Part shown: positions 1 through 64,000 of the stretch, piece by piece
Position numbering within the stretch: the first letter of the stretch is position 1
How the letters are laid out: each line of letters starts with the position of its first letter
Assembly: GCF_023078495.1 (NCBI RefSeq)
Contig: NZ_CP095742.1
Location: forward strand, 4,883,501-4,947,500
Length of the DNA stretch: 64,000 nt
DNA from: Luteibacter aegosomatissinici
GTDB lineage: Bacteria; Pseudomonadota; Gammaproteobacteria; Xanthomonadales; Rhodanobacteraceae
Direction of reading: 5' to 3'
Notes under the pieces: model-generated
The model's input: only the letters and a program-made list of their open reading frames with translations
Databases searched by the model: none
Told to the model about the DNA's origin: nothing
Made by a program: the position numbers and the translations under genes

Positions 1-1118
1 ACGGCGAGGTCGTACTGCGCGTCCTTGCCGGCCAGGTTGGCGCGGCGGCGGCCACCGTCGTAGATCGGCAGGCTCACCGCGGGCAGCACCTGCCAGAAGC
101 GCGCCGCCGACGAGAACAGGTTGTCCGAACCACCGGCGACCTGCGCGGCGAGCACGCCCAGGGTCACGTTGGGCAGGAACTCCTTCTTCGCCGAATCGAT
201 ATCCTTCGCGGCGGCTTCAACGCGCCAGCGCGCGGCGACCAGGTCGGCGCGGTGGCCGAGGATATCGGCAGGCACGTTGGCCGGTACGGCGATCGCGGCA
301 GGCTGCAGGGTGGTGGGACGGCCGATGTCGATACCGCGATCCGGGCCCTTGCCCAGCAGTACGCTGAGCGAGGTACGCGCGGAGTCGATCGCGCGCTGGG
401 CCACCGCCATTTCGCGCTCGGCGGATGCGACTTCGCTATCTGACTGCTTCACCTGGATCTGGTTATCCACGCCGGCGGCAACGCGCTGCTTGGTCAGGTC
501 ACGCGAGGCACGGCTGCGGTCCAGCTCGGCCTTCGCCACGTCCATCTGGTCGAATGCGTAACCCAGCTGCACGTAGGCGCGGGTGACGTTGGTCGAGATC
601 TCGATGCGGGCGGCGCGGGCGTCCACTTCGGCGGCACGCTGCGAGCCCACGGCGGCTTCGAACGCATCGCGCTTGCCGCCCCACAGGTCCAGGTCCCAGT
701 TGAAGTTGCCGTAGCCGTACTTCGTCCAGCTGAAGTGACCGAGTTCGTTACCGACCAGGCCCTGCGGCAGGTGCGCGCCGGCCGCGCCGCCACCCACGTT
801 GAAGGTGGGATCGCGGTTGGCGTCGGCCGCACCGGCCTGCGCCTGGGCCTGGCGCACGCGCGCATCGGCGGCCGCCAGGTTCGGGTTGTCCTTCAGCGCT
901 TCTTCGATCAGGCCGGACAGGCGGGCATCGCCCAGCCCCGTCCACCAGTCGGCCGCCGGCCACGCGGACGTGGCGCCTTCGCCCTTGGCGAGGCTCTGCT
1001 CGGCGTGGAGGGTGGCCGGGTCGGTCAGGTGGCCCTGCGTTTCCAGTCCGCGGCTGGTGACGCAGCCGGAAAGGACGAAGGCGGCACCGATGGCCGCCAC
1101 GAGAGTGTGCAGACGCAT
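1..1118 (-). CDS. Outer-membrane efflux lipoprotein, OprM/NodT family (3' end off the window)
   Basis: Reading leftward from ATG at 1118 gives a lipoprotein signal (MRLHTLVAAIGAAFVLSGC, lipobox LSGC, Cys19) followed by about 350 residues typical of the outer-membrane factor of RND/EmrAB pumps: long helices, residues such as NPNLAAADARVRQA and a second copy of the repeat with RADLVAARWRVEAA. These proteins form the TolC-like trimeric channel linking the pump to the outside. The gene starts 24 bp after the MarR-type gene ends, so it is probably the first structural gene of a marR-led drug efflux operon whose HlyD and inner-membrane parts would lie to the left. The stop codon is outside the window. 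Family assignment is firm; the exported substrate is unknown. Confidence 0.9.
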   Translation of the reverse strand, partial: MRLHTLVAAIGAAFVLSGCVTSRGLETQGHLTDPATLHAEQSLAKGEGATSAWPAADWWTGLGDARLSGLIEEALKDNPNLAAADARVRQAQAQAGAADANRDPTFNVGGGAAGAHLPQGLVGNELGHFSWTKYGYGNFNWDLDLWGGKRDAFEAAVGSQRAAEVDARAARIEISTNVTRAYVQLGYAFDQMDVAKAELDRSRASRDLTKQRVAAGVDNQIQVKQSDSEVASAEREMAVAQRAIDSARTSLSVLLGKGPDRGIDIGRPTTLQPAAIAVPANVPADILGHRADLVAARWRVEAAAKDIDSAKKEFLPNVTLGVLAAQVAGGSDNLFSSAARFWQVLPAVSLPIYDGGRRRANLAGKDAQYDLA

Positions 1119-1142
1119 GCGTTTTGCCTCAGGTTTTTTAGA

Positions 1143-1601
1143 TCAGTTCTTGTCGCGCAGCACGCAGAGCACGCGCTGCAGGTAATCGAGTAGCTGGCTG
1201 CGTTCTTCCGCTGACAGATCCTTCTGCGCGCGCTCGAGCGTGGCGACATTGCTTTCGTGCAGGTGGCGCCAAAGCGCCAGGCCGGCCTCGGTGAGGTCGA
1301 TGCGCAGCGCGCGGCGGTCCTGCTCATGCGGCTGGCGGCGCAGGTAACCCTTGGCTTCCAGCTGGTCCAGCTGGCGGGTCATGGCGCCGCCATCCAGGTC
1401 CACGGCACGGGCCAGCTCGGTGGCCGTCATCGGGCCCATGTTGGCGAGGCGCTTGAGCACGTGGAACTGGGTGAACTTCAGGTCGGCGCCCAGCGCAGCC
1501 AGGTCCGCCTCGATGGCCCGTACGATTTCGCCGCGGACCATGCCGATGAGGGCGCCGAGGCTATCGCGGCCGTCCGGGGAAATGCACAGGTTGGTATTCA
1601 T
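1143..1601 (-). CDS. MarR family transcriptional regulator
   Basis: 152-aa winged-helix regulator. Residues about 35-110 carry the MarR DNA-binding domain (TATELARAVDLDGGAMTRQL, then the wing with DRRALRIDLTEAG). MarR proteins are usually repressors of the efflux genes beside them and are released by phenolic or lipophilic ligands. The next gene in the same direction is an outer-membrane efflux factor, so local control of a drug pump is the likely job. I chose ATG 1601 rather than longer in-frame starts because the longer form would read through a clear sigma70-like promoter; the ATG sits 8 nt after its -10 element, so the message may be leaderless. Confidence 0.9.
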   Translation of the reverse strand: MNTNLCISPDGRDSLGALIGMVRGEIVRAIEADLAALGADLKFTQFHVLKRLANMGPMTATELARAVDLDGGAMTRQLDQLEAKGYLRRQPHEQDRRALRIDLTEAGLALWRHLHESNVATLERAQKDLSAEERSQLLDYLQRVLCVLRDKN

Positions 1602-1642
1602 AGCCGCGCATTCTATTGCCTCAAGATTAATTGTCAAGGCAA
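1602..1642 (-). promoter_or_regulatory. Promoter and probable autoregulatory operator of the MarR-type gene
   Basis: On the minus strand a perfect -35 TTGACA (1637-1632) is followed after 16 nt by TAGAAT (1615-1610). An inverted repeat TTGCCT / AGGCAA (1616-1621 and 1637-1642) brackets the spacer, where a repressor would block RNA polymerase. Position and symmetry are seen directly; MarR binding is inference. Confidence 0.6.
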
Positions 1643-1677
1643 ATATACCGGCGTCATATATTTTCGGCTTGGCGGAT

Positions 1678-1920
1678 CTACTCCTCGTCGGCCAGTAGGG
1701 CGGCCAGGGCGGGGTCACGGATGTCGAAAAGGTCGAACACACCCAGGGCCCGGAGGGTGGGCAGCTGGGCCAGCAGGCGTGGCTCCAGGCGGCGCCGCTG
1801 CTCCTCAGGCGTTGTGGCATCCAGCATGGCGTGGGCGCAGGCGACGAACGTGACCAGCGCATCGCCGGCGGCGGTGTCGTCGCGGAGTTCTGAAAAATCG
1901 GTGGTGACGAGGCGGATCAT
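1678..1920 (-). CDS. Small hypothetical protein, 80 aa
   Basis: The ORF starts with a strong ribosome site (GGAGGT four bases before ATG 1920) and ends 76 bp before the MarR-type gene in the same direction. The product is acidic and leucine/alanine rich, without signal peptide or membrane segment; the last third reads like two short amphipathic helices (LGVFDLFDIRDPALAALLADEE). I do not recognise a family. Codon use matches its neighbours, which together with the ribosome site makes it a credible gene. It is divergent from the AraC-type regulator and could be its target. Confidence 0.6.
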   Translation of the reverse strand: MIRLVTTDFSELRDDTAAGDALVTFVACAHAMLDATTPEEQRRRLEPRLLAQLPTLRALGVFDLFDIRDPALAALLADEE

Positions 1921-1922
1921 GG

Positions 1923-1943
1923 GGACCTCCGGCGTCGAGGTCC
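1923..1943 (-). promoter_or_regulatory. Inverted repeat covering the ribosome-binding site of the 80-aa gene
   Basis: On the minus strand GGACCTC (1943-1937) pairs perfectly with GAGGTCC (1929-1923) across 7 nt. The second arm contains the Shine-Dalgarno sequence and ends two bases before the ATG, so the folded transcript would hide it. Function is inferred. Confidence 0.4.
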
Positions 1944-2015
1944 GGCACGCGGGCTGTCGGCGGATGCCGCGCGCGGGACAGTTACTTGGGGATGCAAATG
2001 TTATACATGGACCCT

Positions 2016-2061
2016 ATCGGCCTGATATCGTTATCGGGCCAAATAGTGTCGAGATCCGGCC
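2016..2061 (+). promoter_or_regulatory. Three related direct repeats upstream of the AraC-type gene
   Basis: ATCGGCC (2016-2022), ATCGGGCC (2033-2040) and ATCCGGCC (2054-2061) lie 17 and 21 bp apart, directly upstream of the AraC start codon. Direct repeats spaced by about two helical turns are common AraC-family binding sites. No clear Shine-Dalgarno sequence precedes the gene. The role as operator is inference. Confidence 0.3.
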
Positions 2062-2064
2062 AAA

Positions 2065-2856
2065 ATGGAAAAATCTGAGTTCCATGAGATGTTCGACCGG
2101 GCCGATGGCCCGCCCCTGCTCGCCTACGCCATGGAGCGCGAAACGAGCCTGATGGAGATCGACTGGCACCAGCATGTGCGTGGCCAGTTTTTCTATGTAG
2201 AGCAGGGCCTTATCGTTACCCGAACAGACCGCGGCACCTACCTGTTGCCGCCGCATCGCGCGGGATGGATGCCGCCGGGCCTGATGCACACGGTGACGAT
2301 TTCGGGCCCCAGCCGGGCCTGGGGCGTGTTTGTATCGCCCGATGCCTCGCGCGGCCTCCCCGAGCACGCCTGCGTCGTCGGCGTGGATGACGTGTTCCGG
2401 GCTGTCGTGAAGCGCGTGGCGACCTGGGCGCCCGATGCGGACACGACCCCGGAGCGCGAGCGCCTGCTCGCCGTGCTGCTGGACGAGATCCGCCACGCGC
2501 CGGTGGAACGCATGCATCTGCCCATGCCCCTCGACCGGCGCCTGCGCCGCGTGGCCATGGCGATGGTGGAGCACCCGGAGGACACCCGCAGCATCGACGA
2601 GTGGGCGGCCTGGGCGGGCCTTTCCGTGCGCACGCTTACCCGGCTGTTCCGCGAGGAGACCCAGTGCAGCGTGGCGCAATGGCGGCAGACCGCCCGGCTC
2701 ACCCGGGCACTGGAACGCCTGGCCGAAGGCGAGGCCGTTGCCACGATCGCCGATTCGCTCGGCTACGCCACGCCCAGTGCGTTCGTCGCGATGTTCCGCA
2801 AGGCCTTCGGCGATACACCGGGGCGTTATCTGTCGCGCCAGGCGGCGGCTGCGTAA
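2065..2856 (+). CDS. AraC family transcriptional regulator with cupin sensor domain
   Basis: 263 aa. Residues about 15-130 form an AraC-type cupin (DWHQHVRGQFFYVEQG, then PPHRAGWMPPGLMHTV), the usual ligand pocket. Residues about 160-260 form the double helix-turn-helix: SIDEWAAWAGLSVRTLTRLF and, in the second unit, ATIADSLGYATPSAFVAMFR ending FGDTPGRYL, a textbook AraC signature. It is divergent from the 80-aa gene and convergent with the next gene (8 bp gap). Cupin-AraC proteins of this length often control neighbouring transport or detoxification genes, but no obvious target apart from the 80-aa gene is adjacent. The inducer cannot be read from sequence. Confidence 0.9.
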   Translation: MEKSEFHEMFDRADGPPLLAYAMERETSLMEIDWHQHVRGQFFYVEQGLIVTRTDRGTYLLPPHRAGWMPPGLMHTVTISGPSRAWGVFVSPDASRGLPEHACVVGVDDVFRAVVKRVATWAPDADTTPERERLLAVLLDEIRHAPVERMHLPMPLDRRLRRVAMAMVEHPEDTRSIDEWAAWAGLSVRTLTRLFREETQCSVAQWRQTARLTRALERLAEGEAVATIADSLGYATPSAFVAMFRKAFGDTPGRYLSRQAAAA

Positions 2857-2863
2857 GCGGGCA

Positions 2864-3193
2864 TCACTCCGCCACGGGCTTGCACATCCACAAGCCCTCG
2901 AACGTATACGGATCGCCGGAGTCGCGCGCGACCACATCCAGCGCGACCCGGCCGTACGTCCAGCCCTCGTGCTGGCTAGTCTCGCCAATGTCATGGCAGC
3001 CGCCGGCACGCTCGTAGGTGCCGGTTTCCGCGTTGGTCATCTCCGCTTCCTCCCGCTGGCATTGCACGAGCGCTTCCTCATGCGAGGGGAAGTTGTGGTT
3101 GCCGAATACGTAGCGCTCCGCACTGCATTGCGTGGCGGCGGTTGCGTTCGTGGCGGTAAGGCAAAGGGCGGCGGCAACGATAGAAAGACGCAT
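2864..3193 (-). CDS. Secreted small hypothetical protein, 109 aa
   Basis: The N-terminus is a clean Sec signal peptide (MRLSIVAAALCLTATNATAA) and the mature part of about 90 residues has four cysteines (near 23, 45, 65 and 104), which suggests two disulfides in the periplasm. Notable segments are CSAERYVFGNHNFPSHEEAL and RAGGCHDIGET. I do not recognise a family and assign no function. It lies tail to tail with the AraC-type gene and has a paired repeat 140 bp upstream of its start. Confidence 0.6.
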   Translation of the reverse strand: MRLSIVAAALCLTATNATAATQCSAERYVFGNHNFPSHEEALVQCQREEAEMTNAETGTYERAGGCHDIGETSQHEGWTYGRVALDVVARDSGDPYTFEGLWMCKPVAE

Positions 3194-3332
3194 GGGCAGG
3201 CTCCGGTACCAACAAGGGCCGACGAGCCTGCGGCGCGGCGTGGGCGAATGGAATCAGACTATTCTGAGAAATTCGGCCAATCGCTGTTCGCGTGATCGCG
3301 GTCACGCCCATCGGCACGCATGACGGCCAACG

Positions 3333-3427
3333 GTAGGAGCCCACCCTGTGGGCGACGCTGTTCGCGATATCGCGACCCGGCCTGTGGCGGTGTCGCGAAA
3401 GATGTCGCCCACAGGGTGGGCTCCTAC
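3333..3427. repeat. Paired REP palindrome (BIME-like), copy A1
   Basis: The left arm starts GTAGGAGCCCACCC and ends TGTGGGCGAC (24 bp); the right arm is its exact reverse complement at 3404-3427. The two are joined by a linker containing TTCGCGA, a central GGCCTGTGG and TCGCGAA. It lies 9 bp beyond the end of kdpE. It has no terminal direct repeats or gene and fits a non-autonomous REP pair. Confidence 0.9.
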
Positions 3428-3436
3428 ATACAGGGG

Positions 3437-4135
3437 CTAATTGGCCGGAAAACGGTAGCCTACGCCGGGTTCGGTCTTCAGCCAGCGCGGCGTCGTGGCG
3501 TCATCGCCCAGCTTCTGGCGCAGCTTGCCCATCACGATGCGCAGGTAGTGCGTGTCCTGCACATGGGTCGGGCCCCAGATGTCACGCAGGATCTGCTGCT
3601 GGCTCACCACGCGGCCGGGGTGGCGCACCAGCATGGACAGTACCGCGAACTCCTTGCGGGTCAGCGCGACCGCGGCGCCGTCGAGAAATACTTCACGCCG
3701 GGCCAGGTCCACAATCAGCGAGCCGTCATCGTAGCGCACGGGTGCCTCGGGCTCGCCCGCCTTCGCACCCTGGCGCAACAACACGCGCAGGCGTGCCATG
3801 AGCTCCTGGATGCCGAACGGCTTGGTCACGTAATCGTTGGCCCCGCTATCCAGGGCCTTGACCTTCTCCGTCTCCGCATCGCGCACGGAGAGCATCAGCA
3901 CCGGCACCTGGCTCCACGTGCGCAGCTCACGCAGTACATCGTGGCCTTCCATGTCCGGCAAGCCGATATCGAGCACGACCAGGTCGGGCGATTGCGTGGC
4001 CGCCAGGCCAAGGCCTTCGGCACCGTTGCTGGCGAGCACCACCTGGTAGCCCTCCGCGCGCAGGCCGATATCGAGGAAGCGGCGGATCTGCGCTTCGTCA
4101 TCGATCACCAGGACACGCGGGGCAGCAGGATTCAT
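3437..4135 (-). CDS. kdpE: KdpE, response regulator of the kdp potassium system
   Basis: 232-aa OmpR-class regulator. The receiver domain (1-120) has the acidic pair D12/D13, phospho-acceptor D56 in [13 protein letters not shown]83 and K105 in DYVTKPF. The winged helix (about 140-230) ends with [15 protein letters not shown] and the typical KdpE tail [12 protein letters not shown]. It is phosphorylated by KdpD and activates kdpFABC under potassium limitation or osmotic stress. The ATG overlaps the end of kdpD by 4 bp (ATGA), so the two are translationally coupled. Confidence 0.97.
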
Positions 4136-6792
4136 GCGGTCTCTTCGGGCGGTGGTGGCAGGGGCAGCGAGACACGGATGGTCGTGCCATTGCCCGCGTG
4201 GGGCAAGGCCTCCACGGTGCCCCCGTGGGCGCCGACCATGCCGCGGCAGATGGCCAGGCCAAGACCGGTGCCCTGCTTACCGCGATCGCCACGCGATACC
4301 GAATAGAACATATCGAAGATCCGCGTGCGCTCGTCTTCGGGAATGCCGGGGCCGCGGTCCGACACATCCACCAGCAGGCGGCCGGCCTCGGTGCGCACGA
4401 TGACCCGGATCGCCTCATCCGGTGGCGAGAAGCGCGCCGCGTTTTCCAGGATGTTGAACAACGCCTGCTCGATCAGCGCCGGGTGCACGTGCAGCAGGAC
4501 GGTGTCGTGCGGCAGGTGCACGTCCACGCGCGTATCCGGGAAGAGCTTGCGCAGGCGCGCGACGGCTGCCGCGACGATTTCCCCCGCATCCACCCAGTCG
4601 CGGTTGAGCTTGAGCGTGCCGTGGCCAAGCCGGGTCATGTCCAGCAGGTTCTGGATGTACCGATCCAGCCGCTGGCCTTCGCCCAGGATCGCCTGGAGAA
4701 GCTCATGGCGCTCATCCGCAGGCAGTTGGGCGTCGTAGCTCAGCAGCGTGCCGGCCGAGCCGATCATCGATGCGAGCGGCGAGCGCAGGTCGTGCGATAC
4801 CGAGGAAAGCAGCGCACTGCGCAGGCGCTCGGTCTCGCCTTGCACGCGGGCGCTTTCCAGTTCCACCGCCAGCCGCGCGCGCTCAAGCGCCTGGGCAATA
4901 TCTTCGGCCATGGCCAGCGCGAGCCCACGACGGTCTGCGTCGGGCTCGCGTGCATTCAGCGGGAAGCGAAGCGCGGCGACGCCAGCGCGCCGTTGCTCGG
5001 TGCCGAGCGGCAGCATCCAGCACGAGGCGCCGTTGAGCGTATCGGTGTAACGGCCCGCCGGTTCGGCATGCGCTTCCGACCAGTCAGCCGCCGCGCGGTC
5101 CTGGGTGGATAGCGCGAATGCATCCGGGCTGGATACGACAACCTTCAGGTCCGCGCCGGCGTCGCGAGCCAGCATGGCGACCTCGGCATCCAGCGCGCGC
5201 GCCATGGCACGGGCGCCGGCGGTGCGGATACCTTCCGCGTCCGCACTGGTGGCGAGCTGCTGGCCAAGCGCCACCAGCGCCCGGCCTCGCACCTGCGCGG
5301 CACGCAATGACTGGACCTGGCCGGCCAGGCGCGTAGCAAGGCGGCTGCACACCAACGCAGCGACCAGGAACAACGTGACGGCCAGTACGTCGTCCGCGTT
5401 GGCGATGGCCAGCGTGTAGCGCGGCGGGGCGAAGAAGAAGTTGTAGCCGAGGAAGCAAAGGATGGCGGTGTATACCGCCACGGCCATGCGCGTGCGGGCC
5501 GCGACCACCAGCACGGTGGTGAGGAAGATCAGCGACAGGTTGGCGACGGACAGGAAACGATCGGCCACGAACGACAACGCCATGGCCACCGCCGTTGCCG
5601 CCGTCGCGAACAGGTATTCCCGGCGCGTACCGTTGCCGTTGGCGAAGCGCAGGCGGTGCCGCGCACGGGCCCGCTCGGCCGGTGTCGCCACGATGGTGAG
5701 TTCGAGGTGTGCGCCGCGGCGGAGCAACTGCTGGGTAAGCGACAAGCCAAGGCGGCGCGCGATGGGCCGCTCGCGCGTGCGGCCCACCACGATCTGGCCG
5801 ACCCCTTCGCGATCGGCCCAGGCCAGCAGCTCATCCGCGATCGCGTGGCCGCGCAGGATCACCGGCTCACCGCCAAGGCGGCGCGCCAGGCGCATGGCGG
5901 CATCCACCCGCTCGCGCCGTTCGCCGTCGACGCTACCCGTATCGACGAACAACACACTCCACGGGCCTCCGCGACGCTCGGCAATGCGCCGGGTCATGCG
6001 CACCAGGTACTCGCTTTGTGCATGGCCGTCGATCGCGGCCATGGTGCGGCGGCGTACCGGCATGGCGCCACCGCGGGCCAGCATGTGTTCGCGCAGGTCG
6101 CTGTCGACATGGTGGGCCACCGTTTCCACGGCGAGCTCACGCAACGCCGCGAGGTTGGTAGGCGAGAAGAACGCATCCAGCGCGACGGCTGCCGTTTCCG
6201 GTACGTACACCTTGCCCTGCTTCAGCCGGGTGATCAGCTCGCGCGGCGGCAGATCGATCAGGACGATATCGCGGGCGCGGTCCAGGAAGGCATCGGGCAC
6301 GGTTTCACGAACGGCCACGTTGGTGATACGGCGCACCTGGTCGTTGAGGCTTTCAAGGTGCTGCACGTTCAGCGCGGTGTACACCTCTATCCCGGCATCG
6401 AGCAGGTCGGCGATGTCCTGCCAGCGCCGGGTGTGCCTTCCGCCTGGCAGGTTGGTGTGTGGCAATTCATCGACCACCAGCACGGCTGGCTTGCGGGCCA
6501 GCGCGGCCTCCAGGTCGAACTCCTGGAACTCACGGCCCGCGTAGTGAACGGGCCGGGTCGGCAGGATCTCCATGCCTTCGAGCAAGGCGGCCGTCTCGGC
6601 GCGGCCGTGGGTCTCGACAAAGCCGATGACCACATCGATGCCCTGCCGGCGCAGGTCGCGCGCCGCCGAGAGCATGGCGTAGGTCTTGCCGACCCCGGGT
6701 GCCGCGCCGAGGAAGATCTTCAGGCGCTGCCCGCCGTCGCTGTTCACGGCGTTGAGCAAGGCATCGGCGCGGGCATCGCGGGAATCGGTCAT
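4132..6792 (-). CDS. kdpD: KdpD, potassium/turgor sensor histidine kinase
   Basis: 886 aa, the usual KdpD length. In order: N-terminal KdpD domain with Walker [10 protein letters not shown] (29-37) and the DELPHTN motif; a universal stress protein-like domain (about 250-370) that includes [13 protein letters not shown]; four membrane segments at about 395-485; a GAF-like region; and a kinase core with H667 in [15 protein letters not shown]-box [11 protein letters not shown] and G-boxes DRGPGIP and [11 protein letters not shown]. It senses external K+ and ionic state and phosphorylates KdpE. It starts 45 bp beyond a paired repeat that separates it from kdpC. Confidence 0.97.
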
Positions 6793-6836
6793 GGGGCGAA
6801 CGATACAGGGTGGAGGTAATGACGTGACCGCGTTCC

Positions 6837-6932
6837 GTAGGAGCCCACCCTGTGGGCGACATCGTTTGGCGATGGGGAAACAGGACCTGTGGCCTCTACG
6901 CGAACGGCGTCGCCCACAGGGTGGGCTCCTAC
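6837..6932. repeat. Paired REP palindrome, copy A2, between kdpC and kdpD
   Basis: Arms of 24 bp identical to copy A1 at 6837-6860 and 6909-6932. The linker carries the family centre CAGGACCTGTGGCC. It sits 10 bp after the kdpC stop and 44 bp before the kdpD start, in the middle of what is otherwise one operon. Confidence 0.9.
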
Positions 6933-6942
6933 CGGTCGGTGG

Positions 6943-7518
6943 TTACCGTGCCGCCGCATCCAGTGCGAGATTCAGCTCCAGCACATTGACCCGCGGCTCG
7001 CCCAGGGCGCCAAGCTGGCGCCCCTTCGTATTCGCCGCCACGAGCTCGCGGACCTTGCCCGCATCCATATGCCGTGCAGCAGCCACACGCCCCACCTGGT
7101 ACTCGGCCGCGGCCGGGCTGATCTCCGGATCCAGGCCACTGCCCGAGGCCGTCACAATATCCACGGGTACCGGCGCCGTATTAGCTGGATCCGCCGCCCT
7201 CAGCGCGGCGATACGCTGCTTCACCGCCTCGGTCAGCGCCGGGTTCGACGGGCCCTGGTTGGAGCCGCTAGACGCGCCACCGTTATAGGGATCCGGCGTG
7301 GTTGCCGAAGGACGGCCCCAGAAATAACCCGGCGCCGTGAAGGTCTGGCCGATCAGCGACGAACCCACCACCTTGCCGTCGCGTTCCACCAGGCTGCCGC
7401 CCGCTTTATTCGCGAACAGCAGGTGCCCAAGTCCGCCGACGACGGCGGGGTACGCGACGCCGGTGACGGCCGTAAGCAGGAGCAGGAGAACAAGCGCGTT
7501 GCGCAGCAGGGTGCCCAT
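6943..7518 (-). CDS. kdpC: KdpC, subunit of the KdpFABC potassium pump
   Basis: 191 aa. One N-terminal membrane helix ([21 protein letters not shown]), then the periplasmic domain with conserved KdpC segments: [27 protein letters not shown] split by [30 protein letters not shown], and the C-terminal [16 protein letters not shown]. KdpC acts as a catalytic chaperone that raises nucleotide affinity of KdpB. In most bacteria kdpC directly follows kdpB; here two other genes lie between them, and kdpC follows the porin gene by 12 bp. Confidence 0.97.
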
Positions 7519-7530
7519 GGTGAGCCTCCG

Positions 7531-8949
7531 TCAGTAATGCCAGATGGCGTCGACCAGCGCGGTGAGCTGGTAATCCTTGTTGCCCTTGTCGTACGCCGAT
7601 GCGTCGTACGAGCGCTCGTAGCGCACCTCGGGGCGGATCTCCAGGTCGGGGCTGACCCAGTGGGTCATGCCGAGCGTGTGCGAGGTGTAACGCGTGGCGA
7701 AGCCCGTGCGCTGCCCCTTCTGGTCGTTGTACCACTCGTTGCGGAACGAGAACATGTTGGTTGGGTTGATCTCGACGTTGATGTAGTTCACCACGCCGTA
7801 TTCGGCCGCCTTGCCCGGCAGCGGCGACGAGGCGACGACACCCGGCTCGCCACCCGGACCGAACCCGGCGATGTTGCGCCCGTACATGTAATAGCCCTCG
7901 GTGAGGATGTGCACCTTCTCGCTGAAGCGGTGGCCCCACGTGGTCACGTACATCTGCACGTTGTTGTAGTTGTAATCCGACGAGTTGAAACTGTTCACGC
8001 ACGGATACAGCATGTCGTTGTTATCCGCCGACACCCAGCGCACGCACGCCTGCAGCGTGGGCCGCGAGCTGTGGTTCCATATCGCCGTATCGTTGCCGCC
8101 GTTCACGCCCAGCTGCAGGGTCCACTGCTGGCTGAGCCGCGTGGTGGTCATGATGCCCATCTGGGTATACGGATCCACCGTGTACAGCACCGAGTGGGTC
8201 ACCAGGTAGTTGTTGGGCGAGAACTGCGCTTCGATATCGGGTAGCGACAGGTAACGGCCGATGCGTACCACCATGCCCTCGGCCACCCACGGGATGTAGA
8301 TATCCCCGTAGAACAGCATGGGGTCGTAGCCATAGGTTTTGCCGTTCAACGCTTCGCCAGCACGCGGGTTGTTCAGCAGCTGGTTGCTGAGCACGCCCTT
8401 CATCGTGGTGTAGTGGTAGTCGTACCCGTACAGGTTATCCAGGTGGAAGCCCCAGTCCAGGTGATCGGTCTGCACAGTGTCGGGAATGCGCTCGATACGT
8501 AGCAACGCCTGGTTGAACTCCACGCGGTTGGGGCGGGTGGCGTAGGAGAGCGGGTAGTTCGAATGCGCCGAGCTGCTGATGTTCATCGACGGGTTGATCC
8601 AGCCGTACACCTCGATGCGGTTGTCCTTCATCCACTTGCCGAGGGCATTGCATGCCATGGCCTTTTCCAGCGGGTACTGCGAATTCAGGTTCGGCACGCC
8701 GATCGGGTAGGCCACGCCACCGAGCTGCCATTCCGCCGAGGGGAACGGCGGTGACGGGAACGACGAGGGCATGGCACGGCGTGCCGGCGCCGGAGCGTTG
8801 GGATCGGCCGGCTGGGCATCTTCGCGATACGCGGCGGCAAGACGGGTACCGAACCCCTGGGAACAGTCATCACTGCTGGCGGCGAGCACCCTGGAAACCG
8901 GGGCGATCGCAAGCAGGGCGGCAAGACAGGCATAACGAGTGGTGCGCAT
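7531..8949 (-). CDS. Outer-membrane beta-barrel porin embedded in the kdp operon (BBP2/OmpL-like)
   Basis: 472 aa from ATG 8949, chosen because GAGGGACGG precedes it and a Sec signal peptide follows at once (MRTTRYACLAALLAIAPVSR, then VLA). An alternative ATG at 9006 overlaps the upstream stop by one base. The mature protein is rich in aromatic and polar alternating strands (for example VNYINVEINPTNMFSFRNEW, DYQLTALVDAIWHY with terminal Tyr) and resembles the putative beta-barrel porin-2 family (PF07642). It should let small solutes cross the outer membrane. It lies 12 bp before kdpC, so co-expression with the potassium pump is likely. Barrel assignment is strong; ion selectivity is unknown. 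Confidence 0.8.
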   Translation of the reverse strand: MRTTRYACLAALLAIAPVSRVLAASSDDCSQGFGTRLAAAYREDAQPADPNAPAPARRAMPSSFPSPPFPSAEWQLGGVAYPIGVPNLNSQYPLEKAMACNALGKWMKDNRIEVYGWINPSMNISSSAHSNYPLSYATRPNRVEFNQALLRIERIPDTVQTDHLDWGFHLDNLYGYDYHYTTMKGVLSNQLLNNPRAGEALNGKTYGYDPMLFYGDIYIPWVAEGMVVRIGRYLSLPDIEAQFSPNNYLVTHSVLYTVDPYTQMGIMTTTRLSQQWTLQLGVNGGNDTAIWNHSSRPTLQACVRWVSADNNDMLYPCVNSFNSSDYNYNNVQMYVTTWGHRFSEKVHILTEGYYMYGRNIAGFGPGGEPGVVASSPLPGKAAEYGVVNYINVEINPTNMFSFRNEWYNDQKGQRTGFATRYTSHTLGMTHWVSPDLEIRPEVRYERSYDASAYDKGNKDYQLTALVDAIWHY

Positions 8950-9005
8950 GGTGAACCGTCCCTCGCGGGACGCCTTGTGTGGGTGTGTGTGATGGTGCGG
9001 AAGCA

Positions 9006-9194
9006 TCAGATACCGGCGTAACCGCCGAGGGTGTAGTCATCGGCGATGTCACGCACGGGCGTGACGACGCGTGGCTTGAGCGTGGTGACCGGCGCAGCGG
9101 CCTCGGCCCGTGCCGCCTCGGGCGCGACGACACGCACTTCCATGTCGATGTCGCCCGGGTCGTCGATAAGCACTGTGAGTTTTACGGTATGCAT
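9006..9194 (-). CDS. 62-aa hypothetical protein between kdpB and the porin gene
   Basis: Starts 13 bp after kdpB ends, with GAGGT upstream of ATG 9194, and its stop TGA overlaps a possible start of the porin gene. The product MHTVKLTVLIDDPGDIDMEV continues with an alanine/valine rich stretch and two valine-proline turns (KPRVVTPVRD), then DDYTLGGYAGI. It has no signal peptide or membrane helix. It may be a soluble regulatory or assembly factor, but no family is recognised. Tight spacing on both sides supports it as a real operon member. Confidence 0.6.
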   Translation of the reverse strand: MHTVKLTVLIDDPGDIDMEVRVVAPEAARAEAAAPVTTLKPRVVTPVRDIADDYTLGGYAGI

Positions 9195-9207
9195 GGTGAG
9201 ACCTCGG

Positions 9208-11283
9208 TCAGGCCAGCCCACAAAGGACCAGCAACATGTCGATGAGCTTGATGCCGACGAACGGAACCACGATGCCGCCCAGGCCATAGACGAGCAGGTT
9301 GCGGCGCAGGAGCGCGGCGGCACCCAGCGCGCGGTACGCGACGCCTTTCAGGGCTAGCGGGATCAGGAAGATGATGATGATCGCGTTGAAGATCACCGCC
9401 GACAGGATGGCGCTCTGCGGCGTGGCGAGGCGCATGATGTTCAGCGCATTCAATGCCGGATAGGTGGTGGCGAATGCGGCGGGAATGATCGCGAAATACT
9501 TGGCGATATCGTTCGAGATCGAGAACGTGGTCAGCGCACCACGTGTAATCAGCATCTGCTTACCGATCGCCACCACCTCGATCAACTTGGTGGGGTTCGA
9601 GTCCAGGTCCACCATGTTGCCGGCTTCCTTTGCCGCCTGCGTGCCGCTGTTCATCGCCACCGCGACATCCGCCTGGGCCAGCGCGGGCGCATCGTTGGTG
9701 CCATCGCCGCACATTGCCACCAGGCGGTTCTCGGCCTGCATGTCGCGGATCAGCTTGAGTTTCGCTTCCGGCGTGGCTTCGGCCAGGAAGTCGTCCACGC
9801 CAGCCTCGGCGGCGATCGCGGCAGCCGTCAGTGGGTTATCGCCGGTGATCATCACCGTGCGAATGCCCATGCGGCGCATCTCTGCGAAGCGCTCCTTGAT
9901 GCCGTCCTTGACGATGTCCTTCAGTTCCACGACGCCGAGCGTAAGGGCGCCATCCACCACGATCAGCGGCGTGGCACCACGCCGGGCCACATCCTCGGCC
10001 ATGCGCCGCACCAGCGGCGGCATGTGGCTGTCCTGGCTATCGAGGTAGCGTTCCACGGCATCCATCGCACCCTTGCGGATGTGCCGGGTACCCACATCCA
10101 CGCCGCTCATGCGGGTCTGCGCGGTGAACGGCACGAACACGGCCTTCGCTTCCTCGCGACGCGGGCGGCCCGCGATGCTGAACTTCGTCTCGGCGAGCAC
10201 CACGATGCTGCGGCCTTCCGGGGTTTCATCCGCACGGGAGGCAAGATCGGCGGCTTCGGCCAGCTCACGCTCCTCGATGCCCGGGGCCGGGTGGAATGCC
10301 ACGGCCTGGCGGTTACCCAGCGTGATCGTGCCCGTCTTGTCCAGCAGCAGCGCGTCCACGTCACCCGCGGCTTCCACGGCGCGGCCCGAAGTGGCGATGA
10401 CGTTGGCGCGGATCATCCGATCCATGCCGGCGATACCGATGGCCGAAAGCAGCGCGCCAATGGTGGTCGGGATCAGGCACACGAGCAGCGCCACGAGCAC
10501 GGTGAGCGTGATCGGGTTGCCGGTGCCCGCGGCTTCAACGCTGTAGATCGAGTACGGCAGCAGGGTGGAGCACGCGAGCAGGAAGATCAGGGTGAACTTC
10601 GCCAGCAGGATCGTCAGGGCGATTTCGTTGGGTGTCTTCCGGCGCGAGGCGCCTTCCACCATGGCAATCATGCGGTCGAGGAAGCTTTCGCCCGGGTTGC
10701 TGGTGATGCGCACCACCAGCCAGTCGGAGAGGACGCGGGTGCCGCCGGTCACGGCGCTGCGGTCGCCGCCAGCCTCGCGAATGACCGGCGCCGATTCGCC
10801 CGTGATGGCGCTTTCGTCGACGCTGGCGGCACCCACCACGATCTCGCCATCACCCGGCACGATGTCACCGGCTTCGACCAGTACGTGGTGGCCGGTGCGC
10901 AGTTCGCTGGAGGGCGTAAACACGATCTGCGAATCACGGCGCGGCACGATCAGCTTCTTGGCTGCCACGTCGCGGCGCGATCCGCGCAGCGCGTCGGCCT
11001 GCGCCTTGCCGCGGCCTTCCGCCAGCGCTTCGGCGAAGTTTGCGAACAACAGCGTGAACCAGAGCCACAGGCAGACCTGGAATATGAAGCCGGCGGGCGC
11101 CTCGCCATGGCCGGTCAACGCCTGCACCCACAACAAAGTGGTGAGGACGCTGCACACGAACACGACGAACATCACCGGGTTGCGGAACTGTAGGCGCGGA
11201 TTGAGCTTGGCGAACGCGTCCTTGAGGGCGCGTGCCACCAGCGCGCGATCGAAACCGCGCGGGGTGTGGGCGTGGGAAGTCAT
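9208..11283 (-). CDS. kdpB: KdpB, P-type ATPase subunit of the potassium pump
   Basis: 691 aa, normal length. P-type ATPase signatures are all present: TGES at 161-164, membrane motif [11 protein letters not shown] (270-280), phosphorylation site D315 in DKTGT, nucleotide-domain residues near KGAMDAV, and hinge [17 protein letters not shown]. KdpB hydrolyses ATP to drive K+ uptake through KdpA. It starts 3 bp after kdpA stops and is followed after 13 bp by the 62-aa orphan instead of kdpC. Confidence 0.98.
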
Positions 11284-11286
11284 GGA

Positions 11287-13008
11287 TCAGTGGCCCGTAA
11301 CGGACGTGAGGTGCTCGACGATCGGCCCGAGGGCCAGCGCCGGGAGGAAGGTAAGCGCGCCGACGACGATGACGACGCACGCCAGCAGCGTGACGAACAG
11401 CGGCGTATGCGTGGGCAACGTGCCGGCCGAGGGCGGTACGTGGCGCTTGGCCGCCAGCGAGCCGGCCATGGCCAGCATGGCGATGGCGAGCGGGAAGCGG
11501 GCCAGGAACATGCAGATGCCGAGCAACACGTTCCAGAAGGGTGTGTTGGCGGAGAGGCCAGCGAACGCGCTGCCGTTGTTGTTTGATGCGGAGGTGACGG
11601 CGTAGAGGATTTCGCTGAAGCCATGCGCACCCGGGTTGGCGACGCCGGCCTTGCCCGCCGGCACCATCACGGCGATAGCGGTGCCGATCACGACCAGCGC
11701 GCAGGGAATCAGCACGGCCAGGCTGGCCATCTTCATTTCGTGCGCCTCGATCTTCTTGCCCAGGTATTCCGGCGTGCGGCCCACCATGAGCCCGGCGATG
11801 AATACCGCGACCACGGCGAAGGCGAGCATGCCGTAAAGACCCGAGCCGACACCGCCGAAGATCACTTCACCCAGTTGCATGAGCCACAACGGCACCAGGC
11901 CGCCCAGCGGGGTGAGCGAATCGTGCATGGCGTTGACTGCACCACACGAGGCGGCCGTGGTGATCGCGGCGAAAAGGCCCGACGAGACGATGCCGAAGCG
12001 CGTCTCCTTGCCTTCCATGTTGCCGCCGCTTTGCAGCGCCGATGCCTGCGCATCGATGGCGAGGCCATGTAACGCCGGGTTCCCGGCCTGCTCAGCGGCC
12101 ACCAGGCCCACCGAGAGCGGCACAAAAATCAGCAGCATGGTCGCAAGGATCGCCCAGCCCTGGCGGCGGTCGCCGACCATGCTGCCAAAGGTGTAGCAAA
12201 GCGCCGCAGGGATAAGGAAGATCGCCAGCATTTCCACGAAGTTTGCGAACGGCGTGGGGTTCTCGAACGGGTGCGCCGAGTTGGCATTGAAGAAGCCACC
12301 ACCATTGGTACCGAGCATCTTGATCGCTTCCTGCGATGCGACCGGTCCAAGCGGAAGCTGCTGGGCGCCGTGTTGCAACGTCGTGGCATCGACGTAAGGC
12401 GCGAGGGTCTGCACCACGCCCTGCGACACCAGCAACAACGCGATCACGATGGAAAACGGCACCAACACGTACAGCGTCGCACGGGTCATGTCGACCCAGA
12501 AGTTGCCGACGGCGCCAGCACCACGGCGAACGAAACCGCGGACCACCGCGATGAGCACGGCGATGCCGGTCGCGGCCGAGAGGAAGTTCTGCACGGCCAG
12601 GCCGAGCACCTGGGTGAGGTAGCTCATGGTGGATTCGCCGGCATAGCCCTGCCAGTTAGTATTGCTGGCGAAGCTGATGGCGGTGTTCATCGCCGAATCC
12701 GGCGTGATGGCGGCCAGGTGTTGCGGGTTCAGCGGGAGCCACTGCTGGGTCCGCTGGAGCACGTACACCACGGCCAGGCCGACGACATTGAAGACCAGCA
12801 TGGCCAGCGCGTAACGCTTCCAGCCCATGTCCTCGTCGGCACGGATGCCGGCCACGCGGTACAGCAAGCGCTCGGCGCGCGCACCGAAGCGGGTGACCCG
12901 GTTGGGTTCGTCGGCAAACACCAGGGCCATGTAGGCACCCACGGGTTTCACCAGTGCCAGCAGGACGGCAAGGTACAGGCCAATCTGGAAGAAGTCGTTC
13001 GCGGTCAT
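11287..13008 (-). CDS. kdpA: KdpA, potassium-binding channel subunit
   Basis: 573 aa from ATG 13008, which overlaps the kdpF stop (ATGA). About ten membrane helices. The four selectivity-loop regions of the SKT superfamily can be seen: SFASNTNWQGYAGE, MLGTNGGGFFNANSAHPFENP, SSGLFAAITTAASCGAVNAM and YAVTSASNNNGSAFAGL. This subunit selects K+ and hands it to KdpB. The longer in-frame start 15 residues upstream would run far into kdpF and is rejected. Confidence 0.98.
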   Translation of the reverse strand: MTANDFFQIGLYLAVLLALVKPVGAYMALVFADEPNRVTRFGARAERLLYRVAGIRADEDMGWKRYALAMLVFNVVGLAVVYVLQRTQQWLPLNPQHLAAITPDSAMNTAISFASNTNWQGYAGESTMSYLTQVLGLAVQNFLSAATGIAVLIAVVRGFVRRGAGAVGNFWVDMTRATLYVLVPFSIVIALLLVSQGVVQTLAPYVDATTLQHGAQQLPLGPVASQEAIKMLGTNGGGFFNANSAHPFENPTPFANFVEMLAIFLIPAALCYTFGSMVGDRRQGWAILATMLLIFVPLSVGLVAAEQAGNPALHGLAIDAQASALQSGGNMEGKETRFGIVSSGLFAAITTAASCGAVNAMHDSLTPLGGLVPLWLMQLGEVIFGGVGSGLYGMLAFAVVAVFIAGLMVGRTPEYLGKKIEAHEMKMASLAVLIPCALVVIGTAIAVMVPAGKAGVANPGAHGFSEILYAVTSASNNNGSAFAGLSANTPFWNVLLGICMFLARFPLAIAMLAMAGSLAAKRHVPPSAGTLPTHTPLFVTLLACVVIVVGALTFLPALALGPIVEHLTSVTGH

Positions 13009-13097
13009 TCGAACCACTCCGGCTTCAGCAGGGCCACGCAGAGATAGCCGCACAGGGCGACCGCGATCACGGCCGCGAGAACGTAGATAAGCGACAT
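13005..13097 (-). CDS. kdpF: KdpF, small stabilising subunit of the potassium pump
   Basis: 30 aa: one hydrophobic helix (MSLIYVLAAVIAVALCGYLC) ending in the KdpF-typical ALLKPEWFE. KdpF lies against KdpA and stabilises the complex. The stop overlaps the kdpA ATG by 4 bp. Short, but the length, the L-K-P-E tail and the position immediately before kdpA make the call safe. Confidence 0.93.
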   Translation of the reverse strand: MSLIYVLAAVIAVALCGYLCVALLKPEWFE

Positions 13098-13107
13098 GGC
13101 GGCGTCC

Positions 13108-13197
13108 TTAGCGGCGACCCAGCCGGTCGCAGATCATCAGGAAGCCGATCGTCACCGCCGTGAGCACGACGATGAGCAGGACGTACAGGAATTCCAC
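13108..13197 (-). CDS. 29-aa single-helix membrane peptide ahead of kdpF
   Basis: GTG start at 13197 with GGAAC about 9 bases upstream. The product is one membrane helix (MEFLYVLLIVVLTAVTIGFL) followed by MICDRLGRR. It ends 10 bp before kdpF. Size and topology copy KdpF, but the basic C-terminus differs from the KdpF tail. It may be a second regulatory peptide of the pump or a leader peptide. No function is proved; the small size keeps confidence moderate. Confidence 0.5.
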   Translation of the reverse strand: MEFLYVLLIVVLTAVTIGFLMICDRLGRR

Positions 13198-13276
13198 GGG
13201 AAACGTTCCGTCAGGAGAGGACGGTGCGTATTTTTCGACGTCGTGGATATTTACGGTGTAAGGACGGTAAGGCCCC

Positions 13277-13293
13277 GCGTAACGTTTGCGTAA
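13277..13293 (-). promoter_or_regulatory. Possible KdpE operator, 11-bp spaced direct repeat
   Basis: On the minus strand TTACGC occurs twice with an 11-bp period (13293-13288 and 13282-13277), about 80 bp before the first kdp ORF. OmpR-class regulators such as KdpE bind direct repeats with 11-bp spacing. A second TTAC pair (CTTACCGTCCTTACACC) follows at about 13255-13272. Assignment to KdpE is inferred from position. Confidence 0.35.
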
Positions 13294-13304
13294 ATTCCGC
13301 TCCC

Positions 13305-13402
13305 GTAGGAGCCCACCCTGTGGGCGACAGCTTTTCGCGATAGAGCCCAGGGGCCCTGTGGCCTTATCGCGAAAAGCTGTCGCCCACAGGGTGGGCTCCT
13401 AC
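13305..13402. repeat. Paired REP palindrome, copy A3
   Basis: The most symmetrical member of the family: the outer 38 bases (13305-13342) are perfectly complementary to the last 38 (13365-13402). The inner part of the arms adds AGCTTTTCGCGATA to the usual 24-bp arm. Linker centre CAGGGGCCCTGTGGCC. It lies between the S9 peptidase stop (13412) and the kdp promoter. Confidence 0.92.
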
Positions 13403-13411
13403 CGTGGGGCG

Positions 13412-15820
13412 TTATTGCTTCAGGTTTTGCTGGAACAGCTCGTCGATCCGGCGGTACTCGTCGTGCCAGGAATCCGGGTGGACGAAACCGTGGCGTTCCA
13501 TCGGGTACAGCGACATCCAGAAGTTCTTCTTGTGCAGCTCGATGAAGCGCTGGTACAGGCGGATCGAATCGCTGGCCAGCACGTTGTCGTCGATCAGGCC
13601 GTGCTCGATCAACAAGGGATCCTGCAGCTTGTCGGCGTACTGGATCGGCGAGCTCGTGGCATAGGCCTCGGGATCGAGCTGCGGGTCGTTGAGGATGGCC
13701 GCCGTGTACTCGTGGTTGTACGACGTCCAGTCGGTCACCGGGCGCAACGCGGCACCCGCGGCGAACTCACCCGGCGCACGCAGCAGGGCCATCAGGGTCA
13801 TGAAGCCACCGTAGCTGCCGCCGTAAATCCCGACGCGCTTCGGATCCACGCCCTGGTTCTTCACCAGCCAGGCCTTGCCATCGAGCAGGTCTTCCAGCTC
13901 CGGGTGGCCCATGTTGCGGTAGATCGCCGTGCGCCAGTCGCGGCCATAGCCCTTGGAGGCGCGGTAGTCCATATCAAGCACCACGTAACCGCGCTGCACC
14001 AGCAGGTTATGGAACATCTGCTCGCGGAAGTACGACGGGTACGACAGGTGCACGTTCTGCAGGTAGCCCGCACCGTGCACGAAGATCACCGCGGGCCGCG
14101 ACGCGGCCTGTGCGGCATCGGCCGGGCCATAGAACTTGGCCCAGATGGTGCCCGCACCGTGCGAGGAGGGCACCTGCACGATCTTCGGCGCGATCCATGC
14201 GTGCTCGGCGAAGCCCGGCTTCACGGTGTGGGTGAGCTCGTGCGGCGTGCCGCCATCGGTCGATACCGTCGCCAGCTGTGAAGGGACGTACGGCGACGAA
14301 TGCAGCACGGCCAGCTGGCGGCCATCCGGCGAAAGCGAGAAATCATCCATGCCTTCGTACGTGGTGACGCGGGCCAGCGCACCACCGGCGGAGGGCACCT
14401 TGTAGATGTCATAGCTGTATGGCGCGACCTGGTTGGTACGCACATAGAAGGTCTTGCCATCGCCGCTGAGCACCGGGTGGTCCACCTCGAAACGACCCGA
14501 GGTAAGCGCCGTAGGCTTGCCACCCAGCGAGCGCGTGTACAGGTGCGAATAGCCGGTCTCTTCGCTCAGGTACCACAGCGTGCGGCCATCACGCAGGAAA
14601 CCGAAATCGTTGTTGTCCCAGTTGATCCACGCCTTGTCGCTGAGGCGGTGCTGGGTGCTGAGCGCATGGCGACCGAAATCCACCGTGGCGATCCAGCGGT
14701 CCTTGCTGTCGACCGAGGTGAGCTGCACGGCGACGTTCTGGCCATCATCACTCCACACGATGCCCGGGCTGTATTCCGAGTTCACGATCACCGGGCGGGT
14801 CTTCGGTGCCGCCAGCGCGTCGGCACGGTCGGTTTTTCCGTCCTTGCGCAAGGCCGCCACGGTCTTCGCACGGATCTCGGCCAGCGGGTCGTCGTGGATG
14901 CCGGGGAGGGTGGCCGTATCAAGGTCGTAAACGGCATGGGCACGCAGGTCGAGCAGCTTCAACGCCTGTGGCGTGGGGTCGCTGCGGCCGACGTACGTGC
15001 GCGTCGCCTCGGCTTCGGCATAGCCCGAATCGGTGACGTAATGGGTGAGGTCGGCAATCTTGCCCGCGTCGGCGTCCTTCGCCTTGGTCACCACCAGCAT
15101 GTAGCGGCCATCGGGCGAGAGCGAGGTATCCACGATGGACACGTCCTTGCCCACGTAGAACGTTGCGGGCGCGTGGGCCGGGTCCGCGGCGGCCAGCGCA
15201 TCGGCGTCGGCCTTCATCGCTTTCTCGTCCGCCTTCAGGCCGCGCAGGGTCGAGAACAGCGCCTGCTGCTGGTCCTGGAGCTCGCTGCTCTTGTCCTTCT
15301 TCGGGTCGTCCTTCGCCTCCACCACGGCGGCCTGCCACGCAGGGCCACCGGCGGTGCTGTAGGCAAACCAGTCGTCGCCCGAGCGCCACGTAAGCAGGCG
15401 GCCATCGGCCGAGAGGTGCGGCGAGGTTTCCGCCTTGGCAGACCGGGTGACCTGCACGGTGCTGCCCGTGCCCAGGTCGCGCAGGAAGATATCGCCGTGG
15501 CGAACAAACGCGGCATGGCGGTGGGCGTGGTCGAATACCAGCTTCGTGCCATCGGCATTGGCCACGGCGGCTGGGTCGAGCTTGACCGGCGCGCCACCCG
15601 CTGCCGGCACCCGATACAGATCGCGTACCGGGCTGCCGTCGCGCTTGAGCGAGTAATAGACCTGGCTGCCATCCACGCTCCAGTACGGCTCCTCCACCGC
15701 CTGCCCGATCCAGTCGGGGTCGGCCATGATGGTTTCCATATCCAACGGCGGCGGCGCGGCGGAGGCCAGCGCAGGCGCGGCGGCCAGGGCGGTGAGGAGG
15801 ACGGTGGCGAGCGGGCGCAT
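13412..15820 (-). CDS. S9 family peptidase, dipeptidyl-peptidase IV/acylaminoacyl type
   Basis: 802 aa from ATG 15820, which gives a signal peptide (MRPLATVLLTALAAAPALAS). Residues about 30-560 form WD40-like/beta-propeller repeats (for example SPDGRYMLVVT and LSPDGRQLAVLHSSP). The C-terminal alpha/beta-hydrolase domain has catalytic S669 in GIYGGSYGGFMTL, an acid near HGLIDDNV and His in MERHGFVHPDSW. Such periplasmic enzymes remove dipeptides or short acyl-peptides. It is divergent from another S9 gene across 121 bp, pointing to a shared peptide-processing role. Confidence 0.93.
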   Translation of the reverse strand: MRPLATVLLTALAAAPALASAAPPPLDMETIMADPDWIGQAVEEPYWSVDGSQVYYSLKRDGSPVRDLYRVPAAGGAPVKLDPAAVANADGTKLVFDHAHRHAAFVRHGDIFLRDLGTGSTVQVTRSAKAETSPHLSADGRLLTWRSGDDWFAYSTAGGPAWQAAVVEAKDDPKKDKSSELQDQQQALFSTLRGLKADEKAMKADADALAAADPAHAPATFYVGKDVSIVDTSLSPDGRYMLVVTKAKDADAGKIADLTHYVTDSGYAEAEATRTYVGRSDPTPQALKLLDLRAHAVYDLDTATLPGIHDDPLAEIRAKTVAALRKDGKTDRADALAAPKTRPVIVNSEYSPGIVWSDDGQNVAVQLTSVDSKDRWIATVDFGRHALSTQHRLSDKAWINWDNNDFGFLRDGRTLWYLSEETGYSHLYTRSLGGKPTALTSGRFEVDHPVLSGDGKTFYVRTNQVAPYSYDIYKVPSAGGALARVTTYEGMDDFSLSPDGRQLAVLHSSPYVPSQLATVSTDGGTPHELTHTVKPGFAEHAWIAPKIVQVPSSHGAGTIWAKFYGPADAAQAASRPAVIFVHGAGYLQNVHLSYPSYFREQMFHNLLVQRGYVVLDMDYRASKGYGRDWRTAIYRNMGHPELEDLLDGKAWLVKNQGVDPKRVGIYGGSYGGFMTLMALLRAPGEFAAGAALRPVTDWTSYNHEYTAAILNDPQLDPEAYATSSPIQYADKLQDPLLIEHGLIDDNVLASDSIRLYQRFIELHKKNFWMSLYPMERHGFVHPDSWHDEYRRIDELFQQNLKQ

Positions 15821-15941
15821 GAGTGTTTCCGGCAGCAACAAATTCTTCGAGGATAACCGGTGCCGCTACCCAACTGGCGGCAGGGGTGCCGGGCGTCATG
15901 GGTTTGCTACGCTCGGGCGATCCCGCCCACGAGGTTGCCCC

Positions 15942-18044
15942 ATGCGTCCCATCGTTCCCCGCCTGCTTGCCCTGAGCCTTTTTGCGGCCTGCTCCGCCCA
16001 TGCCGCCACGGCCACCCCGCCGCCTACCCCGAAGCACGAGGTGAAGGACAGCATCGGCGGCCAGCCGGTGACCGATGCCTACCGCTGGCTGGAGAATCCG
16101 GATGGCGAGGGCGTGGCCCAGTGGATCGAGGCGCAGAATGCCTTCACCGAAGCCACCATCGGCAAGATGCCGATGGGCAAGGACCTCACCAAGCGCATCA
16201 CCGAACTGGCCACCACCTCCACCACGCGCTCGTCCCCCGAGCTGGCCGGCGGCACGCTGTTCTACTTCGAGAACACCCCGCCGCAGCCGCAGCCCGTGCT
16301 GGTGGCCAAGGCCTGGCCGGATGGCCCGGTGCGCACCCTGGTCGATCTGAACAAGGGCGATGGCAATACCGCGATCACCGAATACTGGCCCTCGCCCAGC
16401 GGCCGCTACCTCGCGTACGGCACGGCCGAGGGTGGTAGCGAGCTCACCACCATCCACATCCTGGATACGCAGACCGGCAAGGCGTTGTCCGATTCGCTGC
16501 CCTGGGCGGGCGGTGGCACCACGCCGCAGGCGCTGTCGTGGGATGCGGACGAGAAGGGCGTGACCTACGCGCGCTTCGATACGCCGACCAAGGACAAGCC
16601 GCTACGCGAGTTCGATGCGTACCTCGCCCACCACGTGATCGGCACGGCGCAGGAGAAGGACACCGTGGTGTTCGGCAAGGGCTATTCGCCGGTGGCCGAA
16701 TACATCCTGATGGACGGCGAAGGTGGCAAGGCCACGGCGCTGCTCGCCAACGAAGGCGATGGCGGCCCGGCCGAGGTATACATCCGCCAGGGCAACGGCC
16801 CGTTCAAGAAGGCGCTGGGCCGTGAGGCCGACGTGCGCTCGGCGCATTGGGTGGGCGATCGCCTGTACGTGGTCACGTTCGCCGGTGCGCCGCGCGGCAA
16901 GGTCGTCGCCCTGGATGCCAGCGGCAAGCAGACCGATGTGCTGCCGCAGGGCGAGGGCGCCATCCAGCGCGTGACGCCGATTGGTAGCGGCTTCCTCGTG
17001 GTGCGCAGCGCCGGCCCCGATTGGTGGGCCGACCAGTACGACGCCAAGGCCACCTTCGTGCGCCGCCTGCCGCTGCCTGCCACCGGCATCACCATTGGCG
17101 GTGTGGCCGCCGAGAAGGGCCAGGACAAGGCCCTGATCACCTACGGTGGCTGGACAACGCCCACGCACTGGGCCGAGTACGACGGTGCCAGCGGTGCGCT
17201 GAAAACCGTGTTCGAGGTAAAAGCCGCCGCCGATTACTCGAAGGTGAAGGTCACCCGCATCGACGGGACATCGAAGGACGGCACGAAGATCCCGGTGACC
17301 GTCATCTCGATGGATGGCGTGACGCCGAACGGCAAGCGCCCGACCATCCTGTACAGCTACGGCGGCTTCGGTATTCCGGTCACACCTTCCTTCATCGGCC
17401 CGAACCTGGCCTGGCTGGAACGCGGTGGCGTGCTCGCCTACGCGAACATCCGCGGCGGCAACGAGTTTGGCGAGCAGTGGCACGAGCAGGGCCAGAAGAC
17501 CCACAAGCAGAACGTGTTCGATGACTTCTACGCGGCCTCGCAGGCGCTGGTCGATACGAAGTGGACCGACACGAAGCACCTGGGCATTCTGGGCGGCAGC
17601 AACGGTGGCCTGCTGATGGGCGCGCTGGTTACCCAGCACCCGGACCAGTTCCGTGCGGTGGTGGCGATGGTCGGCATCTACGATGTGCCGCGCCACGAAA
17701 CCGCGTTTGCCAACGGCCCGTACAACGTCAGCGAATACGGCTCGGTGAAGGACCCGGCGATCGCCAGGGCGATGCGCGCCTATTCGCCGCTGTACAACGT
17801 GAAGAAGGGTACGAACTACCCGTCGGTGCTGCTCACCACCGGCGCCAACGACCCGCGCGTGGCCCCCTGGCAGTCGCGCAAGTTCGCCGCGAGCCTGCAG
17901 GATGCCTCCACCTCGGGTAACCCGGTGCTGCTGCTCACCCGCATGAACGCCGGGCACGGCATCGGCGCGCCCTTCAGCCAGCGCGTCGGCAATGCTGCAC
18001 TGTCGATGACGTTCTTCGCGAACGAGCTGGGCCTGGGCGAGTAA
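15942..18044 (+). CDS. Prolyl oligopeptidase (S9A), exported
   Basis: 700 aa. Start ATG 15942 gives a signal peptide (MRPIVPRLLALSLFAACSAH); it may be a lipoprotein through AAC, but the site is not ideal. The segment DAYRWLENPDGEGVAQWI is the conserved N-terminal start of prolyl endopeptidases, followed by a seven-bladed propeller. The catalytic triad is visible: S553 in GGSNGGLLMG, D637 in GANDPRVAPWQS and H672 in NAGHGIG. It cleaves short peptides after proline. The longer in-frame ORF starting inside the divergent gene lacks a signal and is rejected. Confidence 0.95.
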   Translation: MRPIVPRLLALSLFAACSAHAATATPPPTPKHEVKDSIGGQPVTDAYRWLENPDGEGVAQWIEAQNAFTEATIGKMPMGKDLTKRITELATTSTTRSSPELAGGTLFYFENTPPQPQPVLVAKAWPDGPVRTLVDLNKGDGNTAITEYWPSPSGRYLAYGTAEGGSELTTIHILDTQTGKALSDSLPWAGGGTTPQALSWDADEKGVTYARFDTPTKDKPLREFDAYLAHHVIGTAQEKDTVVFGKGYSPVAEYILMDGEGGKATALLANEGDGGPAEVYIRQGNGPFKKALGREADVRSAHWVGDRLYVVTFAGAPRGKVVALDASGKQTDVLPQGEGAIQRVTPIGSGFLVVRSAGPDWWADQYDAKATFVRRLPLPATGITIGGVAAEKGQDKALITYGGWTTPTHWAEYDGASGALKTVFEVKAAADYSKVKVTRIDGTSKDGTKIPVTVISMDGVTPNGKRPTILYSYGGFGIPVTPSFIGPNLAWLERGGVLAYANIRGGNEFGEQWHEQGQKTHKQNVFDDFYAASQALVDTKWTDTKHLGILGGSNGGLLMGALVTQHPDQFRAVVAMVGIYDVPRHETAFANGPYNVSEYGSVKDPAIARAMRAYSPLYNVKKGTNYPSVLLTTGANDPRVAPWQSRKFAASLQDASTSGNPVLLLTRMNAGHGIGAPFSQRVGNAALSMTFFANELGLGE

Positions 18045-18137
18045 GCGGATCGTCCGCTTTTCTCACCCACGTAACGGCCGCTCCGCCTTATAGTGGCGGG
18101 GCGGCCATGGGGAGCCGCGTCATACAAGGAAGCGTTC

Positions 18138-18542
18138 GTGATCTGGTCGGACCTGTTCACCCTGCCCGCGTTCGTGGCCTACCTGGGCCTGGGCATTCTC
18201 TACTTCGTCGCGTTCCTCGTGACCTACATCTGGATTACCCCGCAGCGCGAGATGGCACTGATCAGTGCCGGCAACCTCGCCGCCGCCATCAGCCTGGCCG
18301 GCGCCGCTATCGGCTTTGTACTGCCGCTCGCCAGCGCCATCGCGCATAGCGTGAGCCTGACCGACCTGGCCCTGTGGGGGCTGGTGGCCTGGGCGGTGCA
18401 GCTGGTCACGCACGGCGTGCTGCGCCTGATCGTGCGCGACCTGCGTGGAAAGATCGAAGCCAACATGTGCTCGGTCGCGCTGTTCGTCGCCGTGGTCGCC
18501 ACCTGCGTGGGTGCGATCAATGCTGCCGCCATGACCTACTGA
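18138..18542 (+). CDS. yjfL: YjfL-like DUF350 membrane protein
   Basis: 134 aa from GTG 18138 with AAGGAAG upstream. Four membrane helices. The segments YIWITPQREMALISAGNLAAAISLAGA split over two helices, FVLPLASAIAHSV and INAAAMTY closely parallel E. coli YjfL (DUF350). The biochemical role is unknown. It is the first gene of a three-gene operon in the same order as E. coli yjfL-yjfM-yjfC, with 10 bp to the next gene. Confidence 0.85.
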   Translation: MIWSDLFTLPAFVAYLGLGILYFVAFLVTYIWITPQREMALISAGNLAAAISLAGAAIGFVLPLASAIAHSVSLTDLALWGLVAWAVQLVTHGVLRLIVRDLRGKIEANMCSVALFVAVVATCVGAINAAAMTY

Positions 18543-18552
18543 GGCGGCCGCC

Positions 18553-19089
18553 ATGGCGAACAAGGACAAGAAGTCCCTTAGCGGTAAGGCCTCACCCGCT
18601 GGCAAGCCGGATGCGAAGTTCAACCTCCCACCGGATTACCGCCACCCGTCGTTCTACCCCTCGGGCAAGGCCGAGCCGTTGTTCAACTTCGGCGAGCGCG
18701 GCAAGCGCATGCGCTCGGCGGCGGTAGTCGTAGGTGTGCTCGGCCTGTTCGGCTACGCGGCGTGGCCGCGCACCGATGTACAGCGCAACAGCTATACGAG
18801 CAAAGAGGATTGCGAGCACGATTACGCCACCGGGAAATGTACGTTCGAGCCGTCAACCGGTAACAGTGATGGTTATTCAACCGGGGGCGGCTACCACTAT
18901 TACGGCCCGTGGTATCGCAGCGACTGGCGCACAAACCCGGTAGCGGGCGATCCTGGCCCCGGCCGGTCGTACGCGAGCGGTGCACGCGGCGGCGCCAGCG
19001 GTTTCACCGGCCACGGCCCCACCGGCTTCGATTTCGGTTCCCGCGGTGGCTTTGGCTCGAGCGGCCGCGTTGGCTCACGGGGCGGATGA
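18553..19089 (+). CDS. YjfM/YgiB-like DUF1190 membrane-anchored protein
   Basis: 178 aa. A basic N-terminus, one membrane helix (SAAVVVGVLGLFGYAAWP, about 55-72), a short Cys-containing stretch (NSYTSKEDCEHDYATGKC) and a low-complexity Gly/Ser/Tyr/Arg tail with GGYHYYGPWYRSDWR. This layout matches DUF1190 (YgiB/YjfM), always found next to an ATP-grasp glutathionylspermidine-synthase-like enzyme. The stop overlaps the next start by 4 bp (ATGA). Likely an envelope partner of that enzyme. Confidence 0.75.
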   Translation: MANKDKKSLSGKASPAGKPDAKFNLPPDYRHPSFYPSGKAEPLFNFGERGKRMRSAAVVVGVLGLFGYAAWPRTDVQRNSYTSKEDCEHDYATGKCTFEPSTGNSDGYSTGGGYHYYGPWYRSDWRTNPVAGDPGPGRSYASGARGGASGFTGHGPTGFDFGSRGGFGSSGRVGSRGG

Positions 19090-20189
19090 TGCGGCGGGAA
19101 CGAATCGCGCCTCGCGCTGACTGGCAGCACGAGGTGGAGAGCATCGGCTTCGGCTTCCACACCATCGATGGCCAGCCTTACTGGCGCGAAGATGCCTGCT
19201 ACGTGTTCGACGCCGATGCGATCGATGAGGTCGAGGCGGCGACGGGCGAGCTGCATGCGATGTGCCTGGAGGCGGTGGACCGCATCGTTCGCGATGGCCG
19301 CTACGATACCCTTGGCATCAACGACGATGCCGCCCGGCTCGCTGAACGCAGCTGGTTTGATCGCGAACCGTCGCTTTATGGGCGCATGGATCTGTCGTGG
19401 GATGGTGTGTCACCACCCAAGTTGCTCGAATACAACGCCGATACGCCAACCTCGCTGTTCGAAGCCTCGGTGGTGCAGTGGTACTGGCTGGAGGCGTGCT
19501 ACCCGGATGCCGACCAGTTCAACTCGATCCACGAGAAGCTGATCGCCCGCTGGCCCATCGTCGGCGGCGGGAGCCGGGTGCACTTCGCCGCCTGCTACGA
19601 CAACCCCGAGGACGGCACCACCACCGATTACCTGCTCGATACCTGCCTGCAGGCCGGCCACGAGGTGCAGGCACTGGACATCGAAGAGATCGGCTGGAAT
19701 GGCCGTGCCTTCATCGACCTGGCTGATCGCCCGATTGACCGGCTGTTCAAGCTGTACCCGTGGGAATGGATGCTCGCCGAGGCATTCTCGAAACACATCG
19801 CCCCTTCGCGCACGCGCTTCATCGAACCTGCATGGAAGATGCTGCTGTCGAACAAGGCCATCCTGCCGCTGCTATGGGAGTGGTTTCCAAACCACCCCAA
19901 TCTGCTGCCCGCCAGCCTGCGTCGTGACGGCATTGCGGGTGCCGCGGTAGCCAAGCCATTCTGGGGGCGCGAAGGCGAGGGTATCGCCATCCTCGATCCC
20001 AGCCAGGGCGCTGTCGTGGCACCGCACACGATGTACCAGGCGCTGGCACCCCTTCCCGTGTTCGATGGGCGCCACGCGCTGGTCGGCTCGTGGATCGTTG
20101 GCGATGAACCTGCTGGCATCGGCATCCGTGAAGACAACGATCGCATCACAAGGAATACGAGCTGCTTCGTGCCGCATCTATTTCGGTAG
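19086..20189 (+). CDS. yjfC: Glutathionylspermidine synthase-like ATP-grasp enzyme (YjfC/YgiC)
   Basis: 367 aa. Residues agree with YjfC along the whole length: SLYGRMDLSWDG, PKLLEYNADTPTSLFE, DRLFKLYPWEWML, LLSNKAILPLLWEWFPNHPNLL, AKPFWGREGEG and GSWIVGDEPAGIGIREDN. The family has the ATP-grasp synthetase fold of GspS but lacks its amidase domain; the natural substrate is not established. ATG 19086 overlaps the DUF1190 stop. Tail to tail with the NUDIX gene (12-bp overlap). Confidence 0.92.
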   Translation: MMRRERIAPRADWQHEVESIGFGFHTIDGQPYWREDACYVFDADAIDEVEAATGELHAMCLEAVDRIVRDGRYDTLGINDDAARLAERSWFDREPSLYGRMDLSWDGVSPPKLLEYNADTPTSLFEASVVQWYWLEACYPDADQFNSIHEKLIARWPIVGGGSRVHFAACYDNPEDGTTTDYLLDTCLQAGHEVQALDIEEIGWNGRAFIDLADRPIDRLFKLYPWEWMLAEAFSKHIAPSRTRFIEPAWKMLLSNKAILPLLWEWFPNHPNLLPASLRRDGIAGAAVAKPFWGREGEGIAILDPSQGAVVAPHTMYQALAPLPVFDGRHALVGSWIVGDEPAGIGIREDNDRITRNTSCFVPHLFR

Positions 20190-21002
20190 TGGCTGGGCGG
20201 CGAGCAAGCGGCGGCGCCTGATCCTTCGCACGGCAACCAGGCTACCTACGGCGAGAAGCCAGGCGGCACCGATCCAGGTCTTCACGAACGCGAAGAGAGC
20301 GACGGCGGCAAGGGCGGGATTCAACATCCCGCCAAGGAAGGAACCGATGGTGTAGCCGCCGATGAAGTCGCCGACTTGCCAGACCGCGAACGTGCACGGA
20401 TGAATCGCATCCTCACCGGTGTTGCACCCCAGTGATCTCGCCGCCGTGATCACGATGACGTTGCCCACGATGGGCACCGCTATCAGGATGAACGGAAGGA
20501 GCACCGGCCATAACACGCATCTGAGGGCAAAGGTGATGTTGCGCATACCAGGTTCGTCGAGGCGCGCCTTCCTCCGCTTCACCGCGCGATCCTTCAACCA
20601 ACGCATCGCCACCGGAAAAATGCGGTGCCTGGATAGCGGCGCCAGCGGCAGGTCAGCACAATCGTCGGGATCGACCCAGCGAATTTCTTCAATCTCCGCG
20701 CTCGCGACAGGGAGGCCATCGACGGCGACCGCGTAGGTTTCCGCATGGACCTGCTTTCCCGGCTCGTGAACGGCATGGTCACGAAACGCGCCCAGGTGTT
20801 CCGCCGTCGCGACCTCCATCCGCACGCCCAGTTCTTCGTACAGCTCGCGCTCGAGCGTCTGCAGTGCCGTTTCACCCCGCTCCCGCTTGCCGCCAGGCTG
20901 GATAAAGATAAGCGAACCTCGTTTACGAACGACGAGGATCCGTCCTTCGTCATCCGCGATCACCGCCGCCACGATGTAGATCACTGTCGAGCCACTGTCC
21001 AA
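20178..21002 (-). CDS. NUDIX hydrolase with C-terminal membrane domain
   Basis: 274 aa from TTG 21002, chosen because GAGGGA lies 6 bases upstream and the NUDIX fold begins at once; longer in-frame starts add a low-complexity stretch unlike any domain. The Nudix box GGKRERGETALQTLERELYE followed by ELGV (about 37-61) has the required G, E, REx2EE residues. From about residue 150 comes LKDRAVKRRKARLDEPG, then two or three hydrophobic helices (CVLWPVLLPFILIAVPIVG, then AALVALFAFVKTW-like) and a basic tail. NUDIX enzymes cleave nucleoside diphosphate derivatives; membrane tails are uncommon. It may be a frame-joined pair of former genes, since ATG at MRNITF starts the membrane part. Confidence 0.75.
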   Translation of the reverse strand: MDSGSTVIYIVAAVIADDEGRILVVRKRGSLIFIQPGGKRERGETALQTLERELYEELGVRMEVATAEHLGAFRDHAVHEPGKQVHAETYAVAVDGLPVASAEIEEIRWVDPDDCADLPLAPLSRHRIFPVAMRWLKDRAVKRRKARLDEPGMRNITFALRCVLWPVLLPFILIAVPIVGNVIVITAARSLGCNTGEDAIHPCTFAVWQVGDFIGGYTIGSFLGGMLNPALAAVALFAFVKTWIGAAWLLAVGSLVAVRRIRRRRLLAAQPLPK

Positions 21003-21186
21003 TGCGTATCCCTCGCTTTCATGTCGCCAAGCATACGAATCTGGCCGGCGGCGCGATACCGGCGACGGGCCGAGCGTTTGGCAGGGGAGGATCGCATCCT
21101 GCGCCTCCATGACTTGCTGCATTAGATCGTGACAAATGCGGGCGTTATGCCTATAACCGACGATTCCCCACCCCACGGGACCACGC

Positions 21187-24000
21187 ATGCATCGTCGCGA
21201 TTTACTCAAGGGATTCGCCCTGGCCGGCACGGCCGGGCTCTGGCTGCCACGCTGGGCGGTGGCCGCGGAGATGGCCACCACACCGGCGCCCATCCGGGCG
21301 ATTCGCGGCATCGTCGCGGGGGATGGGCCGGCACGGCAACCGATCCGGATTACGCCGCCTGCATCGGCGGCGCCGCGACAGGTCGTCACGCGCATCGATG
21401 GTGTGGAGGTCGATCGGCGGACCCTGGCAGCGGGGGAGGCCTACTTCGATGTACTCGTCCCTGCGGTAGATGCTGCGAAGGCGGTGCGCGTAGAGGCCGA
21501 TGTGGCCGGTTCGAACCTTGCCGGCGCGGTCACGCTACAGCCCGTGCGGAAGATGACCGTCTATGTGCTCCCGCATTCCCACCATGACCTGGGCTACACC
21601 GAGCACCAGGCTGATGTGGAAGACCACCAGGTGGAAAACATCCGCAAGGGCATCGCGCTGGCTGATGCCACGGCGGGTTACGTCGACGGTGCACGCTTCG
21701 TATGGAATCTGGAGGTCCTGTGGGGCGCGGATTTGTTCCTCAAGCGTGGTACGGCCGCGGACCGCGATGCCTTCATCGAGGCCGTGCGCGCCGGCAAGCT
21801 CGCGATCAATGGCTCGTACGCCAATGAACTCACCGGCATCTGCCGGCCGGAAGAGCTGCTGCGCCTGTTCCGCTTCGGCACGCAGCTGGCGAAGCTCACC
21901 GGCACGCCGGTCAACTCGGCGATGTTCAGTGATGTACCGGGCTATACCTGGGGTACGGTGGAGGCCATGGCGCAGGCGGGTATCCGCTATTTTTCCGCCG
22001 CACCGAATTACTTCGACCGCATCGGCCGCTTCATGGCCACATGGCAGGACAAACCATTCTGGTGGGTGTCGCGTAGCGGAAAGTCCCGCGTGCTGTTCTG
22101 GGTTCCGTGGACGGGCTACGCCATGTCGCACGTCATGGCAGCGGACGAGGACTGGGTAGGCGCCTACCAGGCGCGCCTCGATGAGGTGGCGTTTCGATAC
22201 GACATCTCCCACGTGCGCTGGGCCGGCCACGGCGACAACGCACCGCCGGATCCTGGCATCAGCGATTTCACGCGTGACTGGAACACCCGGTATGCGTGGC
22301 CGAAGTTCCATATCAGCGGCGCCAGCGAAGCCTTCACCGCATTCGAGCGCAAGTTTGGCGACGCGATTCCGCAGCTGCGCGGCGACCTCACGCCGTACTG
22401 GGAAGATGGCGCCGCCTCCTCAGCGCGAGAAACCGCACTCAACCGGAATACCGCCGACAAGCTGGTGCAGGCCGCGGCCGTAGCGACCCTGCGCCGCCAG
22501 CCGTTTGATGCCGACGAGGCATGGCGCGATGTACTGCTTTACTCCGAACACACCTGGGGTGCCGCGCGCAGCGTGACGCATCCCGAAGAGGCGATGACTA
22601 CCGACCAGTGGCGGGTGAAGCGCGCCTTCGCCGATGATGCCGCGGCACGCGCCGATGCCTTGCTGGCCACGCACGCAGGCAAGGAACACACCGTCACGAA
22701 CACCTCGGGATGGGTACGCAGCGGCCTGGTCCACCTTCCCTCGCAGGGGGGCGATCGTGTGTCGCTCGCGGGTCGTGAACTGGCCACGCAGCGCTTGCGA
22801 GACGGAACGCTCGCCGTTTGGGTCCCCGACCTTCCCCCGCTCGCCACGGTCCTGCTCGTACGCCACGAAGGCACCGCCGCGGCGCCGGCGCAGGCCGCAT
22901 CATTTGACGGCACCACCTTCAGCAACGGCCTCGTTCGCGCGCGCATCGATCCCGACACAGGCAACCTTGCCAGCCTCCAGCGCATTGGCCTGGACCATGA
23001 GTTCATCGATGCCAGCCGCTGGTCGGCCAACCAGTTCGTGTACATGGCGGGCGATGCCGTCGATCAGCTGCAGACCAGCGTGCGCCCGACCATCACGGTC
23101 GAGGAGGCAGGCCCGCTCGTCGTCACCGTGCTCATCAGCTCGGAAGCGCCATCGTGCCGCAAGCTCGAACGCCGGCTCCGCCTGGTTGCCGGTGCCGACT
23201 GGCTCGAGATCGAGAACACCGTGGATAAGGAACGCGCCCCTTACGAGGACGTGCCGGACCCGAACCATCGCGGCAAGACCATGCGCGCGGTAGCGAAGGA
23301 GAGCCTTCAGTTCGCGTTCCCGCTTGCGGTGCCCGGCGGCCGCATGCATGTGGATGTGCCGTTGAGCCAGATGGAGCCGGAAGCCGATCAACTTCCCGGT
23401 GCGTGCCGCAACTGGATGCCCGTGGGCCGCTACGTGGACGTGGCCAATGACACGCTCGGCGTCACCTGGATGACGCTGGATGCCCCCTTGATCGAAGTGG
23501 GCGGCGTCACCGCCACCAAGCTCAATTCGCAGACGGATCCCAAGGTGTGGATGGATCACCTGGCGCCAGGCCAGACGGTGATGTCGTGGGTGATGAACAA
23601 CCACTGGGGCACGAACTACCGTGCGTGGCAGGAAGGCCCGGTCGCGTTCCGCTACGCCCTGCGCCCGCATGCGGTGCGTGACGATGGCCACGCGTCGCGC
23701 CTGGCCACCGGAATGACCCAGCCCCTGTTGGTGGACATCGCGGCGCCCGCGGCCTCCGTGCTGCGTATCGAGCCTGAGGATGTCCAGTTGCAGTCCATAA
23801 CGCCCAGCGCCGACGGCAAGGCCGTCATCGTCCGGCTGTTCGGCGCATCGGGCAGCACGCGCCAGGCGCGGCTCCACTGGCACGACCTCATGGGGCCGGC
23901 CGCGCTGTCCAACCTCGCCGAAGATCGCCTCTCGCCGATACAGGATGATGTGGAAGTGGGGGGCTGGGAGCTCGTGAGCATCCGCGTGGAGCGGGGCTGA
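21187..24000 (+). CDS. Glycoside hydrolase family 38-like enzyme, twin-arginine exported
   Basis: 937 aa. A twin-arginine-type signal (MHRRDLLKGFALAGTAGLWL) starts the protein. The GH38 catalytic domain follows: metal-binding HSHHDLGYTEH (130-140) and the likely nucleophile D249 in MFSDVPGYTWG. The C-terminal half is beta-rich as in alpha-mannosidases. Known members hydrolyse alpha-mannosides and related linkages using a metal ion. The Zn motif differs slightly from the usual H-x-D-x-GW, so the precise sugar is uncertain. It stands alone, 36 bp ahead of a carboxylesterase. Confidence 0.85.
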   Translation: MHRRDLLKGFALAGTAGLWLPRWAVAAEMATTPAPIRAIRGIVAGDGPARQPIRITPPASAAPRQVVTRIDGVEVDRRTLAAGEAYFDVLVPAVDAAKAVRVEADVAGSNLAGAVTLQPVRKMTVYVLPHSHHDLGYTEHQADVEDHQVENIRKGIALADATAGYVDGARFVWNLEVLWGADLFLKRGTAADRDAFIEAVRAGKLAINGSYANELTGICRPEELLRLFRFGTQLAKLTGTPVNSAMFSDVPGYTWGTVEAMAQAGIRYFSAAPNYFDRIGRFMATWQDKPFWWVSRSGKSRVLFWVPWTGYAMSHVMAADEDWVGAYQARLDEVAFRYDISHVRWAGHGDNAPPDPGISDFTRDWNTRYAWPKFHISGASEAFTAFERKFGDAIPQLRGDLTPYWEDGAASSARETALNRNTADKLVQAAAVATLRRQPFDADEAWRDVLLYSEHTWGAARSVTHPEEAMTTDQWRVKRAFADDAAARADALLATHAGKEHTVTNTSGWVRSGLVHLPSQGGDRVSLAGRELATQRLRDGTLAVWVPDLPPLATVLLVRHEGTAAAPAQAASFDGTTFSNGLVRARIDPDTGNLASLQRIGLDHEFIDASRWSANQFVYMAGDAVDQLQTSVRPTITVEEAGPLVVTVLISSEAPSCRKLERRLRLVAGADWLEIENTVDKERAPYEDVPDPNHRGKTMRAVAKESLQFAFPLAVPGGRMHVDVPLSQMEPEADQLPGACRNWMPVGRYVDVANDTLGVTWMTLDAPLIEVGGVTATKLNSQTDPKVWMDHLAPGQTVMSWVMNNHWGTNYRAWQEGPVAFRYALRPHAVRDDGHASRLATGMTQPLLVDIAAPAASVLRIEPEDVQLQSITPSADGKAVIVRLFGASGSTRQARLHWHDLMGPAALSNLAEDRLSPIQDDVEVGGWELVSIRVERG

Positions 24001-24036
24001 TACGATCACGCGATTCTTCAAGCCGGACCCGTTGCC

Positions 24037-24705
24037 ATGCCCCTGCCCACCGTCGAACACGAAACCCGCCCGTCACCCGAATGGTCGGTGATCTGGCTGC
24101 ATGGCCTGGGTGCGGATGGCAACGACTTCGCGCCGATCGTGCCGGAGCTGGTCGATCCGGCCTGGCCGGCCATCCGCTTCGTATTCCCGCATGCGCCGGT
24201 GCGGCCGGTCACGATCAACAACAACGTGCCCATGCGCGCGTGGTACGACATCAAGGGCCTCGCGCTCGCCGACAAGCAGGATGCCGAGGGTATCCGCCTG
24301 TCGATCGATGAGGTTGAAGCGCTGATCGCCCGGGAGCATGAGCGCGGCGTGCCCGCGTCGCGGATCGTGCTGGCCGGCTTCTCCCAGGGCGGTGCCATGA
24401 CGCTCGCTGCGGGCTTGCTCCACAAGGAAGCACTGGCCGGCTTGCTGGTCCTTTCCGCTTACCTGCCCCTGCACGACACCATCGAGGCCGAGCGCAGCGG
24501 CGCCAACCATGCCACCCCGATGTTCTGGGGCCATGGCGTGGCCGACCCGGTGGTGCCGCTGGCGCTTGGCGAACAATCGCGCCAGCTGCTCGAAAGCCTG
24601 GGCCACCGCATTGACTGGCACACGTACCCCATGGGCCACCAGGTGAGCCTGCCGGAGATCAACGATATCCGTACCTGGCTCGGCGGGATTTTCGCCGGGG
24701 CGTGA
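24037..24705 (+). CDS. Alpha/beta-hydrolase carboxylesterase/phospholipase (PF02230)
   Basis: 222 aa with no signal peptide. The family motifs are present: LHGLGADGNDF near the N-terminus, nucleophile S116 in GFSQGG, D170 in GVADPVVP and H201 in YPMGHQVSLPEI. PF02230 enzymes hydrolyse short-chain carboxyl esters and lysophospholipids in the cytoplasm. The length equals that of typical bacterial EstB proteins. The stop overlaps a possible GTG of the next gene. Confidence 0.93.
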   Translation: MPLPTVEHETRPSPEWSVIWLHGLGADGNDFAPIVPELVDPAWPAIRFVFPHAPVRPVTINNNVPMRAWYDIKGLALADKQDAEGIRLSIDEVEALIAREHERGVPASRIVLAGFSQGGAMTLAAGLLHKEALAGLLVLSAYLPLHDTIEAERSGANHATPMFWGHGVADPVVPLALGEQSRQLLESLGHRIDWHTYPMGHQVSLPEINDIRTWLGGIFAGA

Positions 24706-24749
24706 TCGCCCGCGCGGCGGGCACCTTGCCCATCCGGCATACTCGCGCC

Positions 24750-25814
24750 ATGCCCGCCGCGCCTTCCGACCAACCCGCCACGCCACCGGCGTCCGCGCCG
24801 CTGCCTGATTTCTGCAGCCTGCCGACGCTGTTCGCGTTGCTGGTGGTGGGCACGATTACCGCGTGCCTGATGTGGCTCGCCCCGGGCGGGGAACTACGCC
24901 TGCGCTCGCTGTCGGTGGGCGTGCTCTATACAGCGTGGCTTTCCGTGCTGCTGACCGTCGTGCTGTGCAAGGCGCGGCCGGTGATGCAGCGGCTGCCGGG
25001 CATGCTCCCGTACGCGGGCATCTGGCTCACGCTCATGGGGATGGTGGGCGTGACCAGCGTGGCCCTGGGCTGGATCGACCATAACCTGGGATCGAACCTC
25101 ACGCCCGTGTCTACCGCGCGCTTCGTCCGCGATACGTTGCTCGCCACCGGCCTGCTCGGTGCCGCGCTGCTGCGCTACTTCTACGTGGTGGCGCAATGGC
25201 AGGCGCGTGTGGAAGCCGTCGCGCAGGCGCAGGTCGCCGCGTTGCAGGCGCGTATCCGCCCGCACTTCCTCTTCAACAGCATGAATGCCGTGGCGGCGCT
25301 TATCCGCGTGGACCCGGATGCCGCCGAACGCACGGTGGAGAACCTCGCCGAATTGTTCCGCGCCGCACTGGGCAGCGAAGGCACTACGCCCGGCACACTG
25401 GGCGAGGAATGGCGGCTGGTCGACCAGTACCTGGAGATCGAGAGCCTGCGCCTCGGCGGACGCCTGCGCGTTGAGCGCGATATCGATACACCTGAAACAC
25501 TGCCCATGCCGCGGCTGCTGCTGCAACCGCTGGTGGAGAATGCGATCCGCCACGGCATCCAGCCATCGCGCCAGGGTGGCGTACTGCGGCTGGGTGGGCG
25601 CCGGCTTGAAGGCGGCGTGGTGGTCACTGTGGATAACCCGCTTTCCGATGCACCCACCACGCCAGGCACCGGCCACGGCCTGCGCAGCGTGCGTGAGCGC
25701 GTGCGCCTGTTGTTCGGCGAGCGCGCCGTGGTCAAGGCCGAGGCGCATGATGGGCGCTTCGTGGTCACCCTGTTCCTGCCGGAGGTAGCGAGTGCGCGTC
25801 CTGGTCGCCGATGA
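24750..25814 (+). CDS. algZ: AlgZ/LytS-type membrane sensor histidine kinase
   Basis: 354 aa from ATG 24750 (a GTG at 24702 is possible). Four membrane helices occupy about 25-145 and are followed by a short coiled coil. The His_kinase domain (PF06580) carries the phospho-histidine in IRPHFLFNSMNAV, and the ATPase part has LLLQPLVENAIRHGI and GTGHGLRSVRERV. This is the AlgZ/FimS branch, which signals to AlgR-type LytTR regulators. The reading frame overlaps the regulator by 23 bp, and hemC follows, the same order as in Pseudomonas. Confidence 0.88.
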   Translation: MPAAPSDQPATPPASAPLPDFCSLPTLFALLVVGTITACLMWLAPGGELRLRSLSVGVLYTAWLSVLLTVVLCKARPVMQRLPGMLPYAGIWLTLMGMVGVTSVALGWIDHNLGSNLTPVSTARFVRDTLLATGLLGAALLRYFYVVAQWQARVEAVAQAQVAALQARIRPHFLFNSMNAVAALIRVDPDAAERTVENLAELFRAALGSEGTTPGTLGEEWRLVDQYLEIESLRLGGRLRVERDIDTPETLPMPRLLLQPLVENAIRHGIQPSRQGGVLRLGGRRLEGGVVVTVDNPLSDAPTTPGTGHGLRSVRERVRLLFGERAVVKAEAHDGRFVVTLFLPEVASARPGRR

Positions 25815-26502
25815 CGAACCGCTGGCACGGGCGCGGCTGGCCAGCCTGCTCGCCCGGCGCGGCGATGTGGAGCTGGTGGGCAGCGTGGCGGACGGCGATG
25901 CAGCACTGGCCGCGTGCGCCAGCGAGCGGCCCGACGTGCTGTTGCTTGACGTCGAAATGCCGGGGCTGACCGGTACGGCCGTTGCGGCGAAACTGGCCAC
26001 CCTGCCGAGCCGGCCCCTGGTCGTGTTCTGCACCGCCTACGAACAGCATGCCGTCAGCGCGTTTGATCTTGGCGCCACCGACTACCTGCTGAAACCCGTG
26101 CGCGCCGAGCGCCTGGATGAAGCGCTCGACCGGGCGGCGGCCCGGCTTGCCCCTGCGCAGCCGCAGCGCGGCGGCTGGTTGCGCGCGCGCAGCGGTGGCG
26201 ACGAGGTACGTATTGCGCTAACCGACGTGTTGTTGCTCACGGCCGGCGAGAAGTACGTGACCGTCGAGCACGTGGGTGGCTCGCGCCTGATCGATGATTC
26301 GCTGCGCCAGCTCGAGGTGGCACTGGGCGAGCGGGTGATTCGCCTGCACCGCAATTGCCTGGTGCCGCGCGACCGCCTGGTGGGCCTGCGCACGCTGGCC
26401 GATGGCCGCGTACTGGCTCGTCTTTCGGGTACGGAGAGCGCGCCGGAAGTAAGCCGGCGCAACCTGCCCGCCATTCGCCAGTGGCTGCGCACGGAGTCCT
26501 GA
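25792..26502 (+). CDS. algR: AlgR-type LytTR response regulator
   Basis: 236 aa from GTG 25792. Receiver domain: D7/D8, phospho-acceptor D53 in [11 protein letters not shown] near 102 in DYLLKPV. The LytTR DNA-binding domain (about 135-235) includes [15 protein letters not shown] and [16 protein letters not shown]-like strand order. In Pseudomonas AlgR regulates alginate, type IV pili and virulence; the targets here cannot be read. It is translationally coupled to the kinase. Confidence 0.92.
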
Positions 26503-26590
26503 CCGGACATCGCGGCGTACGGCCGCGCTGCGCTCGGGTGCCGTTTTACGGGACAATCAGCCCATTGCCTCCCGTGCTTTCGGAATCCCC

Positions 26591-27511
26591 ATGACCGCAC
26601 CGCTTCGCATCGCCACCCGCAAGAGCGCGCTGGCCCTCTGGCAGGCCGAACACGTGGCCGCCTTGCTACGCCAGGCGCACCCTGGCCTGGTGGTGGAACT
26701 GGTGCCGCTCTCGACCCGCGGCGATGAGATCCTGGATCGCTCCCTTGCCACGATCGGCGGCAAGGGCCTGTTCCTGAAGGAACTGGAGGTGGCCATGCAG
26801 GAAGGCCGTGCCGATATCGCCGTGCATTCGCTGAAGGATGTGCCGGCGGTGCTCGAACCTGGCTTTGCGCTCTCGGCGATCCTGCCGCGCGCCGATGCCG
26901 CCGATGGCTTCATCAGCAACGATTACGCGACGATCGCCGAGCTGCCCAATGGCGCCCGCGTCGGCACCTCCTCGCTGCGCCGGCAGGCCCAGTTGCGCGC
27001 CCTGCGCCCCGACCTGCAGTTGCTCGACCTGCGCGGTAACGTGAATACCCGCCTGGCCAAGCTGGACGAGGGCCATTACGACGCGATCGTGCTGGCCTGC
27101 GCTGGCGTGGACCGCCTGGGCCTGGGTGGCCGCGTGCGCAGCCGCCTGGCCAGTCCGGATTGGCTGCCGGCACCGGGCCAGGGTGCCATTGCCGTGGAGA
27201 TCCGCGAGGGCGACACGCGCACGGCCGAGCTGCTGGCGGCTATCGACGACGCTGACACGCGCCTGGCAACCGATGCCGAGCGTGCGTTGAATGAGCAGTT
27301 GGGCGGCAGCTGCGCCGTGGCGATCGGTGCGTTCTGCGTGGTGGCGGAGTTCGGGCTCACCCTGCATGCGCTGGTCGGCGATGCCGCCAGTGGCGAACTG
27401 ATCACCGCACAGGCGGATATCAACGGCGACAAGCCGGTGGCACTGGGCCACGAAGTGGCGGCCATGCTGTTGCAGCAGGGCGCGGGCGAGCTGCTCAAGC
27501 CGCAGCGTTAA
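26591..27511 (+). CDS. hemC: Porphobilinogen deaminase (hydroxymethylbilane synthase)
   Basis: 306 aa. It joins four porphobilinogen molecules into hydroxymethylbilane in haem synthesis. Signatures: [74 protein letters not shown] and cofactor-binding C241 in [12 protein letters not shown]. In many proteobacteria hemD follows; here a paired repeat and a convergent gene follow, so hemD must be elsewhere. Confidence 0.98.
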
Positions 27512-27522
27512 TCACCGCTGTC

Positions 27523-27617
27523 GTAGGGGCCCACCCTGTGGGCGACGCCGTTCGCGAAAGAGCCACAGGACCTGTGGTGCCGTCGCGGAAGATGTCGCCC
27601 ACAGGGTGGGCTCCTAC
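27523..27617. repeat. Paired REP palindrome, copy A4
   Basis: Arms at 27523-27546 and 27594-27617; the left arm has one substitution (GTAGGGGCCC). The centre is CAGGACCTGTGG. It lies between the convergent hemC and DUF481 genes, 11 bp after hemC, and may serve as a two-way transcription end. Confidence 0.9.
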
Positions 27618-27634
27618 GGAATAGCGTGTGTCGC

Positions 27635-28480
27635 TTAGAAGTTGTAGACCAGGTTCGTGGTCATCAACTTGTCGGTGCTCACCGTGCCCGGCTGCGTATC
27701 GCTGTTGTAGCGGATCTGGTAGCCGAGCTTCAGCGCCATCTTCTTGGTCATGCTGACCGACAGGCCGATGTCGTTCTGGTAGTACTGGTTCTTCGAGCCC
27801 GCTTCCACCAGGAACGTATCTTCCAGCGCGGTGTTATCGGTGAGGCGGTACTTGCCGTTCACCAGGCCACGGCCGACCACTTCGCTCTCGGCGTTGGGCG
27901 TCGTGACGACCGTGACGACGGTCTGATCAGGCTGGACGACGTCTTCGCTGGTCTTGGCTGGCTGGTAGCGCTTGAAACCGGGACCGATTTCAAAGGAAAG
28001 CTCGGCGCGCTCGTTCTTCAGCGCGATGTAGCCGTAACCCACCGAGACGACCCCCTGCCAGAGATTGGCACCGAAATCATCATGTTCGTAACGCGCGGCT
28101 GTGACGACATAACTGCGCGGGTCGAACTTGTAGCCCACTGAAGCACCGCTCTCATAGCGGTTGGCCGTGGTGCTGAAGGTGTTGTTACCGCTGCCGTCAT
28201 CGACCTCGCCTTTCGAGCGCAGGCCATTGAGGTAGAAATTGTTCTTCCACACTTCGTTTTCCTGTGCCAGCCCGAGCTTGGCGTTGGCATTCTCCGAGCG
28301 CGAATTACCGCGCGAGGAGGCGAAGCCGAATTCGCCCGAACCGGTCCAGCCGCCATTCTTGGAGGCATCGGAACTGGGGGCACCACCGCCATTGGGGTTG
28401 GTCGTGGAGAAAGCGTCCTGGGCCTGCGCGGCGAAAGGCAGCGCGGCGAGGACAAGCGAGGCGAGAAGGATTTTTTTCAT
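27635..28480 (-). CDS. DUF481 outer-membrane protein (YdiY-like)
   Basis: 281 aa. Sec signal peptide MKKILLASLVLAALPFAAQA, a short polar segment, then the DUF481 beta-barrel-like repeats: GWTGSGEFGFASSRGNSRSE, GYKFDPRSYVVTAARYEHD and KLGYQIRYNSDTQPGT, with terminal Phe (NLVYNF). These proteins are thought to form outer-membrane barrels, sometimes salt-induced; the role is not settled. The gene stands alone, convergent with hemC. Confidence 0.85.
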   Translation of the reverse strand: MKKILLASLVLAALPFAAQAQDAFSTTNPNGGGAPSSDASKNGGWTGSGEFGFASSRGNSRSENANAKLGLAQENEVWKNNFYLNGLRSKGEVDDGSGNNTFSTTANRYESGASVGYKFDPRSYVVTAARYEHDDFGANLWQGVVSVGYGYIALKNERAELSFEIGPGFKRYQPAKTSEDVVQPDQTVVTVVTTPNAESEVVGRGLVNGKYRLTDNTALEDTFLVEAGSKNQYYQNDIGLSVSMTKKMALKLGYQIRYNSDTQPGTVSTDKLMTTNLVYNF

Positions 28481-28570
28481 CGTCTACCCGGATGTGGAAA
28501 GAAAGTGGTATTGGGGTGGGCCGTGGGGACGGCCATTGGCGCACCCACGCGCCGGGGGGCTGCTTGCTGC

Positions 28571-29500
28571 TCAATGGCTGGCGAGCTGGGCCCACGCCCG
28601 CCCATACAACCGCTGTTCGAGGCATTGACCGATAACGCAGCTTAACGCGGCCATACCAGCGGCCACGGCCACCAGCGGCCCCGTGGGGTGCGAGACCAGC
28701 AACACGCAGGGGAGGCCCACCGAGAGCACGGCAATGCCGAAACACCAGGCCAACAGGGTACCTGTCCCGCGCCTGGGCGCAAAGAACGCGCCGGCTCCCC
28801 GTTCATCCGCCAACTGGCGTAGTGCCCGCCAGCGCATGCCTTCGATCACGCCGAGCACCAGGCCCACCGCTAACATACTGAGCCGCCAGGGGTTTAGCGG
28901 ACCCAGCGTAGTATCACTCTGCAGTGCGACGCATAACCAGAACCACAGCCCACCGGCGAATACCGCCGACACGGCACGGCCCATCGGCTGCGTATTGGCG
29001 ACCGACGCCAGTGGAGCGGGCATATCCCGCGCCGTGCTGCGCGCCGTATAGATCAGGGTGGCGAGGCTGCAGATCATGAGTGCCGCGCCGGCCAGCCGCG
29101 TGGCCCAGAAGTCGTTCTCACCGCGCGCCAGACCGCCCAGCGCCAGCATGGGCAGGTAATTCGCCATGGCCACCATGCCTTCCGTGGTGGGCAGCATGCG
29201 CCGGAACGGGTCCCAGCCATGCCATTCGCGCGCAAAGCGCAGGCGCAGGCAGGTGGCTGCCAGGCCCAGGCTCACCAGCACGAAGCCAAAGGACAGCGGC
29301 ACCAGGACATCGCCACGCCCATCGGTGTACGTGCCCAGCGCCACCGCGGTGCCGAGCACCATCCACAGGCCGTAGCCCGTCGCCGTCGCGGTCTGGAGGA
29401 CCACGGCAGGGAGGGAAAACAGGCTTTGGGCGCGCGAACCGTCCTCGGGCTGGCCTTGGGGGCCCAGCGCGACGGCCGGTGCGTCGTCGGGTTGCGCCAT
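28571..29500 (-). CDS. Polytopic inner-membrane protein of unknown function
   Basis: 309 aa from ATG 29500. About eight hydrophobic helices, with a conserved-looking loop WHGWDPFRRMLPTTEGMVAM and a late segment LNPWRLSMLAVGLVLGVIEG. The overall pattern recalls the DmsC/YnfH family of membrane anchors for molybdoenzymes, but no catalytic partner lies nearby, so I leave it unassigned. Divergent from the WYL regulator; the shared 212-bp gap shows no clear operator. Confidence 0.65.
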   Translation of the reverse strand: MAQPDDAPAVALGPQGQPEDGSRAQSLFSLPAVVLQTATATGYGLWMVLGTAVALGTYTDGRGDVLVPLSFGFVLVSLGLAATCLRLRFAREWHGWDPFRRMLPTTEGMVAMANYLPMLALGGLARGENDFWATRLAGAALMICSLATLIYTARSTARDMPAPLASVANTQPMGRAVSAVFAGGLWFWLCVALQSDTTLGPLNPWRLSMLAVGLVLGVIEGMRWRALRQLADERGAGAFFAPRRGTGTLLAWCFGIAVLSVGLPCVLLVSHPTGPLVAVAAGMAALSCVIGQCLEQRLYGRAWAQLASH

Positions 29501-29712
29501 GGTCGGGGGCTTCGGCGATGGCAAAGCGGCATTTTTGCGCCGTTTCGCCCCGGGCGCAAACCTTGCGGCCACCGCCGGCCCCACCTGGCCAATCGTTGTA
29601 CTGCGGCAACCCTTGCGGACGGCCCCTGCCAACGCCATGCTTGTTGCGCGTAGATACGGGCGTCACGCCCGCGCGGACACACTTTGCTTAGCTCCACCTG
29701 CCGGCGAACCCC

Positions 29713-30708
29713 ATGGACCGCTACGAGCGCATTCTTACCCTGCACCGACTGCTGAAGTCCGCGCATTATCCGGTTCCGCTTTCGCGGCTCATGGATGAGC
29801 TTGAATGCTCGCGGGCCACCCTTTACCGCGACGTGGCGTTCCTGCGCGATGCGCTGGGCGCGCCCGTGCAGAGCGTCGCCGGCGACCAGGCCTCGTTCCG
29901 TTACGAGGCGGGCGAGGGCGATAGCTTCGAATTACCGGGCTTGTGGCTGACCAGCGATGAGCTGGCCGCGCTGATGGCCCTCAATGAGCTCATCGGCCGC
30001 TCGGATCCCGGGGTACTGGCCGGGGCGCTGGCACCGTTCAAGGCACGCATCGAGCGCCTGCTCTCCGATCATGGCAGCGGCAAGGCACTGCCGGTCGATC
30101 GCATCCGCGTTATTTCCTGGGGTGCGCGCAAGCTCGACCAGCAGGTGTTCCGGATCGTGGCGGGCGCGGTGCTCGAAAGGCGCCAGCTGACCTTCCGCTA
30201 CCGCGCCCGCACCACCAATTCCGATACGCGCCGCACGGTGTCGCCACAGCGCCTTACCCATTACCGCGATAACTGGTACCTCGATGTGTGGGACCACGAT
30301 CGCGAGGCGTTGCGCAGCTTCGCCGTGGATCGCATCGCCGAACCACAGGCACAGGATGCACGGGCGAAGGATGTGGAAGAGACCGAGCTGAACGATCTGC
30401 TCGCGTCCAGCTACGGCATCTTCGCCGGCAAGCCCAAGGCCTGGGCGACCATTCGCTTCTCCTCGCACGCCGCGCGCTGGGTGGCCGATGAACACTGGCA
30501 CTCGCAGCAGAAGGGCGACTGGCTCCCCGATGGCCGCTACGAGTTGAAGGTGCCCTACTCGAACTCCCGCGAGCTGCTGATGGACGTACTCAAGTACGGC
30601 CCCGATGCGGAGATCGTGTCGCCGCTGCCGCTGCGCGAGGAAATGAAGATCCTCCTGCAGCTGGCCTTGTCCGGCTACCAGAACGGCAACAACGGTAACC
30701 ACCACTGA
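29713..30708 (+). CDS. WYL-domain transcriptional regulator (YafY family)
   Basis: 331 aa. N-terminal HTH_11 (residues about 3-60: RYERILTLHRLLKSAHYPVP and LECSRATLYRDVAFLRD), central WYL domain (about 145-225 with RYRARTTNSDTRRTVSPQRL and NWYLDVWDHDREALRSFAVD) and a C-terminal WCX-like extension. WYL domains sense nucleotides or other small ligands and often regulate stress or phage defence. Sixteen bp separates it from the patatin gene, suggesting one transcript. Confidence 0.9.
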   Translation: MDRYERILTLHRLLKSAHYPVPLSRLMDELECSRATLYRDVAFLRDALGAPVQSVAGDQASFRYEAGEGDSFELPGLWLTSDELAALMALNELIGRSDPGVLAGALAPFKARIERLLSDHGSGKALPVDRIRVISWGARKLDQQVFRIVAGAVLERRQLTFRYRARTTNSDTRRTVSPQRLTHYRDNWYLDVWDHDREALRSFAVDRIAEPQAQDARAKDVEETELNDLLASSYGIFAGKPKAWATIRFSSHAARWVADEHWHSQQKGDWLPDGRYELKVPYSNSRELLMDVLKYGPDAEIVSPLPLREEMKILLQLALSGYQNGNNGNHH

Positions 30709-30724
30709 TCACGCACCAGGTTCC

Positions 30725-31672
30725 ATGAGCGACTTTGATATCGCCGATCCCGGCGCGCTACCCGCTACGACCGGACAACCCCGTCGACCCCGCGTTGCGC
30801 TGGCGCTAGGCGCCGGCGCGGCCAAGGGCCTTGCCCACATCGGTGCCATCGAGGCGCTGGAGGCCCGCGGCTTCGACATCGTCGCCATCGCCGGCACCTC
30901 GATGGGAGCGCTGGTCGGCGGCATCTATGGCATGGGCAAGCTCGATGTGTACCGCGACTGGGTATCGACGCTAGCGCGCTTTGATGTGCTGCGCCTCGTC
31001 GACTGGAGCTTTTCCGGCGGCGGCTTCATCAAGGGCGACCGAATCATGGCCGCGCTGCGCGAACTCATCGGTGAGGTGAACATCGAAGAGTTGTCGATCG
31101 CGTACACGGCCGTCGCCACCGATATCGATCGCGAGCGTGAGGTATGGCTCACCCGGGGGCCGCTGTTCGATGCCATCCGTGCTTCCATCGCCATCCCAAC
31201 CTTGTTCCGTCCTTACACGCACGAAGGCCGCCGCCTTGTCGATGGTGCGTTGTTGAATCCGTTGCCGGTGCTACCGCTGATGCGCGAAGACGCCGACTAC
31301 GTGATGGCGGTAAGCGTGGATGGCGCGGCGGAATTGCAGAAGGCGCCCGAGAAAGACGTAGCGGCGGTGCCTGACCAGGGCTATGCGGCAAAGCTCGGCC
31401 GCCTGCTGGGCAAGGTTCTGCCCGGCTCCGAGTCCAAGATTCACCGCGACCCCGGCGCATTCGAGCTGATGACCCAGTCGATGGACCTGATGCAGGCGAA
31501 CCTGTCGCGCCTGCGCCTGGCCGCGTACCCGCCCGACCTGCTAATCGAAATGCCGCGCAACGTTTCGGCGGTGTACGAGTTCTACCGCGCCCGCGAGCTC
31601 ATCGAACTGGGGCGCGAGCGGACCGAGGCCATGCTGGACAAGTGGGTGCCGCGCGGCACCCCGCTGCGCTAA
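30725..31672 (+). CDS. Patatin-like phospholipase (RssA type)
   Basis: 315 aa. Patatin fold: oxyanion loop ALGAGAAKGLAHIGA (about 27-41), nucleophile S59 in AGTSMGALVGG and catalytic D173 in LVDGALLNP. No signal peptide. Patatin proteins hydrolyse acyl chains from phospholipids; RssA/YchK-type members are cytosolic or membrane-associated. Probably co-transcribed with the WYL regulator. Confidence 0.92.
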   Translation: MSDFDIADPGALPATTGQPRRPRVALALGAGAAKGLAHIGAIEALEARGFDIVAIAGTSMGALVGGIYGMGKLDVYRDWVSTLARFDVLRLVDWSFSGGGFIKGDRIMAALRELIGEVNIEELSIAYTAVATDIDREREVWLTRGPLFDAIRASIAIPTLFRPYTHEGRRLVDGALLNPLPVLPLMREDADYVMAVSVDGAAELQKAPEKDVAAVPDQGYAAKLGRLLGKVLPGSESKIHRDPGAFELMTQSMDLMQANLSRLRLAAYPPDLLIEMPRNVSAVYEFYRARELIELGRERTEAMLDKWVPRGTPLR

Positions 31673-31682
31673 TCGGATCGCG

Positions 31683-31777
31683 GTAGGAGCCCACCCTGTG
31701 GGCGACATCTTTTCGCGAGATCGACGCAGGACCTGTTGCTTGTCGCGAACGTTGTCGCCCACAGGGTGGGCTCCTAC
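31683..31777. repeat. Paired REP palindrome, copy A5
   Basis: Arms 31683-31706 and 31754-31777, identical to the family arm. Centre CAGGACCTGTTG. Lies between the convergent ends of the patatin and glycosyltransferase genes. Confidence 0.9.
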
Positions 31778-31792
31778 CGCGATGCTTTCAGA

Positions 31793-32509
31793 TCAGAATT
31801 CTTCGGTCTTCGTGACCTTGGCGCGGCGCATCAGCCACGCCACGCCGCGCAGGTCGGCCAGGCCTACCCACAGGCGATCGAGCATGCCGTACTTCGAGGT
31901 GCCGGCCGTGCGCGGGCGATGGCCCACCGGGACGCTCTGGCTGGCGAAACCCGCGCGCTTCACCAGCGCCGGCAAGTAGCGGTGCATGTGGTCGAAGTAG
32001 GGCAGGCGCATGAACGTGTCGCGCTCGAACAGCTTCAGGCCGCAACCGGTATCCGGCGTGCTGTCCTGGAGCATGCGCGAACGCACCGCGTTCGCGATCT
32101 TCGACGAGATGCGCTTGTTGAAGCTGTCGCGCCGGGTGACGCGCCAGCCCGCAAACAACTTGAGTTCCGGACCAGCGCCAGCACGCGCGGCGAGCAGCTT
32201 GGGGATGTCGGCCGGGTCGTTCTGCCCATCGCCATCGAGCGTGGCGATCCACGAGGCGCGTGCAGCACGCACGCCGTTCCACACGGCGGTGCTCTGCCCG
32301 CTGCGGGTCACGTGGTGGATGATGCGCAGCTCGGGGTAATCCTTCTGCGCCGCCTTGAGCACGGCCACGCTGTCGTCGGTGCTGTCGTCATCGACGTAGA
32401 TGATCTCGAAGTCGATCCGTCCACGCAGGGCCGCGGCGATCTCGGCGAGGAGGGGCGGGATGTTGTCGCGCTCGTTGAAGACGGGCACGACCACGGCGAG
32501 ATCGGTCAT
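31793..32509 (-). CDS. Family 2 glycosyltransferase, dolichol-phosphate mannose synthase-like
   Basis: 238 aa from ATG 32509. GT-A fold motifs: AVVVPVFNERDNIPPLL, IIYVDDDSTDDSV, LDGDGQNDP (DXD) and CGLKLFERDTFMRLP, followed by HRPRTAGTSKYG. It lacks the C-terminal membrane helices of undecaprenyl glycosyltransferases. It probably transfers a sugar from a nucleotide donor to a polyprenyl phosphate for lipid A or cell-surface glycan modification. It stands between two paired repeats. Confidence 0.9.
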   Translation of the reverse strand: MTDLAVVVPVFNERDNIPPLLAEIAAALRGRIDFEIIYVDDDSTDDSVAVLKAAQKDYPELRIIHHVTRSGQSTAVWNGVRAARASWIATLDGDGQNDPADIPKLLAARAGAGPELKLFAGWRVTRRDSFNKRISSKIANAVRSRMLQDSTPDTGCGLKLFERDTFMRLPYFDHMHRYLPALVKRAGFASQSVPVGHRPRTAGTSKYGMLDRLWVGLADLRGVAWLMRRAKVTKTEEF

Positions 32510-32620
32510 CGCGGTTCCGGGGGCGGGTGGCAGGAGTCGGGCGGCATTATCGCCCAACAATCCTTACAGAAGGCTGCTTTGCCTGCACTCGTTCAGGTCC
32601 ACGCTCCAGCGAACCTCCCC

Positions 32621-32716
32621 GTAGGAGCCCACCCTGTGGGCGACGCCGTTCGCGACAAAGCAACAGGCCCTGCGGGGATGTCACGAAAAGATGTCGCCCA
32701 CAGGGTGGGCTCCTAC
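32621..32716. repeat. Paired REP palindrome, copy A6, overlapping a stop codon
   Basis: Arms 32621-32644 and 32693-32716. Its right end reads GTAG on the minus strand, and that TAG (32715-32713) is the stop codon of the DUF3379 gene. Centre CAGGCCCTGCGG. Confidence 0.9.
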
Positions 32717-33437
32717 AGGGAGACGGTGAGGTTTTCGCCGTCGATGGCGGCGCGCCAGCCGCGTTCGGCAATGTCCATGGCCTTGTGGCTGGGGCCCTGG
32801 GCAAGCAGCAGCAGCGTGCCGCCGCGCAGCTGTACCTCGCGGCCATCCCAGCCATCGCGGTGGAAGGTGCCGGGTTTGCCGTCCATCTTGCCAGGCATGT
32901 ACAGCGCCACGACGGGCTCGTCGTCCATGCGGGTGACCGCATGCACCACGGGGTACTGGCCCACCACGCAGTCGTGGACGTAGGTGACCATGCCCGGGGC
33001 GGGACCCTTCAGGCGGGTCGCCCGTCCCACAAAGCCGGCTTCGACCTGGTCGTCCGTCATGGGGCGGGTCAGTGCCAGTGCGTCCATTTCGCCCGGCATG
33101 TGGGCCACGGCCATGGCCTCCAGCGAATGCTGATCGGTGTAGCGCCACATCATGCCCACGCCAGCGAAGGCAATCAGCACGGAGGCCGCCATGGCCATCC
33201 ATGCACGGCGCCGGGTCACCTGGACCCGGCGTTCGCCCGTGGCCTGGGCCAGCAAGATCCGGTCGGCCAGTCCCTCCGGCACGGGCACCGCCATGGCGGC
33301 TTCCATGTCATCTTCGAAACGCTGGGCACGTTGCCAGAACGCGGCGCAGCCTTCGCGGCAGGTGTCGCGGTGGGCCAGCAGCTCTGGATCGCGCGAGCGT
33401 GGTTCGCTGCCGATCCGGCGGCGGAAGTCGAGGCAAT

Positions 33438-33441
<4 letters not shown>
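32713..33441 (-). CDS. DUF3379 membrane protein, probable anti-sigma factor
   Basis: 242 aa. A cytoplasmic N-terminus with H23-x3-C27-x3-C31 (HRDTCREGC), close to but not the standard zinc anti-sigma H-x3-C-x2-C, then one membrane helix (RAWMAMAASVLIAFAGVGMM, about 79-98), then a periplasmic domain. The ATG overlaps the end of the ECF sigma gene by 4 bp, the usual arrangement for sigma/anti-sigma partners. The stop codon is contributed by a REP element. Confidence 0.85.
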
Positions 33442-33977
<536 letters not shown>

Positions 33978-33998
33978 TTACTTACACCCGCGCCAGCA

Positions 33999-34874
33999 TC
34001 AGCGGATCTTGCTGAGGATGCCGTCCAGCTCGTCGTTGCTGTGGTAGTGGATGACGAGCTTGCCCTTGCCACCGCGGCCCTGGGCCACTTCGACGCGCGT
34101 GGCGAAGCGTTCGGCGAGTTCGCGCTCCAGGTTAGCCACGTTCGGGTCCATGGGTGCGGCCGACTTGGCCTTGCCCTTGGGATCGAGCTGGGCCTTGCGG
34201 GCGGCTTCTTCCAGCTCGCGCACCGTCCAGCCGTTGCGGGCGCAGTCGCGCGCGAGCGGCTCGGCAATGAACGAGGGCAGGGTGAGCAGCGCACGGGCAT
34301 GGCCCATCTCGAGCTTGCTCTCGTCGAGCAACTGCTTGATCGACGCCGGCAGTTCGTTGAGGCGGAGCAGGTTCGACACCGACGCGCGCGAGCGGCCGAC
34401 CGCATCGGCGGCCTGCTGGTGGGTCAGGTCGAACTCATCGACCAGGCGCTGCAAGGCCTGGGCTTCTTCCAGCGGGGTGAGCTCCTGGCGCTGGATGTTC
34501 TCGATGAGGGCCATGGCGAGCACGGACTGCTCGGGCACATCCTTCACCAGGGCCGGGATCTCGCTCATCTGCGCACGCTGCGCGGCGCGCCAGCGGCGTT
34601 CACCGGCAATGAGCTCGTAGCTGTTCTTGCCGATGGCACGCACGACCACCGGCTGGATCAGGCCCTGGGCCTTGATCGACGCGGCCAGCTCGTCGAGCGC
34701 CTCATCGTTCCAGTGCCGGCGCGGCTGGTACTTACCGGCCTGGATATGGTGGATGGGCAGCGTGCGGAGCTCGCCTTCCTGCTCGATCACCGAGGGGGCG
34801 GCTTCCGGACCGGCACCGCCGCCCAGGAGGGCATCCAGGCCACGGCCGAGTCCACGTTTCTTCGCTGCTGCCAT
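33999..34874 (-). CDS. parB: ParB chromosome partitioning protein
   Basis: 291 aa. KKRGLGRGLDALLGG at the N-terminus is the ParB chromosome-type opening. The nuclease-like CTP-binding domain (PIHHIQAGKYQPRRHWNDEA, IAGERRWRAAQRA) and helix-turn-helix (THQQAADAVGRSRASVSNLLRL) follow, then the C-terminal dimerisation segment. It binds parS sites and loads SMC. It follows parA by 9 bp. No parS consensus (TGTTTCACGTGAAACA) was noticed in the window. Confidence 0.97.
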   Translation of the reverse strand: MAAAKKRGLGRGLDALLGGGAGPEAAPSVIEQEGELRTLPIHHIQAGKYQPRRHWNDEALDELAASIKAQGLIQPVVVRAIGKNSYELIAGERRWRAAQRAQMSEIPALVKDVPEQSVLAMALIENIQRQELTPLEEAQALQRLVDEFDLTHQQAADAVGRSRASVSNLLRLNELPASIKQLLDESKLEMGHARALLTLPSFIAEPLARDCARNGWTVRELEEAARKAQLDPKGKAKSAAPMDPNVANLERELAERFATRVEVAQGRGGKGKLVIHYHSNDELDGILSKIR

Positions 34875-34883
34875 GGGGGCTCC

Positions 34884-35726
34884 TTAAGGCGTGGTCGGGG
34901 CGGCGTCGGTGGCATCCGCCGCCGGCTCATCGGCCTCGGCGGCGCCAGCAGGGGCGCCGGCCAGGGCACGTTCGCGACGGATGATTTCGCCCGCGAGGCC
35001 GATATAAGCGATGGCGCCGCGCGAGCCGCGGTCGTACAGATGAATGGGCTGGCCGTGGCTGGGCGCCTCGGCAAGGCGCACGTTGCGCGGAATGATCGAG
35101 CGCAGCACCTTGTCGCCGAAGTGCGTGGTGAGCTGGGCCGACACCTCGTTGCCCAGGTTGTTGCGCACGTCGTACATGGTGCGCAGCAGGCCTTCCACGT
35201 CCAGCTCCGGATTCAGGCGCTGGCGCACGGCCGAAATGGTATCGAGCAGGCTGGAAAGGCCTTCGAGCGCGAAGTATTCGCACTGCACCGGGATGAGCAC
35301 GCCGTTGGCCGCGGTGAGCGCGTTCAGCGTCAGCAGGTGCAGCGAGGGTGGGCAGTCGATCAGGATGGTGTCGTAGCGGTCGGCCACCTTGGCCAGCTGC
35401 TCTTTCAGGCGCTGCTCGCGGGCCATGCCGTCCATGAGCTTCAGCTCGGCCGCGGTGAGGTCGCCATTGCCCGGCAGCAGGTCGTAACCCGCCTCGGTGC
35501 GGACCAGCACATCCTCGATCGCGACTTCCCCGAGCAGCACTTCGCAGCCGTTGGGCTTGGCTTCGTGCTTATCCACGCCCGAGGCCATGGTGGCGTTGCC
35601 CTGCGGGTCGAAGTCGACAAGCAGCACCTTGCGCTTCGCGGCGGCAAGCGCCGCGGCGAGGTTTACCGAGGTGGTGGTCTTGCCGACGCCGCCCTTCTGG
35701 TTGGCGACTGCGATAATGCGGGCCAT
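34884..35726 (-). CDS. parA: ParA/Soj chromosome partitioning ATPase
   Basis: 280 aa. Deviant Walker [11 protein letters not shown] (11-20), Walker A' [12 protein letters not shown] and Walker [13 protein letters not shown]. It drives segregation with ParB. The C-terminal tail after residue 260 is alanine/proline rich ([18 protein letters not shown]), longer than in most Soj proteins. The order rsmG-parA-parB is the usual one near the replication origin of gammaproteobacteria. Confidence 0.97.
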
Positions 35727-35833
35727 GGAAAGTCGCTAGCTACCGTGCACGGAAGGGGCGCTAGCGTAGCATCTAGCGCGCAACGCCTGCATTCCACCGC
35801 GCCGCCGGCCCACACGGCATTACCGCCTACCCT

Positions 35834-35857
35834 GTAGGAGCGCGCTTGCGCGCGATC
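35834..35857. repeat. Single REP element, B type
   Basis: GTAGGAGCGCGCTT followed by GCGCGCGATC: a hairpin GCGCGC-TT-GCGCGC preceded by the family lead GTAGGAGC. It lies between the rsmG stop and the parA start, on the same transcript. Confidence 0.8.
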
Positions 35858-35872
35858 TACGCCGCCCCACAC

Positions 35873-36502
35873 TCAATCCCGGCGAATGACCACAAGGTGC
35901 CGCTCGCCCTCTACACCCGGCACGGCCAGCGTATGGATCGCCTCCACCCGAAACCCCGCCGGCACCCCATCCAGCTCTTCGGCCGGATGCTTGCCCTTCA
36001 TGGCGAGCCAGGTGCCGCCCGGCGCCAGCAGGTGCCCACCCCAGCCGAGCATGTCGGCCAATGAGGCAAACGCCCGCGCGGTGATGCATTCGAAGGTGCC
36101 TTCGACATCTTCCACGCGGCTCTGCAGTGCCTTGGCGTTGCCCAGCTTCAACGAGCGAATGGCCTCGCGCAGGAAGCGCACCTTCTTCCCGTTCGAATCC
36201 ACCATGAGCACTTCGCGTGCCGGCTCGGCGATGGCCAGCGGGATGCCCGGCAGGCCAGGGCCGGTGCCGAGGTCGGCCAGCGAGCGGCCGTGTACATAGG
36301 GAAGGATGGCCAGCGAATCGATGAGGTGCAGGTTGATCTGCGCCCGGTCATCGCGAATGGCGGTGAGGTTGTAGGCCGAATTCCAGCGTTCCAGCAGCTC
36401 GCGGTAATCGAGCAGGCGCTCGACGGCACCTTCGGGGAGGGCCACATCCAGCTGGGCGATGCCGCGTTCGAGCAGGGATTTGAGGTCGTCGCGCGCGGTC
36501 AT
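35873..36502 (-). CDS. rsmG: 16S rRNA (guanine-527-N7) methyltransferase
   Basis: 209 aa. RsmG/GidB motifs: HLIDSLAIL, SAM-binding ADLGTGPGLPGIPLAI, VDSNGKKVRFLREA and ITARAFASL. It methylates G527 of 16S rRNA; loss confers low-level streptomycin resistance in other bacteria. It is downstream of a terminator and upstream of parA. Confidence 0.97.
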   Translation of the reverse strand: MTARDDLKSLLERGIAQLDVALPEGAVERLLDYRELLERWNSAYNLTAIRDDRAQINLHLIDSLAILPYVHGRSLADLGTGPGLPGIPLAIAEPAREVLMVDSNGKKVRFLREAIRSLKLGNAKALQSRVEDVEGTFECITARAFASLADMLGWGGHLLAPGGTWLAMKGKHPAEELDGVPAGFRVEAIHTLAVPGVEGERHLVVIRRD

Positions 36503-36573
36503 GGGCGTGTGGATGGTCCTGATGGCAGGAAATTATCGCAGCCAGCCCGGCATTTAGAAAACGCGGCGCGAAA

Positions 36574-36599
36574 AAAAGGCGGCGTTGCCGCCGCCTTTT
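36574..36599 (-). terminator. Rho-independent terminator after the SPFH gene
   Basis: A 10-bp stem AAAAGGCGGC / GCCGCCTTTT around a 6-nt loop; read on the minus strand it is followed by further T residues to 36571. It lies 33 bp after the SPFH stop and before rsmG. The run of A and T on both sides means it may also work in the opposite direction. Confidence 0.8.
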
Positions 36600-36631
36600 A
36601 AATAACGCACACGCGTTCTCTTGTTATCTGC

Positions 36632-37066
36632 TTATGCGGCGTCGAGTTCGACGCGGGTCACCAGCATGCCGCGGGCGCGGAGCGAACCGTTCACGGCGTG
36701 CTTCAACTGGGTGCCGACAGCGCGACGATCGACCAGATGGGCCGTGGCGGGGTCGCGCAGGGCCGCAACAACGTTGCTGCGGATGAGTTCGGGGGCTTCT
36801 TCGATCACCGGATCGGCCGCGGCCGGTTCGAGCACCTGCCAGTAGACAGTGCCGCCATCGAAACGAAGCACCTGGCCACCCAGGTCGATCTTGTGAGTGA
36901 TGCGATCCAGCAGCGGCAGCACGACGTGGGTGCCGGCGGACAGGAGGGCCGGGGTACGGCCGAAGCGACGCACGCTGTAGACCTGGCCTTCCGGCACACG
37001 CTTGAACGAGGCGACCGCGAGGACGCTGGCGACAAGAACGGTGCTGAGGAGGGCGATAGTCAACAT
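36632..37066 (-). CDS. Minimal SPFH/band-7 membrane protein
   Basis: 144 aa. One N-terminal membrane helix (MLTIALLSTVLVASVLAVAS), then an SPFH core: VPEGQVYSVRRFGRTPALLS, GTHVVLPLLDRITHKIDLGG, YWQVLEPAAADPVIEEAPEL and a final RARGMLVTRVELDAA. Usual SPFH proteins are 250-400 aa with a coiled coil after this core; here the protein ends just where it would begin. No frameshifted remainder is visible downstream, so it looks like a compact natural form rather than a fresh truncation. SPFH proteins organise membrane microdomains and proteases. Confidence 0.75.
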   Translation of the reverse strand: MLTIALLSTVLVASVLAVASFKRVPEGQVYSVRRFGRTPALLSAGTHVVLPLLDRITHKIDLGGQVLRFDGGTVYWQVLEPAAADPVIEEAPELIRSNVVAALRDPATAHLVDRRAVGTQLKHAVNGSLRARGMLVTRVELDAA

Positions 37067-37103
37067 GGCTGTTACTTCAATGAGTTACGCTAATTTCCTG
37101 TCT

Positions 37104-37130
37104 CGTGGTGCAACGAGATGACGCACCACG
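37104..37130 (-). promoter_or_regulatory. Inverted repeat in the leader of the SPFH gene
   Basis: CGTGGTGC (37104-37111) is complementary to GCACCACG (37123-37130), 38 bp ahead of the SPFH start. A TATATTAG sequence that could be a -10 element lies further upstream on the minus strand near 37160. It may be a protein-binding site or an RNA hairpin. Confidence 0.35.
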
Positions 37131-37317
37131 CTGATCAATCGGGGTGTTAACTCTAATATAACGAAGGACCTTAACGCTAGTTTTACCAGACCCCCATATT
37201 CAGTTAGCGGATGGGTTGGTCAAAACTTGAGCACTGGGCATTTCTTGACCATGCCGAGGGCACGGCGGCCGGAAAAGGGCACGGCGCGGGGAGGGGCGGG
37301 TTTGACCCGCCGGTAGC

Positions 37318-37338
37318 GAATGATAACAATTATCAATA
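37318..37338 (+). promoter_or_regulatory. Fur box upstream of the PepSY iron operon
   Basis: The palindrome TGATAA-CAA-TTATCA (37321-37335) inside AATGATAACAATTATCAATA matches the Fur consensus (GATAATGATAATCATTATC) in most places. It lies 22-42 bp ahead of the first gene of an iron-associated membrane operon, where Fe-Fur would block transcription in iron-replete cells. AT-rich composition stands out against the GC-rich surroundings. Confidence 0.75.
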
Positions 37339-37359
37339 ACTATCCGACCGGTTACGCCC

Positions 37360-37629
37360 ATGAACCTGCTTGGCTGCCTGGTGGCGTTCGCTGCCATGGC
37401 GCTCGCCTACCTTTCCTCCCGTAACCAGCGCGCGCTGGCGCGGCCGTTGGGCCGTGGCGCGAAGGTCGCGGCGGGCGCGCTTACGGCGGTGGCACTGGCT
37501 TGCTGGGTGGTGGGCGAAACCACGCTTCCCGGAATTTTCTCAACGCTGACCGCCCTGATGCTCGGCGCGGTGGCATTCCCCTACGTGATCTGGCTGTTCA
37601 AGCCGGCAGACCCGAAGAAGGCCCGCTGA
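37360..37629 (+). CDS. Small DUF3325-like membrane protein of an iron operon
   Basis: 89 aa with three membrane helices (NLLGCLVAFAAMALAYLSS, VAAGALTAVALACWVVGET, STLTALMLGAVAFPYVIWLF). It resembles DUF3325 proteins found in front of PepSY genes in iron-acquisition loci such as Pseudomonas fpvGHJK. Function is unproved; an accessory role in periplasmic siderophore-iron reduction is inferred from context. The stop overlaps the next ATG (TGATG). Confidence 0.7.
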   Translation: MNLLGCLVAFAAMALAYLSSRNQRALARPLGRGAKVAAGALTAVALACWVVGETTLPGIFSTLTALMLGAVAFPYVIWLFKPADPKKAR

Positions 37630-37892
37630 TGCTCGCCAAGACCTTCGCCGGCATCCTCCTCGGCTTCCCGCTATGCATGGCTATCGTCGGCCTGGCCGTC
37701 TACCTGTGGCCAGGCGCCAGCGAAGCGGTGCTCATTCCCTGGCTGGTGGCGTTCTTCCCGCTGTGGACCGTCGTGATCGCCGCGACCTATATGTTCCGCA
37801 GCGGCGTGCGGGCCTGGGCCTGGCTGGCCGTGGCCAACGTGGGCGCGTTCGCCGCGCTGTTCCTCGCCAAGCACACCCTGCCCGGTATCTGA
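37629..37892 (+). CDS. Small DUF3649-like membrane protein of an iron operon
   Basis: 87 aa with three membrane segments (FAGILLGFPLCMAIVGLAVY, WLVAFFPLWTVVIAATYMF, WLAVANVGAFAALFL). Size and position recall the DUF3649/FpvH type of small partner protein. ATG 37629 shares one base with the stop of the previous gene; the PepSY gene begins 3 bp after its end. The family call is tentative. Confidence 0.65.
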   Translation: MLAKTFAGILLGFPLCMAIVGLAVYLWPGASEAVLIPWLVAFFPLWTVVIAATYMFRSGVRAWAWLAVANVGAFAALFLAKHTLPGI

Positions 37893-37895
37893 GCC

Positions 37896-39524
37896 ATGAA
37901 GTCCAGCACCATCCGCACCTTCACCACCGTGCATACCTGGACCGGGCTCCTCGCGGGCTTCGCCCTGTTCATCGCGTTCTATGCCGGCGCGCTGACCATG
38001 TTCCACGACCCGATCGATACCTGGGCGCTGCCGAAGCAGGAACTGGCCGACGCACAGGTGATGGACAAGGCCGGCGCCATGATGGCCGACATCGTGACGA
38101 AGCATCCGGCCGCGCGCGAATCCATCGGCGTCACCTACGCCGCGGGCCACCCCTCGCATGAAGTGGCCGCCTACTGGATGGAGAAGGATGGCACCTGGAT
38201 GACCCAGGCCATCGATGACCGCGCCGCGCACGATGCCGAAGACCACGAGCATGGCCTGGCCGACTTCGTCTATGAACTGCATTACGACCTCGGTATTCCC
38301 GAGATCGGCATCTACCTCATGGGTATCGTCAGCGTCATCTATGGGCTGGCCCTGCTTACCGGCGTGCTGATCCACCTGCCGAACCTGCTGCGCGAGCTGT
38401 TCGCGCTGCGCCCGGGCCACAACCTGAAGCGCCTTTGGCAGGATGCGCACAACGTGATCGGCATCCTCAGCCTGCCCTTCCACATCATCTTTGCAGTCAC
38501 CGGTGCGTTGTTGTGTCTCACGCTTGTCGCGCTGATGGCGTTCAACACAGTGATCTTCGATGGCAAGCTGATGAGTGCTTTCGAGCGCATGACCAGTGCG
38601 CTGCCGGATACCGCCGCGATGACGGCGGCCGCTCCAAAAACTGACGCAAGCACCACCGTGGCCATGTTGCCGCCCGCCGAGCTGGGCGCCATCGCACGCA
38701 AGGCGGCGCTAGCCGCGGGCGCCGCGAATTTCGACCCGGACTACATGCGCTACGTGCACTACGGCCAACCGGGTGCGGCGGCGGAAGTGCGCGGAACATC
38801 GGAGAAGACGTTGGGTGAGTACGGCATGGTTGCGCTCGATGCGAGTACCGGCCGCATCATCAACGTGCAGGTCACCGGCGCGCGCGATGCGAACCACGCC
38901 ACCTACTCGGCGATCTTTGGCCTGCACTTCGGCACGTTCGGCAACCTGTCGCTGCGCTGGCTGTATTTCATCCTGGGCCTGGCCGGGGCATTTCTCTTTT
39001 ATTCGGGCAACCTGCTTTACATCGAGACGCGGCGTAAGCGCCGCCAGGCCGACCAGCCGCTGAAGGTGCGCGCGATGGCCACGGCCACGGTGGGCGTCTG
39101 TCTGGGTACCTGCCTCGCCATCTCGGTCACGTTCGTCGCCAACCACCTGGCGCCGTACTTCGGTGCGGAGCCTACGTTGGTCGTCCAACCGGTCTGCTTC
39201 ATCACGTTCTTCGCCGCCATCGCCTGGACCTTCTGGCGACGGCCGGCCAGGGCCGCAGTCGACCTGCTCTGGGCCACGGCGGCCGTGTCCGTGCTCGTGG
39301 GCCTGCTCGACATGGCCCTGCATGGCGATCGCCTGGCCCGAACGCTGGCCGCAGGCCGCTACGACGTGCTGGGCGTGGACCTGGTCGCCATCGCGATGGG
39401 CGCAGGCTTCGCGTGGCTGGCCGTCGCTACCCGCCGCCGGGCGGTGGCGGGCGATCCATGCAGCGTGTGGGCAGCCAGGCCGTCGCGCGTGACAGCATCG
39501 ACCACACCCGCGCATGATGGGTGA
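37896..39524 (+). CDS. PepSY-associated transmembrane protein (PiuB/FpvG type)
   Basis: 542 aa. Four principal helices (TVHTWTGLLAGFALFIAFYA, IGIYLMGIVSVIYGLALLTG, LPFHIIFAVTGALLCLTLVA and LYFILGLAGAFLFYSGNLLY) with conserved His in HTWTG and LPFH, and a large periplasmic loop, followed by a second block of helices (about 390-500). PepSY_TM proteins reduce siderophore-bound or periplasmic Fe3+. The Fur box in front supports an iron role. The tail (SVWAARPSRVTASTTPAHDG) is unstructured. Confidence 0.9.
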   Translation: MKSSTIRTFTTVHTWTGLLAGFALFIAFYAGALTMFHDPIDTWALPKQELADAQVMDKAGAMMADIVTKHPAARESIGVTYAAGHPSHEVAAYWMEKDGTWMTQAIDDRAAHDAEDHEHGLADFVYELHYDLGIPEIGIYLMGIVSVIYGLALLTGVLIHLPNLLRELFALRPGHNLKRLWQDAHNVIGILSLPFHIIFAVTGALLCLTLVALMAFNTVIFDGKLMSAFERMTSALPDTAAMTAAAPKTDASTTVAMLPPAELGAIARKAALAAGAANFDPDYMRYVHYGQPGAAAEVRGTSEKTLGEYGMVALDASTGRIINVQVTGARDANHATYSAIFGLHFGTFGNLSLRWLYFILGLAGAFLFYSGNLLYIETRRKRRQADQPLKVRAMATATVGVCLGTCLAISVTFVANHLAPYFGAEPTLVVQPVCFITFFAAIAWTFWRRPARAAVDLLWATAAVSVLVGLLDMALHGDRLARTLAAGRYDVLGVDLVAIAMGAGFAWLAVATRRRAVAGDPCSVWAARPSRVTASTTPAHDG

Positions 39525-39542
39525 GTAATCTTCAGGAGGTGG

Positions 39543-40280
39543 ATGGTGAGCGACCCTGGCAACGAAACCCACGGCGACCTGTCCACCCCCATCTGGAGTG
39601 CCCTCGGTACCCGCCAGGCGCACCTTGGCGAAGGCGATGCGCTGGTTCGGCGGTACCAGACCGATGTGGCTCCGTTCGCCGCCGTGGCCGATGAATTGCC
39701 TGCGGCCTTCGAAGCATTGCACGCCCTGATGCAGCCCGGCGACGTCGCCGCCGTGCTTTCCCGTGAGCCGCTTTCGGTTCCGCCGATCCTGCGCTCCATA
39801 CCGTTGGGCGCCGTGCACCAGATGGTCGCCGAGACACGGGTGGACAACACCTCGTTCGGCGCCGATTTCCTGGAGCTTGGAGACGACGATGTCGATGAGA
39901 TGATTGCGTTGACCCAGCTCACCCGGCCCGGACCCTTCGTTCGCCGGACGAACGCTATGGGCCGCTACATCGGGCTGCGCGACGACGGCAAGCTCATCGC
40001 CATGGCGGGCGAGCGCATGCGCGTCCCCGGCTATACCGAGGTCAGCGCGGTATGCGTCCGCCCTGAGTGGCGCGGGAAAGGGCTCGCCGCCATGCTGATC
40101 AACGTCGTACGCGCCGATATCGAACGCCGTGGCGAAATCCCGTTCCTGCATGTGTTCGGCGAGAACCAATCCGCCATCGGCCTGTACGAACGGCTGGGTT
40201 TCCAGCGCAGCCGCGTCTTCATGCTGAACCAGATCACCCGGGCCGGCGCCCCCGCAGGCGTGCCGCTTCACGGGAACTGA
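39543..40280 (+). CDS. GNAT family N-acetyltransferase
   Basis: 245 aa. The C-terminal GNAT core (about 120-235) has VSAVCVRPEWRGKGLAAMLI (acetyl-CoA pyrophosphate loop RGKGLA) and SAIGLYERLGFQRSRVFML. The N-terminal 110 residues are family-specific. AGGAGGT at 39534-39540 is only 3 nt from ATG 39543 but 6 nt from GTG 39546, so the GTG three bases later may be the true start. The substrate is unknown. Confidence 0.87.
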   Translation: MVSDPGNETHGDLSTPIWSALGTRQAHLGEGDALVRRYQTDVAPFAAVADELPAAFEALHALMQPGDVAAVLSREPLSVPPILRSIPLGAVHQMVAETRVDNTSFGADFLELGDDDVDEMIALTQLTRPGPFVRRTNAMGRYIGLRDDGKLIAMAGERMRVPGYTEVSAVCVRPEWRGKGLAAMLINVVRADIERRGEIPFLHVFGENQSAIGLYERLGFQRSRVFMLNQITRAGAPAGVPLHGN

Positions 40281-40333
40281 TCGGCGCGAGCGCGTATACA
40301 ATCGCCGCACCTGTAGCCCACGAAGCCAACGCC

Positions 40334-41260
40334 ATGACGCAGTCCACGCCTTATCCCATCGGTACGCCCGGCACGCCCTGGGGCCCCGCCGAGGTCGAGG
40401 CGTGGCGTGCCACGCAGCAGAAGCAACGCAGCTACACCGACGAGGTGGTGAAGGCCATCGATCCGCTTCGCGCATCGTTCGACGTGGAGGAATACGGTTC
40501 GGTCGACTACGCCGGTGAGCATTACCCGTTCTTTGCCCTGCGCACCCGCCACTGGGACGACGCACTGCCCGTCATGGTGGTGACCGGCGGCGTTCACGGC
40601 TACGAGACCAGCGGCGTGCATGGCGCCCTGCAGTTCCTGCGCGAACACGCCAATGACTACACCGGCCGCGCGAACGTGCTGGTGGTGCCCTGCGTAAGCC
40701 CCTGGGCCTACGAGCGCATCCACCGCTGGAACTTCGACGCCATCGATCCCAACCGAAACTTCCGCGACGGCAGCCCCGCCGCCGAATCCGCCGCACTGGT
40801 GCGCTTGCTCGCACCACTGGCCGACAACGTGCTGATGCACATCGACCTGCACGAAACCACGGATACGGATGAATCCGAGTTCCGACCGGCGCTTGCCGCC
40901 CGTGACGGGAAGGATTACGAGCCGGGTGAAGTGCCGGATGGTTTTTATCTGGTCGATGACGCGGACAAGCCGCAGCCTGCCTTCCAGAAAGCCGTGATCG
41001 AAGCCGTGGCCAAGGTCACGCACATCGCACCGGCGGATGCGAACGGCGAGATCATCGGGTCACCGGAAGTGGCGCATGGCGTCATCGAGTACGCGTTGAA
41101 GTCGCTGGGCCTGTGCGCTGGCATTACCCCGGCCCGCTATTGCACCACCACCGAGGTCTACCCGGATAGCCCACGCGCCACGCCGAAGGAATGCAATGAC
41201 GCGCAGGTGGCCGCGGTGCGCGCGGCGATCGATTACGCCCTCGCGCACCCGGCTGGCTGA
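40334..41260 (+). CDS. Zinc carboxypeptidase-like protein (M14, AstE/aspartoacylase class)
   Basis: 308 aa. Zinc ligands: H and E in GGVHGYETSG (about 88-97) and H in HIDLHETTDTD; the loop AIDPNRNFRDG (N-R pair) binds substrate carboxylate in this class. A late E (TTEVYPDSP) can serve as base. It likely removes an acyl or amino acid group from a small substrate in the cytoplasm; no signal peptide is seen. Starts 53 bp after the GNAT gene. Confidence 0.85.
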   Translation: MTQSTPYPIGTPGTPWGPAEVEAWRATQQKQRSYTDEVVKAIDPLRASFDVEEYGSVDYAGEHYPFFALRTRHWDDALPVMVVTGGVHGYETSGVHGALQFLREHANDYTGRANVLVVPCVSPWAYERIHRWNFDAIDPNRNFRDGSPAAESAALVRLLAPLADNVLMHIDLHETTDTDESEFRPALAARDGKDYEPGEVPDGFYLVDDADKPQPAFQKAVIEAVAKVTHIAPADANGEIIGSPEVAHGVIEYALKSLGLCAGITPARYCTTTEVYPDSPRATPKECNDAQVAAVRAAIDYALAHPAG

Positions 41261-41265
41261 GACAC

Positions 41266-42453
41266 TCAGGGGATCGCCGGTGCGTGCACGTGGTGCGCAC
41301 GCGCGATGATCCAGGCCAGCCCTGCAAGCGTCAGCGCAACGATGAGGCCGCCGTACAGATGGATGGCCGCCGATAGGCCGTAGTGCTGCGCCAGCGCACC
41401 CACCGCGATGGTCGGCACGCTGAAAGCCAGGTAGCTCTGGATATAGAACGCGGCCATCAGGCGGCTGCGCTCATGCGGTTCGGCGAGTGGCATCACGCTA
41501 CGGACGGCGCCAAGGAACGAGGCGCCAAAGCCGGCGCCCGTGATGATCGACGCGCCAATCAGCCACGCGCCCGAACCGATCACTTCACCGATAAGCACCA
41601 ACAACAAACCACCGGCAAGCATCACGGCGCCCAGCTTCAGCGAGCGAATGGCTGCGTGGCGCAGGCCCTGCAGCACCGCCGCCGCGCCACTGAGCATCAG
41701 CGCGGCAACCACAAGCCCACCGATCCAGGGCGAAGTGGAGTGCGTGGTCTTCGCCACCAGCGAAGGCATCAGCGAAAGGTAGAAGCCACCGAGCATCCAC
41801 AGCGCGACGTTAAGCGGCGTCACCGCACGCAACGCGGGCCGGGCCCGTTCGGGTACGGCGACATGTGGCATCAGGCTGGCGATGGCGCCGGGCTTCGGCG
41901 TAGCGGTCTCGGGGGTACCGCGGGTCAGCAACAGCGCCACCAGCAGCACGCCGATCACCACGACATACACGCCTTGCAGTGGTGCCGGCGCCAGCACCGC
42001 CAACGCGGTGCTTCCCAAGGCACCCGCCCCCATGCCGATCAACGGCGCCAGGCTGTTCACGGTGGCGCCGCGCTGGCGATCGATATCGAGGATCGCGGCG
42101 GGCAGCGCCGACATGGCGATACCCGTGGCGATGCCCTGGACCACGCGCGCCGCCAGCAACCAGGCCGGGCCGGTCGCCGACAGGAAGACAAGCATGGCGG
42201 CGATATCGAGCACGATGGCACCCGTGATGACCGGCTTACGCCCCAGGTGATCGGAGAGCCGCCCGGCAATGAGCAGCGCCGCCAGCAACGCGAACGCATA
42301 CACCGCAAAGATCACGGTGAGCAGCGTGGGCGTGAAATACCACTGCCCCTGGTAAAGGCGATAGAGCGGCGTCGGCGCGGTGGAAGCGCCAATAAACGCC
42401 ATAAGGCTGAAGGTATGCACGGCCATGGGCCGGCGAACGACGGGGGCGTTCAT
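41266..42453 (-). CDS. Major facilitator superfamily transporter, drug efflux type
   Basis: 395 aa from ATG 42453. Twelve predicted helices; motif A is GRLSDHLGRKPVI in the first cytoplasmic loop, with later LGLGPL-type motif TGIAMSALPAAILD in helix 4-5. A divergent TetR gene shares its promoter, the usual setting for a self-controlled exporter. The substrate is unknown. Confidence 0.9.
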   Translation of the reverse strand: MNAPVVRRPMAVHTFSLMAFIGASTAPTPLYRLYQGQWYFTPTLLTVIFAVYAFALLAALLIAGRLSDHLGRKPVITGAIVLDIAAMLVFLSATGPAWLLAARVVQGIATGIAMSALPAAILDIDRQRGATVNSLAPLIGMGAGALGSTALAVLAPAPLQGVYVVVIGVLLVALLLTRGTPETATPKPGAIASLMPHVAVPERARPALRAVTPLNVALWMLGGFYLSLMPSLVAKTTHSTSPWIGGLVVAALMLSGAAAVLQGLRHAAIRSLKLGAVMLAGGLLLVLIGEVIGSGAWLIGASIITGAGFGASFLGAVRSVMPLAEPHERSRLMAAFYIQSYLAFSVPTIAVGALAQHYGLSAAIHLYGGLIVALTLAGLAWIIARAHHVHAPAIP

Positions 42454-42502
42454 GGATTTGCCTAAAAGCAAAGAATGCGCGTTAGTCTACGCCGCTCGCT
42501 CA

Positions 42503-42526
42503 CTAAAGCAACAGATTAGCCTTTAG
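42503..42526. promoter_or_regulatory. Inverted repeat between the MFS and TetR genes
   Basis: CTAAAG (42503-42508) and CTTTAG (42521-42526) with a 12-bp spacer sit in the 90-bp divergent promoter region, as expected for a TetR dimer operator controlling both genes. A third CCTAAAAG lies at 42461-42468. Confidence 0.45.
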
Positions 42527-42543
42527 GAGTAAGATAGGCAGCC

Positions 42544-43125
42544 ATGAACGATATTGCAGCCTCCCAGCCCCGCCCGGCGGGCCCCCGTCCCGGTGGCCGT
42601 AGCGCCCGCGTGCAGGCCGCTATTCACCAGGCTGTGCATGAGCTCCAGGCCGAAGGCGCGCGGGAAGCGCTCACCGTACCCGCCATCGCTGCACGGGCTG
42701 GCGTCACTCCCTCCACGATTTACCGCCGCTGGGGCGATCTGTCCCAACTGCTCGCGGACGTGGCGGTGGAACAGTTGCGGCCCGAGGGACTGCCAGCCGA
42801 TACGGGCACCTATCGCGGTGACCTGTTCACGTGGCTGGAGCAGTACCGCGACGAGATGTCGTCGGGCCCCGGGCGCACCATGCTGCGTGATGTGCTGGGG
42901 GTGCAGGGCCGCGAAAGCACGGGTAAATGCGCCTTCTATTGCACACAGCAGCTGGATGCGATCAATGCGCGCGCCATCGCGCGCGACGAGCCCACGCTGG
43001 CCACCCAGGACATCCTCGATAGCGTCGTCGCACCCATGATGTATCGCATCCTGTTCACGGCCGGCACGCCCGATGCGAACGACGTGGGCAGCTGGCTCGA
43101 TGCACTGATGACCAGGAACACATAA
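42544..43125 (+). CDS. TetR family transcriptional regulator
   Basis: 193 aa. N-terminal HTH (about 15-65): AAIHQAVHELQAEGAREALT then VPAIAARAGVTPSTIYRRWGD, a typical TetR recognition helix. C-terminal domain of TetR_C type (LRDVLGVQGRESTGK, and a single Cys pair region). It probably represses the divergent MFS gene. Confidence 0.92.
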   Translation: MNDIAASQPRPAGPRPGGRSARVQAAIHQAVHELQAEGAREALTVPAIAARAGVTPSTIYRRWGDLSQLLADVAVEQLRPEGLPADTGTYRGDLFTWLEQYRDEMSSGPGRTMLRDVLGVQGRESTGKCAFYCTQQLDAINARAIARDEPTLATQDILDSVVAPMMYRILFTAGTPDANDVGSWLDALMTRNT

Positions 43126-43143
43126 GCGCAGCCGGCCCTGCGG

Positions 43144-43923
43144 TTAGTGGCCCAGGGGCATGCCTGCGAACAACACGAAATGCGTGCCGCGCTCGCTGGA
43201 CAAGACGATGGGCAAAGCCGCGCCAGCGGCGACTGCCACGGCATGCCCCTCAGCCAGGTCGCGGCGCTCATCGCCGATGACCAGCGAGAGGGCTCCCGCA
43301 ATGGCGTAAATCCAGGCTGACCTTCCCGCAGGCAGCGGATGGGTGAACGAGGCGCCCGCGTCCATCACACCATCCAGCATCGTCATCTCCTGGGGCGTGC
43401 CCAATTCACCGACGACGGCGCCGCTCCGGCCGAGCACGATGCGCACCCGGCAACCCACGGCCTCGACAAGGGGCACGTCCGCCGCCTGCACGAGCACCGC
43501 CCTCGGCGGCTCCCCCTTCGCGCGGGGAGGCAAGTCAACGAACACCTGCAGCGCGTGGATCCAACCGCCTTCGGTCGGCTTCTCTTCGTGCGCCGCCCCC
43601 CGTCCAGCCGCCAGCCAATACAGGTCGCCGCCTTGCAGCGCTAGGTTGTTACCGAGGGAATCGCGGTTGAGGAACCGACCCCGGCTGTCCTCGAAGAGGG
43701 CCGTGACCGCCGAGATACCTGTGTGCACGTGCGCCTCGAAGGTCGGAGCTGTCATCACGAAGTGATCCACCTTGACCAGCGGGTCCATGCCGCCGCCGAA
43801 CTGGCCGGCGCGGAACTGGCGCGCGGTGAATCCCCTGCCGTGCGCCAGAGAAACGCCCGCCAGCGCGGGTCCCACCCGGGGGTGATCGCACCGGGAATGT
43901 GCGTGCGGCTGTGTGCTCGGCAT
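43144..43923 (-). CDS. Pirin family protein
   Basis: 259 aa from ATG 43923. The N-terminal cupin has the pirin metal site: H and H in FEAHVHTG, then a Gly-rich strand GGDLYWLAAGRGAAHEEKP with H and E. The C-terminal cupin is more degenerate. Pirins act as quercetinases or redox-sensitive cofactors. It is divergent from the LysR gene, and its start lies in the region with the LysR-type repeats, so it is a likely target. Confidence 0.87.
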   Translation of the reverse strand: MPSTQPHAHSRCDHPRVGPALAGVSLAHGRGFTARQFRAGQFGGGMDPLVKVDHFVMTAPTFEAHVHTGISAVTALFEDSRGRFLNRDSLGNNLALQGGDLYWLAAGRGAAHEEKPTEGGWIHALQVFVDLPPRAKGEPPRAVLVQAADVPLVEAVGCRVRIVLGRSGAVVGELGTPQEMTMLDGVMDAGASFTHPLPAGRSAWIYAIAGALSLVIGDERRDLAEGHAVAVAAGAALPIVLSSERGTHFVLFAGMPLGH

Positions 43924-43966
43924 GTCCTGGCCACGTGGTGGGTAGTCGAACGAGCACGCTACGCGC

Positions 43967-43982
43967 TGGACGATTGGACGAT
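43967..43982. promoter_or_regulatory. Tandem TGGACGAT repeats between pirin and LysR genes
   Basis: TGGACGAT occurs twice head to tail (43967-43974 and 43975-43982), and CGTCCAA, complementary to its core, follows at 44006-44012. The same octamer recurs after the LysR gene. This suggests a binding site of the LysR protein. Confidence 0.5.
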
Positions 43983-44037
43983 AAGTCGCCAGAATTTGGA
44001 CTTGGCGTCCAACCCGTTGAACGACAGGTAGCCCCGC

Positions 44038-44949
44038 ATGCTCGATCTGAACGACTTCTTCTATTTCGTGCAGGTGGTGGAGCGGGGTGGTTTCACCGCC
44101 GCCGGGCGTGCCTTGCGGGTCCCCAAGTCGACCCTTAGCCATCGCATCCAGGAGCTGGAATCGAACCTGGGCGTGCGGCTCCTGCACCGTACATCGCGGC
44201 ACATCGGCATGACCGAGGCGGGTAACGATTTCTACCGCCACGCGGTGGCCATGCTGCGCGAAGCGGAGATGGCCGAGACGCTGATGCGCCAGCGTCTGAG
44301 CGAGCCCTCGGGGACCGTGCGCTGCACGGCCGGTGTCGCCACCATGCAGTTCGCGCTTTCGGACATCATCGCGGATTTCCTGCTGCAGTACCCCAAGGTC
44401 AACATCACCGCGCACGCGTCGGATCGGACGATCGACCTGGTCAGCGAGAACTTCGACATTGCCATTCGCGCGCATACCGATCCGTTGCCGGACTCGAACA
44501 TGGTCCAGCGCATCCTTGCGCCAGCGCCATGGTTCCTCTTCGCAGGCGCCGAGTACCTTACGACCCACGGGGAGCCGAACACGCCAAAGGATCTCGAGCT
44601 GCATCCCTCGCTGTTCATGGCCCGCAGCGGCGTGGCCCCGATGTGGCGCCTGCGCCATTCGCGCGAGGTGCGTGACGAGATCGTGCTGCCGCTGGCACCG
44701 CGCCTGCTCAGCGACGACATGATCGGTTTACAGGAGGCGGCGATCAAAGGCCTGGGTATCGTGGCGCTCCCGGGCTACATCTGCCGCAAGGCCGTGCAAG
44801 CGGGCACGCTTCGCCGCGTCTTACCCCAGTGGCTGGCAGGTGATGCCACGCTCACCGCGCTCATTCCGCACCGCCAGGGCCTGCTGCCATCGGTGCGCGC
44901 GTTCATCGATTTCCTCGCCGCGGAACTGCCCAAGACCGTGTTGTTGTAA
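44038..44949 (+). CDS. LysR family transcriptional regulator
   Basis: 303 aa. N-terminal winged HTH (MLDLNDFFYFVQVVERGGFT, TAAGRALRVPKSTLSHRIQE) and a C-terminal periplasmic-binding-like sensor domain (about 90-295, FDIAIRAHTDPLPDSNM). It is divergent from a pirin and precedes a three-gene catabolic-type operon, both with the same sequence repeats. Confidence 0.93.
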   Translation: MLDLNDFFYFVQVVERGGFTAAGRALRVPKSTLSHRIQELESNLGVRLLHRTSRHIGMTEAGNDFYRHAVAMLREAEMAETLMRQRLSEPSGTVRCTAGVATMQFALSDIIADFLLQYPKVNITAHASDRTIDLVSENFDIAIRAHTDPLPDSNMVQRILAPAPWFLFAGAEYLTTHGEPNTPKDLELHPSLFMARSGVAPMWRLRHSREVRDEIVLPLAPRLLSDDMIGLQEAAIKGLGIVALPGYICRKAVQAGTLRRVLPQWLAGDATLTALIPHRQGLLPSVRAFIDFLAAELPKTVLL

Positions 44950-44960
44950 GGCCGGCCGCG

Positions 44961-44982
44961 ATCATCCAAGCCGTTGGACGAT
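44961..44982 (+). promoter_or_regulatory. Palindromic TTGGACGAT site ahead of the isochorismatase-like operon
   Basis: ATCATCCAA (44961-44969) faces TTGGACGAT (44974-44982) across GCCG, a near-perfect dyad that contains the octamer seen upstream of the LysR gene. It lies 77 bp before the next gene. Probably where the LysR protein acts. Confidence 0.5.
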
Positions 44983-45058
44983 GGATCCAGCGAAAGCGGC
45001 TAGATGGCCAGACCGTGCTGCATGAAGCTCAAGCCTCCCTCAACGATGGAGAGCCGCC

Positions 45059-45673
45059 ATGCAGACCCAGCGCACCCGCAAGACCCGCGACAACACCGCC
45101 GTGCTCCTGATCGACCACCAGGTCGGCCTGTTCACCGGCGTCCGTGATATCGGCGTGGGCGAGCTCAAGCACAACGTGGTGGGCCTGGCGAAGGCCGCAC
45201 AAGCACTTGGCCTGCCCATCGTTGCCGTGACCACCGCACGTGACAGCATGTGGGGCCCCACCATCCCGGAACTGCGTGCCGCGCTGGGCGACGTCGATAT
45301 CCTCGATCGTTCCACGGTAAACGCCTGGGATGAGCCGCGCTTCGTGGAGAAGGTGAAAGCCACCGGCCGCGACCATCTGATCATCGCGGGCCTGAGCTTC
45401 GAGGTATGCGCCTCCCTACCCGCCATCTCCGCCCGCGAGGAAGGCTTCCAGCCGATCGTCGCACTGGATGCCTGCGGCACCTTCAGTAGCTACAAGCATG
45501 AAGCCGGCATCGCCCGCCTCACGGCGCTCGGCATCGAAGTGTCCGATTACGCGACCCTGATGGTCGAACTGATGGGCGACAACGCCGACCCGAAAGCCGG
45601 TGAAGTGTACGCGGCCCTCGACATGCCGTTCGCGACGCTGATGGCCCAGGTCGCGGAAGGATTTGCACGATGA
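45059..45673 (+). CDS. Isochorismatase-like cysteine hydrolase (YcaC type)
   Basis: 204 aa. Catalytic triad candidates: D19 in LLIDHQVGLF, R84 in place of the usual Lys, and C117 in AGLSFEVCASLPAI. The cis-peptide loop is in place. YcaC-like enzymes hydrolyse small amides or related bonds; the native substrate is uncertain, and Arg for Lys at 84 deserves attention. First gene of an operon: the stop overlaps the GMC ATG (ATGA). Confidence 0.87.
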   Translation: MQTQRTRKTRDNTAVLLIDHQVGLFTGVRDIGVGELKHNVVGLAKAAQALGLPIVAVTTARDSMWGPTIPELRAALGDVDILDRSTVNAWDEPRFVEKVKATGRDHLIIAGLSFEVCASLPAISAREEGFQPIVALDACGTFSSYKHEAGIARLTALGIEVSDYATLMVELMGDNADPKAGEVYAALDMPFATLMAQVAEGFAR

Positions 45674-47166
45674 ACGCGCCGTACGATGTGCTTATCGTCG
45701 GCGGCGGCTCGGCGGGCGCTGTGCTCGCCAACCGGCTCAGCGCCGAGCCGGGCCGCCGCGTGCTACTGCTCGAAGCCGGTACCGCGTACCGGCCCAATCA
45801 GTTCCCGGCGGTGCTCGCCAATGCGGACCACGCGGCCGGCGACAAGGACCATGACTGGGGGTACGAGGCCGCCACGGGCATAGGTGATCGCATGATCGCG
45901 GCGCCGCGCGCGCGTGCGTTGGGCGGCTGCTCCGGCGTGAACGCCGCGGTTGCCATGCGCGCACGCCCGGCCGATTTTGCCAAGTGGACGGCACGCGGCC
46001 TGGAAGGGTGGTCGTTCGACGAGGTGCTGCCTGATTTCAAAGCGCTGGAAAATACGCTGGATGGCGATGACGCCTACCGCGGCCGCTCAGGTCCACTGCC
46101 CATTCGGCACCGCCGTCGTGACGAGCTGCCCCCCTCGATGAATGCGTTCGTGGACGGCGCCATGGAATGCGGCTTCGCCTACGTCGATGACTTCAATGGC
46201 GATAAGCAGGAAGGGGTCTCGCCTTATCCGCTCAACGTGATCTCGGGCCGGCGCATCAACACAGGCATCGCGTTCCTGGACGACGGCGTGCGTGCGCGAC
46301 CCAACCTCACCATCATGGGTGATGTCGAAATCGACAAGGTCGTCTTCACCCATGGTCGTGCCACGGGTGTCGTTGATATCCATGGCAACACGCATAGTGC
46401 GACGACCGTCATCCTTTCCGCTGGCACGTTCGGCAGCGCCGCCATCCTCATGCGTTCCGGCATCGGCCCGGCTGCGCATCTCGAAGCGTTCGGCATTCCG
46501 GTTGTCGCCGATCTTCCCGTTGGCGAGCGCATCCAGGAGCATCCGTTCTACTACAACGTGTACGCGCTGAAGCCCGGTGCCGATGGCATGTTCCCCGCAG
46601 CGGGCGCGATCCTTTGGGCGGCTTCATCCGAAGCAACCCCCGGCGATCTGGACCTGCATGTATCCGCCACGCATTTGTTCGACCCGGCGCAATCGCCCAC
46701 CGGCGGTGCCATCGTCCTCGCGGTATCGGTCACGCAACCGGAATCGACGGGGTACGTGCGCCTGGCCGATCGCAACCCGCGCACGCCGCCGTGCATCGGC
46801 TACAACTTCCTGGCGACCGAACGCGACCGGCGCCGCATGCTCGAAGGCGTGCGGATTGCACGCACCATCGGCCGCTCGCCGACGTTCTCCGCCGTGGTGG
46901 AGGAAGAGATGACACCGGGCAGCACCGTGGCGGATGCCGACCTGGAGCGCACGATACTCGGCCAGCTGGATGGGTACGCCCACCCCACATCGAGCGTACC
47001 GATGGGTGACGATGGCGTGGTCGACAGCAACGGATGCGTACACGGCGTTTCCGGGCTGATGGTCGTCGATGCGTCGATCATGCCGGGTATCTGCAGCGCG
47101 CCCACCAACATCACCACGATGATGATCGCAGAACACATTGCTCGTCGCGTATTCGGCGGCAAGTGA
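45670..47166 (+). CDS. GMC family FAD-dependent oxidoreductase (choline dehydrogenase-like)
   Basis: 498 aa. N-terminal FAD fold VLIVGGGSAGAVLANRLSA with LLLEAG; second signature GGCSGVNAAVAMR; C-terminal catalytic H in YAHPTSSVPMGDD and Asn in APTNITTMMIAEH. GMC enzymes oxidise alcohols and polyols. No signal peptide. The middle gene of the operon, with 7 bp to the hydrolase. Confidence 0.93.
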   Translation: MNAPYDVLIVGGGSAGAVLANRLSAEPGRRVLLLEAGTAYRPNQFPAVLANADHAAGDKDHDWGYEAATGIGDRMIAAPRARALGGCSGVNAAVAMRARPADFAKWTARGLEGWSFDEVLPDFKALENTLDGDDAYRGRSGPLPIRHRRRDELPPSMNAFVDGAMECGFAYVDDFNGDKQEGVSPYPLNVISGRRINTGIAFLDDGVRARPNLTIMGDVEIDKVVFTHGRATGVVDIHGNTHSATTVILSAGTFGSAAILMRSGIGPAAHLEAFGIPVVADLPVGERIQEHPFYYNVYALKPGADGMFPAAGAILWAASSEATPGDLDLHVSATHLFDPAQSPTGGAIVLAVSVTQPESTGYVRLADRNPRTPPCIGYNFLATERDRRRMLEGVRIARTIGRSPTFSAVVEEEMTPGSTVADADLERTILGQLDGYAHPTSSVPMGDDGVVDSNGCVHGVSGLMVVDASIMPGICSAPTNITTMMIAEHIARRVFGGK

Positions 47167-47173
47167 GGACCCC

Positions 47174-48088
47174 ATGAGCACGATTGTCCCCTGTCCGATT
47201 GAGCAGTTTCCGCTGTCGCCTGACGATGCGGCCGCACTTCCTGCGCTTCACGCGATGTTTGCCCGCTTCTGGTCGAGTGAGACGGCAGCGACATCCCCAC
47301 GCGTGGCTTACGATGCTTTCATCGCGCTGACAGCTCCTCGCGAGGGCGTGTCCATGCATCCCTCGCTGGATCCCGCGCTCCCCGGTTGGGTGTGCGTGCC
47401 TGAGCACGCCGTGGCTGGCCGGGCGCTGCTTTATATCCACGGTGGCGCCTACACGCTGGGTACGGCGCCGGCCTATCGCGGCTTCGCCAGCCAGATCGCG
47501 GCGCGGACGCAGTACACCACCTATGTGTTGGAATATCCCCTGGCACCCGAGGCGGCTTTGCCTGCCGCCATCAACACCGCATCGGCCGCGCTGGATCGCC
47601 TCGCGAGTATTTACGAGGGCGTTGGGCTGGTAGGGGACTCGGCTGGCGGTGGGCTTACCCTGGCCACGCTCGCGGGTAACGACAAGGCGAGTGCTGCCGT
47701 GGTGTTCTCGCCCTGGACCGATCTGACGTTCAGCGGCGAAAGCATGCGTGAGCGCGGCTCGCGTGAGTTGCTGCTGCAGGAAGCAAGCCTGCGCGCCTCG
47801 GCGCGGGCGTATATCGGCGAGGCAAACCCACGGGATCCCCGTGCATCGCCATTGCTCGCCATACCCGAGCGCCTGCCACCCTTGCTTGTCCAGGTGGGGT
47901 CCGAGGAAATCCTGTACGACGATGCGCTTGGCTACGCGGCGCGGGCGAGGGCGGCTGGCCACGCCGTGATGCTGCAGGCATGGGCAGGCATGCACCATGT
48001 GTTCCCGTTGAACGTGGCCGAACTGGAGGCCGCGCGGGGCGCCCTGGACGAAGCCGGCAGGTTCCTGCGCCAGTACCTTGGCGGGTGA
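47174..48088 (+). CDS. Alpha/beta hydrolase, hormone-sensitive lipase family
   Basis: 304 aa from ATG 47174 (GAGGACCCC ribosome site). HSL oxyanion motif YIHGGAYTLGT and nucleophile in GDSAGGGLTLA; acid in EEILYDDALG; catalytic His in AGMHHVFP. Esterase of short acyl or lactone substrates in the cytoplasm. The three-gene set (amide hydrolase, alcohol oxidase, esterase) looks catabolic. Confidence 0.9.
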   Translation: MSTIVPCPIEQFPLSPDDAAALPALHAMFARFWSSETAATSPRVAYDAFIALTAPREGVSMHPSLDPALPGWVCVPEHAVAGRALLYIHGGAYTLGTAPAYRGFASQIAARTQYTTYVLEYPLAPEAALPAAINTASAALDRLASIYEGVGLVGDSAGGGLTLATLAGNDKASAAVVFSPWTDLTFSGESMRERGSRELLLQEASLRASARAYIGEANPRDPRASPLLAIPERLPPLLVQVGSEEILYDDALGYAARARAAGHAVMLQAWAGMHHVFPLNVAELEAARGALDEAGRFLRQYLGG

Positions 48089-48270
48089 CCCGGGGGGCCG
48101 GAGGGTGGCACCGCAGAAGCTTGCTCCAGGGATGTTAGTTGCCCTGGAAGCCGTTCAAAAAGGTGAACAAATCGCGAAGATTCGTGCTGCATCGCAAAAG
48201 TCTGGGCAAGACCACCCAAGTCAGCGTTTCTAAATAGTTTTTCATTCGCTCCCACCAAGTGGTATTGCAC

Positions 48271-48284
48271 GTAATAACGTTTAC
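48271..48284. promoter_or_regulatory. LacI-type operator 1 upstream of the LacI gene
   Basis: GTAATAACGTTTAC, a degenerate copy of the palindrome CGTAAACGTTTACG found at 54361. It lies 110 bp before the chosen start codon, in the 305-bp gap 48089-48393 that also holds operator 2. The region between the alpha/beta hydrolase and 48240 shows nothing else recognisable. Confidence 0.6.
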
Positions 48285-48330
48285 TCGTGCAGTGCAACAA
48301 GCCATTGATTTAACAGGCTTTACACGGATG

Positions 48331-48344
48331 GTGAAAACGTTTAC
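48331..48344. promoter_or_regulatory. LacI-type operator 2 upstream of the LacI gene
   Basis: GTGAAAACGTTTAC lies exactly 60 bp after operator 1, and 50 bp before the start. Two sites six helical turns apart suit looping or cooperative autoregulation. Confidence 0.6.
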
Positions 48345-48393
48345 GTTCCGCGCCGTCGAACCCGGTGGGGCCGGGGAGCAGGGCGATGACTAC

Positions 48394-49413
48394 GTGAGTG
48401 TGACGATCAAAGACGTCGCGAGGATGGCCAACGTATCGGTGGCCTCCGTTTCGCGCGCACTGAATGGCCACGGCGGCGTGACCGCGGAAACGCAGAAGCG
48501 TATCCGCGAGGTCGCCGCCCGCTTGCGTTACGTGCCGCACAGCGCCGCACGCAGCCTCATCACCCGCCGCACCCAGACCATCGGCGCCTTGCTGCCCGAC
48601 CTGCACGGCGCGTTCTTCTCCGAGCTCATCCGCGGTATCGACCTGGCGGCGCGTGCGCGCGGGCTGTACCTGCTGGTTTCCAGCTCGCATGGCGATGCCA
48701 CCGAGGCCGCGATCGCGCTGCGCGCCATGCAGGGTCGCGTCGATGGCCTGCTCGTCATGTCACCGCATGCCGATGCCGCGTTCCTCGACGAGAACCTGCC
48801 GATCGTGCTGCCCACGGTGCTGATCAACAGCCACGTGCGCTCCGAGCGCCACGCCGCGCTGGATGTCGATGACTTCGGCGGTGCGAAAGCGATGGTCGAA
48901 CACCTGCTCGGAAACGGCAGGAAGCGCATCGTGTTCATCGCCGGCCCGGACGTGAACCACGACGTGCAGGAACGCTGCCGCGGCTACCGGGAAGCACTTG
49001 CTGCCGCCGGCCTGGGTGACACCGCTGCCATTTTGCAGGGCGACTTCACTGAAGAATCCGGCTACCGCAAGGCCAAGGAAGCGTTGGCGATGTCGCCGCG
49101 CCCCGATGCCATCTTCGCCGCGAACGACATGATGGCGATTGGCGCGCTTTCAGCATTGGCCGAAGCCGGCGTGCGCACGCCCGACGACATCGCCGTCACC
49201 GGTTTTGACGATATTCCGATGGCGCGATACGTATCGCCGCCGCTTACCACGGTGCGAGTGCGCATCGCGGAGTTGGGGGAGGCCGCGCTGGACCGCCTGG
49301 CCATGATGATCGAATCACCTGATGACGCTGCGCCTGAGCCGCGCGTCGTCGGCACCGAACTCGTCGTACGCGCCTCGTGTGGCGCCAGCGACAAGGCACA
49401 ACGACGGAACTGA
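48394..49413 (+). CDS. LacI family transcriptional regulator of the glycan locus
   Basis: 339 aa from GTG 48394; the longer ORF from 48259 would include both operators, so it is rejected. N-terminal HTH VTIKDVARMANVSVASVSRA followed by the hinge helix region YVPHSAARSLITR; periplasmic-binding-like sugar domain with GALLPDLHGAFFSELIRG and GFDDIPMARYVSPPLTTV. Represses or activates sugar genes. The palindromic sites lie upstream of itself and of the PF10091 gene. Confidence 0.92.
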   Translation: MSVTIKDVARMANVSVASVSRALNGHGGVTAETQKRIREVAARLRYVPHSAARSLITRRTQTIGALLPDLHGAFFSELIRGIDLAARARGLYLLVSSSHGDATEAAIALRAMQGRVDGLLVMSPHADAAFLDENLPIVLPTVLINSHVRSERHAALDVDDFGGAKAMVEHLLGNGRKRIVFIAGPDVNHDVQERCRGYREALAAAGLGDTAAILQGDFTEESGYRKAKEALAMSPRPDAIFAANDMMAIGALSALAEAGVRTPDDIAVTGFDDIPMARYVSPPLTTVRVRIAELGEAALDRLAMMIESPDDAAPEPRVVGTELVVRASCGASDKAQRRN

Positions 49414-49643
49414 TCCGTCGTCTGCATGACGCGGCTTGCCGGGCCGTGGCGGGAACCCAGGACGGCGCCATTGATGGATAGCGAGAACCATCCGGTCCGC
49501 ACGCGGAACGGGCGGGGGTGCGGGGTAGATCGCCTTTGATGAGGTGGCGTTGACCACCGCGACGCGGCTGCGAGGCCGGACGTCGTACCCATGCCCAGCC
49601 GGACCGGGTCATACACACAGAGAGATTGGGAGAGAGGGGTACC

Positions 49644-52600
49644 ATGAACGCTTCGAAGCACATGAAGAAGAAGCTGCTGTGCGGTGTTATCGCCGCGAGC
49701 ATGGCCGCGGTCGTCGCACCGACCGCCACGATGGCGCAGACCGCCACCGCAACGCTGAAGGGCAAGACCACGCCGGGCGCGCAGGTCACCGCGTTCAACC
49801 CGAAGACGGGTACGACCCGCAAGGCGACGGCTGGTGCGGATGGCGCATACATCATCAACGGTTTGCAGCCGGCGACCTACCAGGTGGATGCGGGCCCGGG
49901 CACGCAGCAGAACGTCACCCTGACCGTCGCCTCGACGGCCACGCTGAACCTCGCCGCAGCGTCCGCGGCACCGGCCGCCTCGGCGGCGAACGCCACCACG
50001 ATGGAAGGCGTCAGCGTCAGCGCATCAACGCTGACCGAAGTGAAGACGCCGGAAGTGGCCAAGACCATTTCGCTGCGCCAGATCCAGACCATCCCGCAGG
50101 TCTCGCGTAACTTCCTCGAATTCGCCGACACCGTGCCGGGCATGGTGTTCAGCGTGGATGCGCAGGGCCACACCTCGCTGCGCGGCGGTGCGCAGAACGA
50201 CAGCTCGGTCAACGTCTTCATCGACGGCGTGGGCCAGAAGAGCTACGTGAAGGAAGGTGGCGTGTCCGGCCAGGTGAACAGCCAGGGTAACCCGTTCCCG
50301 CAGCTGGCCATTGGCGAGTACAAGGTCATCACCTCGAACTACAAGGCCGAGTACGACCAGGTCTCATCGGCGGCGATCACCGCGGAAACCAAGTCGGGTA
50401 CCAATGAGTTCCACGGCGAAGTGTTCGATACCTACACCTCGGACAAGTACCGCAGCCGCACCCCGTCGGAAGAAGACGGTGACAAGGCGCGTTCGTTCGA
50501 GAAGGAATACGGCTTTGCGCTGGGTGGCCCGATCATCAAGGACCAGATGCACTTCTTCGTGACCTTCGAGCAGAAGAAGTTCGATACGCCGATCACCGTG
50601 AGCCCGGGCTCCGATGCCCCGGCCAGCGCGATCGGCCTGCTGCCGACCGCGGCTCAGAACGCCTTCGGTTCGGCTAGCCTGCCGTTCGATGAAAAGCTTT
50701 ACTTCGGCAAGATCGACTGGGAATTCACCGACCGCGACCGTATCGAGATCAGCACCCAGGTGCGTCGCGAAACCCAGGCCGACAACATCGGCCAGGGCCA
50801 GTCGGTCTCGCAGTCCATCTTCACCGAGAACCACGACACCCGCGGCACATTCCGCTGGCAGCACAGCGGTGACTGGTACTTCAACGAGTTCAAGGCCTCG
50901 TACGAGAACTCGTCGAACGACCCGCTGCCGGTCAACTACGCCAACGGCTACAACTACACCTGGAAGCCGGCAAACGATGCCGCGATCATCGGCATTGGCG
51001 CCGCCTCGCCGCTGGCAACGCAGATCAAGGGCCAGGAAGGTCCGATGATCTCGGATGACTTCACCTTCAACGACCTCACCTGGTACGGCGACCACGTCGT
51101 GAAGGCAGGCTGGAAGTACAAGGAAGTGACCCTGCACGCCCAGGATGCGCAGGACACGAACCCGCAGTACACCTACAGCGTGGACGAGTCGGGCACCGAA
51201 GCCATCCCGTACAAGATCCAGTTCTCGAACCCGGTCCCGGGCCTCAACCCGGTCTCGGAGACCAAGGACAAGCAGTACGGCGCGTATATCCAGGACGACT
51301 GGTCGGTCAACGATCACCTCACGCTGAATATCGGCGTGCGCTGGGACAAGGAAAAGACCCCGTCGTACCTTGACTGGGTGACCCCGGAAAGCGTCATCAA
51401 TGCGTTCAATTCGCTGGATCCGGCCGCGCAGGCGCAGTTCCCGGGCCAGACGTACGCGCAGACCCTGGCCAAGGGCGGCATCGATTACAACAACTACATC
51501 AGCAACGGCAGCAACCGCCATGCGCAGAACCAGTGGGCCCCGCGCCTCGGCTTCTCGTATGACCTGTTCGCCGACGAAGAGCACGTGATCCATGGTGGCG
51601 CCGGCCGTTCGTACGACCGCAACCTCTACGATTACCTGCAGCTGGAACAGACCAAGTCGGCGCTGCCGTACCAGCAGATCAACATCAACACGGCCAGCCA
51701 CCCCTGCGTGCCGGGCCAGAACAGCTGCTTCGCGTGGGACCCCGCGTTCCTCAATGGCCTGCCAGTGTTGCAGGGGCTCGTCAGCGGTACGAACCTGGGC
51801 CAGGAAGTCGACATCCTCAACAACAACCTGCGCGCCCCGTACTCGGACCAGTTCAGCATCGGTATGTCGAACAAGGTTGGCGACTGGAACACCGACGCGA
51901 CCATCACCCGCGTGCTCTCGTATGACGGCTTCGCGTTCACGCTGGGCAACCGTTATCCGGATGGTTCGTTCTTCCAGAACGGTTCGCAGCCGTGGAACAA
52001 CGGTATCCCGGGCTTTGGTTCGATGATCCGCGGCGACAACGGCATCCGTACCGCTACCACCCAGGTGCTGCTGTCGGCCGACAAGCCGTACACCCGCGAA
52101 TCGGGCTGGAGCGCGAACTTCGCCTACACCTATAGCCACGCCAAGCAGAACCGCGATATCAACGAGCACTACTCGTTCGACTACGGCTCGATCAAGGATT
52201 ACCCGTTCATCACATCGAACGCGGCGGCCAAGCATCGTTTCGTGGCGACCGGCTCGCTCGATGGTCCGTGGGGCTTCACGTTCTCCGGCAAGCTGATCAT
52301 CGCGACGCCGCTGCCGTGGAACGGCTTCGAGAGCTGCGGCGCCGGGTGCTACTACTCGCGCGGCGAATCCTCGCGTCCGATCGCAGGCGTCCCGGCCGCA
52401 TCGAAGTTCCTGGTGGGCGGCAAGATCTGGGGTTACCGCGAGATCGACCTGCAGGCCACGAAGGACTTTGTCATCGATTCGAACGACCAGACGAAGTTCT
52501 ACGTCCGCATCGACCTGCTCAACGTGTTCAACTGGAAGAACTTCGCCGATTACACCTCCAACACGGGTGCAGGCGCGGTGGGTGCCCCGGTCGTCTACAA

Positions 52601-52664
52601 CAAGGACGGCAACATCACCGGTGTGCCTCGCACGGCGAAGATCACCGCCGGCTTCAAGTTCTAA
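49644..52664 (+). CDS. TonB-dependent outer-membrane receptor with carboxypeptidase-regulatory domain
   Basis: 1006 aa from ATG 49644 (GAGAGAGGGG upstream). Signal peptide (KKKLLCGVIAASMAAVVAPT), CarboxypepD_reg-like domain (about 35-120: TLKGKTTPGAQVTAFNPKTG), plug domain (about 140-260: SLRGGAQNDSSVNVFIDGVG) and a 22-strand barrel ending in F (ITAGFKF). This Oar-like class imports glycans or other large ligands through TonB energy. It is the first gene after the LacI regulator and has its own 230-bp leader, without an obvious site of the LacI type. Confidence 0.93.
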   Translation: MNASKHMKKKLLCGVIAASMAAVVAPTATMAQTATATLKGKTTPGAQVTAFNPKTGTTRKATAGADGAYIINGLQPATYQVDAGPGTQQNVTLTVASTATLNLAAASAAPAASAANATTMEGVSVSASTLTEVKTPEVAKTISLRQIQTIPQVSRNFLEFADTVPGMVFSVDAQGHTSLRGGAQNDSSVNVFIDGVGQKSYVKEGGVSGQVNSQGNPFPQLAIGEYKVITSNYKAEYDQVSSAAITAETKSGTNEFHGEVFDTYTSDKYRSRTPSEEDGDKARSFEKEYGFALGGPIIKDQMHFFVTFEQKKFDTPITVSPGSDAPASAIGLLPTAAQNAFGSASLPFDEKLYFGKIDWEFTDRDRIEISTQVRRETQADNIGQGQSVSQSIFTENHDTRGTFRWQHSGDWYFNEFKASYENSSNDPLPVNYANGYNYTWKPANDAAIIGIGAASPLATQIKGQEGPMISDDFTFNDLTWYGDHVVKAGWKYKEVTLHAQDAQDTNPQYTYSVDESGTEAIPYKIQFSNPVPGLNPVSETKDKQYGAYIQDDWSVNDHLTLNIGVRWDKEKTPSYLDWVTPESVINAFNSLDPAAQAQFPGQTYAQTLAKGGIDYNNYISNGSNRHAQNQWAPRLGFSYDLFADEEHVIHGGAGRSYDRNLYDYLQLEQTKSALPYQQININTASHPCVPGQNSCFAWDPAFLNGLPVLQGLVSGTNLGQEVDILNNNLRAPYSDQFSIGMSNKVGDWNTDATITRVLSYDGFAFTLGNRYPDGSFFQNGSQPWNNGIPGFGSMIRGDNGIRTATTQVLLSADKPYTRESGWSANFAYTYSHAKQNRDINEHYSFDYGSIKDYPFITSNAAAKHRFVATGSLDGPWGFTFSGKLIIATPLPWNGFESCGAGCYYSRGESSRPIAGVPAASKFLVGGKIWGYREIDLQATKDFVIDSNDQTKFYVRIDLLNVFNWKNFADYTSNTGAGAVGAPVVYNKDGNITGVPRTAKITAGFKF

Positions 52665-52717
52665 ACGCGTAGGTGTTAAGGGTGCTTCCGGTGGGCAAGA
52701 CCGGTTGCACCTTCTTC

Positions 52718-52749
52718 GCGCCCGCGAGTCTCCCCGCGGGCGCTTTCTT
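52718..52749 (+). terminator. Rho-independent terminator after the TonB receptor gene
   Basis: A 9-bp GC stem GCGCCCGCG / CGCGGGCGC with an 8-nt loop, followed by TTTCTT. It lies 53 bp after the receptor stop and only 15 bp before the halogenase-like gene, so that gene either reads through or has its own promoter. Confidence 0.75.
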
Positions 52750-52764
52750 ATTCAGGATGGCAGC

Positions 52765-54270
52765 ATGAACATCGTAATCGTCGGCGGCGGCACCGCGGGA
52801 TGGATGGCTGCTTCCGCTCTATCGCGCGCACTGAACCGGCATACCACCATCCGCCTGGTCGAATCCGACGAGATCGGCATCGTGGGCGTGGGTGAAGCCA
52901 CCGTGCCGCACATCAAGGCGTTCAACCAGATGCTGGGCCTGAACGAGGCGCAGTTTGTTTCGCGCACGCAAGGCAGCTTCAAGCTCGGGATCGAATTCCG
53001 CGACTGGGGCCGCCTGGGCGATAGCTATGTGCATGGCTTCGGCACGATGGGCCACGATGTCGGCCTGGCATCGTTTCACCAGTACTGGATCAAGGGCCGC
53101 CTGCGCGGCCAGGCCAGCGACCTGCTCGATTACTCGGTGAACACCGTGGCCGCCATGCGCGGCAAGTTCATGCCAGCGCCGGTCGACGTGCCTGCCAGCA
53201 ATCCGCTGGGCAGCATCGCTTATGCGTACCACTTCGACGCGGCCCTCTACGCGCGGTTCCTGCGCGAATATGCTGAGCAACGTGGTGTAAAGCGTATCGA
53301 AGGCAAGGTGCGCGAGGTCGTGACGAATCCGGAAAACGGCTATGTCACCGCGGTACGGTTAGAGAACGGCGAATCCGTGTCGGGCGACCTCTTCATCGAT
53401 TGCACCGGCTTCCGTGGCCTGCTCATCGAAGGTACCTGCGAAGCGGGCTACGAGGACTGGAAGCAATGGTTGCCCTGCGATCGTGCACTGGCCGTGCCGT
53501 GTGCCAAGGTCGCGCCGCCCACGCCCTACACGCGCAGCACCGCGCGCGGGGCTGGCTGGCAATGGCGCATCCCGCTGCAGCACCGCACCGGCAACGGCTA
53601 CGTCTATTCCAGCGATTTCATCAGCGATGACGAAGCCGCCTCGGTGCTGCTCGCAAACCTGGATGGCGCGAAGCTGGCCGATCCCAAGCCGCTGCGCTTC
53701 ACCACGGGTATCCGTCGCAAGGCATGGGTGCGCAACGTCGTGGCGCTTGGCCTGGCGAGCGGCTTCATGGAGCCGCTTGAATCCACGTCGATCCACATGA
53801 TCCAGTCGGGTATCTCGCGCTTGCTGCAGCTCCTGCCGGAATCGGGCCACGTCGATCCGCTCCTGATCGATCGGTACAACGCTCAAGTGCGTTTTGAAGC
53901 CGAGCGCATCCGCGATTTCCTCGTACTGCACTACAACGCCACGTCGCGCAACGACACGCCGTTCTGGGATCACTGCCGCACCATGGCGGTCCCCGATACG
54001 CTCAAGGAATACACCGACCTTTTCCGCCATAGCGGCCGCTTCTTCCGTAATGCGGATGAGATGTTCGGCCTGGTGAGCTGGGTCCAGGTCATGGTGGGCC
54101 AGGGCATCATGCCCACAGGTTACGACCCGCTGGTGGACCAGATGTCCGATGAGGACCTGCCGCGGTTCCTGGCCAGCATCCGCGACGTGGTTTCGAAAAA
54201 CGTGGACCTCATGCCTACCCACGAGCAGTTCATCGCCCGGGAATGCCCGGCCCCCCAGGTGGCCGCGTGA
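52765..54270 (+). CDS. Tryptophan halogenase-like flavoprotein
   Basis: 501 aa. FAD site VIVGGGTAGWMAASALSRAL; GVGEATVPHIKAFNQMLG; the halogenase lysine K73 in GSFKLGIEFRDW; the halogenase signature W-x-W-x-I-P in GAGWQWRIPLQHR; conserved Glu in GFMEPLESTSIHMI. Flavin-dependent halogenases use FADH2, oxygen and chloride to halogenate indoles or phenols. Members of this branch often lie beside TonB receptors in sugar loci and may act on something else, so halogenation in vivo is not proved. Confidence 0.88.
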   Translation: MNIVIVGGGTAGWMAASALSRALNRHTTIRLVESDEIGIVGVGEATVPHIKAFNQMLGLNEAQFVSRTQGSFKLGIEFRDWGRLGDSYVHGFGTMGHDVGLASFHQYWIKGRLRGQASDLLDYSVNTVAAMRGKFMPAPVDVPASNPLGSIAYAYHFDAALYARFLREYAEQRGVKRIEGKVREVVTNPENGYVTAVRLENGESVSGDLFIDCTGFRGLLIEGTCEAGYEDWKQWLPCDRALAVPCAKVAPPTPYTRSTARGAGWQWRIPLQHRTGNGYVYSSDFISDDEAASVLLANLDGAKLADPKPLRFTTGIRRKAWVRNVVALGLASGFMEPLESTSIHMIQSGISRLLQLLPESGHVDPLLIDRYNAQVRFEAERIRDFLVLHYNATSRNDTPFWDHCRTMAVPDTLKEYTDLFRHSGRFFRNADEMFGLVSWVQVMVGQGIMPTGYDPLVDQMSDEDLPRFLASIRDVVSKNVDLMPTHEQFIARECPAPQVAA

Positions 54271-54329
54271 TCACCGTTTTGACGATGGACACCGGGGGTG
54301 GCTCCCCGTATGGTTTTGGCTTCGATCAG

Positions 54330-54348
54330 GGCCCTTCGGGGCCTTATT
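54330..54348 (+). terminator. Possible weak terminator after the halogenase-like gene
   Basis: A short stem GGCCC-TTC-GGGCC-like (54330-54343) followed by TTATT. It lies 60 bp after the stop and just before the LacI-type operator. Only five pairs, so it is tentative. Confidence 0.35.
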
Positions 54349-54360
54349 CGGGCCTCGCGA

Positions 54361-54374
54361 CGTAAACGTTTACG
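54361..54374. promoter_or_regulatory. LacI-type operator, perfect palindrome CGTAAACGTTTACG
   Basis: A 14-bp perfect palindrome, 56 bp before the PF10091 start. LacI-family sugar regulators bind such sites with a central CG. Two degenerate copies lie upstream of the LacI gene, so this locus probably belongs to its regulon. Confidence 0.75.
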
Positions 54375-54430
54375 CGGACGCCGTCCCCACGCCGGCCGCG
54401 TTAGCCTCGACAGATCCAAGGAACACCCAC

Positions 54431-55921
54431 ATGAAAGCCTCCACGACCAAGCGCCTGACCCTCGCCCTCGCCGCCCTGATGGCCTGTGCCGCCCCCCTGG
54501 CCATGGCCCGCGAAACGCCCAAGGCCGCCAAGGCCAAGCCCGCCGCCACCACGATGCCAACGAAAGACCTGCACCCGGTGCCGCCCATGATCGTGGACCT
54601 GGAGAAGCGCACCTTCCAATGGTTCTGGGATAGCGCCAACCCCGAGAACGGCCTGGTTCCCGATCACTATCCGACCGACTCGTTCGCCTCGATCGCCTCG
54701 GTGGGCTTCGGTCTAACCGCGTATGGCGTCGGCGTGGAGCGCGGCTATGTCACGCGCGAGCAGGCGGTGGACCGCACGCTGGCCACGCTGAAGTTCTTCA
54801 ACGAGTCGGCGCAGAACGATTCCGAGGATGATTCCACCGGTTTCCACGGCTTCTACTACCATTTCCTGGACATGAAGACCGGCAAGCGCTTCGCGCGCTG
54901 GGTGGAAGTCTCGTCGGTGGATACCACGCTGCTGCTTGGCGGCGTGCTGTTCGCGCAGAGCTACTACGACCACGACACGCCCAAGGAAAAGGAAATCCGT
55001 GACCTGGCCGACCAGATCTACCGCCGCGTGGACTGGACCTGGATGCAGAACCACGCGCCGCTGATCAGCATGGGCTGGACGCCTGGCGGCAAGGCCATCC
55101 CGCACGATTGGGAGGGCTACAACGAAGGCATGCTTGTCTACATCCTTGCACTGGGCTCGCCCACGCATCCGGTGGGCGAGGATGCGTGGCAGGCGTGGAC
55201 GAAGACGTACGACAAGACCTGGGGCGAGTTCCACGGCCAGACCTTCCTGAACTTCGCGCCGCTGTTCGGCCACCAGTTCAGCCACACCTGGGTTGATTTC
55301 CGCGGTATCAAGGATGCGTGGAACCGTGAGAAGGGCCTGGATTACTTCGAGAACAGCCGCCGCGCCACGTACTCGCAACAGGCCTACGCGATCGCCAACC
55401 CGGGTGGCTGGACCGGTTACGGCAAGAACATCTGGGGCCTCTCCGCCTCGAACGGCCCGGGCGGCCTGATCATCAAGCAGGGTGACAAGGAGCGCACGTT
55501 CCAGGGTTACACCGCCCGTGGTGCCGGCCTCGATTACATCTCGGACGATGGCACGATCGTACCCATGGCGGCCGGCGGCTCGATCGCCTTCGCGCCGGAG
55601 ATCGTCATTCCCGCGCTGGAGGAGATGAAGAAGAAGTACGGCCAGTACATCTACACCAAGTACGGCTTCGTCGACGCGTTCAACCTCAGCTTCGATACGC
55701 GCACCGACCTGCGCACCGGCCAGCTCGTGCCGGGCTTCGGCTGGGCCGATACCGTGCACCTGGGCATCGACCAGGGCCCGATCGTGCTCATGATCGAGAA
55801 CTATCGCAGCGAGTTCGTGTGGAACGTGATGAAGAAGAACCCGTACATCCGCAAGGGCCTGCAGCGCGCCGGCTTCACCGGCGGCTGGCTGGATGCCGAG
55901 ACGGCTTCCACCCTGTGGTAA
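54431..55921 (+). CDS. PF10091 glycoamylase-like glycosidase, exported
   Basis: 496 aa. Signal peptide (MKASTTKRLTLALAALMACA), low-complexity linker with KAAKAKPAA, then an alpha/alpha-barrel: EKRTFQWFWDSANPENGLVP, ASIASVGFGLTAYGVGVERG, WEGYNEGMLVYILALGSPTH, GHQFSHTWVDFRGIKDA and WGLSASNGPGG. Characterised relatives with this domain include GH144 endo-beta-1,2-glucanases. The neighbours (TonB receptor, sugar ABC transporter) fit glucan degradation, but the linkage is inference. Its stop shares one base with the next ATG. Confidence 0.88.
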   Translation: MKASTTKRLTLALAALMACAAPLAMARETPKAAKAKPAATTMPTKDLHPVPPMIVDLEKRTFQWFWDSANPENGLVPDHYPTDSFASIASVGFGLTAYGVGVERGYVTREQAVDRTLATLKFFNESAQNDSEDDSTGFHGFYYHFLDMKTGKRFARWVEVSSVDTTLLLGGVLFAQSYYDHDTPKEKEIRDLADQIYRRVDWTWMQNHAPLISMGWTPGGKAIPHDWEGYNEGMLVYILALGSPTHPVGEDAWQAWTKTYDKTWGEFHGQTFLNFAPLFGHQFSHTWVDFRGIKDAWNREKGLDYFENSRRATYSQQAYAIANPGGWTGYGKNIWGLSASNGPGGLIIKQGDKERTFQGYTARGAGLDYISDDGTIVPMAAGGSIAFAPEIVIPALEEMKKKYGQYIYTKYGFVDAFNLSFDTRTDLRTGQLVPGFGWADTVHLGIDQGPIVLMIENYRSEFVWNVMKKNPYIRKGLQRAGFTGGWLDAETASTLW

Positions 55922-57204
55922 TGCGCGCTGTCCGCCTCGGCCTCATCGCTGCGCTGGCCCTTGCCTGCGCAGCGGTGGCGTCGTGTGCGAAGGAAGAAAG
56001 CGGTACGCGTACGCTGGAGTTCTGGACGATCGGCCGCGAAGGCGAGGCCGTGCTCAAGCTGCTGCCGGAGTTCGAGCGCGAACACCCCGGCTTGCATGTG
56101 TCCGTACAACAGCTGCCGCTGACCGCCGCGCACCAGAAGCTGCTTACCGCGTATGCGGGCGACTCCACGCCGGATATCACCCAGCTGGGCAATACCTGGA
56201 TTCCGGAGATGGTGGCGCTTAATGCGCTTGAGCCGCTCGATGCCCGCGTGAACGCGTCCAGGGTTGTCGACAAGGCCGATTACTTCCCGGCCATCTGGTC
56301 CACCAACGCGATTGACGGCACGCTGTACGGCGTGCCCTGGTACGTGGATACGCGCCTGCTGTTCTACCGCAAGGACCTGCTGGCGAAGGTGGGCTACGAC
56401 CATCCGCCACGTGACTGGGCCGAATGGCAGGCGATGATGGCGAAGCTTGCCCAGCCGGTCGGCAAGGCGTACGGCGTGCTGCTGCCGACCAATGAGTTCG
56501 AGCAGTTGCTCGCGCTGGCCCTGCAGCAGCCCGATCCGCTGCTGCGCGATGGTGGCCGCTACGGCAACTTCCAGAGTCCCGGTTTCAAAAAGGCGCTGGC
56601 CTTCTACGTCTCGTTGTTCAAGGAGCAGCAGGCGCCGATGATGACCAACGTCGGCATCGGCAACCCGTGGGCGGCGTTCGGCCAGGGCTTCTACGCGTTT
56701 TACCTGTCGGGCCCCTGGAATATCGGCGAGTTCCGCAAGCGCCTTCCGCCGGAACAGCAGGCGGATTGGGGCACGGTAGCGTTGCCGGGACCGAATGGCC
56801 CGGGTGCTTCGAATGCCGGTGGCTCGAGCCTCGTGATCTACCGCAAGTCGAAGCATAAGGACGACGCGTGGGCGCTTATCGAGTTCCTTTCGCGTCCTGA
56901 GATCCAGGAGCGCTTCTACCAGATCCTGGGCGACATGCCGCCGCGCCGCTCATCGTGGCAAGCGCCTGCGCTGCGTGACGACGACAAGGCCACCGCCTTC
57001 CGCGACCAGCTGGAACGGGTAAAGGCCACGCCGCCGGTCGCCGAGTGGGAACGCATCGTCACCGAAATGCAGCTGGTGGCGGCCCAGGCCGCGCACGGCG
57101 ACCTCACGATCGACCAGGCCGCCGCCGAGATCGACCGCCGCGCCGATCGCCTGCTGGAGAAGCGACGCTGGATGCTCGATCACGGCCACAAGGCAACGCC
57201 ATGA
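55921..57204 (+). CDS. Sugar ABC transporter substrate-binding lipoprotein
   Basis: 427 aa. Lipobox AVASC near residue 20, then family 1 extracellular solute-binding protein (FWTIGREGEAVLKLLPEFER, GVPWYVDTRLLFYRKDLL, PWNIGEFRKRLP). In Gram-negatives it sits in the periplasm tethered to a membrane. The overlap TAATG with the glycosidase and ATGA with the permease indicates tight coupling. Confidence 0.93.
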   Translation: MRAVRLGLIAALALACAAVASCAKEESGTRTLEFWTIGREGEAVLKLLPEFEREHPGLHVSVQQLPLTAAHQKLLTAYAGDSTPDITQLGNTWIPEMVALNALEPLDARVNASRVVDKADYFPAIWSTNAIDGTLYGVPWYVDTRLLFYRKDLLAKVGYDHPPRDWAEWQAMMAKLAQPVGKAYGVLLPTNEFEQLLALALQQPDPLLRDGGRYGNFQSPGFKKALAFYVSLFKEQQAPMMTNVGIGNPWAAFGQGFYAFYLSGPWNIGEFRKRLPPEQQADWGTVALPGPNGPGASNAGGSSLVIYRKSKHKDDAWALIEFLSRPEIQERFYQILGDMPPRRSSWQAPALRDDDKATAFRDQLERVKATPPVAEWERIVTEMQLVAAQAAHGDLTIDQAAAEIDRRADRLLEKRRWMLDHGHKATP

Positions 57205-58082
57205 ACACCACCACCCGCGCCGCCTGGCTCTTCATCACGCCTGCGCTGATCATCCTCGGCCTGTTCTTCCTGTTGCCGGTGGTGGCCGCACTGGTGCTAT
57301 CGGTTACCGACTTCGATCTGTACGCGCTGGCCGATATCCGCAACCTGCGTTTCGTCGCGCTGGAGAACTACTGGTCGCTTTTGCAGCGCCCGCTGTTCTG
57401 GTCGGCGCTGGGCCACACGCTGTACTTCGTGATCGTGGGCGTGCCGCTATCGCTCATGGCCTCGCTCGGCGCCGCCATGCTGCTGAACTCACCGCTGGTG
57501 CGCTTCAAGCCCTTCTTCCGCACTGCGCTGTTTGCGCCCGTGGTGACCACCGTGGTTGCCGTGGCCGTGATCTGGCGTTACCTGTTCAACACCAAATACG
57601 GCCTGATCAACTACGTGCTCGATTCGATGCACCTGCCGACCGTGGACTGGCTCGGCGATCCGCACTGGGCCATGCCCACCATCATCCTGTTCGCCGTGTG
57701 GAAGAACTTCGGCTACAACATGATCATCTTCATGGCCGGCCTGCAGGCCATCCCGGCCGACCTGTACGAGGCGGCGCGCATTGATGGCGCCTCGGCCTGG
57801 GCGCAGTTCCGCCATATCACGCTCCCCATGTTGAAGCCGACCATGCTGATGGTGAGCATCCTCACCGTGTCGGGCTACTTCCAGCTGTTTGCCGAACCGT
57901 ACGTGATGACCGAAGGCGGCCCGCTGCAGAGCACGACCTCGGTGCTGTACCTGATGTACGAAGAAGGCTTCAAGTGGTGGAACCTTGGCTCGGCCTCCGC
58001 CGTGGCCTTCATCCTGTTCGTGATCATGTTCGTGGTCACCGCCGCGATGCTTCGCCTGTCGAAGCGGGGAGAGCCGGCATGA
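57201..58082 (+). CDS. Sugar ABC transporter permease (MalF/UgpA type)
   Basis: 293 aa with six membrane helices. EAA loop LYEAARIDGASAWAQFRHIT LPMLKP separated here for length; ITLPMLKPTMLM follows directly. It would partner the next permease and an ATPase that is not in the window. ATG overlaps the preceding stop by 4 bp. Confidence 0.93.
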   Translation: MNTTTRAAWLFITPALIILGLFFLLPVVAALVLSVTDFDLYALADIRNLRFVALENYWSLLQRPLFWSALGHTLYFVIVGVPLSLMASLGAAMLLNSPLVRFKPFFRTALFAPVVTTVVAVAVIWRYLFNTKYGLINYVLDSMHLPTVDWLGDPHWAMPTIILFAVWKNFGYNMIIFMAGLQAIPADLYEAARIDGASAWAQFRHITLPMLKPTMLMVSILTVSGYFQLFAEPYVMTEGGPLQSTTSVLYLMYEEGFKWWNLGSASAVAFILFVIMFVVTAAMLRLSKRGEPA

Positions 58083-58900
58083 GCCCGCGCCTGGCCAAGG
58101 CCGTTATCAACGGCCTGCTGATCGCCGCGGCGGCCATCGCCATCGCGCCGCTGCTTTACATGGTCTCGGTATCGTTCATGACGCCGGGCGAGGCGAGTGC
58201 CCTGCCGCCGCCGGTGTTGCCCACGCATGCCACGCTGGCGAACTACCGCCAGCTGTTCATGAATGCGGGCATGGGCCGCTACCTGTTCAACAGCCTGCTC
58301 ATTTCCACCGCCATCACCGTGGTCTCGCTGGCCTTCAACCTGATGGCCGGCTATGCCTTCGCCAAGCTGGAGTTCAAGGGCAGGGCGCGGCTGTTCCAGC
58401 TACTGCTGGGCGCGCTGGTCATCCCGGCGCAGGTCGCCATGTTGCCGCTGTTCCTGTTGCTGAAGTACATGGGCCTGGTGAACACCTACGGTGCGGTGAT
58501 CGTGCCGGCGCTCGCCACCATCTTCGGGATCTTCCTGGTTCGCCAGTACGCCAGCGGCATCCCCGATGACCTGATGGAAGCGGCGCGTATCGATGGCGCC
58601 GGCGAGTTCCGCATCTTCGCCACCATCATCATGCCGCTGCTGAAGCCGATCATGGTGACGCTGGCGATCTTCACCTTCCTGGCGGCATGGAACGACTTCA
58701 TGTGGCCATTGATCGCGCTGACCGGGCAGGAGCATTACACCCTGCCCATCGCGCTGGCGTCGCTGTCGCGCGAGCACGTGCAGGATAGTGAGCTGATGAT
58801 GGCCGGCTCGGTGGTCACGATCCTGCCGGTGCTGGTGTTGTTCCTCGCCCTGCAGCGCTACTACCTCGAAGGCCTGCTGCTGGGCAGCGTAAAGGGTTAA
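58079..58900 (+). CDS. Sugar ABC transporter permease (MalG/UgpE type)
   Basis: 273 aa from ATG 58079, overlapping the first permease (ATGA). Six helices. EAA loop DLMEAARIDGAGEFRIFATI then IMPLLKPIM. The C-terminus YYLEGLLLGSVKG is the classic MalG-like end. No ABC ATPase gene is adjacent; such systems often share a MsmK/UgpC-type ATPase encoded elsewhere. Confidence 0.93.
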   Translation: MSPRLAKAVINGLLIAAAAIAIAPLLYMVSVSFMTPGEASALPPPVLPTHATLANYRQLFMNAGMGRYLFNSLLISTAITVVSLAFNLMAGYAFAKLEFKGRARLFQLLLGALVIPAQVAMLPLFLLLKYMGLVNTYGAVIVPALATIFGIFLVRQYASGIPDDLMEAARIDGAGEFRIFATIIMPLLKPIMVTLAIFTFLAAWNDFMWPLIALTGQEHYTLPIALASLSREHVQDSELMMAGSVVTILPVLVLFLALQRYYLEGLLLGSVKG

Positions 58901-58904
58901 GACC

Positions 58905-61799
58905 ATGCATCCCTGTAGGAGCGCCCTTGCGCGCGATATCGATTCGCCGGGCGCCGCAGGTCCCGTGGCCTCGGTTTGCCGTCGATCGCGCACAAGCGCG
59001 CTCCTGCAGGGGCTATGGCTCCTTGTGGCGGGCGGTGCGCAGGCGTCGACGCTGGATGCGTTCGACACGACCACCGGCTGGCACGCCACGCACACCGATG
59101 ACGTCTCAGCGACACTCCACGCGGTGCCTGGCAAGGTCGGCCAGGCGGTGTGCCTCGCGTTCGACTTCAATGGCGTCTCCGGCGCCGCGTCGATTCGACG
59201 AACACTGCCCATTGATTTTCCCGAGGGCTTTGCGCTTGGCTTCGATGTGCGCGGCAACATGCCTGCGAACACCCTGCAGCTGAAGCTGATCGACGATACC
59301 GGCGACAACGTCTGGTGGTATCAGAAGCCGGGCTTCACGCCGTCGGCCGACTGGCAGCACATCGATGCCACCAGCCGCCAGGTCGAGTTCGCCTGGGGTC
59401 CATTGAAGGACCGTACCTTGCGCCACACGCGCGAGGTGGAGTTCATGGTCTACAAGGAAGCCCAGCCAAACGCGGGCCCGGACAAGGGCGAGGTGTGCTT
59501 CGATAACCTGACGCTCGTGCCGCGCAAGCCCGAGGCCGTCCCCGTGCCGCCGCCGACACCGAATGCGGTCTTTGAGCAGCGGGCTAAGGCAGTGCGCCGT
59601 GGGTTGTACCCACGCGGATTCTCCGGCGAGCAATCGTATTGGACCATCGTCGGCGTGGATGGTGGCAGCCGCGATTCCGCGCTGATCTCCGAAGACGGCG
59701 CCGTCGAGATCGTGCGCAGTGGGTTCTCGATCGAACCGTTCCTTATCGAGGCCGGCAAGCTGGTGACATGGGCCGACGTCACGGCGACGCAATCGCTGCG
59801 AGATCGTTACCTGCCCATGCCGTCGGTGGCATGGAAGAACGGCGATGTGTCGCTGACCACCACGGCGTTCGCGCAAGGCCAACCCGGATCCTCCGAGCTT
59901 GTGCTGTCGTACCGCGTCGCCAACGATGGCGATACGGCGCGTGACGTGACCCTGATGCTTGCGGCGCGGCCGTTCCAGGTGAATCCGCCGACCCAGTTCC
60001 TCAATGCACCGGGCGGCATCGCGACCCTTCGCGATCTGGCATGGGATGGGAAGGCACTCACCGTTAATGGCGAGCGGAAGGTCATACCGCTGCAAAAGAC
60101 CGCTACCGTGATTGGGGCGGTGAACACGCCGCGGATGTTGACCGAGCGTGTGGATGCGGGTGAGTCGCTTGGGAGTCTTTCGTTAGGGGCGATCGCGAGC
60201 AAGCTCGCTCCTACAGACGTTTCGCGGGCGCCGGTTGCTCGGGCGGAGGGGCTGCCACCAGGCGTTGCGCGGCTGCACGATGGGTCGGGGTTTGCCCAGG
60301 GCGCGTTCGTCTATCCCCTGCATGTGCCGGCGCATGGTCATGTAGATCTGGGGCTGGTCGTGCCCGTAAAGCAGGATGACGTGGTCGCTGCGCCAGGCGA
60401 CGCGGCAGCATGGCTGGCGTCGCACGGTGACGCGGTGGCCACGCAATGGCGTGAGAAGCTGGACCGCGTGGATGTACGTGTACCTGCGGTGGCCCAGCCG
60501 ATCGTCGATACGATGAAGAGCGGCATCGCGCAGATCCTCATCTCACGCGATGGCCCCGCGTTGCAGCCCGGCACGCGTTCGTACTCGCGTACCTGGGTGC
60601 GTGATGGCGCGATGATGCTGGAAGGCCTGCTACGCACCGGCCACGACGATGTCGCGCGCGAGTTTATCCGCTGGTACGCGCCGCACCAGTTTTCGAATGG
60701 AAAGGTGCCGTGCTGCGTCGATGCGCGTGGCTCCGATCCGGTGCCAGAGAACGATAGCCATGGCGAGCTGATCTTCAGCGTGGCCGAGCTTTGGCGGTAC
60801 ACGCATGATCGCGCGACCGTGGATGCGCTGTATCCCCATGTGCGCAAGGCGGCGCTTTATATGGATACGTTGCGCGCCAGCGAACGGCAGCCTGCGCGGC
60901 TTGAAGGGCCGGACCGTGCGCTTTACGGCCTGATGCCCGCCTCGATCAGCCACGAAGGGTATTCGGCCAAGCCGATGCATTCGTACTGGGATGATTTCTG
61001 GGCGCTGAAGGGCTACGAGGACGCTACGGATCTCGCTGCCGCGCTCGGCCACGCCGAGGATGCAAGAACGTTTGGCGCGTCACGCGACCAGTTCCGCGAG
61101 GATCTGCACGCGTCGATTGCGGCGGCCGTGAAAGCGAAGGGCCTGACGTTTATCCCTGGCTCGGCGGAGCTGGGCGATTTCGACGCGACGTCGACGACCA
61201 TCGCGCTCTCGCCCGGCGGCGAGGGATCGCGCCTGCCCAAGGCGCTGGTCGATGGCACGTTCGAGAAGTACTGGCAGTCGTTCGTCGCTCGCCGCGACGG
61301 CAAGGTGGCGTGGGAGGATTACACTCCCTACGAGCTGCGCACCATCGCGACCTTCGTTCGCCTGGGATGGCGCGATCGCGTGAATGACCTGATCGCGTTC
61401 TTCTTCGCCGATCGCCGCCCGGCGGCGTGGAACCAGTGGGCCGAGGTAGTCGGCCATGATCCGCGCAAGCCGCGCTTCGTCGGCGACATGCCGCACGCGT
61501 GGATCGCTTCGGATTACGTACGGTCAGCGCTGGACCTGTTCGCCTACGATCGCGAATCCGATAACGCCATGGTGCTCGCGGCCGGCGTGCAGCCGTCGTG
61601 GCTCGAGGGTGAGGGCATCGCCATCCGCGACCTGCGGACGCCTTACGGCCGCTTCGGCTACACGCTCAAGGCGAAGGACGGCAAGGCGGAGCTCACGATA
61701 ACTCAGCCGATCAGCCCGCCCGGTGGCCTGGTGCTGTCACTGCCCTCAGGCGAAACAAGGATCCCTGCCGGGAAGACCAGGATAAAGGCAGACCTGTAG
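58905..61799 (+). CDS. Large six-hairpin glycosidase with N-terminal carbohydrate-binding domain
   Basis: 964 aa. ATG 58905 follows the permease by 4 bp. Residues about 4-34 are encoded by a REP pair; the following stretch ALLQGLWLLVAGGAQA is a signal-peptide core, so export survives. Domains: beta-sandwich of CBM type (about 50-205), a Pro-rich hinge (PVPPPTP), a second beta domain, and an (alpha/alpha)6 catalytic domain (about 520-920) with GTRSYSRTWVRDGAMMLEGL resembling the R-DG motif of GH15/amylo-1,6-glucosidase, and GELIFSVAELWRYTHDR. I do not know its GH family. It probably works with PF10091 on the imported or extracellular glycan. Confidence 0.8.
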   Translation: MHPCRSALARDIDSPGAAGPVASVCRRSRTSALLQGLWLLVAGGAQASTLDAFDTTTGWHATHTDDVSATLHAVPGKVGQAVCLAFDFNGVSGAASIRRTLPIDFPEGFALGFDVRGNMPANTLQLKLIDDTGDNVWWYQKPGFTPSADWQHIDATSRQVEFAWGPLKDRTLRHTREVEFMVYKEAQPNAGPDKGEVCFDNLTLVPRKPEAVPVPPPTPNAVFEQRAKAVRRGLYPRGFSGEQSYWTIVGVDGGSRDSALISEDGAVEIVRSGFSIEPFLIEAGKLVTWADVTATQSLRDRYLPMPSVAWKNGDVSLTTTAFAQGQPGSSELVLSYRVANDGDTARDVTLMLAARPFQVNPPTQFLNAPGGIATLRDLAWDGKALTVNGERKVIPLQKTATVIGAVNTPRMLTERVDAGESLGSLSLGAIASKLAPTDVSRAPVARAEGLPPGVARLHDGSGFAQGAFVYPLHVPAHGHVDLGLVVPVKQDDVVAAPGDAAAWLASHGDAVATQWREKLDRVDVRVPAVAQPIVDTMKSGIAQILISRDGPALQPGTRSYSRTWVRDGAMMLEGLLRTGHDDVAREFIRWYAPHQFSNGKVPCCVDARGSDPVPENDSHGELIFSVAELWRYTHDRATVDALYPHVRKAALYMDTLRASERQPARLEGPDRALYGLMPASISHEGYSAKPMHSYWDDFWALKGYEDATDLAAALGHAEDARTFGASRDQFREDLHASIAAAVKAKGLTFIPGSAELGDFDATSTTIALSPGGEGSRLPKALVDGTFEKYWQSFVARRDGKVAWEDYTPYELRTIATFVRLGWRDRVNDLIAFFFADRRPAAWNQWAEVVGHDPRKPRFVGDMPHAWIASDYVRSALDLFAYDRESDNAMVLAAGVQPSWLEGEGIAIRDLRTPYGRFGYTLKAKDGKAELTITQPISPPGGLVLSLPSGETRIPAGKTRIKADL
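58915..59007. repeat. Paired REP element, B type, inside the six-hairpin glycosidase gene
   Basis: Left unit GTAGGAGCGCCCTT then GCGCGCGATA (58915-58938), right unit GATCGCGCACAAGCGCGC then TCCTGC (58984-59007). The linker holds CAGGTCCCGTGGCCTC, the same centre as the A-type copies, so it is a variant of that family. It falls in the first 35 codons of the downstream gene. Confidence 0.8.
60191..60214. repeat. Single REP element inside the glycosidase reading frame
   Basis: GATCGCGAGCAAGCTCGC followed by TCCTAC, the complement of a typical GTAGGAGCGAGCTTGCTCGC unit. It encodes residues around GAIASKLAPT (about 429-438) in a loop region. The reading frame stays open. Confidence 0.8.
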
Positions 61800-61808
61800 G
61801 AGCGCCGC
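61796..61808. repeat. Partial REP element supplying a stop codon
   Basis: GTAGGAGCGCCGC starts at 61796; its TAG (61797-61799) is the stop of the six-hairpin glycosidase. The remainder of the element is eroded. Confidence 0.5.
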
Positions 61809-61810
61809 GG

Positions 61811-62170
61811 TCAGTGCGTCGCGACACGAGTGCGGAGCAACGCATCCACCGCCTGCTGCCACTCTGCCGAACCGGGTTCGGACTGCGGGGCTTCCTGGCC
61901 CAGCTTGGCGTTCACTGCCTGGTCCCAGGCGGGCGTATTCGGTTGGGGCCCGTGGCCGTCGTCGCTCACGGCGAGGGTCTTGTCGACCCAGCTGTACCAC
62001 TCGGGGGTGCCAAGTGCGGCCGTGGCCGGTGCGGTACGGCCTGGCGCGGGCGAGGCGGCGGTGCTGCTCGCGGCCGGTGTACCGGCCTGTGGCGCGGGCG
62101 GGGACGAGGGCGAGCAGGCGGCAATGATGAAGGCGGCCGTCAGGGGAACGATGGTGAGGAGAAAGCGCAT
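61811..62170 (-). CDS. Small proline/alanine-rich lipoprotein
   Basis: 119 aa from ATG 62170. Lipobox IIAAC at Cys19 after MRFLLTIVPLTAAFIIAA, a low-complexity linker SPSSPPAPQAGTPAAS, then a short conserved-looking domain (GTPEWYSWVDKTLAVSDDGH, TPAWDQAVNAKLGQEA, SAEWQQAVDALL) with three W-containing repeats. Function unknown. Convergent with the glycosidase, 11 bp apart. Confidence 0.7.
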   Translation of the reverse strand: MRFLLTIVPLTAAFIIAACSPSSPPAPQAGTPAASSTAASPAPGRTAPATAALGTPEWYSWVDKTLAVSDDGHGPQPNTPAWDQAVNAKLGQEAPQSEPGSAEWQQAVDALLRTRVATH

Positions 62171-62236
62171 GGGCAATGAAGACCTGGCGAATGCGTATGG
62201 CGCCAAGCCTACAAACCCTTTCCGGTCCTTAACTTA

Positions 62237-62265
62237 AACGGGGCAGGGAACTTCCCTGCCCCGTT
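62237..62265 (-). terminator. Terminator hairpin after the pirin gene
   Basis: AACGGGGCAGGG pairs with CCCTGCCCCGTT around a 5-nt loop. On the minus strand it is followed by TAAGTTAAGG rather than a pure T run. It lies 12 bp after the pirin stop. Confidence 0.7.
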
Positions 62266-62276
62266 CAGGTTCGACC

Positions 62277-63107
62277 TCAGAACTTCCCGGCACGGAAGTC
62301 GGCGATCGCCTGGTGGATCTGGTCCGGCGAGTTCATGACGAACGGGCCGTAGCGTGCCACCGGCTCCGCCAGCGGGCGCCCTGCGACAAGCAAAACCCGG
62401 GCGGGCTCGGAAGCCGCGAAGGCCACGGTATCGCCCTTCGAAAGCACGGCCAGCTCGCCACGCGCCAATGACTGGCCCGCCACGGTGGCGGCCTTTCCAT
62501 CGAACACATACGCGAACGCGCTATGGCCATCCGGGAGCGCCAGCTCGACATCCGAGCCAGCCTCGAGCGCGATATCCAGGTACACCGGCTCCGTGGCGAT
62601 GCCCGAAACCGGGCCTTTCGCCCCGGCGAGCTCACCAGCCACGACCTTCACGGTGACGCCTGCGGCCGGCTGCACCACCGGAATGTCCGAGGGTGGAATG
62701 TCCTGGTAGCGCGGGGCGGTCATCTTGTCCGCCGCCGGCAGATTCACCCACAGCTGGAAGCCCCACATCAGGCCTTCTTCCTGCTGCGGCATCTCGGAGT
62801 GGATCAGGCCGCTGCCGGCCGTCATCCACTGGACGCTGCCCGGGCCAAGATCACCGGTGTTGCCCTTGTTATCGCCGTGGCGCATGCGCCCGGCGAGCAT
62901 GTAGGTCACGGTTTCGAAGCCGCGATGCGGGTGATCCGGGAAGCCTTCGATGTAATCGCCAGCCTGGTCGGAACGGAACTCGTCCAGCATCAGGAACGGG
63001 TCAAGCATGTCGAGGGCAGGCTGGCCGATGACGCGCTTCAGCTTAACGCCGGCGCCGTCGGCGGTATCCATGCCGCGGACGCGGCGGGCGATGCTGCGGT
63101 AGGTCAT
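62277..63107 (-). CDS. Pirin family protein (second copy)
   Basis: 276 aa from ATG 63107. A canonical pirin: DPFLMLDEFRSD, FPDHPHRGFETVTYMLAGRM, SVQWMTAGSGLIHSEMPQQE (H, H, H, E metal site) and a C-terminal cupin ending FVMNSPDQIHQAIADFRAGK. More typical than the pirin at 43.1 kb, with which it shares the fold but little sequence. Probably a metal-dependent quercetinase or redox sensor. Confidence 0.95.
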   Translation of the reverse strand: MTYRSIARRVRGMDTADGAGVKLKRVIGQPALDMLDPFLMLDEFRSDQAGDYIEGFPDHPHRGFETVTYMLAGRMRHGDNKGNTGDLGPGSVQWMTAGSGLIHSEMPQQEEGLMWGFQLWVNLPAADKMTAPRYQDIPPSDIPVVQPAAGVTVKVVAGELAGAKGPVSGIATEPVYLDIALEAGSDVELALPDGHSAFAYVFDGKAATVAGQSLARGELAVLSKGDTVAFAASEPARVLLVAGRPLAEPVARYGPFVMNSPDQIHQAIADFRAGKF

Positions 63108-63204
63108 GGGGGGCTCCGGTGGGTTTCTGGATCCCTGCAAGATGACGTCATTGGGGCCTGTGGCATAGGCCTGCGCGGTGAACGATGTGTTCCGGCAAGA
63201 CCGT

Positions 63205-63228
63205 GATCGTGCGCGAGCGCGCTCCTAC
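63205..63228. repeat. Single REP element between the pirin and UPF0149 genes
   Basis: GATCGTGCGCGAGCGCGC followed by TCCTAC, a B-type unit in reverse orientation, 5 bp from the UPF0149 stop. Confidence 0.75.
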
Positions 63229-63233
63229 AGGGT

Positions 63234-63905
63234 TTAGTGCACCCAATGCCCCGCGCGCTGCCGCGGCGGATGTTCCTCGCCATCGCGGCGCGGCTTCACC
63301 AGTGCGCCCAGTTCGGCTTCGGTCGGTGCGTTTTCACGCCAGTAATTGCCCACGGCGATCAGCACCTCGGGCAACTGGCCCAGGCACTCGTCGTATTCCT
63401 CATCGGTCAGCTTTTCGAATTCGGCATCGGCCTGCAGCACGCCTTCATCGACCGCCAGCGCCATGATCGGGCCGAGCAGCTGCATCAGTTCCGGATCTTC
63501 CGCCAGGCGCGCTTCCCAGAGCTGGGCGCGCATATCGATGCCACGGCTGAACCCTTCGCACCAGCCGGCAGCCGACAGCATCGGGCCTTCTTCGGTATCG
63601 ATCTCGCCGAGGATCGGTTCGTACGCATCGACATCGAGTTCAGCGGTGACCGAATCGTTGAGCTTGGCCAGCAGCGCCAGTACGCGATTGCCCTGGTCTT
63701 CATCCTCGAAGGCATCGTGGAGCACTTCGTGCAGCCATTCCTCGGGCTTTACCTCGAGCGGACCTACCGCCACGGCGGAGAGCAACCCATGCACGCCATC
63801 GAGCATGAGGTCACCATCGTTACCGTGCACGCGCAGGTAGGTATCGAGTTCTTCCAGTTCCTTGTCATCCAGGGAGCTGGGCCATTCGGATTTGGGTACG
63901 TTCAA
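63234..63905 (-). CDS. UPF0149/YecA-like protein
   Basis: 223 aa from TTG 63905. This start was preferred since TTGA overlaps the xthA stop and GGAG lies 8 bases upstream; no ATG in frame lies inside xthA except one far upstream. Motifs: LDTYLRVHGNDGDLMLDGVH, LSAAGWCEGFSRGIDMRAQL and LTDEEYDECLGQLPEVLIAV. YecA/YgfB family proteins are small helical proteins of unclear function, here without the C-terminal SEC-C zinc motif. Confidence 0.85.
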   Translation of the reverse strand: MNVPKSEWPSSLDDKELEELDTYLRVHGNDGDLMLDGVHGLLSAVAVGPLEVKPEEWLHEVLHDAFEDEDQGNRVLALLAKLNDSVTAELDVDAYEPILGEIDTEEGPMLSAAGWCEGFSRGIDMRAQLWEARLAEDPELMQLLGPIMALAVDEGVLQADAEFEKLTDEEYDECLGQLPEVLIAVGNYWRENAPTEAELGALVKPRRDGEEHPPRQRAGHWVH

Positions 63906-64000
63906 AGCGTTAACTCCAGCGCGACGGGCGCGTGGTCGGACGGTTGCTCCCACTTCCGCGGTGCCTTGTCGATGATGGACGAGGTGGCCACGGCCTTGAG
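63902..64000 (-). CDS. xthA: Exodeoxyribonuclease III, C-terminal end (5' part off the window)
   Basis: Thirty-two codons reading from the right edge end in IIDKAPRKWEQPSDHAPVAL then ELTL. The SDHAPV motif, containing the catalytic Asp-His of the exonuclease III/APE family, identifies it. It repairs abasic sites. The stop TGA (63904-63902) overlaps the TTG of the UPF0149 gene. Confidence 0.85.
   Translation of the reverse strand, partial: LKAVATSSIIDKAPRKWEQPSDHAPVALELTL

What the first reader, a model, noticed from the sequence alone, without database searches (positions are those of the whole stretch)
58915..59007. A REP pair forms the first part of a signal peptide
The pair occupies codons about 4-34 of the six-hairpin glycosidase. 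Its right unit supplies the basic residues (CRRSRTS) directly before the hydrophobic core ALLQGLWLLVAGGAQA. It seems that an element landed in, or replaced, the start of the gene and the new reading frame is still an export signal. Its linker centre (CAGGTCCCGTGGCC) matches the A-type copies although its arms are of the other type, linking the two families.
Basis: partly seen in the sequence, partly recalled or inferred. Interest (0 to 1): 0.65.

Follow-up and report, generated by a model that had tools for sequence, protein, structure and literature searches.

The report
Mobile DNA repeat inside signal peptide
A small mobile DNA hairpin landed inside the first codons of a secreted sugar-cutting enzyme gene and appears to be read as part of its export signal, and the same kind of event has happened repeatedly in this gene and in other exported proteins of related soil bacteria.

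Summary
Confirmed and extended. Window 58911-59011 is a GTAG-type REP pair (27-nt arms, 89% complementary) in codons 3-36 of a 964-aa exported protein. The genome (genus Luteibacter) holds 380 such units and one Y1-type transposase gene. All 23 have a start codon 1-5 nt after the upstream permease stop. Sixteen reach the shared HTDDV motif in 33-42 aa, with n-regions of 2-12 aa. Seven need 61-112 aa, because repeat DNA sits between that start and the hydrophobic core, in frame and stop-free; their n-regions are 31-66 aa, charge +3 to +8. Three repeat families are involved, and the tree forces at least four changes. So the element landed behind the start codon and did not replace it. Four other exported-protein genes of this genome show similar anatomy, with element-free relatives. 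Best reading: a REP placed just behind the upstream gene falls into the next gene's n-region and is tolerated there, since five of six REP frames are open and all are basic. Intragenic REPs are known; repeated signal-peptide use was not found in my searches. Translation and export are inferred.

The parts
58079..58900 (+). Upstream ABC-transporter-type permease gene; its stop codon is 58898-58900, 4 nt before ATG 58905
   Evidence: ORF list and sequence; conserved end RYYLEGLL.GSVKG found in 23 of 23 congeneric loci; the transporter label is my reading of the sequence, no family search was run on it
58905..61799 (+). Exported protein, 964 aa, putative six-hairpin glycosidase
   Evidence: ORF; orthologues in 23 of 23 genomes; PF17389 below cut-off
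58911..58937 (+). Left arm of the REP pair; unit 58915-58936, read as CRSALARD
58938..58984 (+). Linker of the pair, with a centre like that of A-type pairs
58985..59011 (-). Right arm of the REP pair; unit 58986-59007, read on the + strand as SRTSALL(Q)
58965..58967 (+). GTG in the linker, possible alternative start giving a 27-aa signal peptide
   Evidence: sequence and reading frame
58998..59045 (+). Hydrophobic core and likely cleavage site (ALLQGLWLLVAGGAQA); ALLQ is coded by the element
   Evidence: the cleavage site is my reading, no predictor was on hand
60193..60214 (-). Second, single REP unit inside the same gene, codons 430-437, in a stretch that G008 and most congeners lack

Best explanation
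The feature is a GTAG-type REP doublet (REPIN-like miniature element, probably moved by the Y1/RAYT-type transposase of this genome) that inserted between the stop-coupled start codon and the hydrophobic core of an exported protein gene, in frame. It is translated as an enlarged, basic n-region of a Sec-type signal peptide, and its last residues (ALLQ) form the start of the hydrophobic core. Likely reason that it stayed: REPs settle close behind the 3' end of an upstream gene; where the next gene starts at once, that place lies inside its first codons; and a signal-peptide n-region tolerates it, because it mainly needs positive charge, has no fixed length and is cut off later, while a REP unit is open in 5 of 6 frames and basic in all 6. 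Shown here: position relative to relatives, open frame, recurrence, repeat family. Inferred: mobilisation by the transposase, translation, working export, tolerance rather than benefit.
For: A start codon 1-5 nt after the permease stop in 23 of 23 genomes; 16 without insert (33-42 aa before HTDDV, n-region 2-12 aa) and 7 with (61-112 aa, n-region 31-66 aa, charge +3 to +8), the core keeping its distance to HTDDV (27-46 aa with, 27-37 aa without). All 7 inserts are in frame and without stops; shuffles of the same stretches are stop-free in 24-60%. Repeat families differ: REP1 type in G000, G001, G018, G022 and a variant in G005; a GTGGGAGCCGC type in G006, multi-copy there; a CGTC-tagged repeat in G002, multi-copy there. 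Insert state needs 5 changes on the tree, 4 forced by well-supported branches. Same anatomy, with element-free relatives, in a beta-barrel-like protein, a multicopper oxidase, an M23 peptidase and an SGNH-like protein. REPs close behind upstream genes is the published pattern (PMC3733652, section read). Unit frames.
Against: No expression or export data. An n-region of 31-66 aa is unusually long, and GTG 58965 would give an ordinary one. Random placement of the same 165 cluster lengths gives n-region hits at a mean of 1.58, and 2 of 60 sets reach the 5 mechanical hits seen (two of the 5 look spurious), so a preference for signal peptides is not shown. G005 against G015 could be a loss in G015 rather than a gain in G005. 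G008, inside the REP-bearing group on the tree, lacks the insert. The core of G000 is the least hydrophobic of the seven insert-bearing species (2.02).
Confidence: 0.78

Rival explanations
1. The element brought a new start codon: translation begins at GTG 58965 in the linker, so only the right half of the pair is coded and the signal peptide has the usual size (27 aa: MASVCRRSRTSALLQGLWLLVAGGAQA). The left half is then untranslated.
For: Textbook-sized signal peptide; G001 has an in-frame ATG at the like place (MRGSRASTLLQGLVLLFVASSAGA), and the SGNH-like gene of G000 has one too (MPRKVVSRASALLQVLLATCLMALACASHA).
Against: The stop-coupled start is present in 23 of 23 genomes and the frame from it is open through 7 of 7 inserts; G022 has no start codon between the upstream ATG and the edge of its core; only a weak AGG lies before GTG 58965 (one search prints the context).
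Confidence: 0.25
2. The hairpin is kept for its RNA: it marks the end of the permease message or tunes the ratio of permease to glycosidase in the operon, and coding is incidental.
For: Very stable RNA fold next to the start codon (z -3.71); the position just behind the upstream gene fits the published pattern of transcribed REPs; inserts of different families recur at the same junction.
Against: 16 of 23 congeners do without any insert; ribosomes reading through would open the hairpin (general knowledge, not tested).
Confidence: 0.2
3. The ORF start is a mis-call: the element is a 5' leader and translation starts after it, as was proposed in print for most REPs at annotated N-termini in three other species.
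For: Published caution (PMC3733652).
Against: The only start codon between the element and the likely cleavage site, GTG 59025, lies in the core and would leave no signal peptide; the upstream start is conserved.
Confidence: 0.03
4. The insertion damaged the signal peptide and this species no longer exports the enzyme.
For: The core is the least hydrophobic of the seven insert-bearing species (2.02), though three element-free species score 1.60, 1.75 and 2.04; the gene carries a second REP inside.
Against: The rest of the protein is intact and 83-86% identical to its three nearest full-length relatives, without stops; basic residues, core and an AQA end are all there.
Confidence: 0.1

Closest known systems
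GTAG-tagged REP dimers / REPINs with RAYT transposases (Di Nocera et al. 2013, PMC3733652)
   Same: GTAG tag, inverted pair, high copy number, Y1-type transposase gene flanked by related units; some units inside genes or at annotated N-termini.
   Different: That survey regards most N-terminal copies in three species as outside the true gene and its main text does not contain the words 'signal peptide' (its supplementary gene list was not seen). Here orthologues support coding use in a signal peptide, several times over.
Rickettsia palindromic elements inserted in frame in genes (as told in PMC3733652, and in PMC10969869, passages only)
   Same: Palindromic mobile repeats read as part of proteins.
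   Different: Other sequence families; reported as spread over unrelated genes, whereas here the cases checked lie in n-regions of exported proteins.
CGTC-tagged REPs (PMC3733652)
   Same: The insert of G002 at the same position holds CGTCGCACCGGCGCAGGCCGG in inverted pair and is multi-copy.
   Different: Unrelated in sequence to the element in the window; filed here by its tag alone.

Membership tests
GTAG-type REP dimer (REPIN-like) | Short palindromic unit with a GTAG tag | tested here: met
   GTAGGAGCGC.CTTGCGCGCGA left unit; the right unit has drifted to GCAGGAGC
GTAG-type REP dimer (REPIN-like) | Two units in inverted orientation | tested here: met
   27-nt arms, 89% complementary, 47 nt apart
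GTAG-type REP dimer (REPIN-like) | Many copies in the genome | tested here: met
   380 units at up to 3 mismatches, control 2
GTAG-type REP dimer (REPIN-like) | A RAYT (Y1-type transposase) gene flanked by related REPs | tested here: met
   One PF01797 match, 38.8 bits, cut-off 23, with an A-type pair just upstream that shares the linker motif. RAYT rather than another Y1 transposase is inferred from that setting
GTAG-type REP dimer (REPIN-like) | Mobilised by that transposase | not testable with these tools
   needs experiment or strain series
Sec-type signal peptide | Basic n-region, hydrophobic core, small residues at -3/-1 | tested here: met
   n-region 31 aa, charge +3, core ALLQGLWLLV, end AQA, by simple rules; no dedicated predictor was on hand
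Sec-type signal peptide | Directs export | not testable with these tools
   needs a fusion assay
Six-hairpin glycosidase (PF17389) | Profile score over the curated cut-off | tested here: not met
   18.1 bits against 24.5; the label is kept only as putative

The most novel reading that the evidence does not exclude
Signal-peptide n-regions at stop-coupled gene junctions are a general landing zone for REP elements in Luteibacter, so that transposon-derived repeats repeatedly rewrite the export signals of secreted proteins; because REP stems code for basic and small or hydrophobic residues in nearly any frame, they act as ready-made n-regions and may change export or expression between species.
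Probability: 0.35. Interest if true: 0.7.

Novelty: new variant of a known kind. Interest (0 to 1): 0.55.

Why it matters
REPs at annotated N-termini have largely been set aside as start-site errors. Here comparison with relatives supports real coding use and gives a rule that can be tested in any REP-rich genome: look at exported proteins whose start abuts an upstream stop. It offers a natural series for asking how long and how odd a signal-peptide n-region may be, and a route by which mobile repeats become protein sequence with little harm. It also warns annotators not to trim such starts automatically.

Tried and rejected
Hot spot by target sequence: no shared target was seen; the codons between start and element differ among G000, G001, G018 and G022, apart from a run of C. 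Strong preference of REPs for signal peptides: not shown; 5 mechanical hits (two probably spurious) against a random mean of 1.58, reached by 2 of 60 sets. Independent origin of the four near relatives' inserts: not shown; all four use the same two frames, and one clade of G000, G001, G018 and G022 with G008 outside is not rejected (p-AU 0.129). G005: its nearest relative G015 has no insert but keeps a half-unit-like stretch (GCGGGCGCGCTCCTGC), so gain in one or loss in the other cannot be decided. Synonymous against other changes of the coded units: considered and left, too few sites, not computed. Dropped rows: L312 (G011) of the M23 set and L297 (G017) of the SGNH set could not be read at the N-terminus; L296 (G013) of the SGNH set is counted as unclear; G022 has no close M23 orthologue. 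The 900-kb sample was chosen mostly around known REP hits, so only its 300-kb part at set intervals is used for the share inside genes. The 26 of 165 clusters inside called genes rest on leftmost starts and were not checked one by one; of the 16 candidates several are spurious or have a start behind the element. Two searches for REP1 used patterns of different strictness, so their counts differ (185 and 380). Piece counts include both strands of palindromes, so places are fewer.

Papers: PMC3733652 outline, passages and section 15 read, its supplements not seen; PMC10969869 passages only; all others seen only in search listings. The statement that REPs as signal-peptide parts were not found in print rests on the searches, in an open-access library that lacks most subscription journals.

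Full report
What is there. The window is bases 4,883,501-4,947,500 of a one-contig 4.99-Mb genome. Its genus is Luteibacter: several congeneric contigs have the same lengths as named Luteibacter records found with the same protein, for example G022:C112 and L. yeojuensis SU11, both 153,223 bases. At 58911-59011 lies an inverted pair of 27-nt arms, 89% complementary, folding far better than shuffles as DNA (z -4.64) and, with flanks, as RNA (z -3.71). Each arm holds a REP unit of the GTAGGAGCGCGC..GCGCGCGA kind; the genome has 380 such units at up to 3 mismatches against 2 for the reversed control. One Y1-transposase gene (PF01797) is present, with a REP pair of A-type arms just upstream that shares the linker motif TTCGCCGG[GA]CGCCGCAGGTCC with the pair in the finding.

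The pair lies inside the ORF 58905-61799 (964 aa), codons 3-36. Read from ATG 58905 the protein begins MHPCRSALARDIDSPGAAGPVASVCRRSRTSALLQGLWLLVAGGAQA, then STLD. CRSALARD is the left unit and SRTSALL(Q) the right unit; the two arginines before it belong to the linker. The name six-hairpin glycosidase is only weakly supported.

Orthologues. The protein was found in 23 of 23 congeneric genomes. In 23 of 23 a start codon of the ORF lies 1-5 nt after the stop of the upstream permease, whose end RYYLEGLL.GSVKG is conserved. In 16 genomes the distance from permease stop to the shared HTDDV motif is 102-131 nt, with an n-region of 2-12 aa. In 7 (G000, G001, G002, G005, G006, G018, G022) it is 184-338 nt, with an n-region of 31-66 aa and charge +3 to +8. 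The hydrophobic core keeps its distance to HTDDV (27-46 aa with, 27-37 aa without insert). The extra DNA thus sits between the start codon and the core. All seven are in frame and free of stops; dinucleotide shuffles of those stretches are stop-free in 48, 39, 30, 58, 54, 24 and 60% for G000, G001, G018, G022, G005, G006 and G002. In G000 no start codon after the element would leave a signal peptide.

The inserts are not one family. G000, G001, G018 and G022 have the GTAGGAGCGCGC type and G005 a variant with a three-base centre. G006 has a GTGGGAGCCGC type; a 62-nt part of it gave 64 matching pieces in that genome. G002 has a CGTC-tagged repeat; its 111 nt gave 89 matching pieces in that genome. 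On a protein tree of 29 sequences the insert state needs 5 changes, 4 of them forced by well-supported branches. In Rhodanobacter panaciterrae the same place holds a stretch, LLLPLPAGGGWEG, that looks like yet another repeat, while a near relative lacks it (not followed up, and counted as without insert in the tree). The four close relatives use the same two frames and may share one insertion. G008, inside that group, has no insert and only 2 exact REP cores in its genome, against 81-633 in the other four. High copy number alone does not bring an insert here: G003 (329 cores) and G014 (695) have none.

Not only this gene. In 900,137 bases of the same genome (99 stretches, 241 units of the types searched, 165 clusters) the scan and reading of N-termini gave further exported-protein genes with a REP between a start codon and the hydrophobic core. 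Four were checked against orthologues. The beta-barrel-like protein behind the multicopper oxidase starts at a codon overlapping the oxidase stop in 6 of 6 genomes, and only G000 has the REP pair. The oxidase has it in G000 and in 0 of 5 relatives. The M23 peptidase keeps MRKF or MRKI before the element, which is present in G000 and G001 and absent in the other 19 of 21 readable orthologues. The SGNH-like protein has REP1-type DNA in G000, G018 and G022; of the other 7 of 10, 5 lack it, one is unclear (G013) and one unreadable (G017); here the start may lie inside the element. The labels beta-barrel-like and SGNH-like are my reading of the sequences; Pfam found no family for either, while the oxidase and M23 domains scored well over their cut-offs. 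A DUF4124 protein and a PBP-like protein show like anatomy but were not checked against relatives.

Why it may be tolerated. The consensus unit is open in five of six frames, and all six readings carry net positive charge (+1 to +3 per unit). The published distribution puts REPs between co-directional genes close behind the upstream gene (PMC3733652). In the glycosidase and in the beta-barrel-like gene the start lies at the upstream stop, so that place is the n-region; I did not examine the junctions of the other genes in the same way. REPs otherwise avoid genes: 2 of 25 units in a 300-kb sample at set intervals lie in predicted genes, while 86% of sample plus window is called coding. Against a positive preference: random placement gives n-region hits nearly as often (mean 1.58; 2 of 60 sets reach the observed 5), and that stricter scan missed the M23 and SGNH-like cases. 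The fair reading is that n-regions are treated like neutral DNA, not sought out. Intragenic REPs outside signal peptides exist too: codons 430-437 of this same gene, in a stretch that G008 and most congeners lack, and a probable glycosyltransferase.

What remains open. Which start is used (58905 or 58965), whether export works, and whether the hairpin has an RNA role at the operon junction. Relation to the known: membership in GTAG REP dimers is met on the features tested. Intragenic and N-terminal REPs are on record, but the survey's main text does not mention signal peptides (supplement not seen) and regards most N-terminal copies in three species as outside the true gene. My searches found no report of REPs as signal-peptide parts. 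I therefore rate it a new variant of a known kind.

Noticed in passing
window 60193-60214: A second, single REP unit inside the same gene (codons 430-437). G001 has a like insertion there, G018 and G022 have other extra residues, G008 and most congeners lack the stretch.
   Followed up: partly
G000 2183880-2183985 (genome coordinates), gene 2182523-2184028 on the minus strand: A-type REP pair at the start of a PBP-like gene; the possible signal peptide MSPTGWAPTAAMLLVFATSTAQA begins in the right unit.
   Followed up: no
G000 455571-455592 (genome coordinates): Single REP unit read as CRSALARD in the n-region of a DUF4124 protein.
   Followed up: no
G000 795206-795227 (genome coordinates): REP unit at codons 71-78 of a probable glycosyltransferase, an intragenic case outside signal peptides.
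   Followed up: no
L086 (Rhodanobacter panaciterrae), 5' end of the orthologue: The stretch LLLPLPAGGGWEG in the same place looks like a further repeat family; a near relative (L085) lacks it.
   Followed up: no
L061 (G004), L071 (G015), L076 (G021), n-regions of the orthologue: Half-unit-like DNA without a full insert, perhaps scars of lost elements.
   Followed up: no
23 congeneric genomes: REP1 exact-core counts run from 0 to 695 between species, while 22 of 23 genomes have at least one PF01797 match, so copy number does not follow presence of such a gene.
   Followed up: partly
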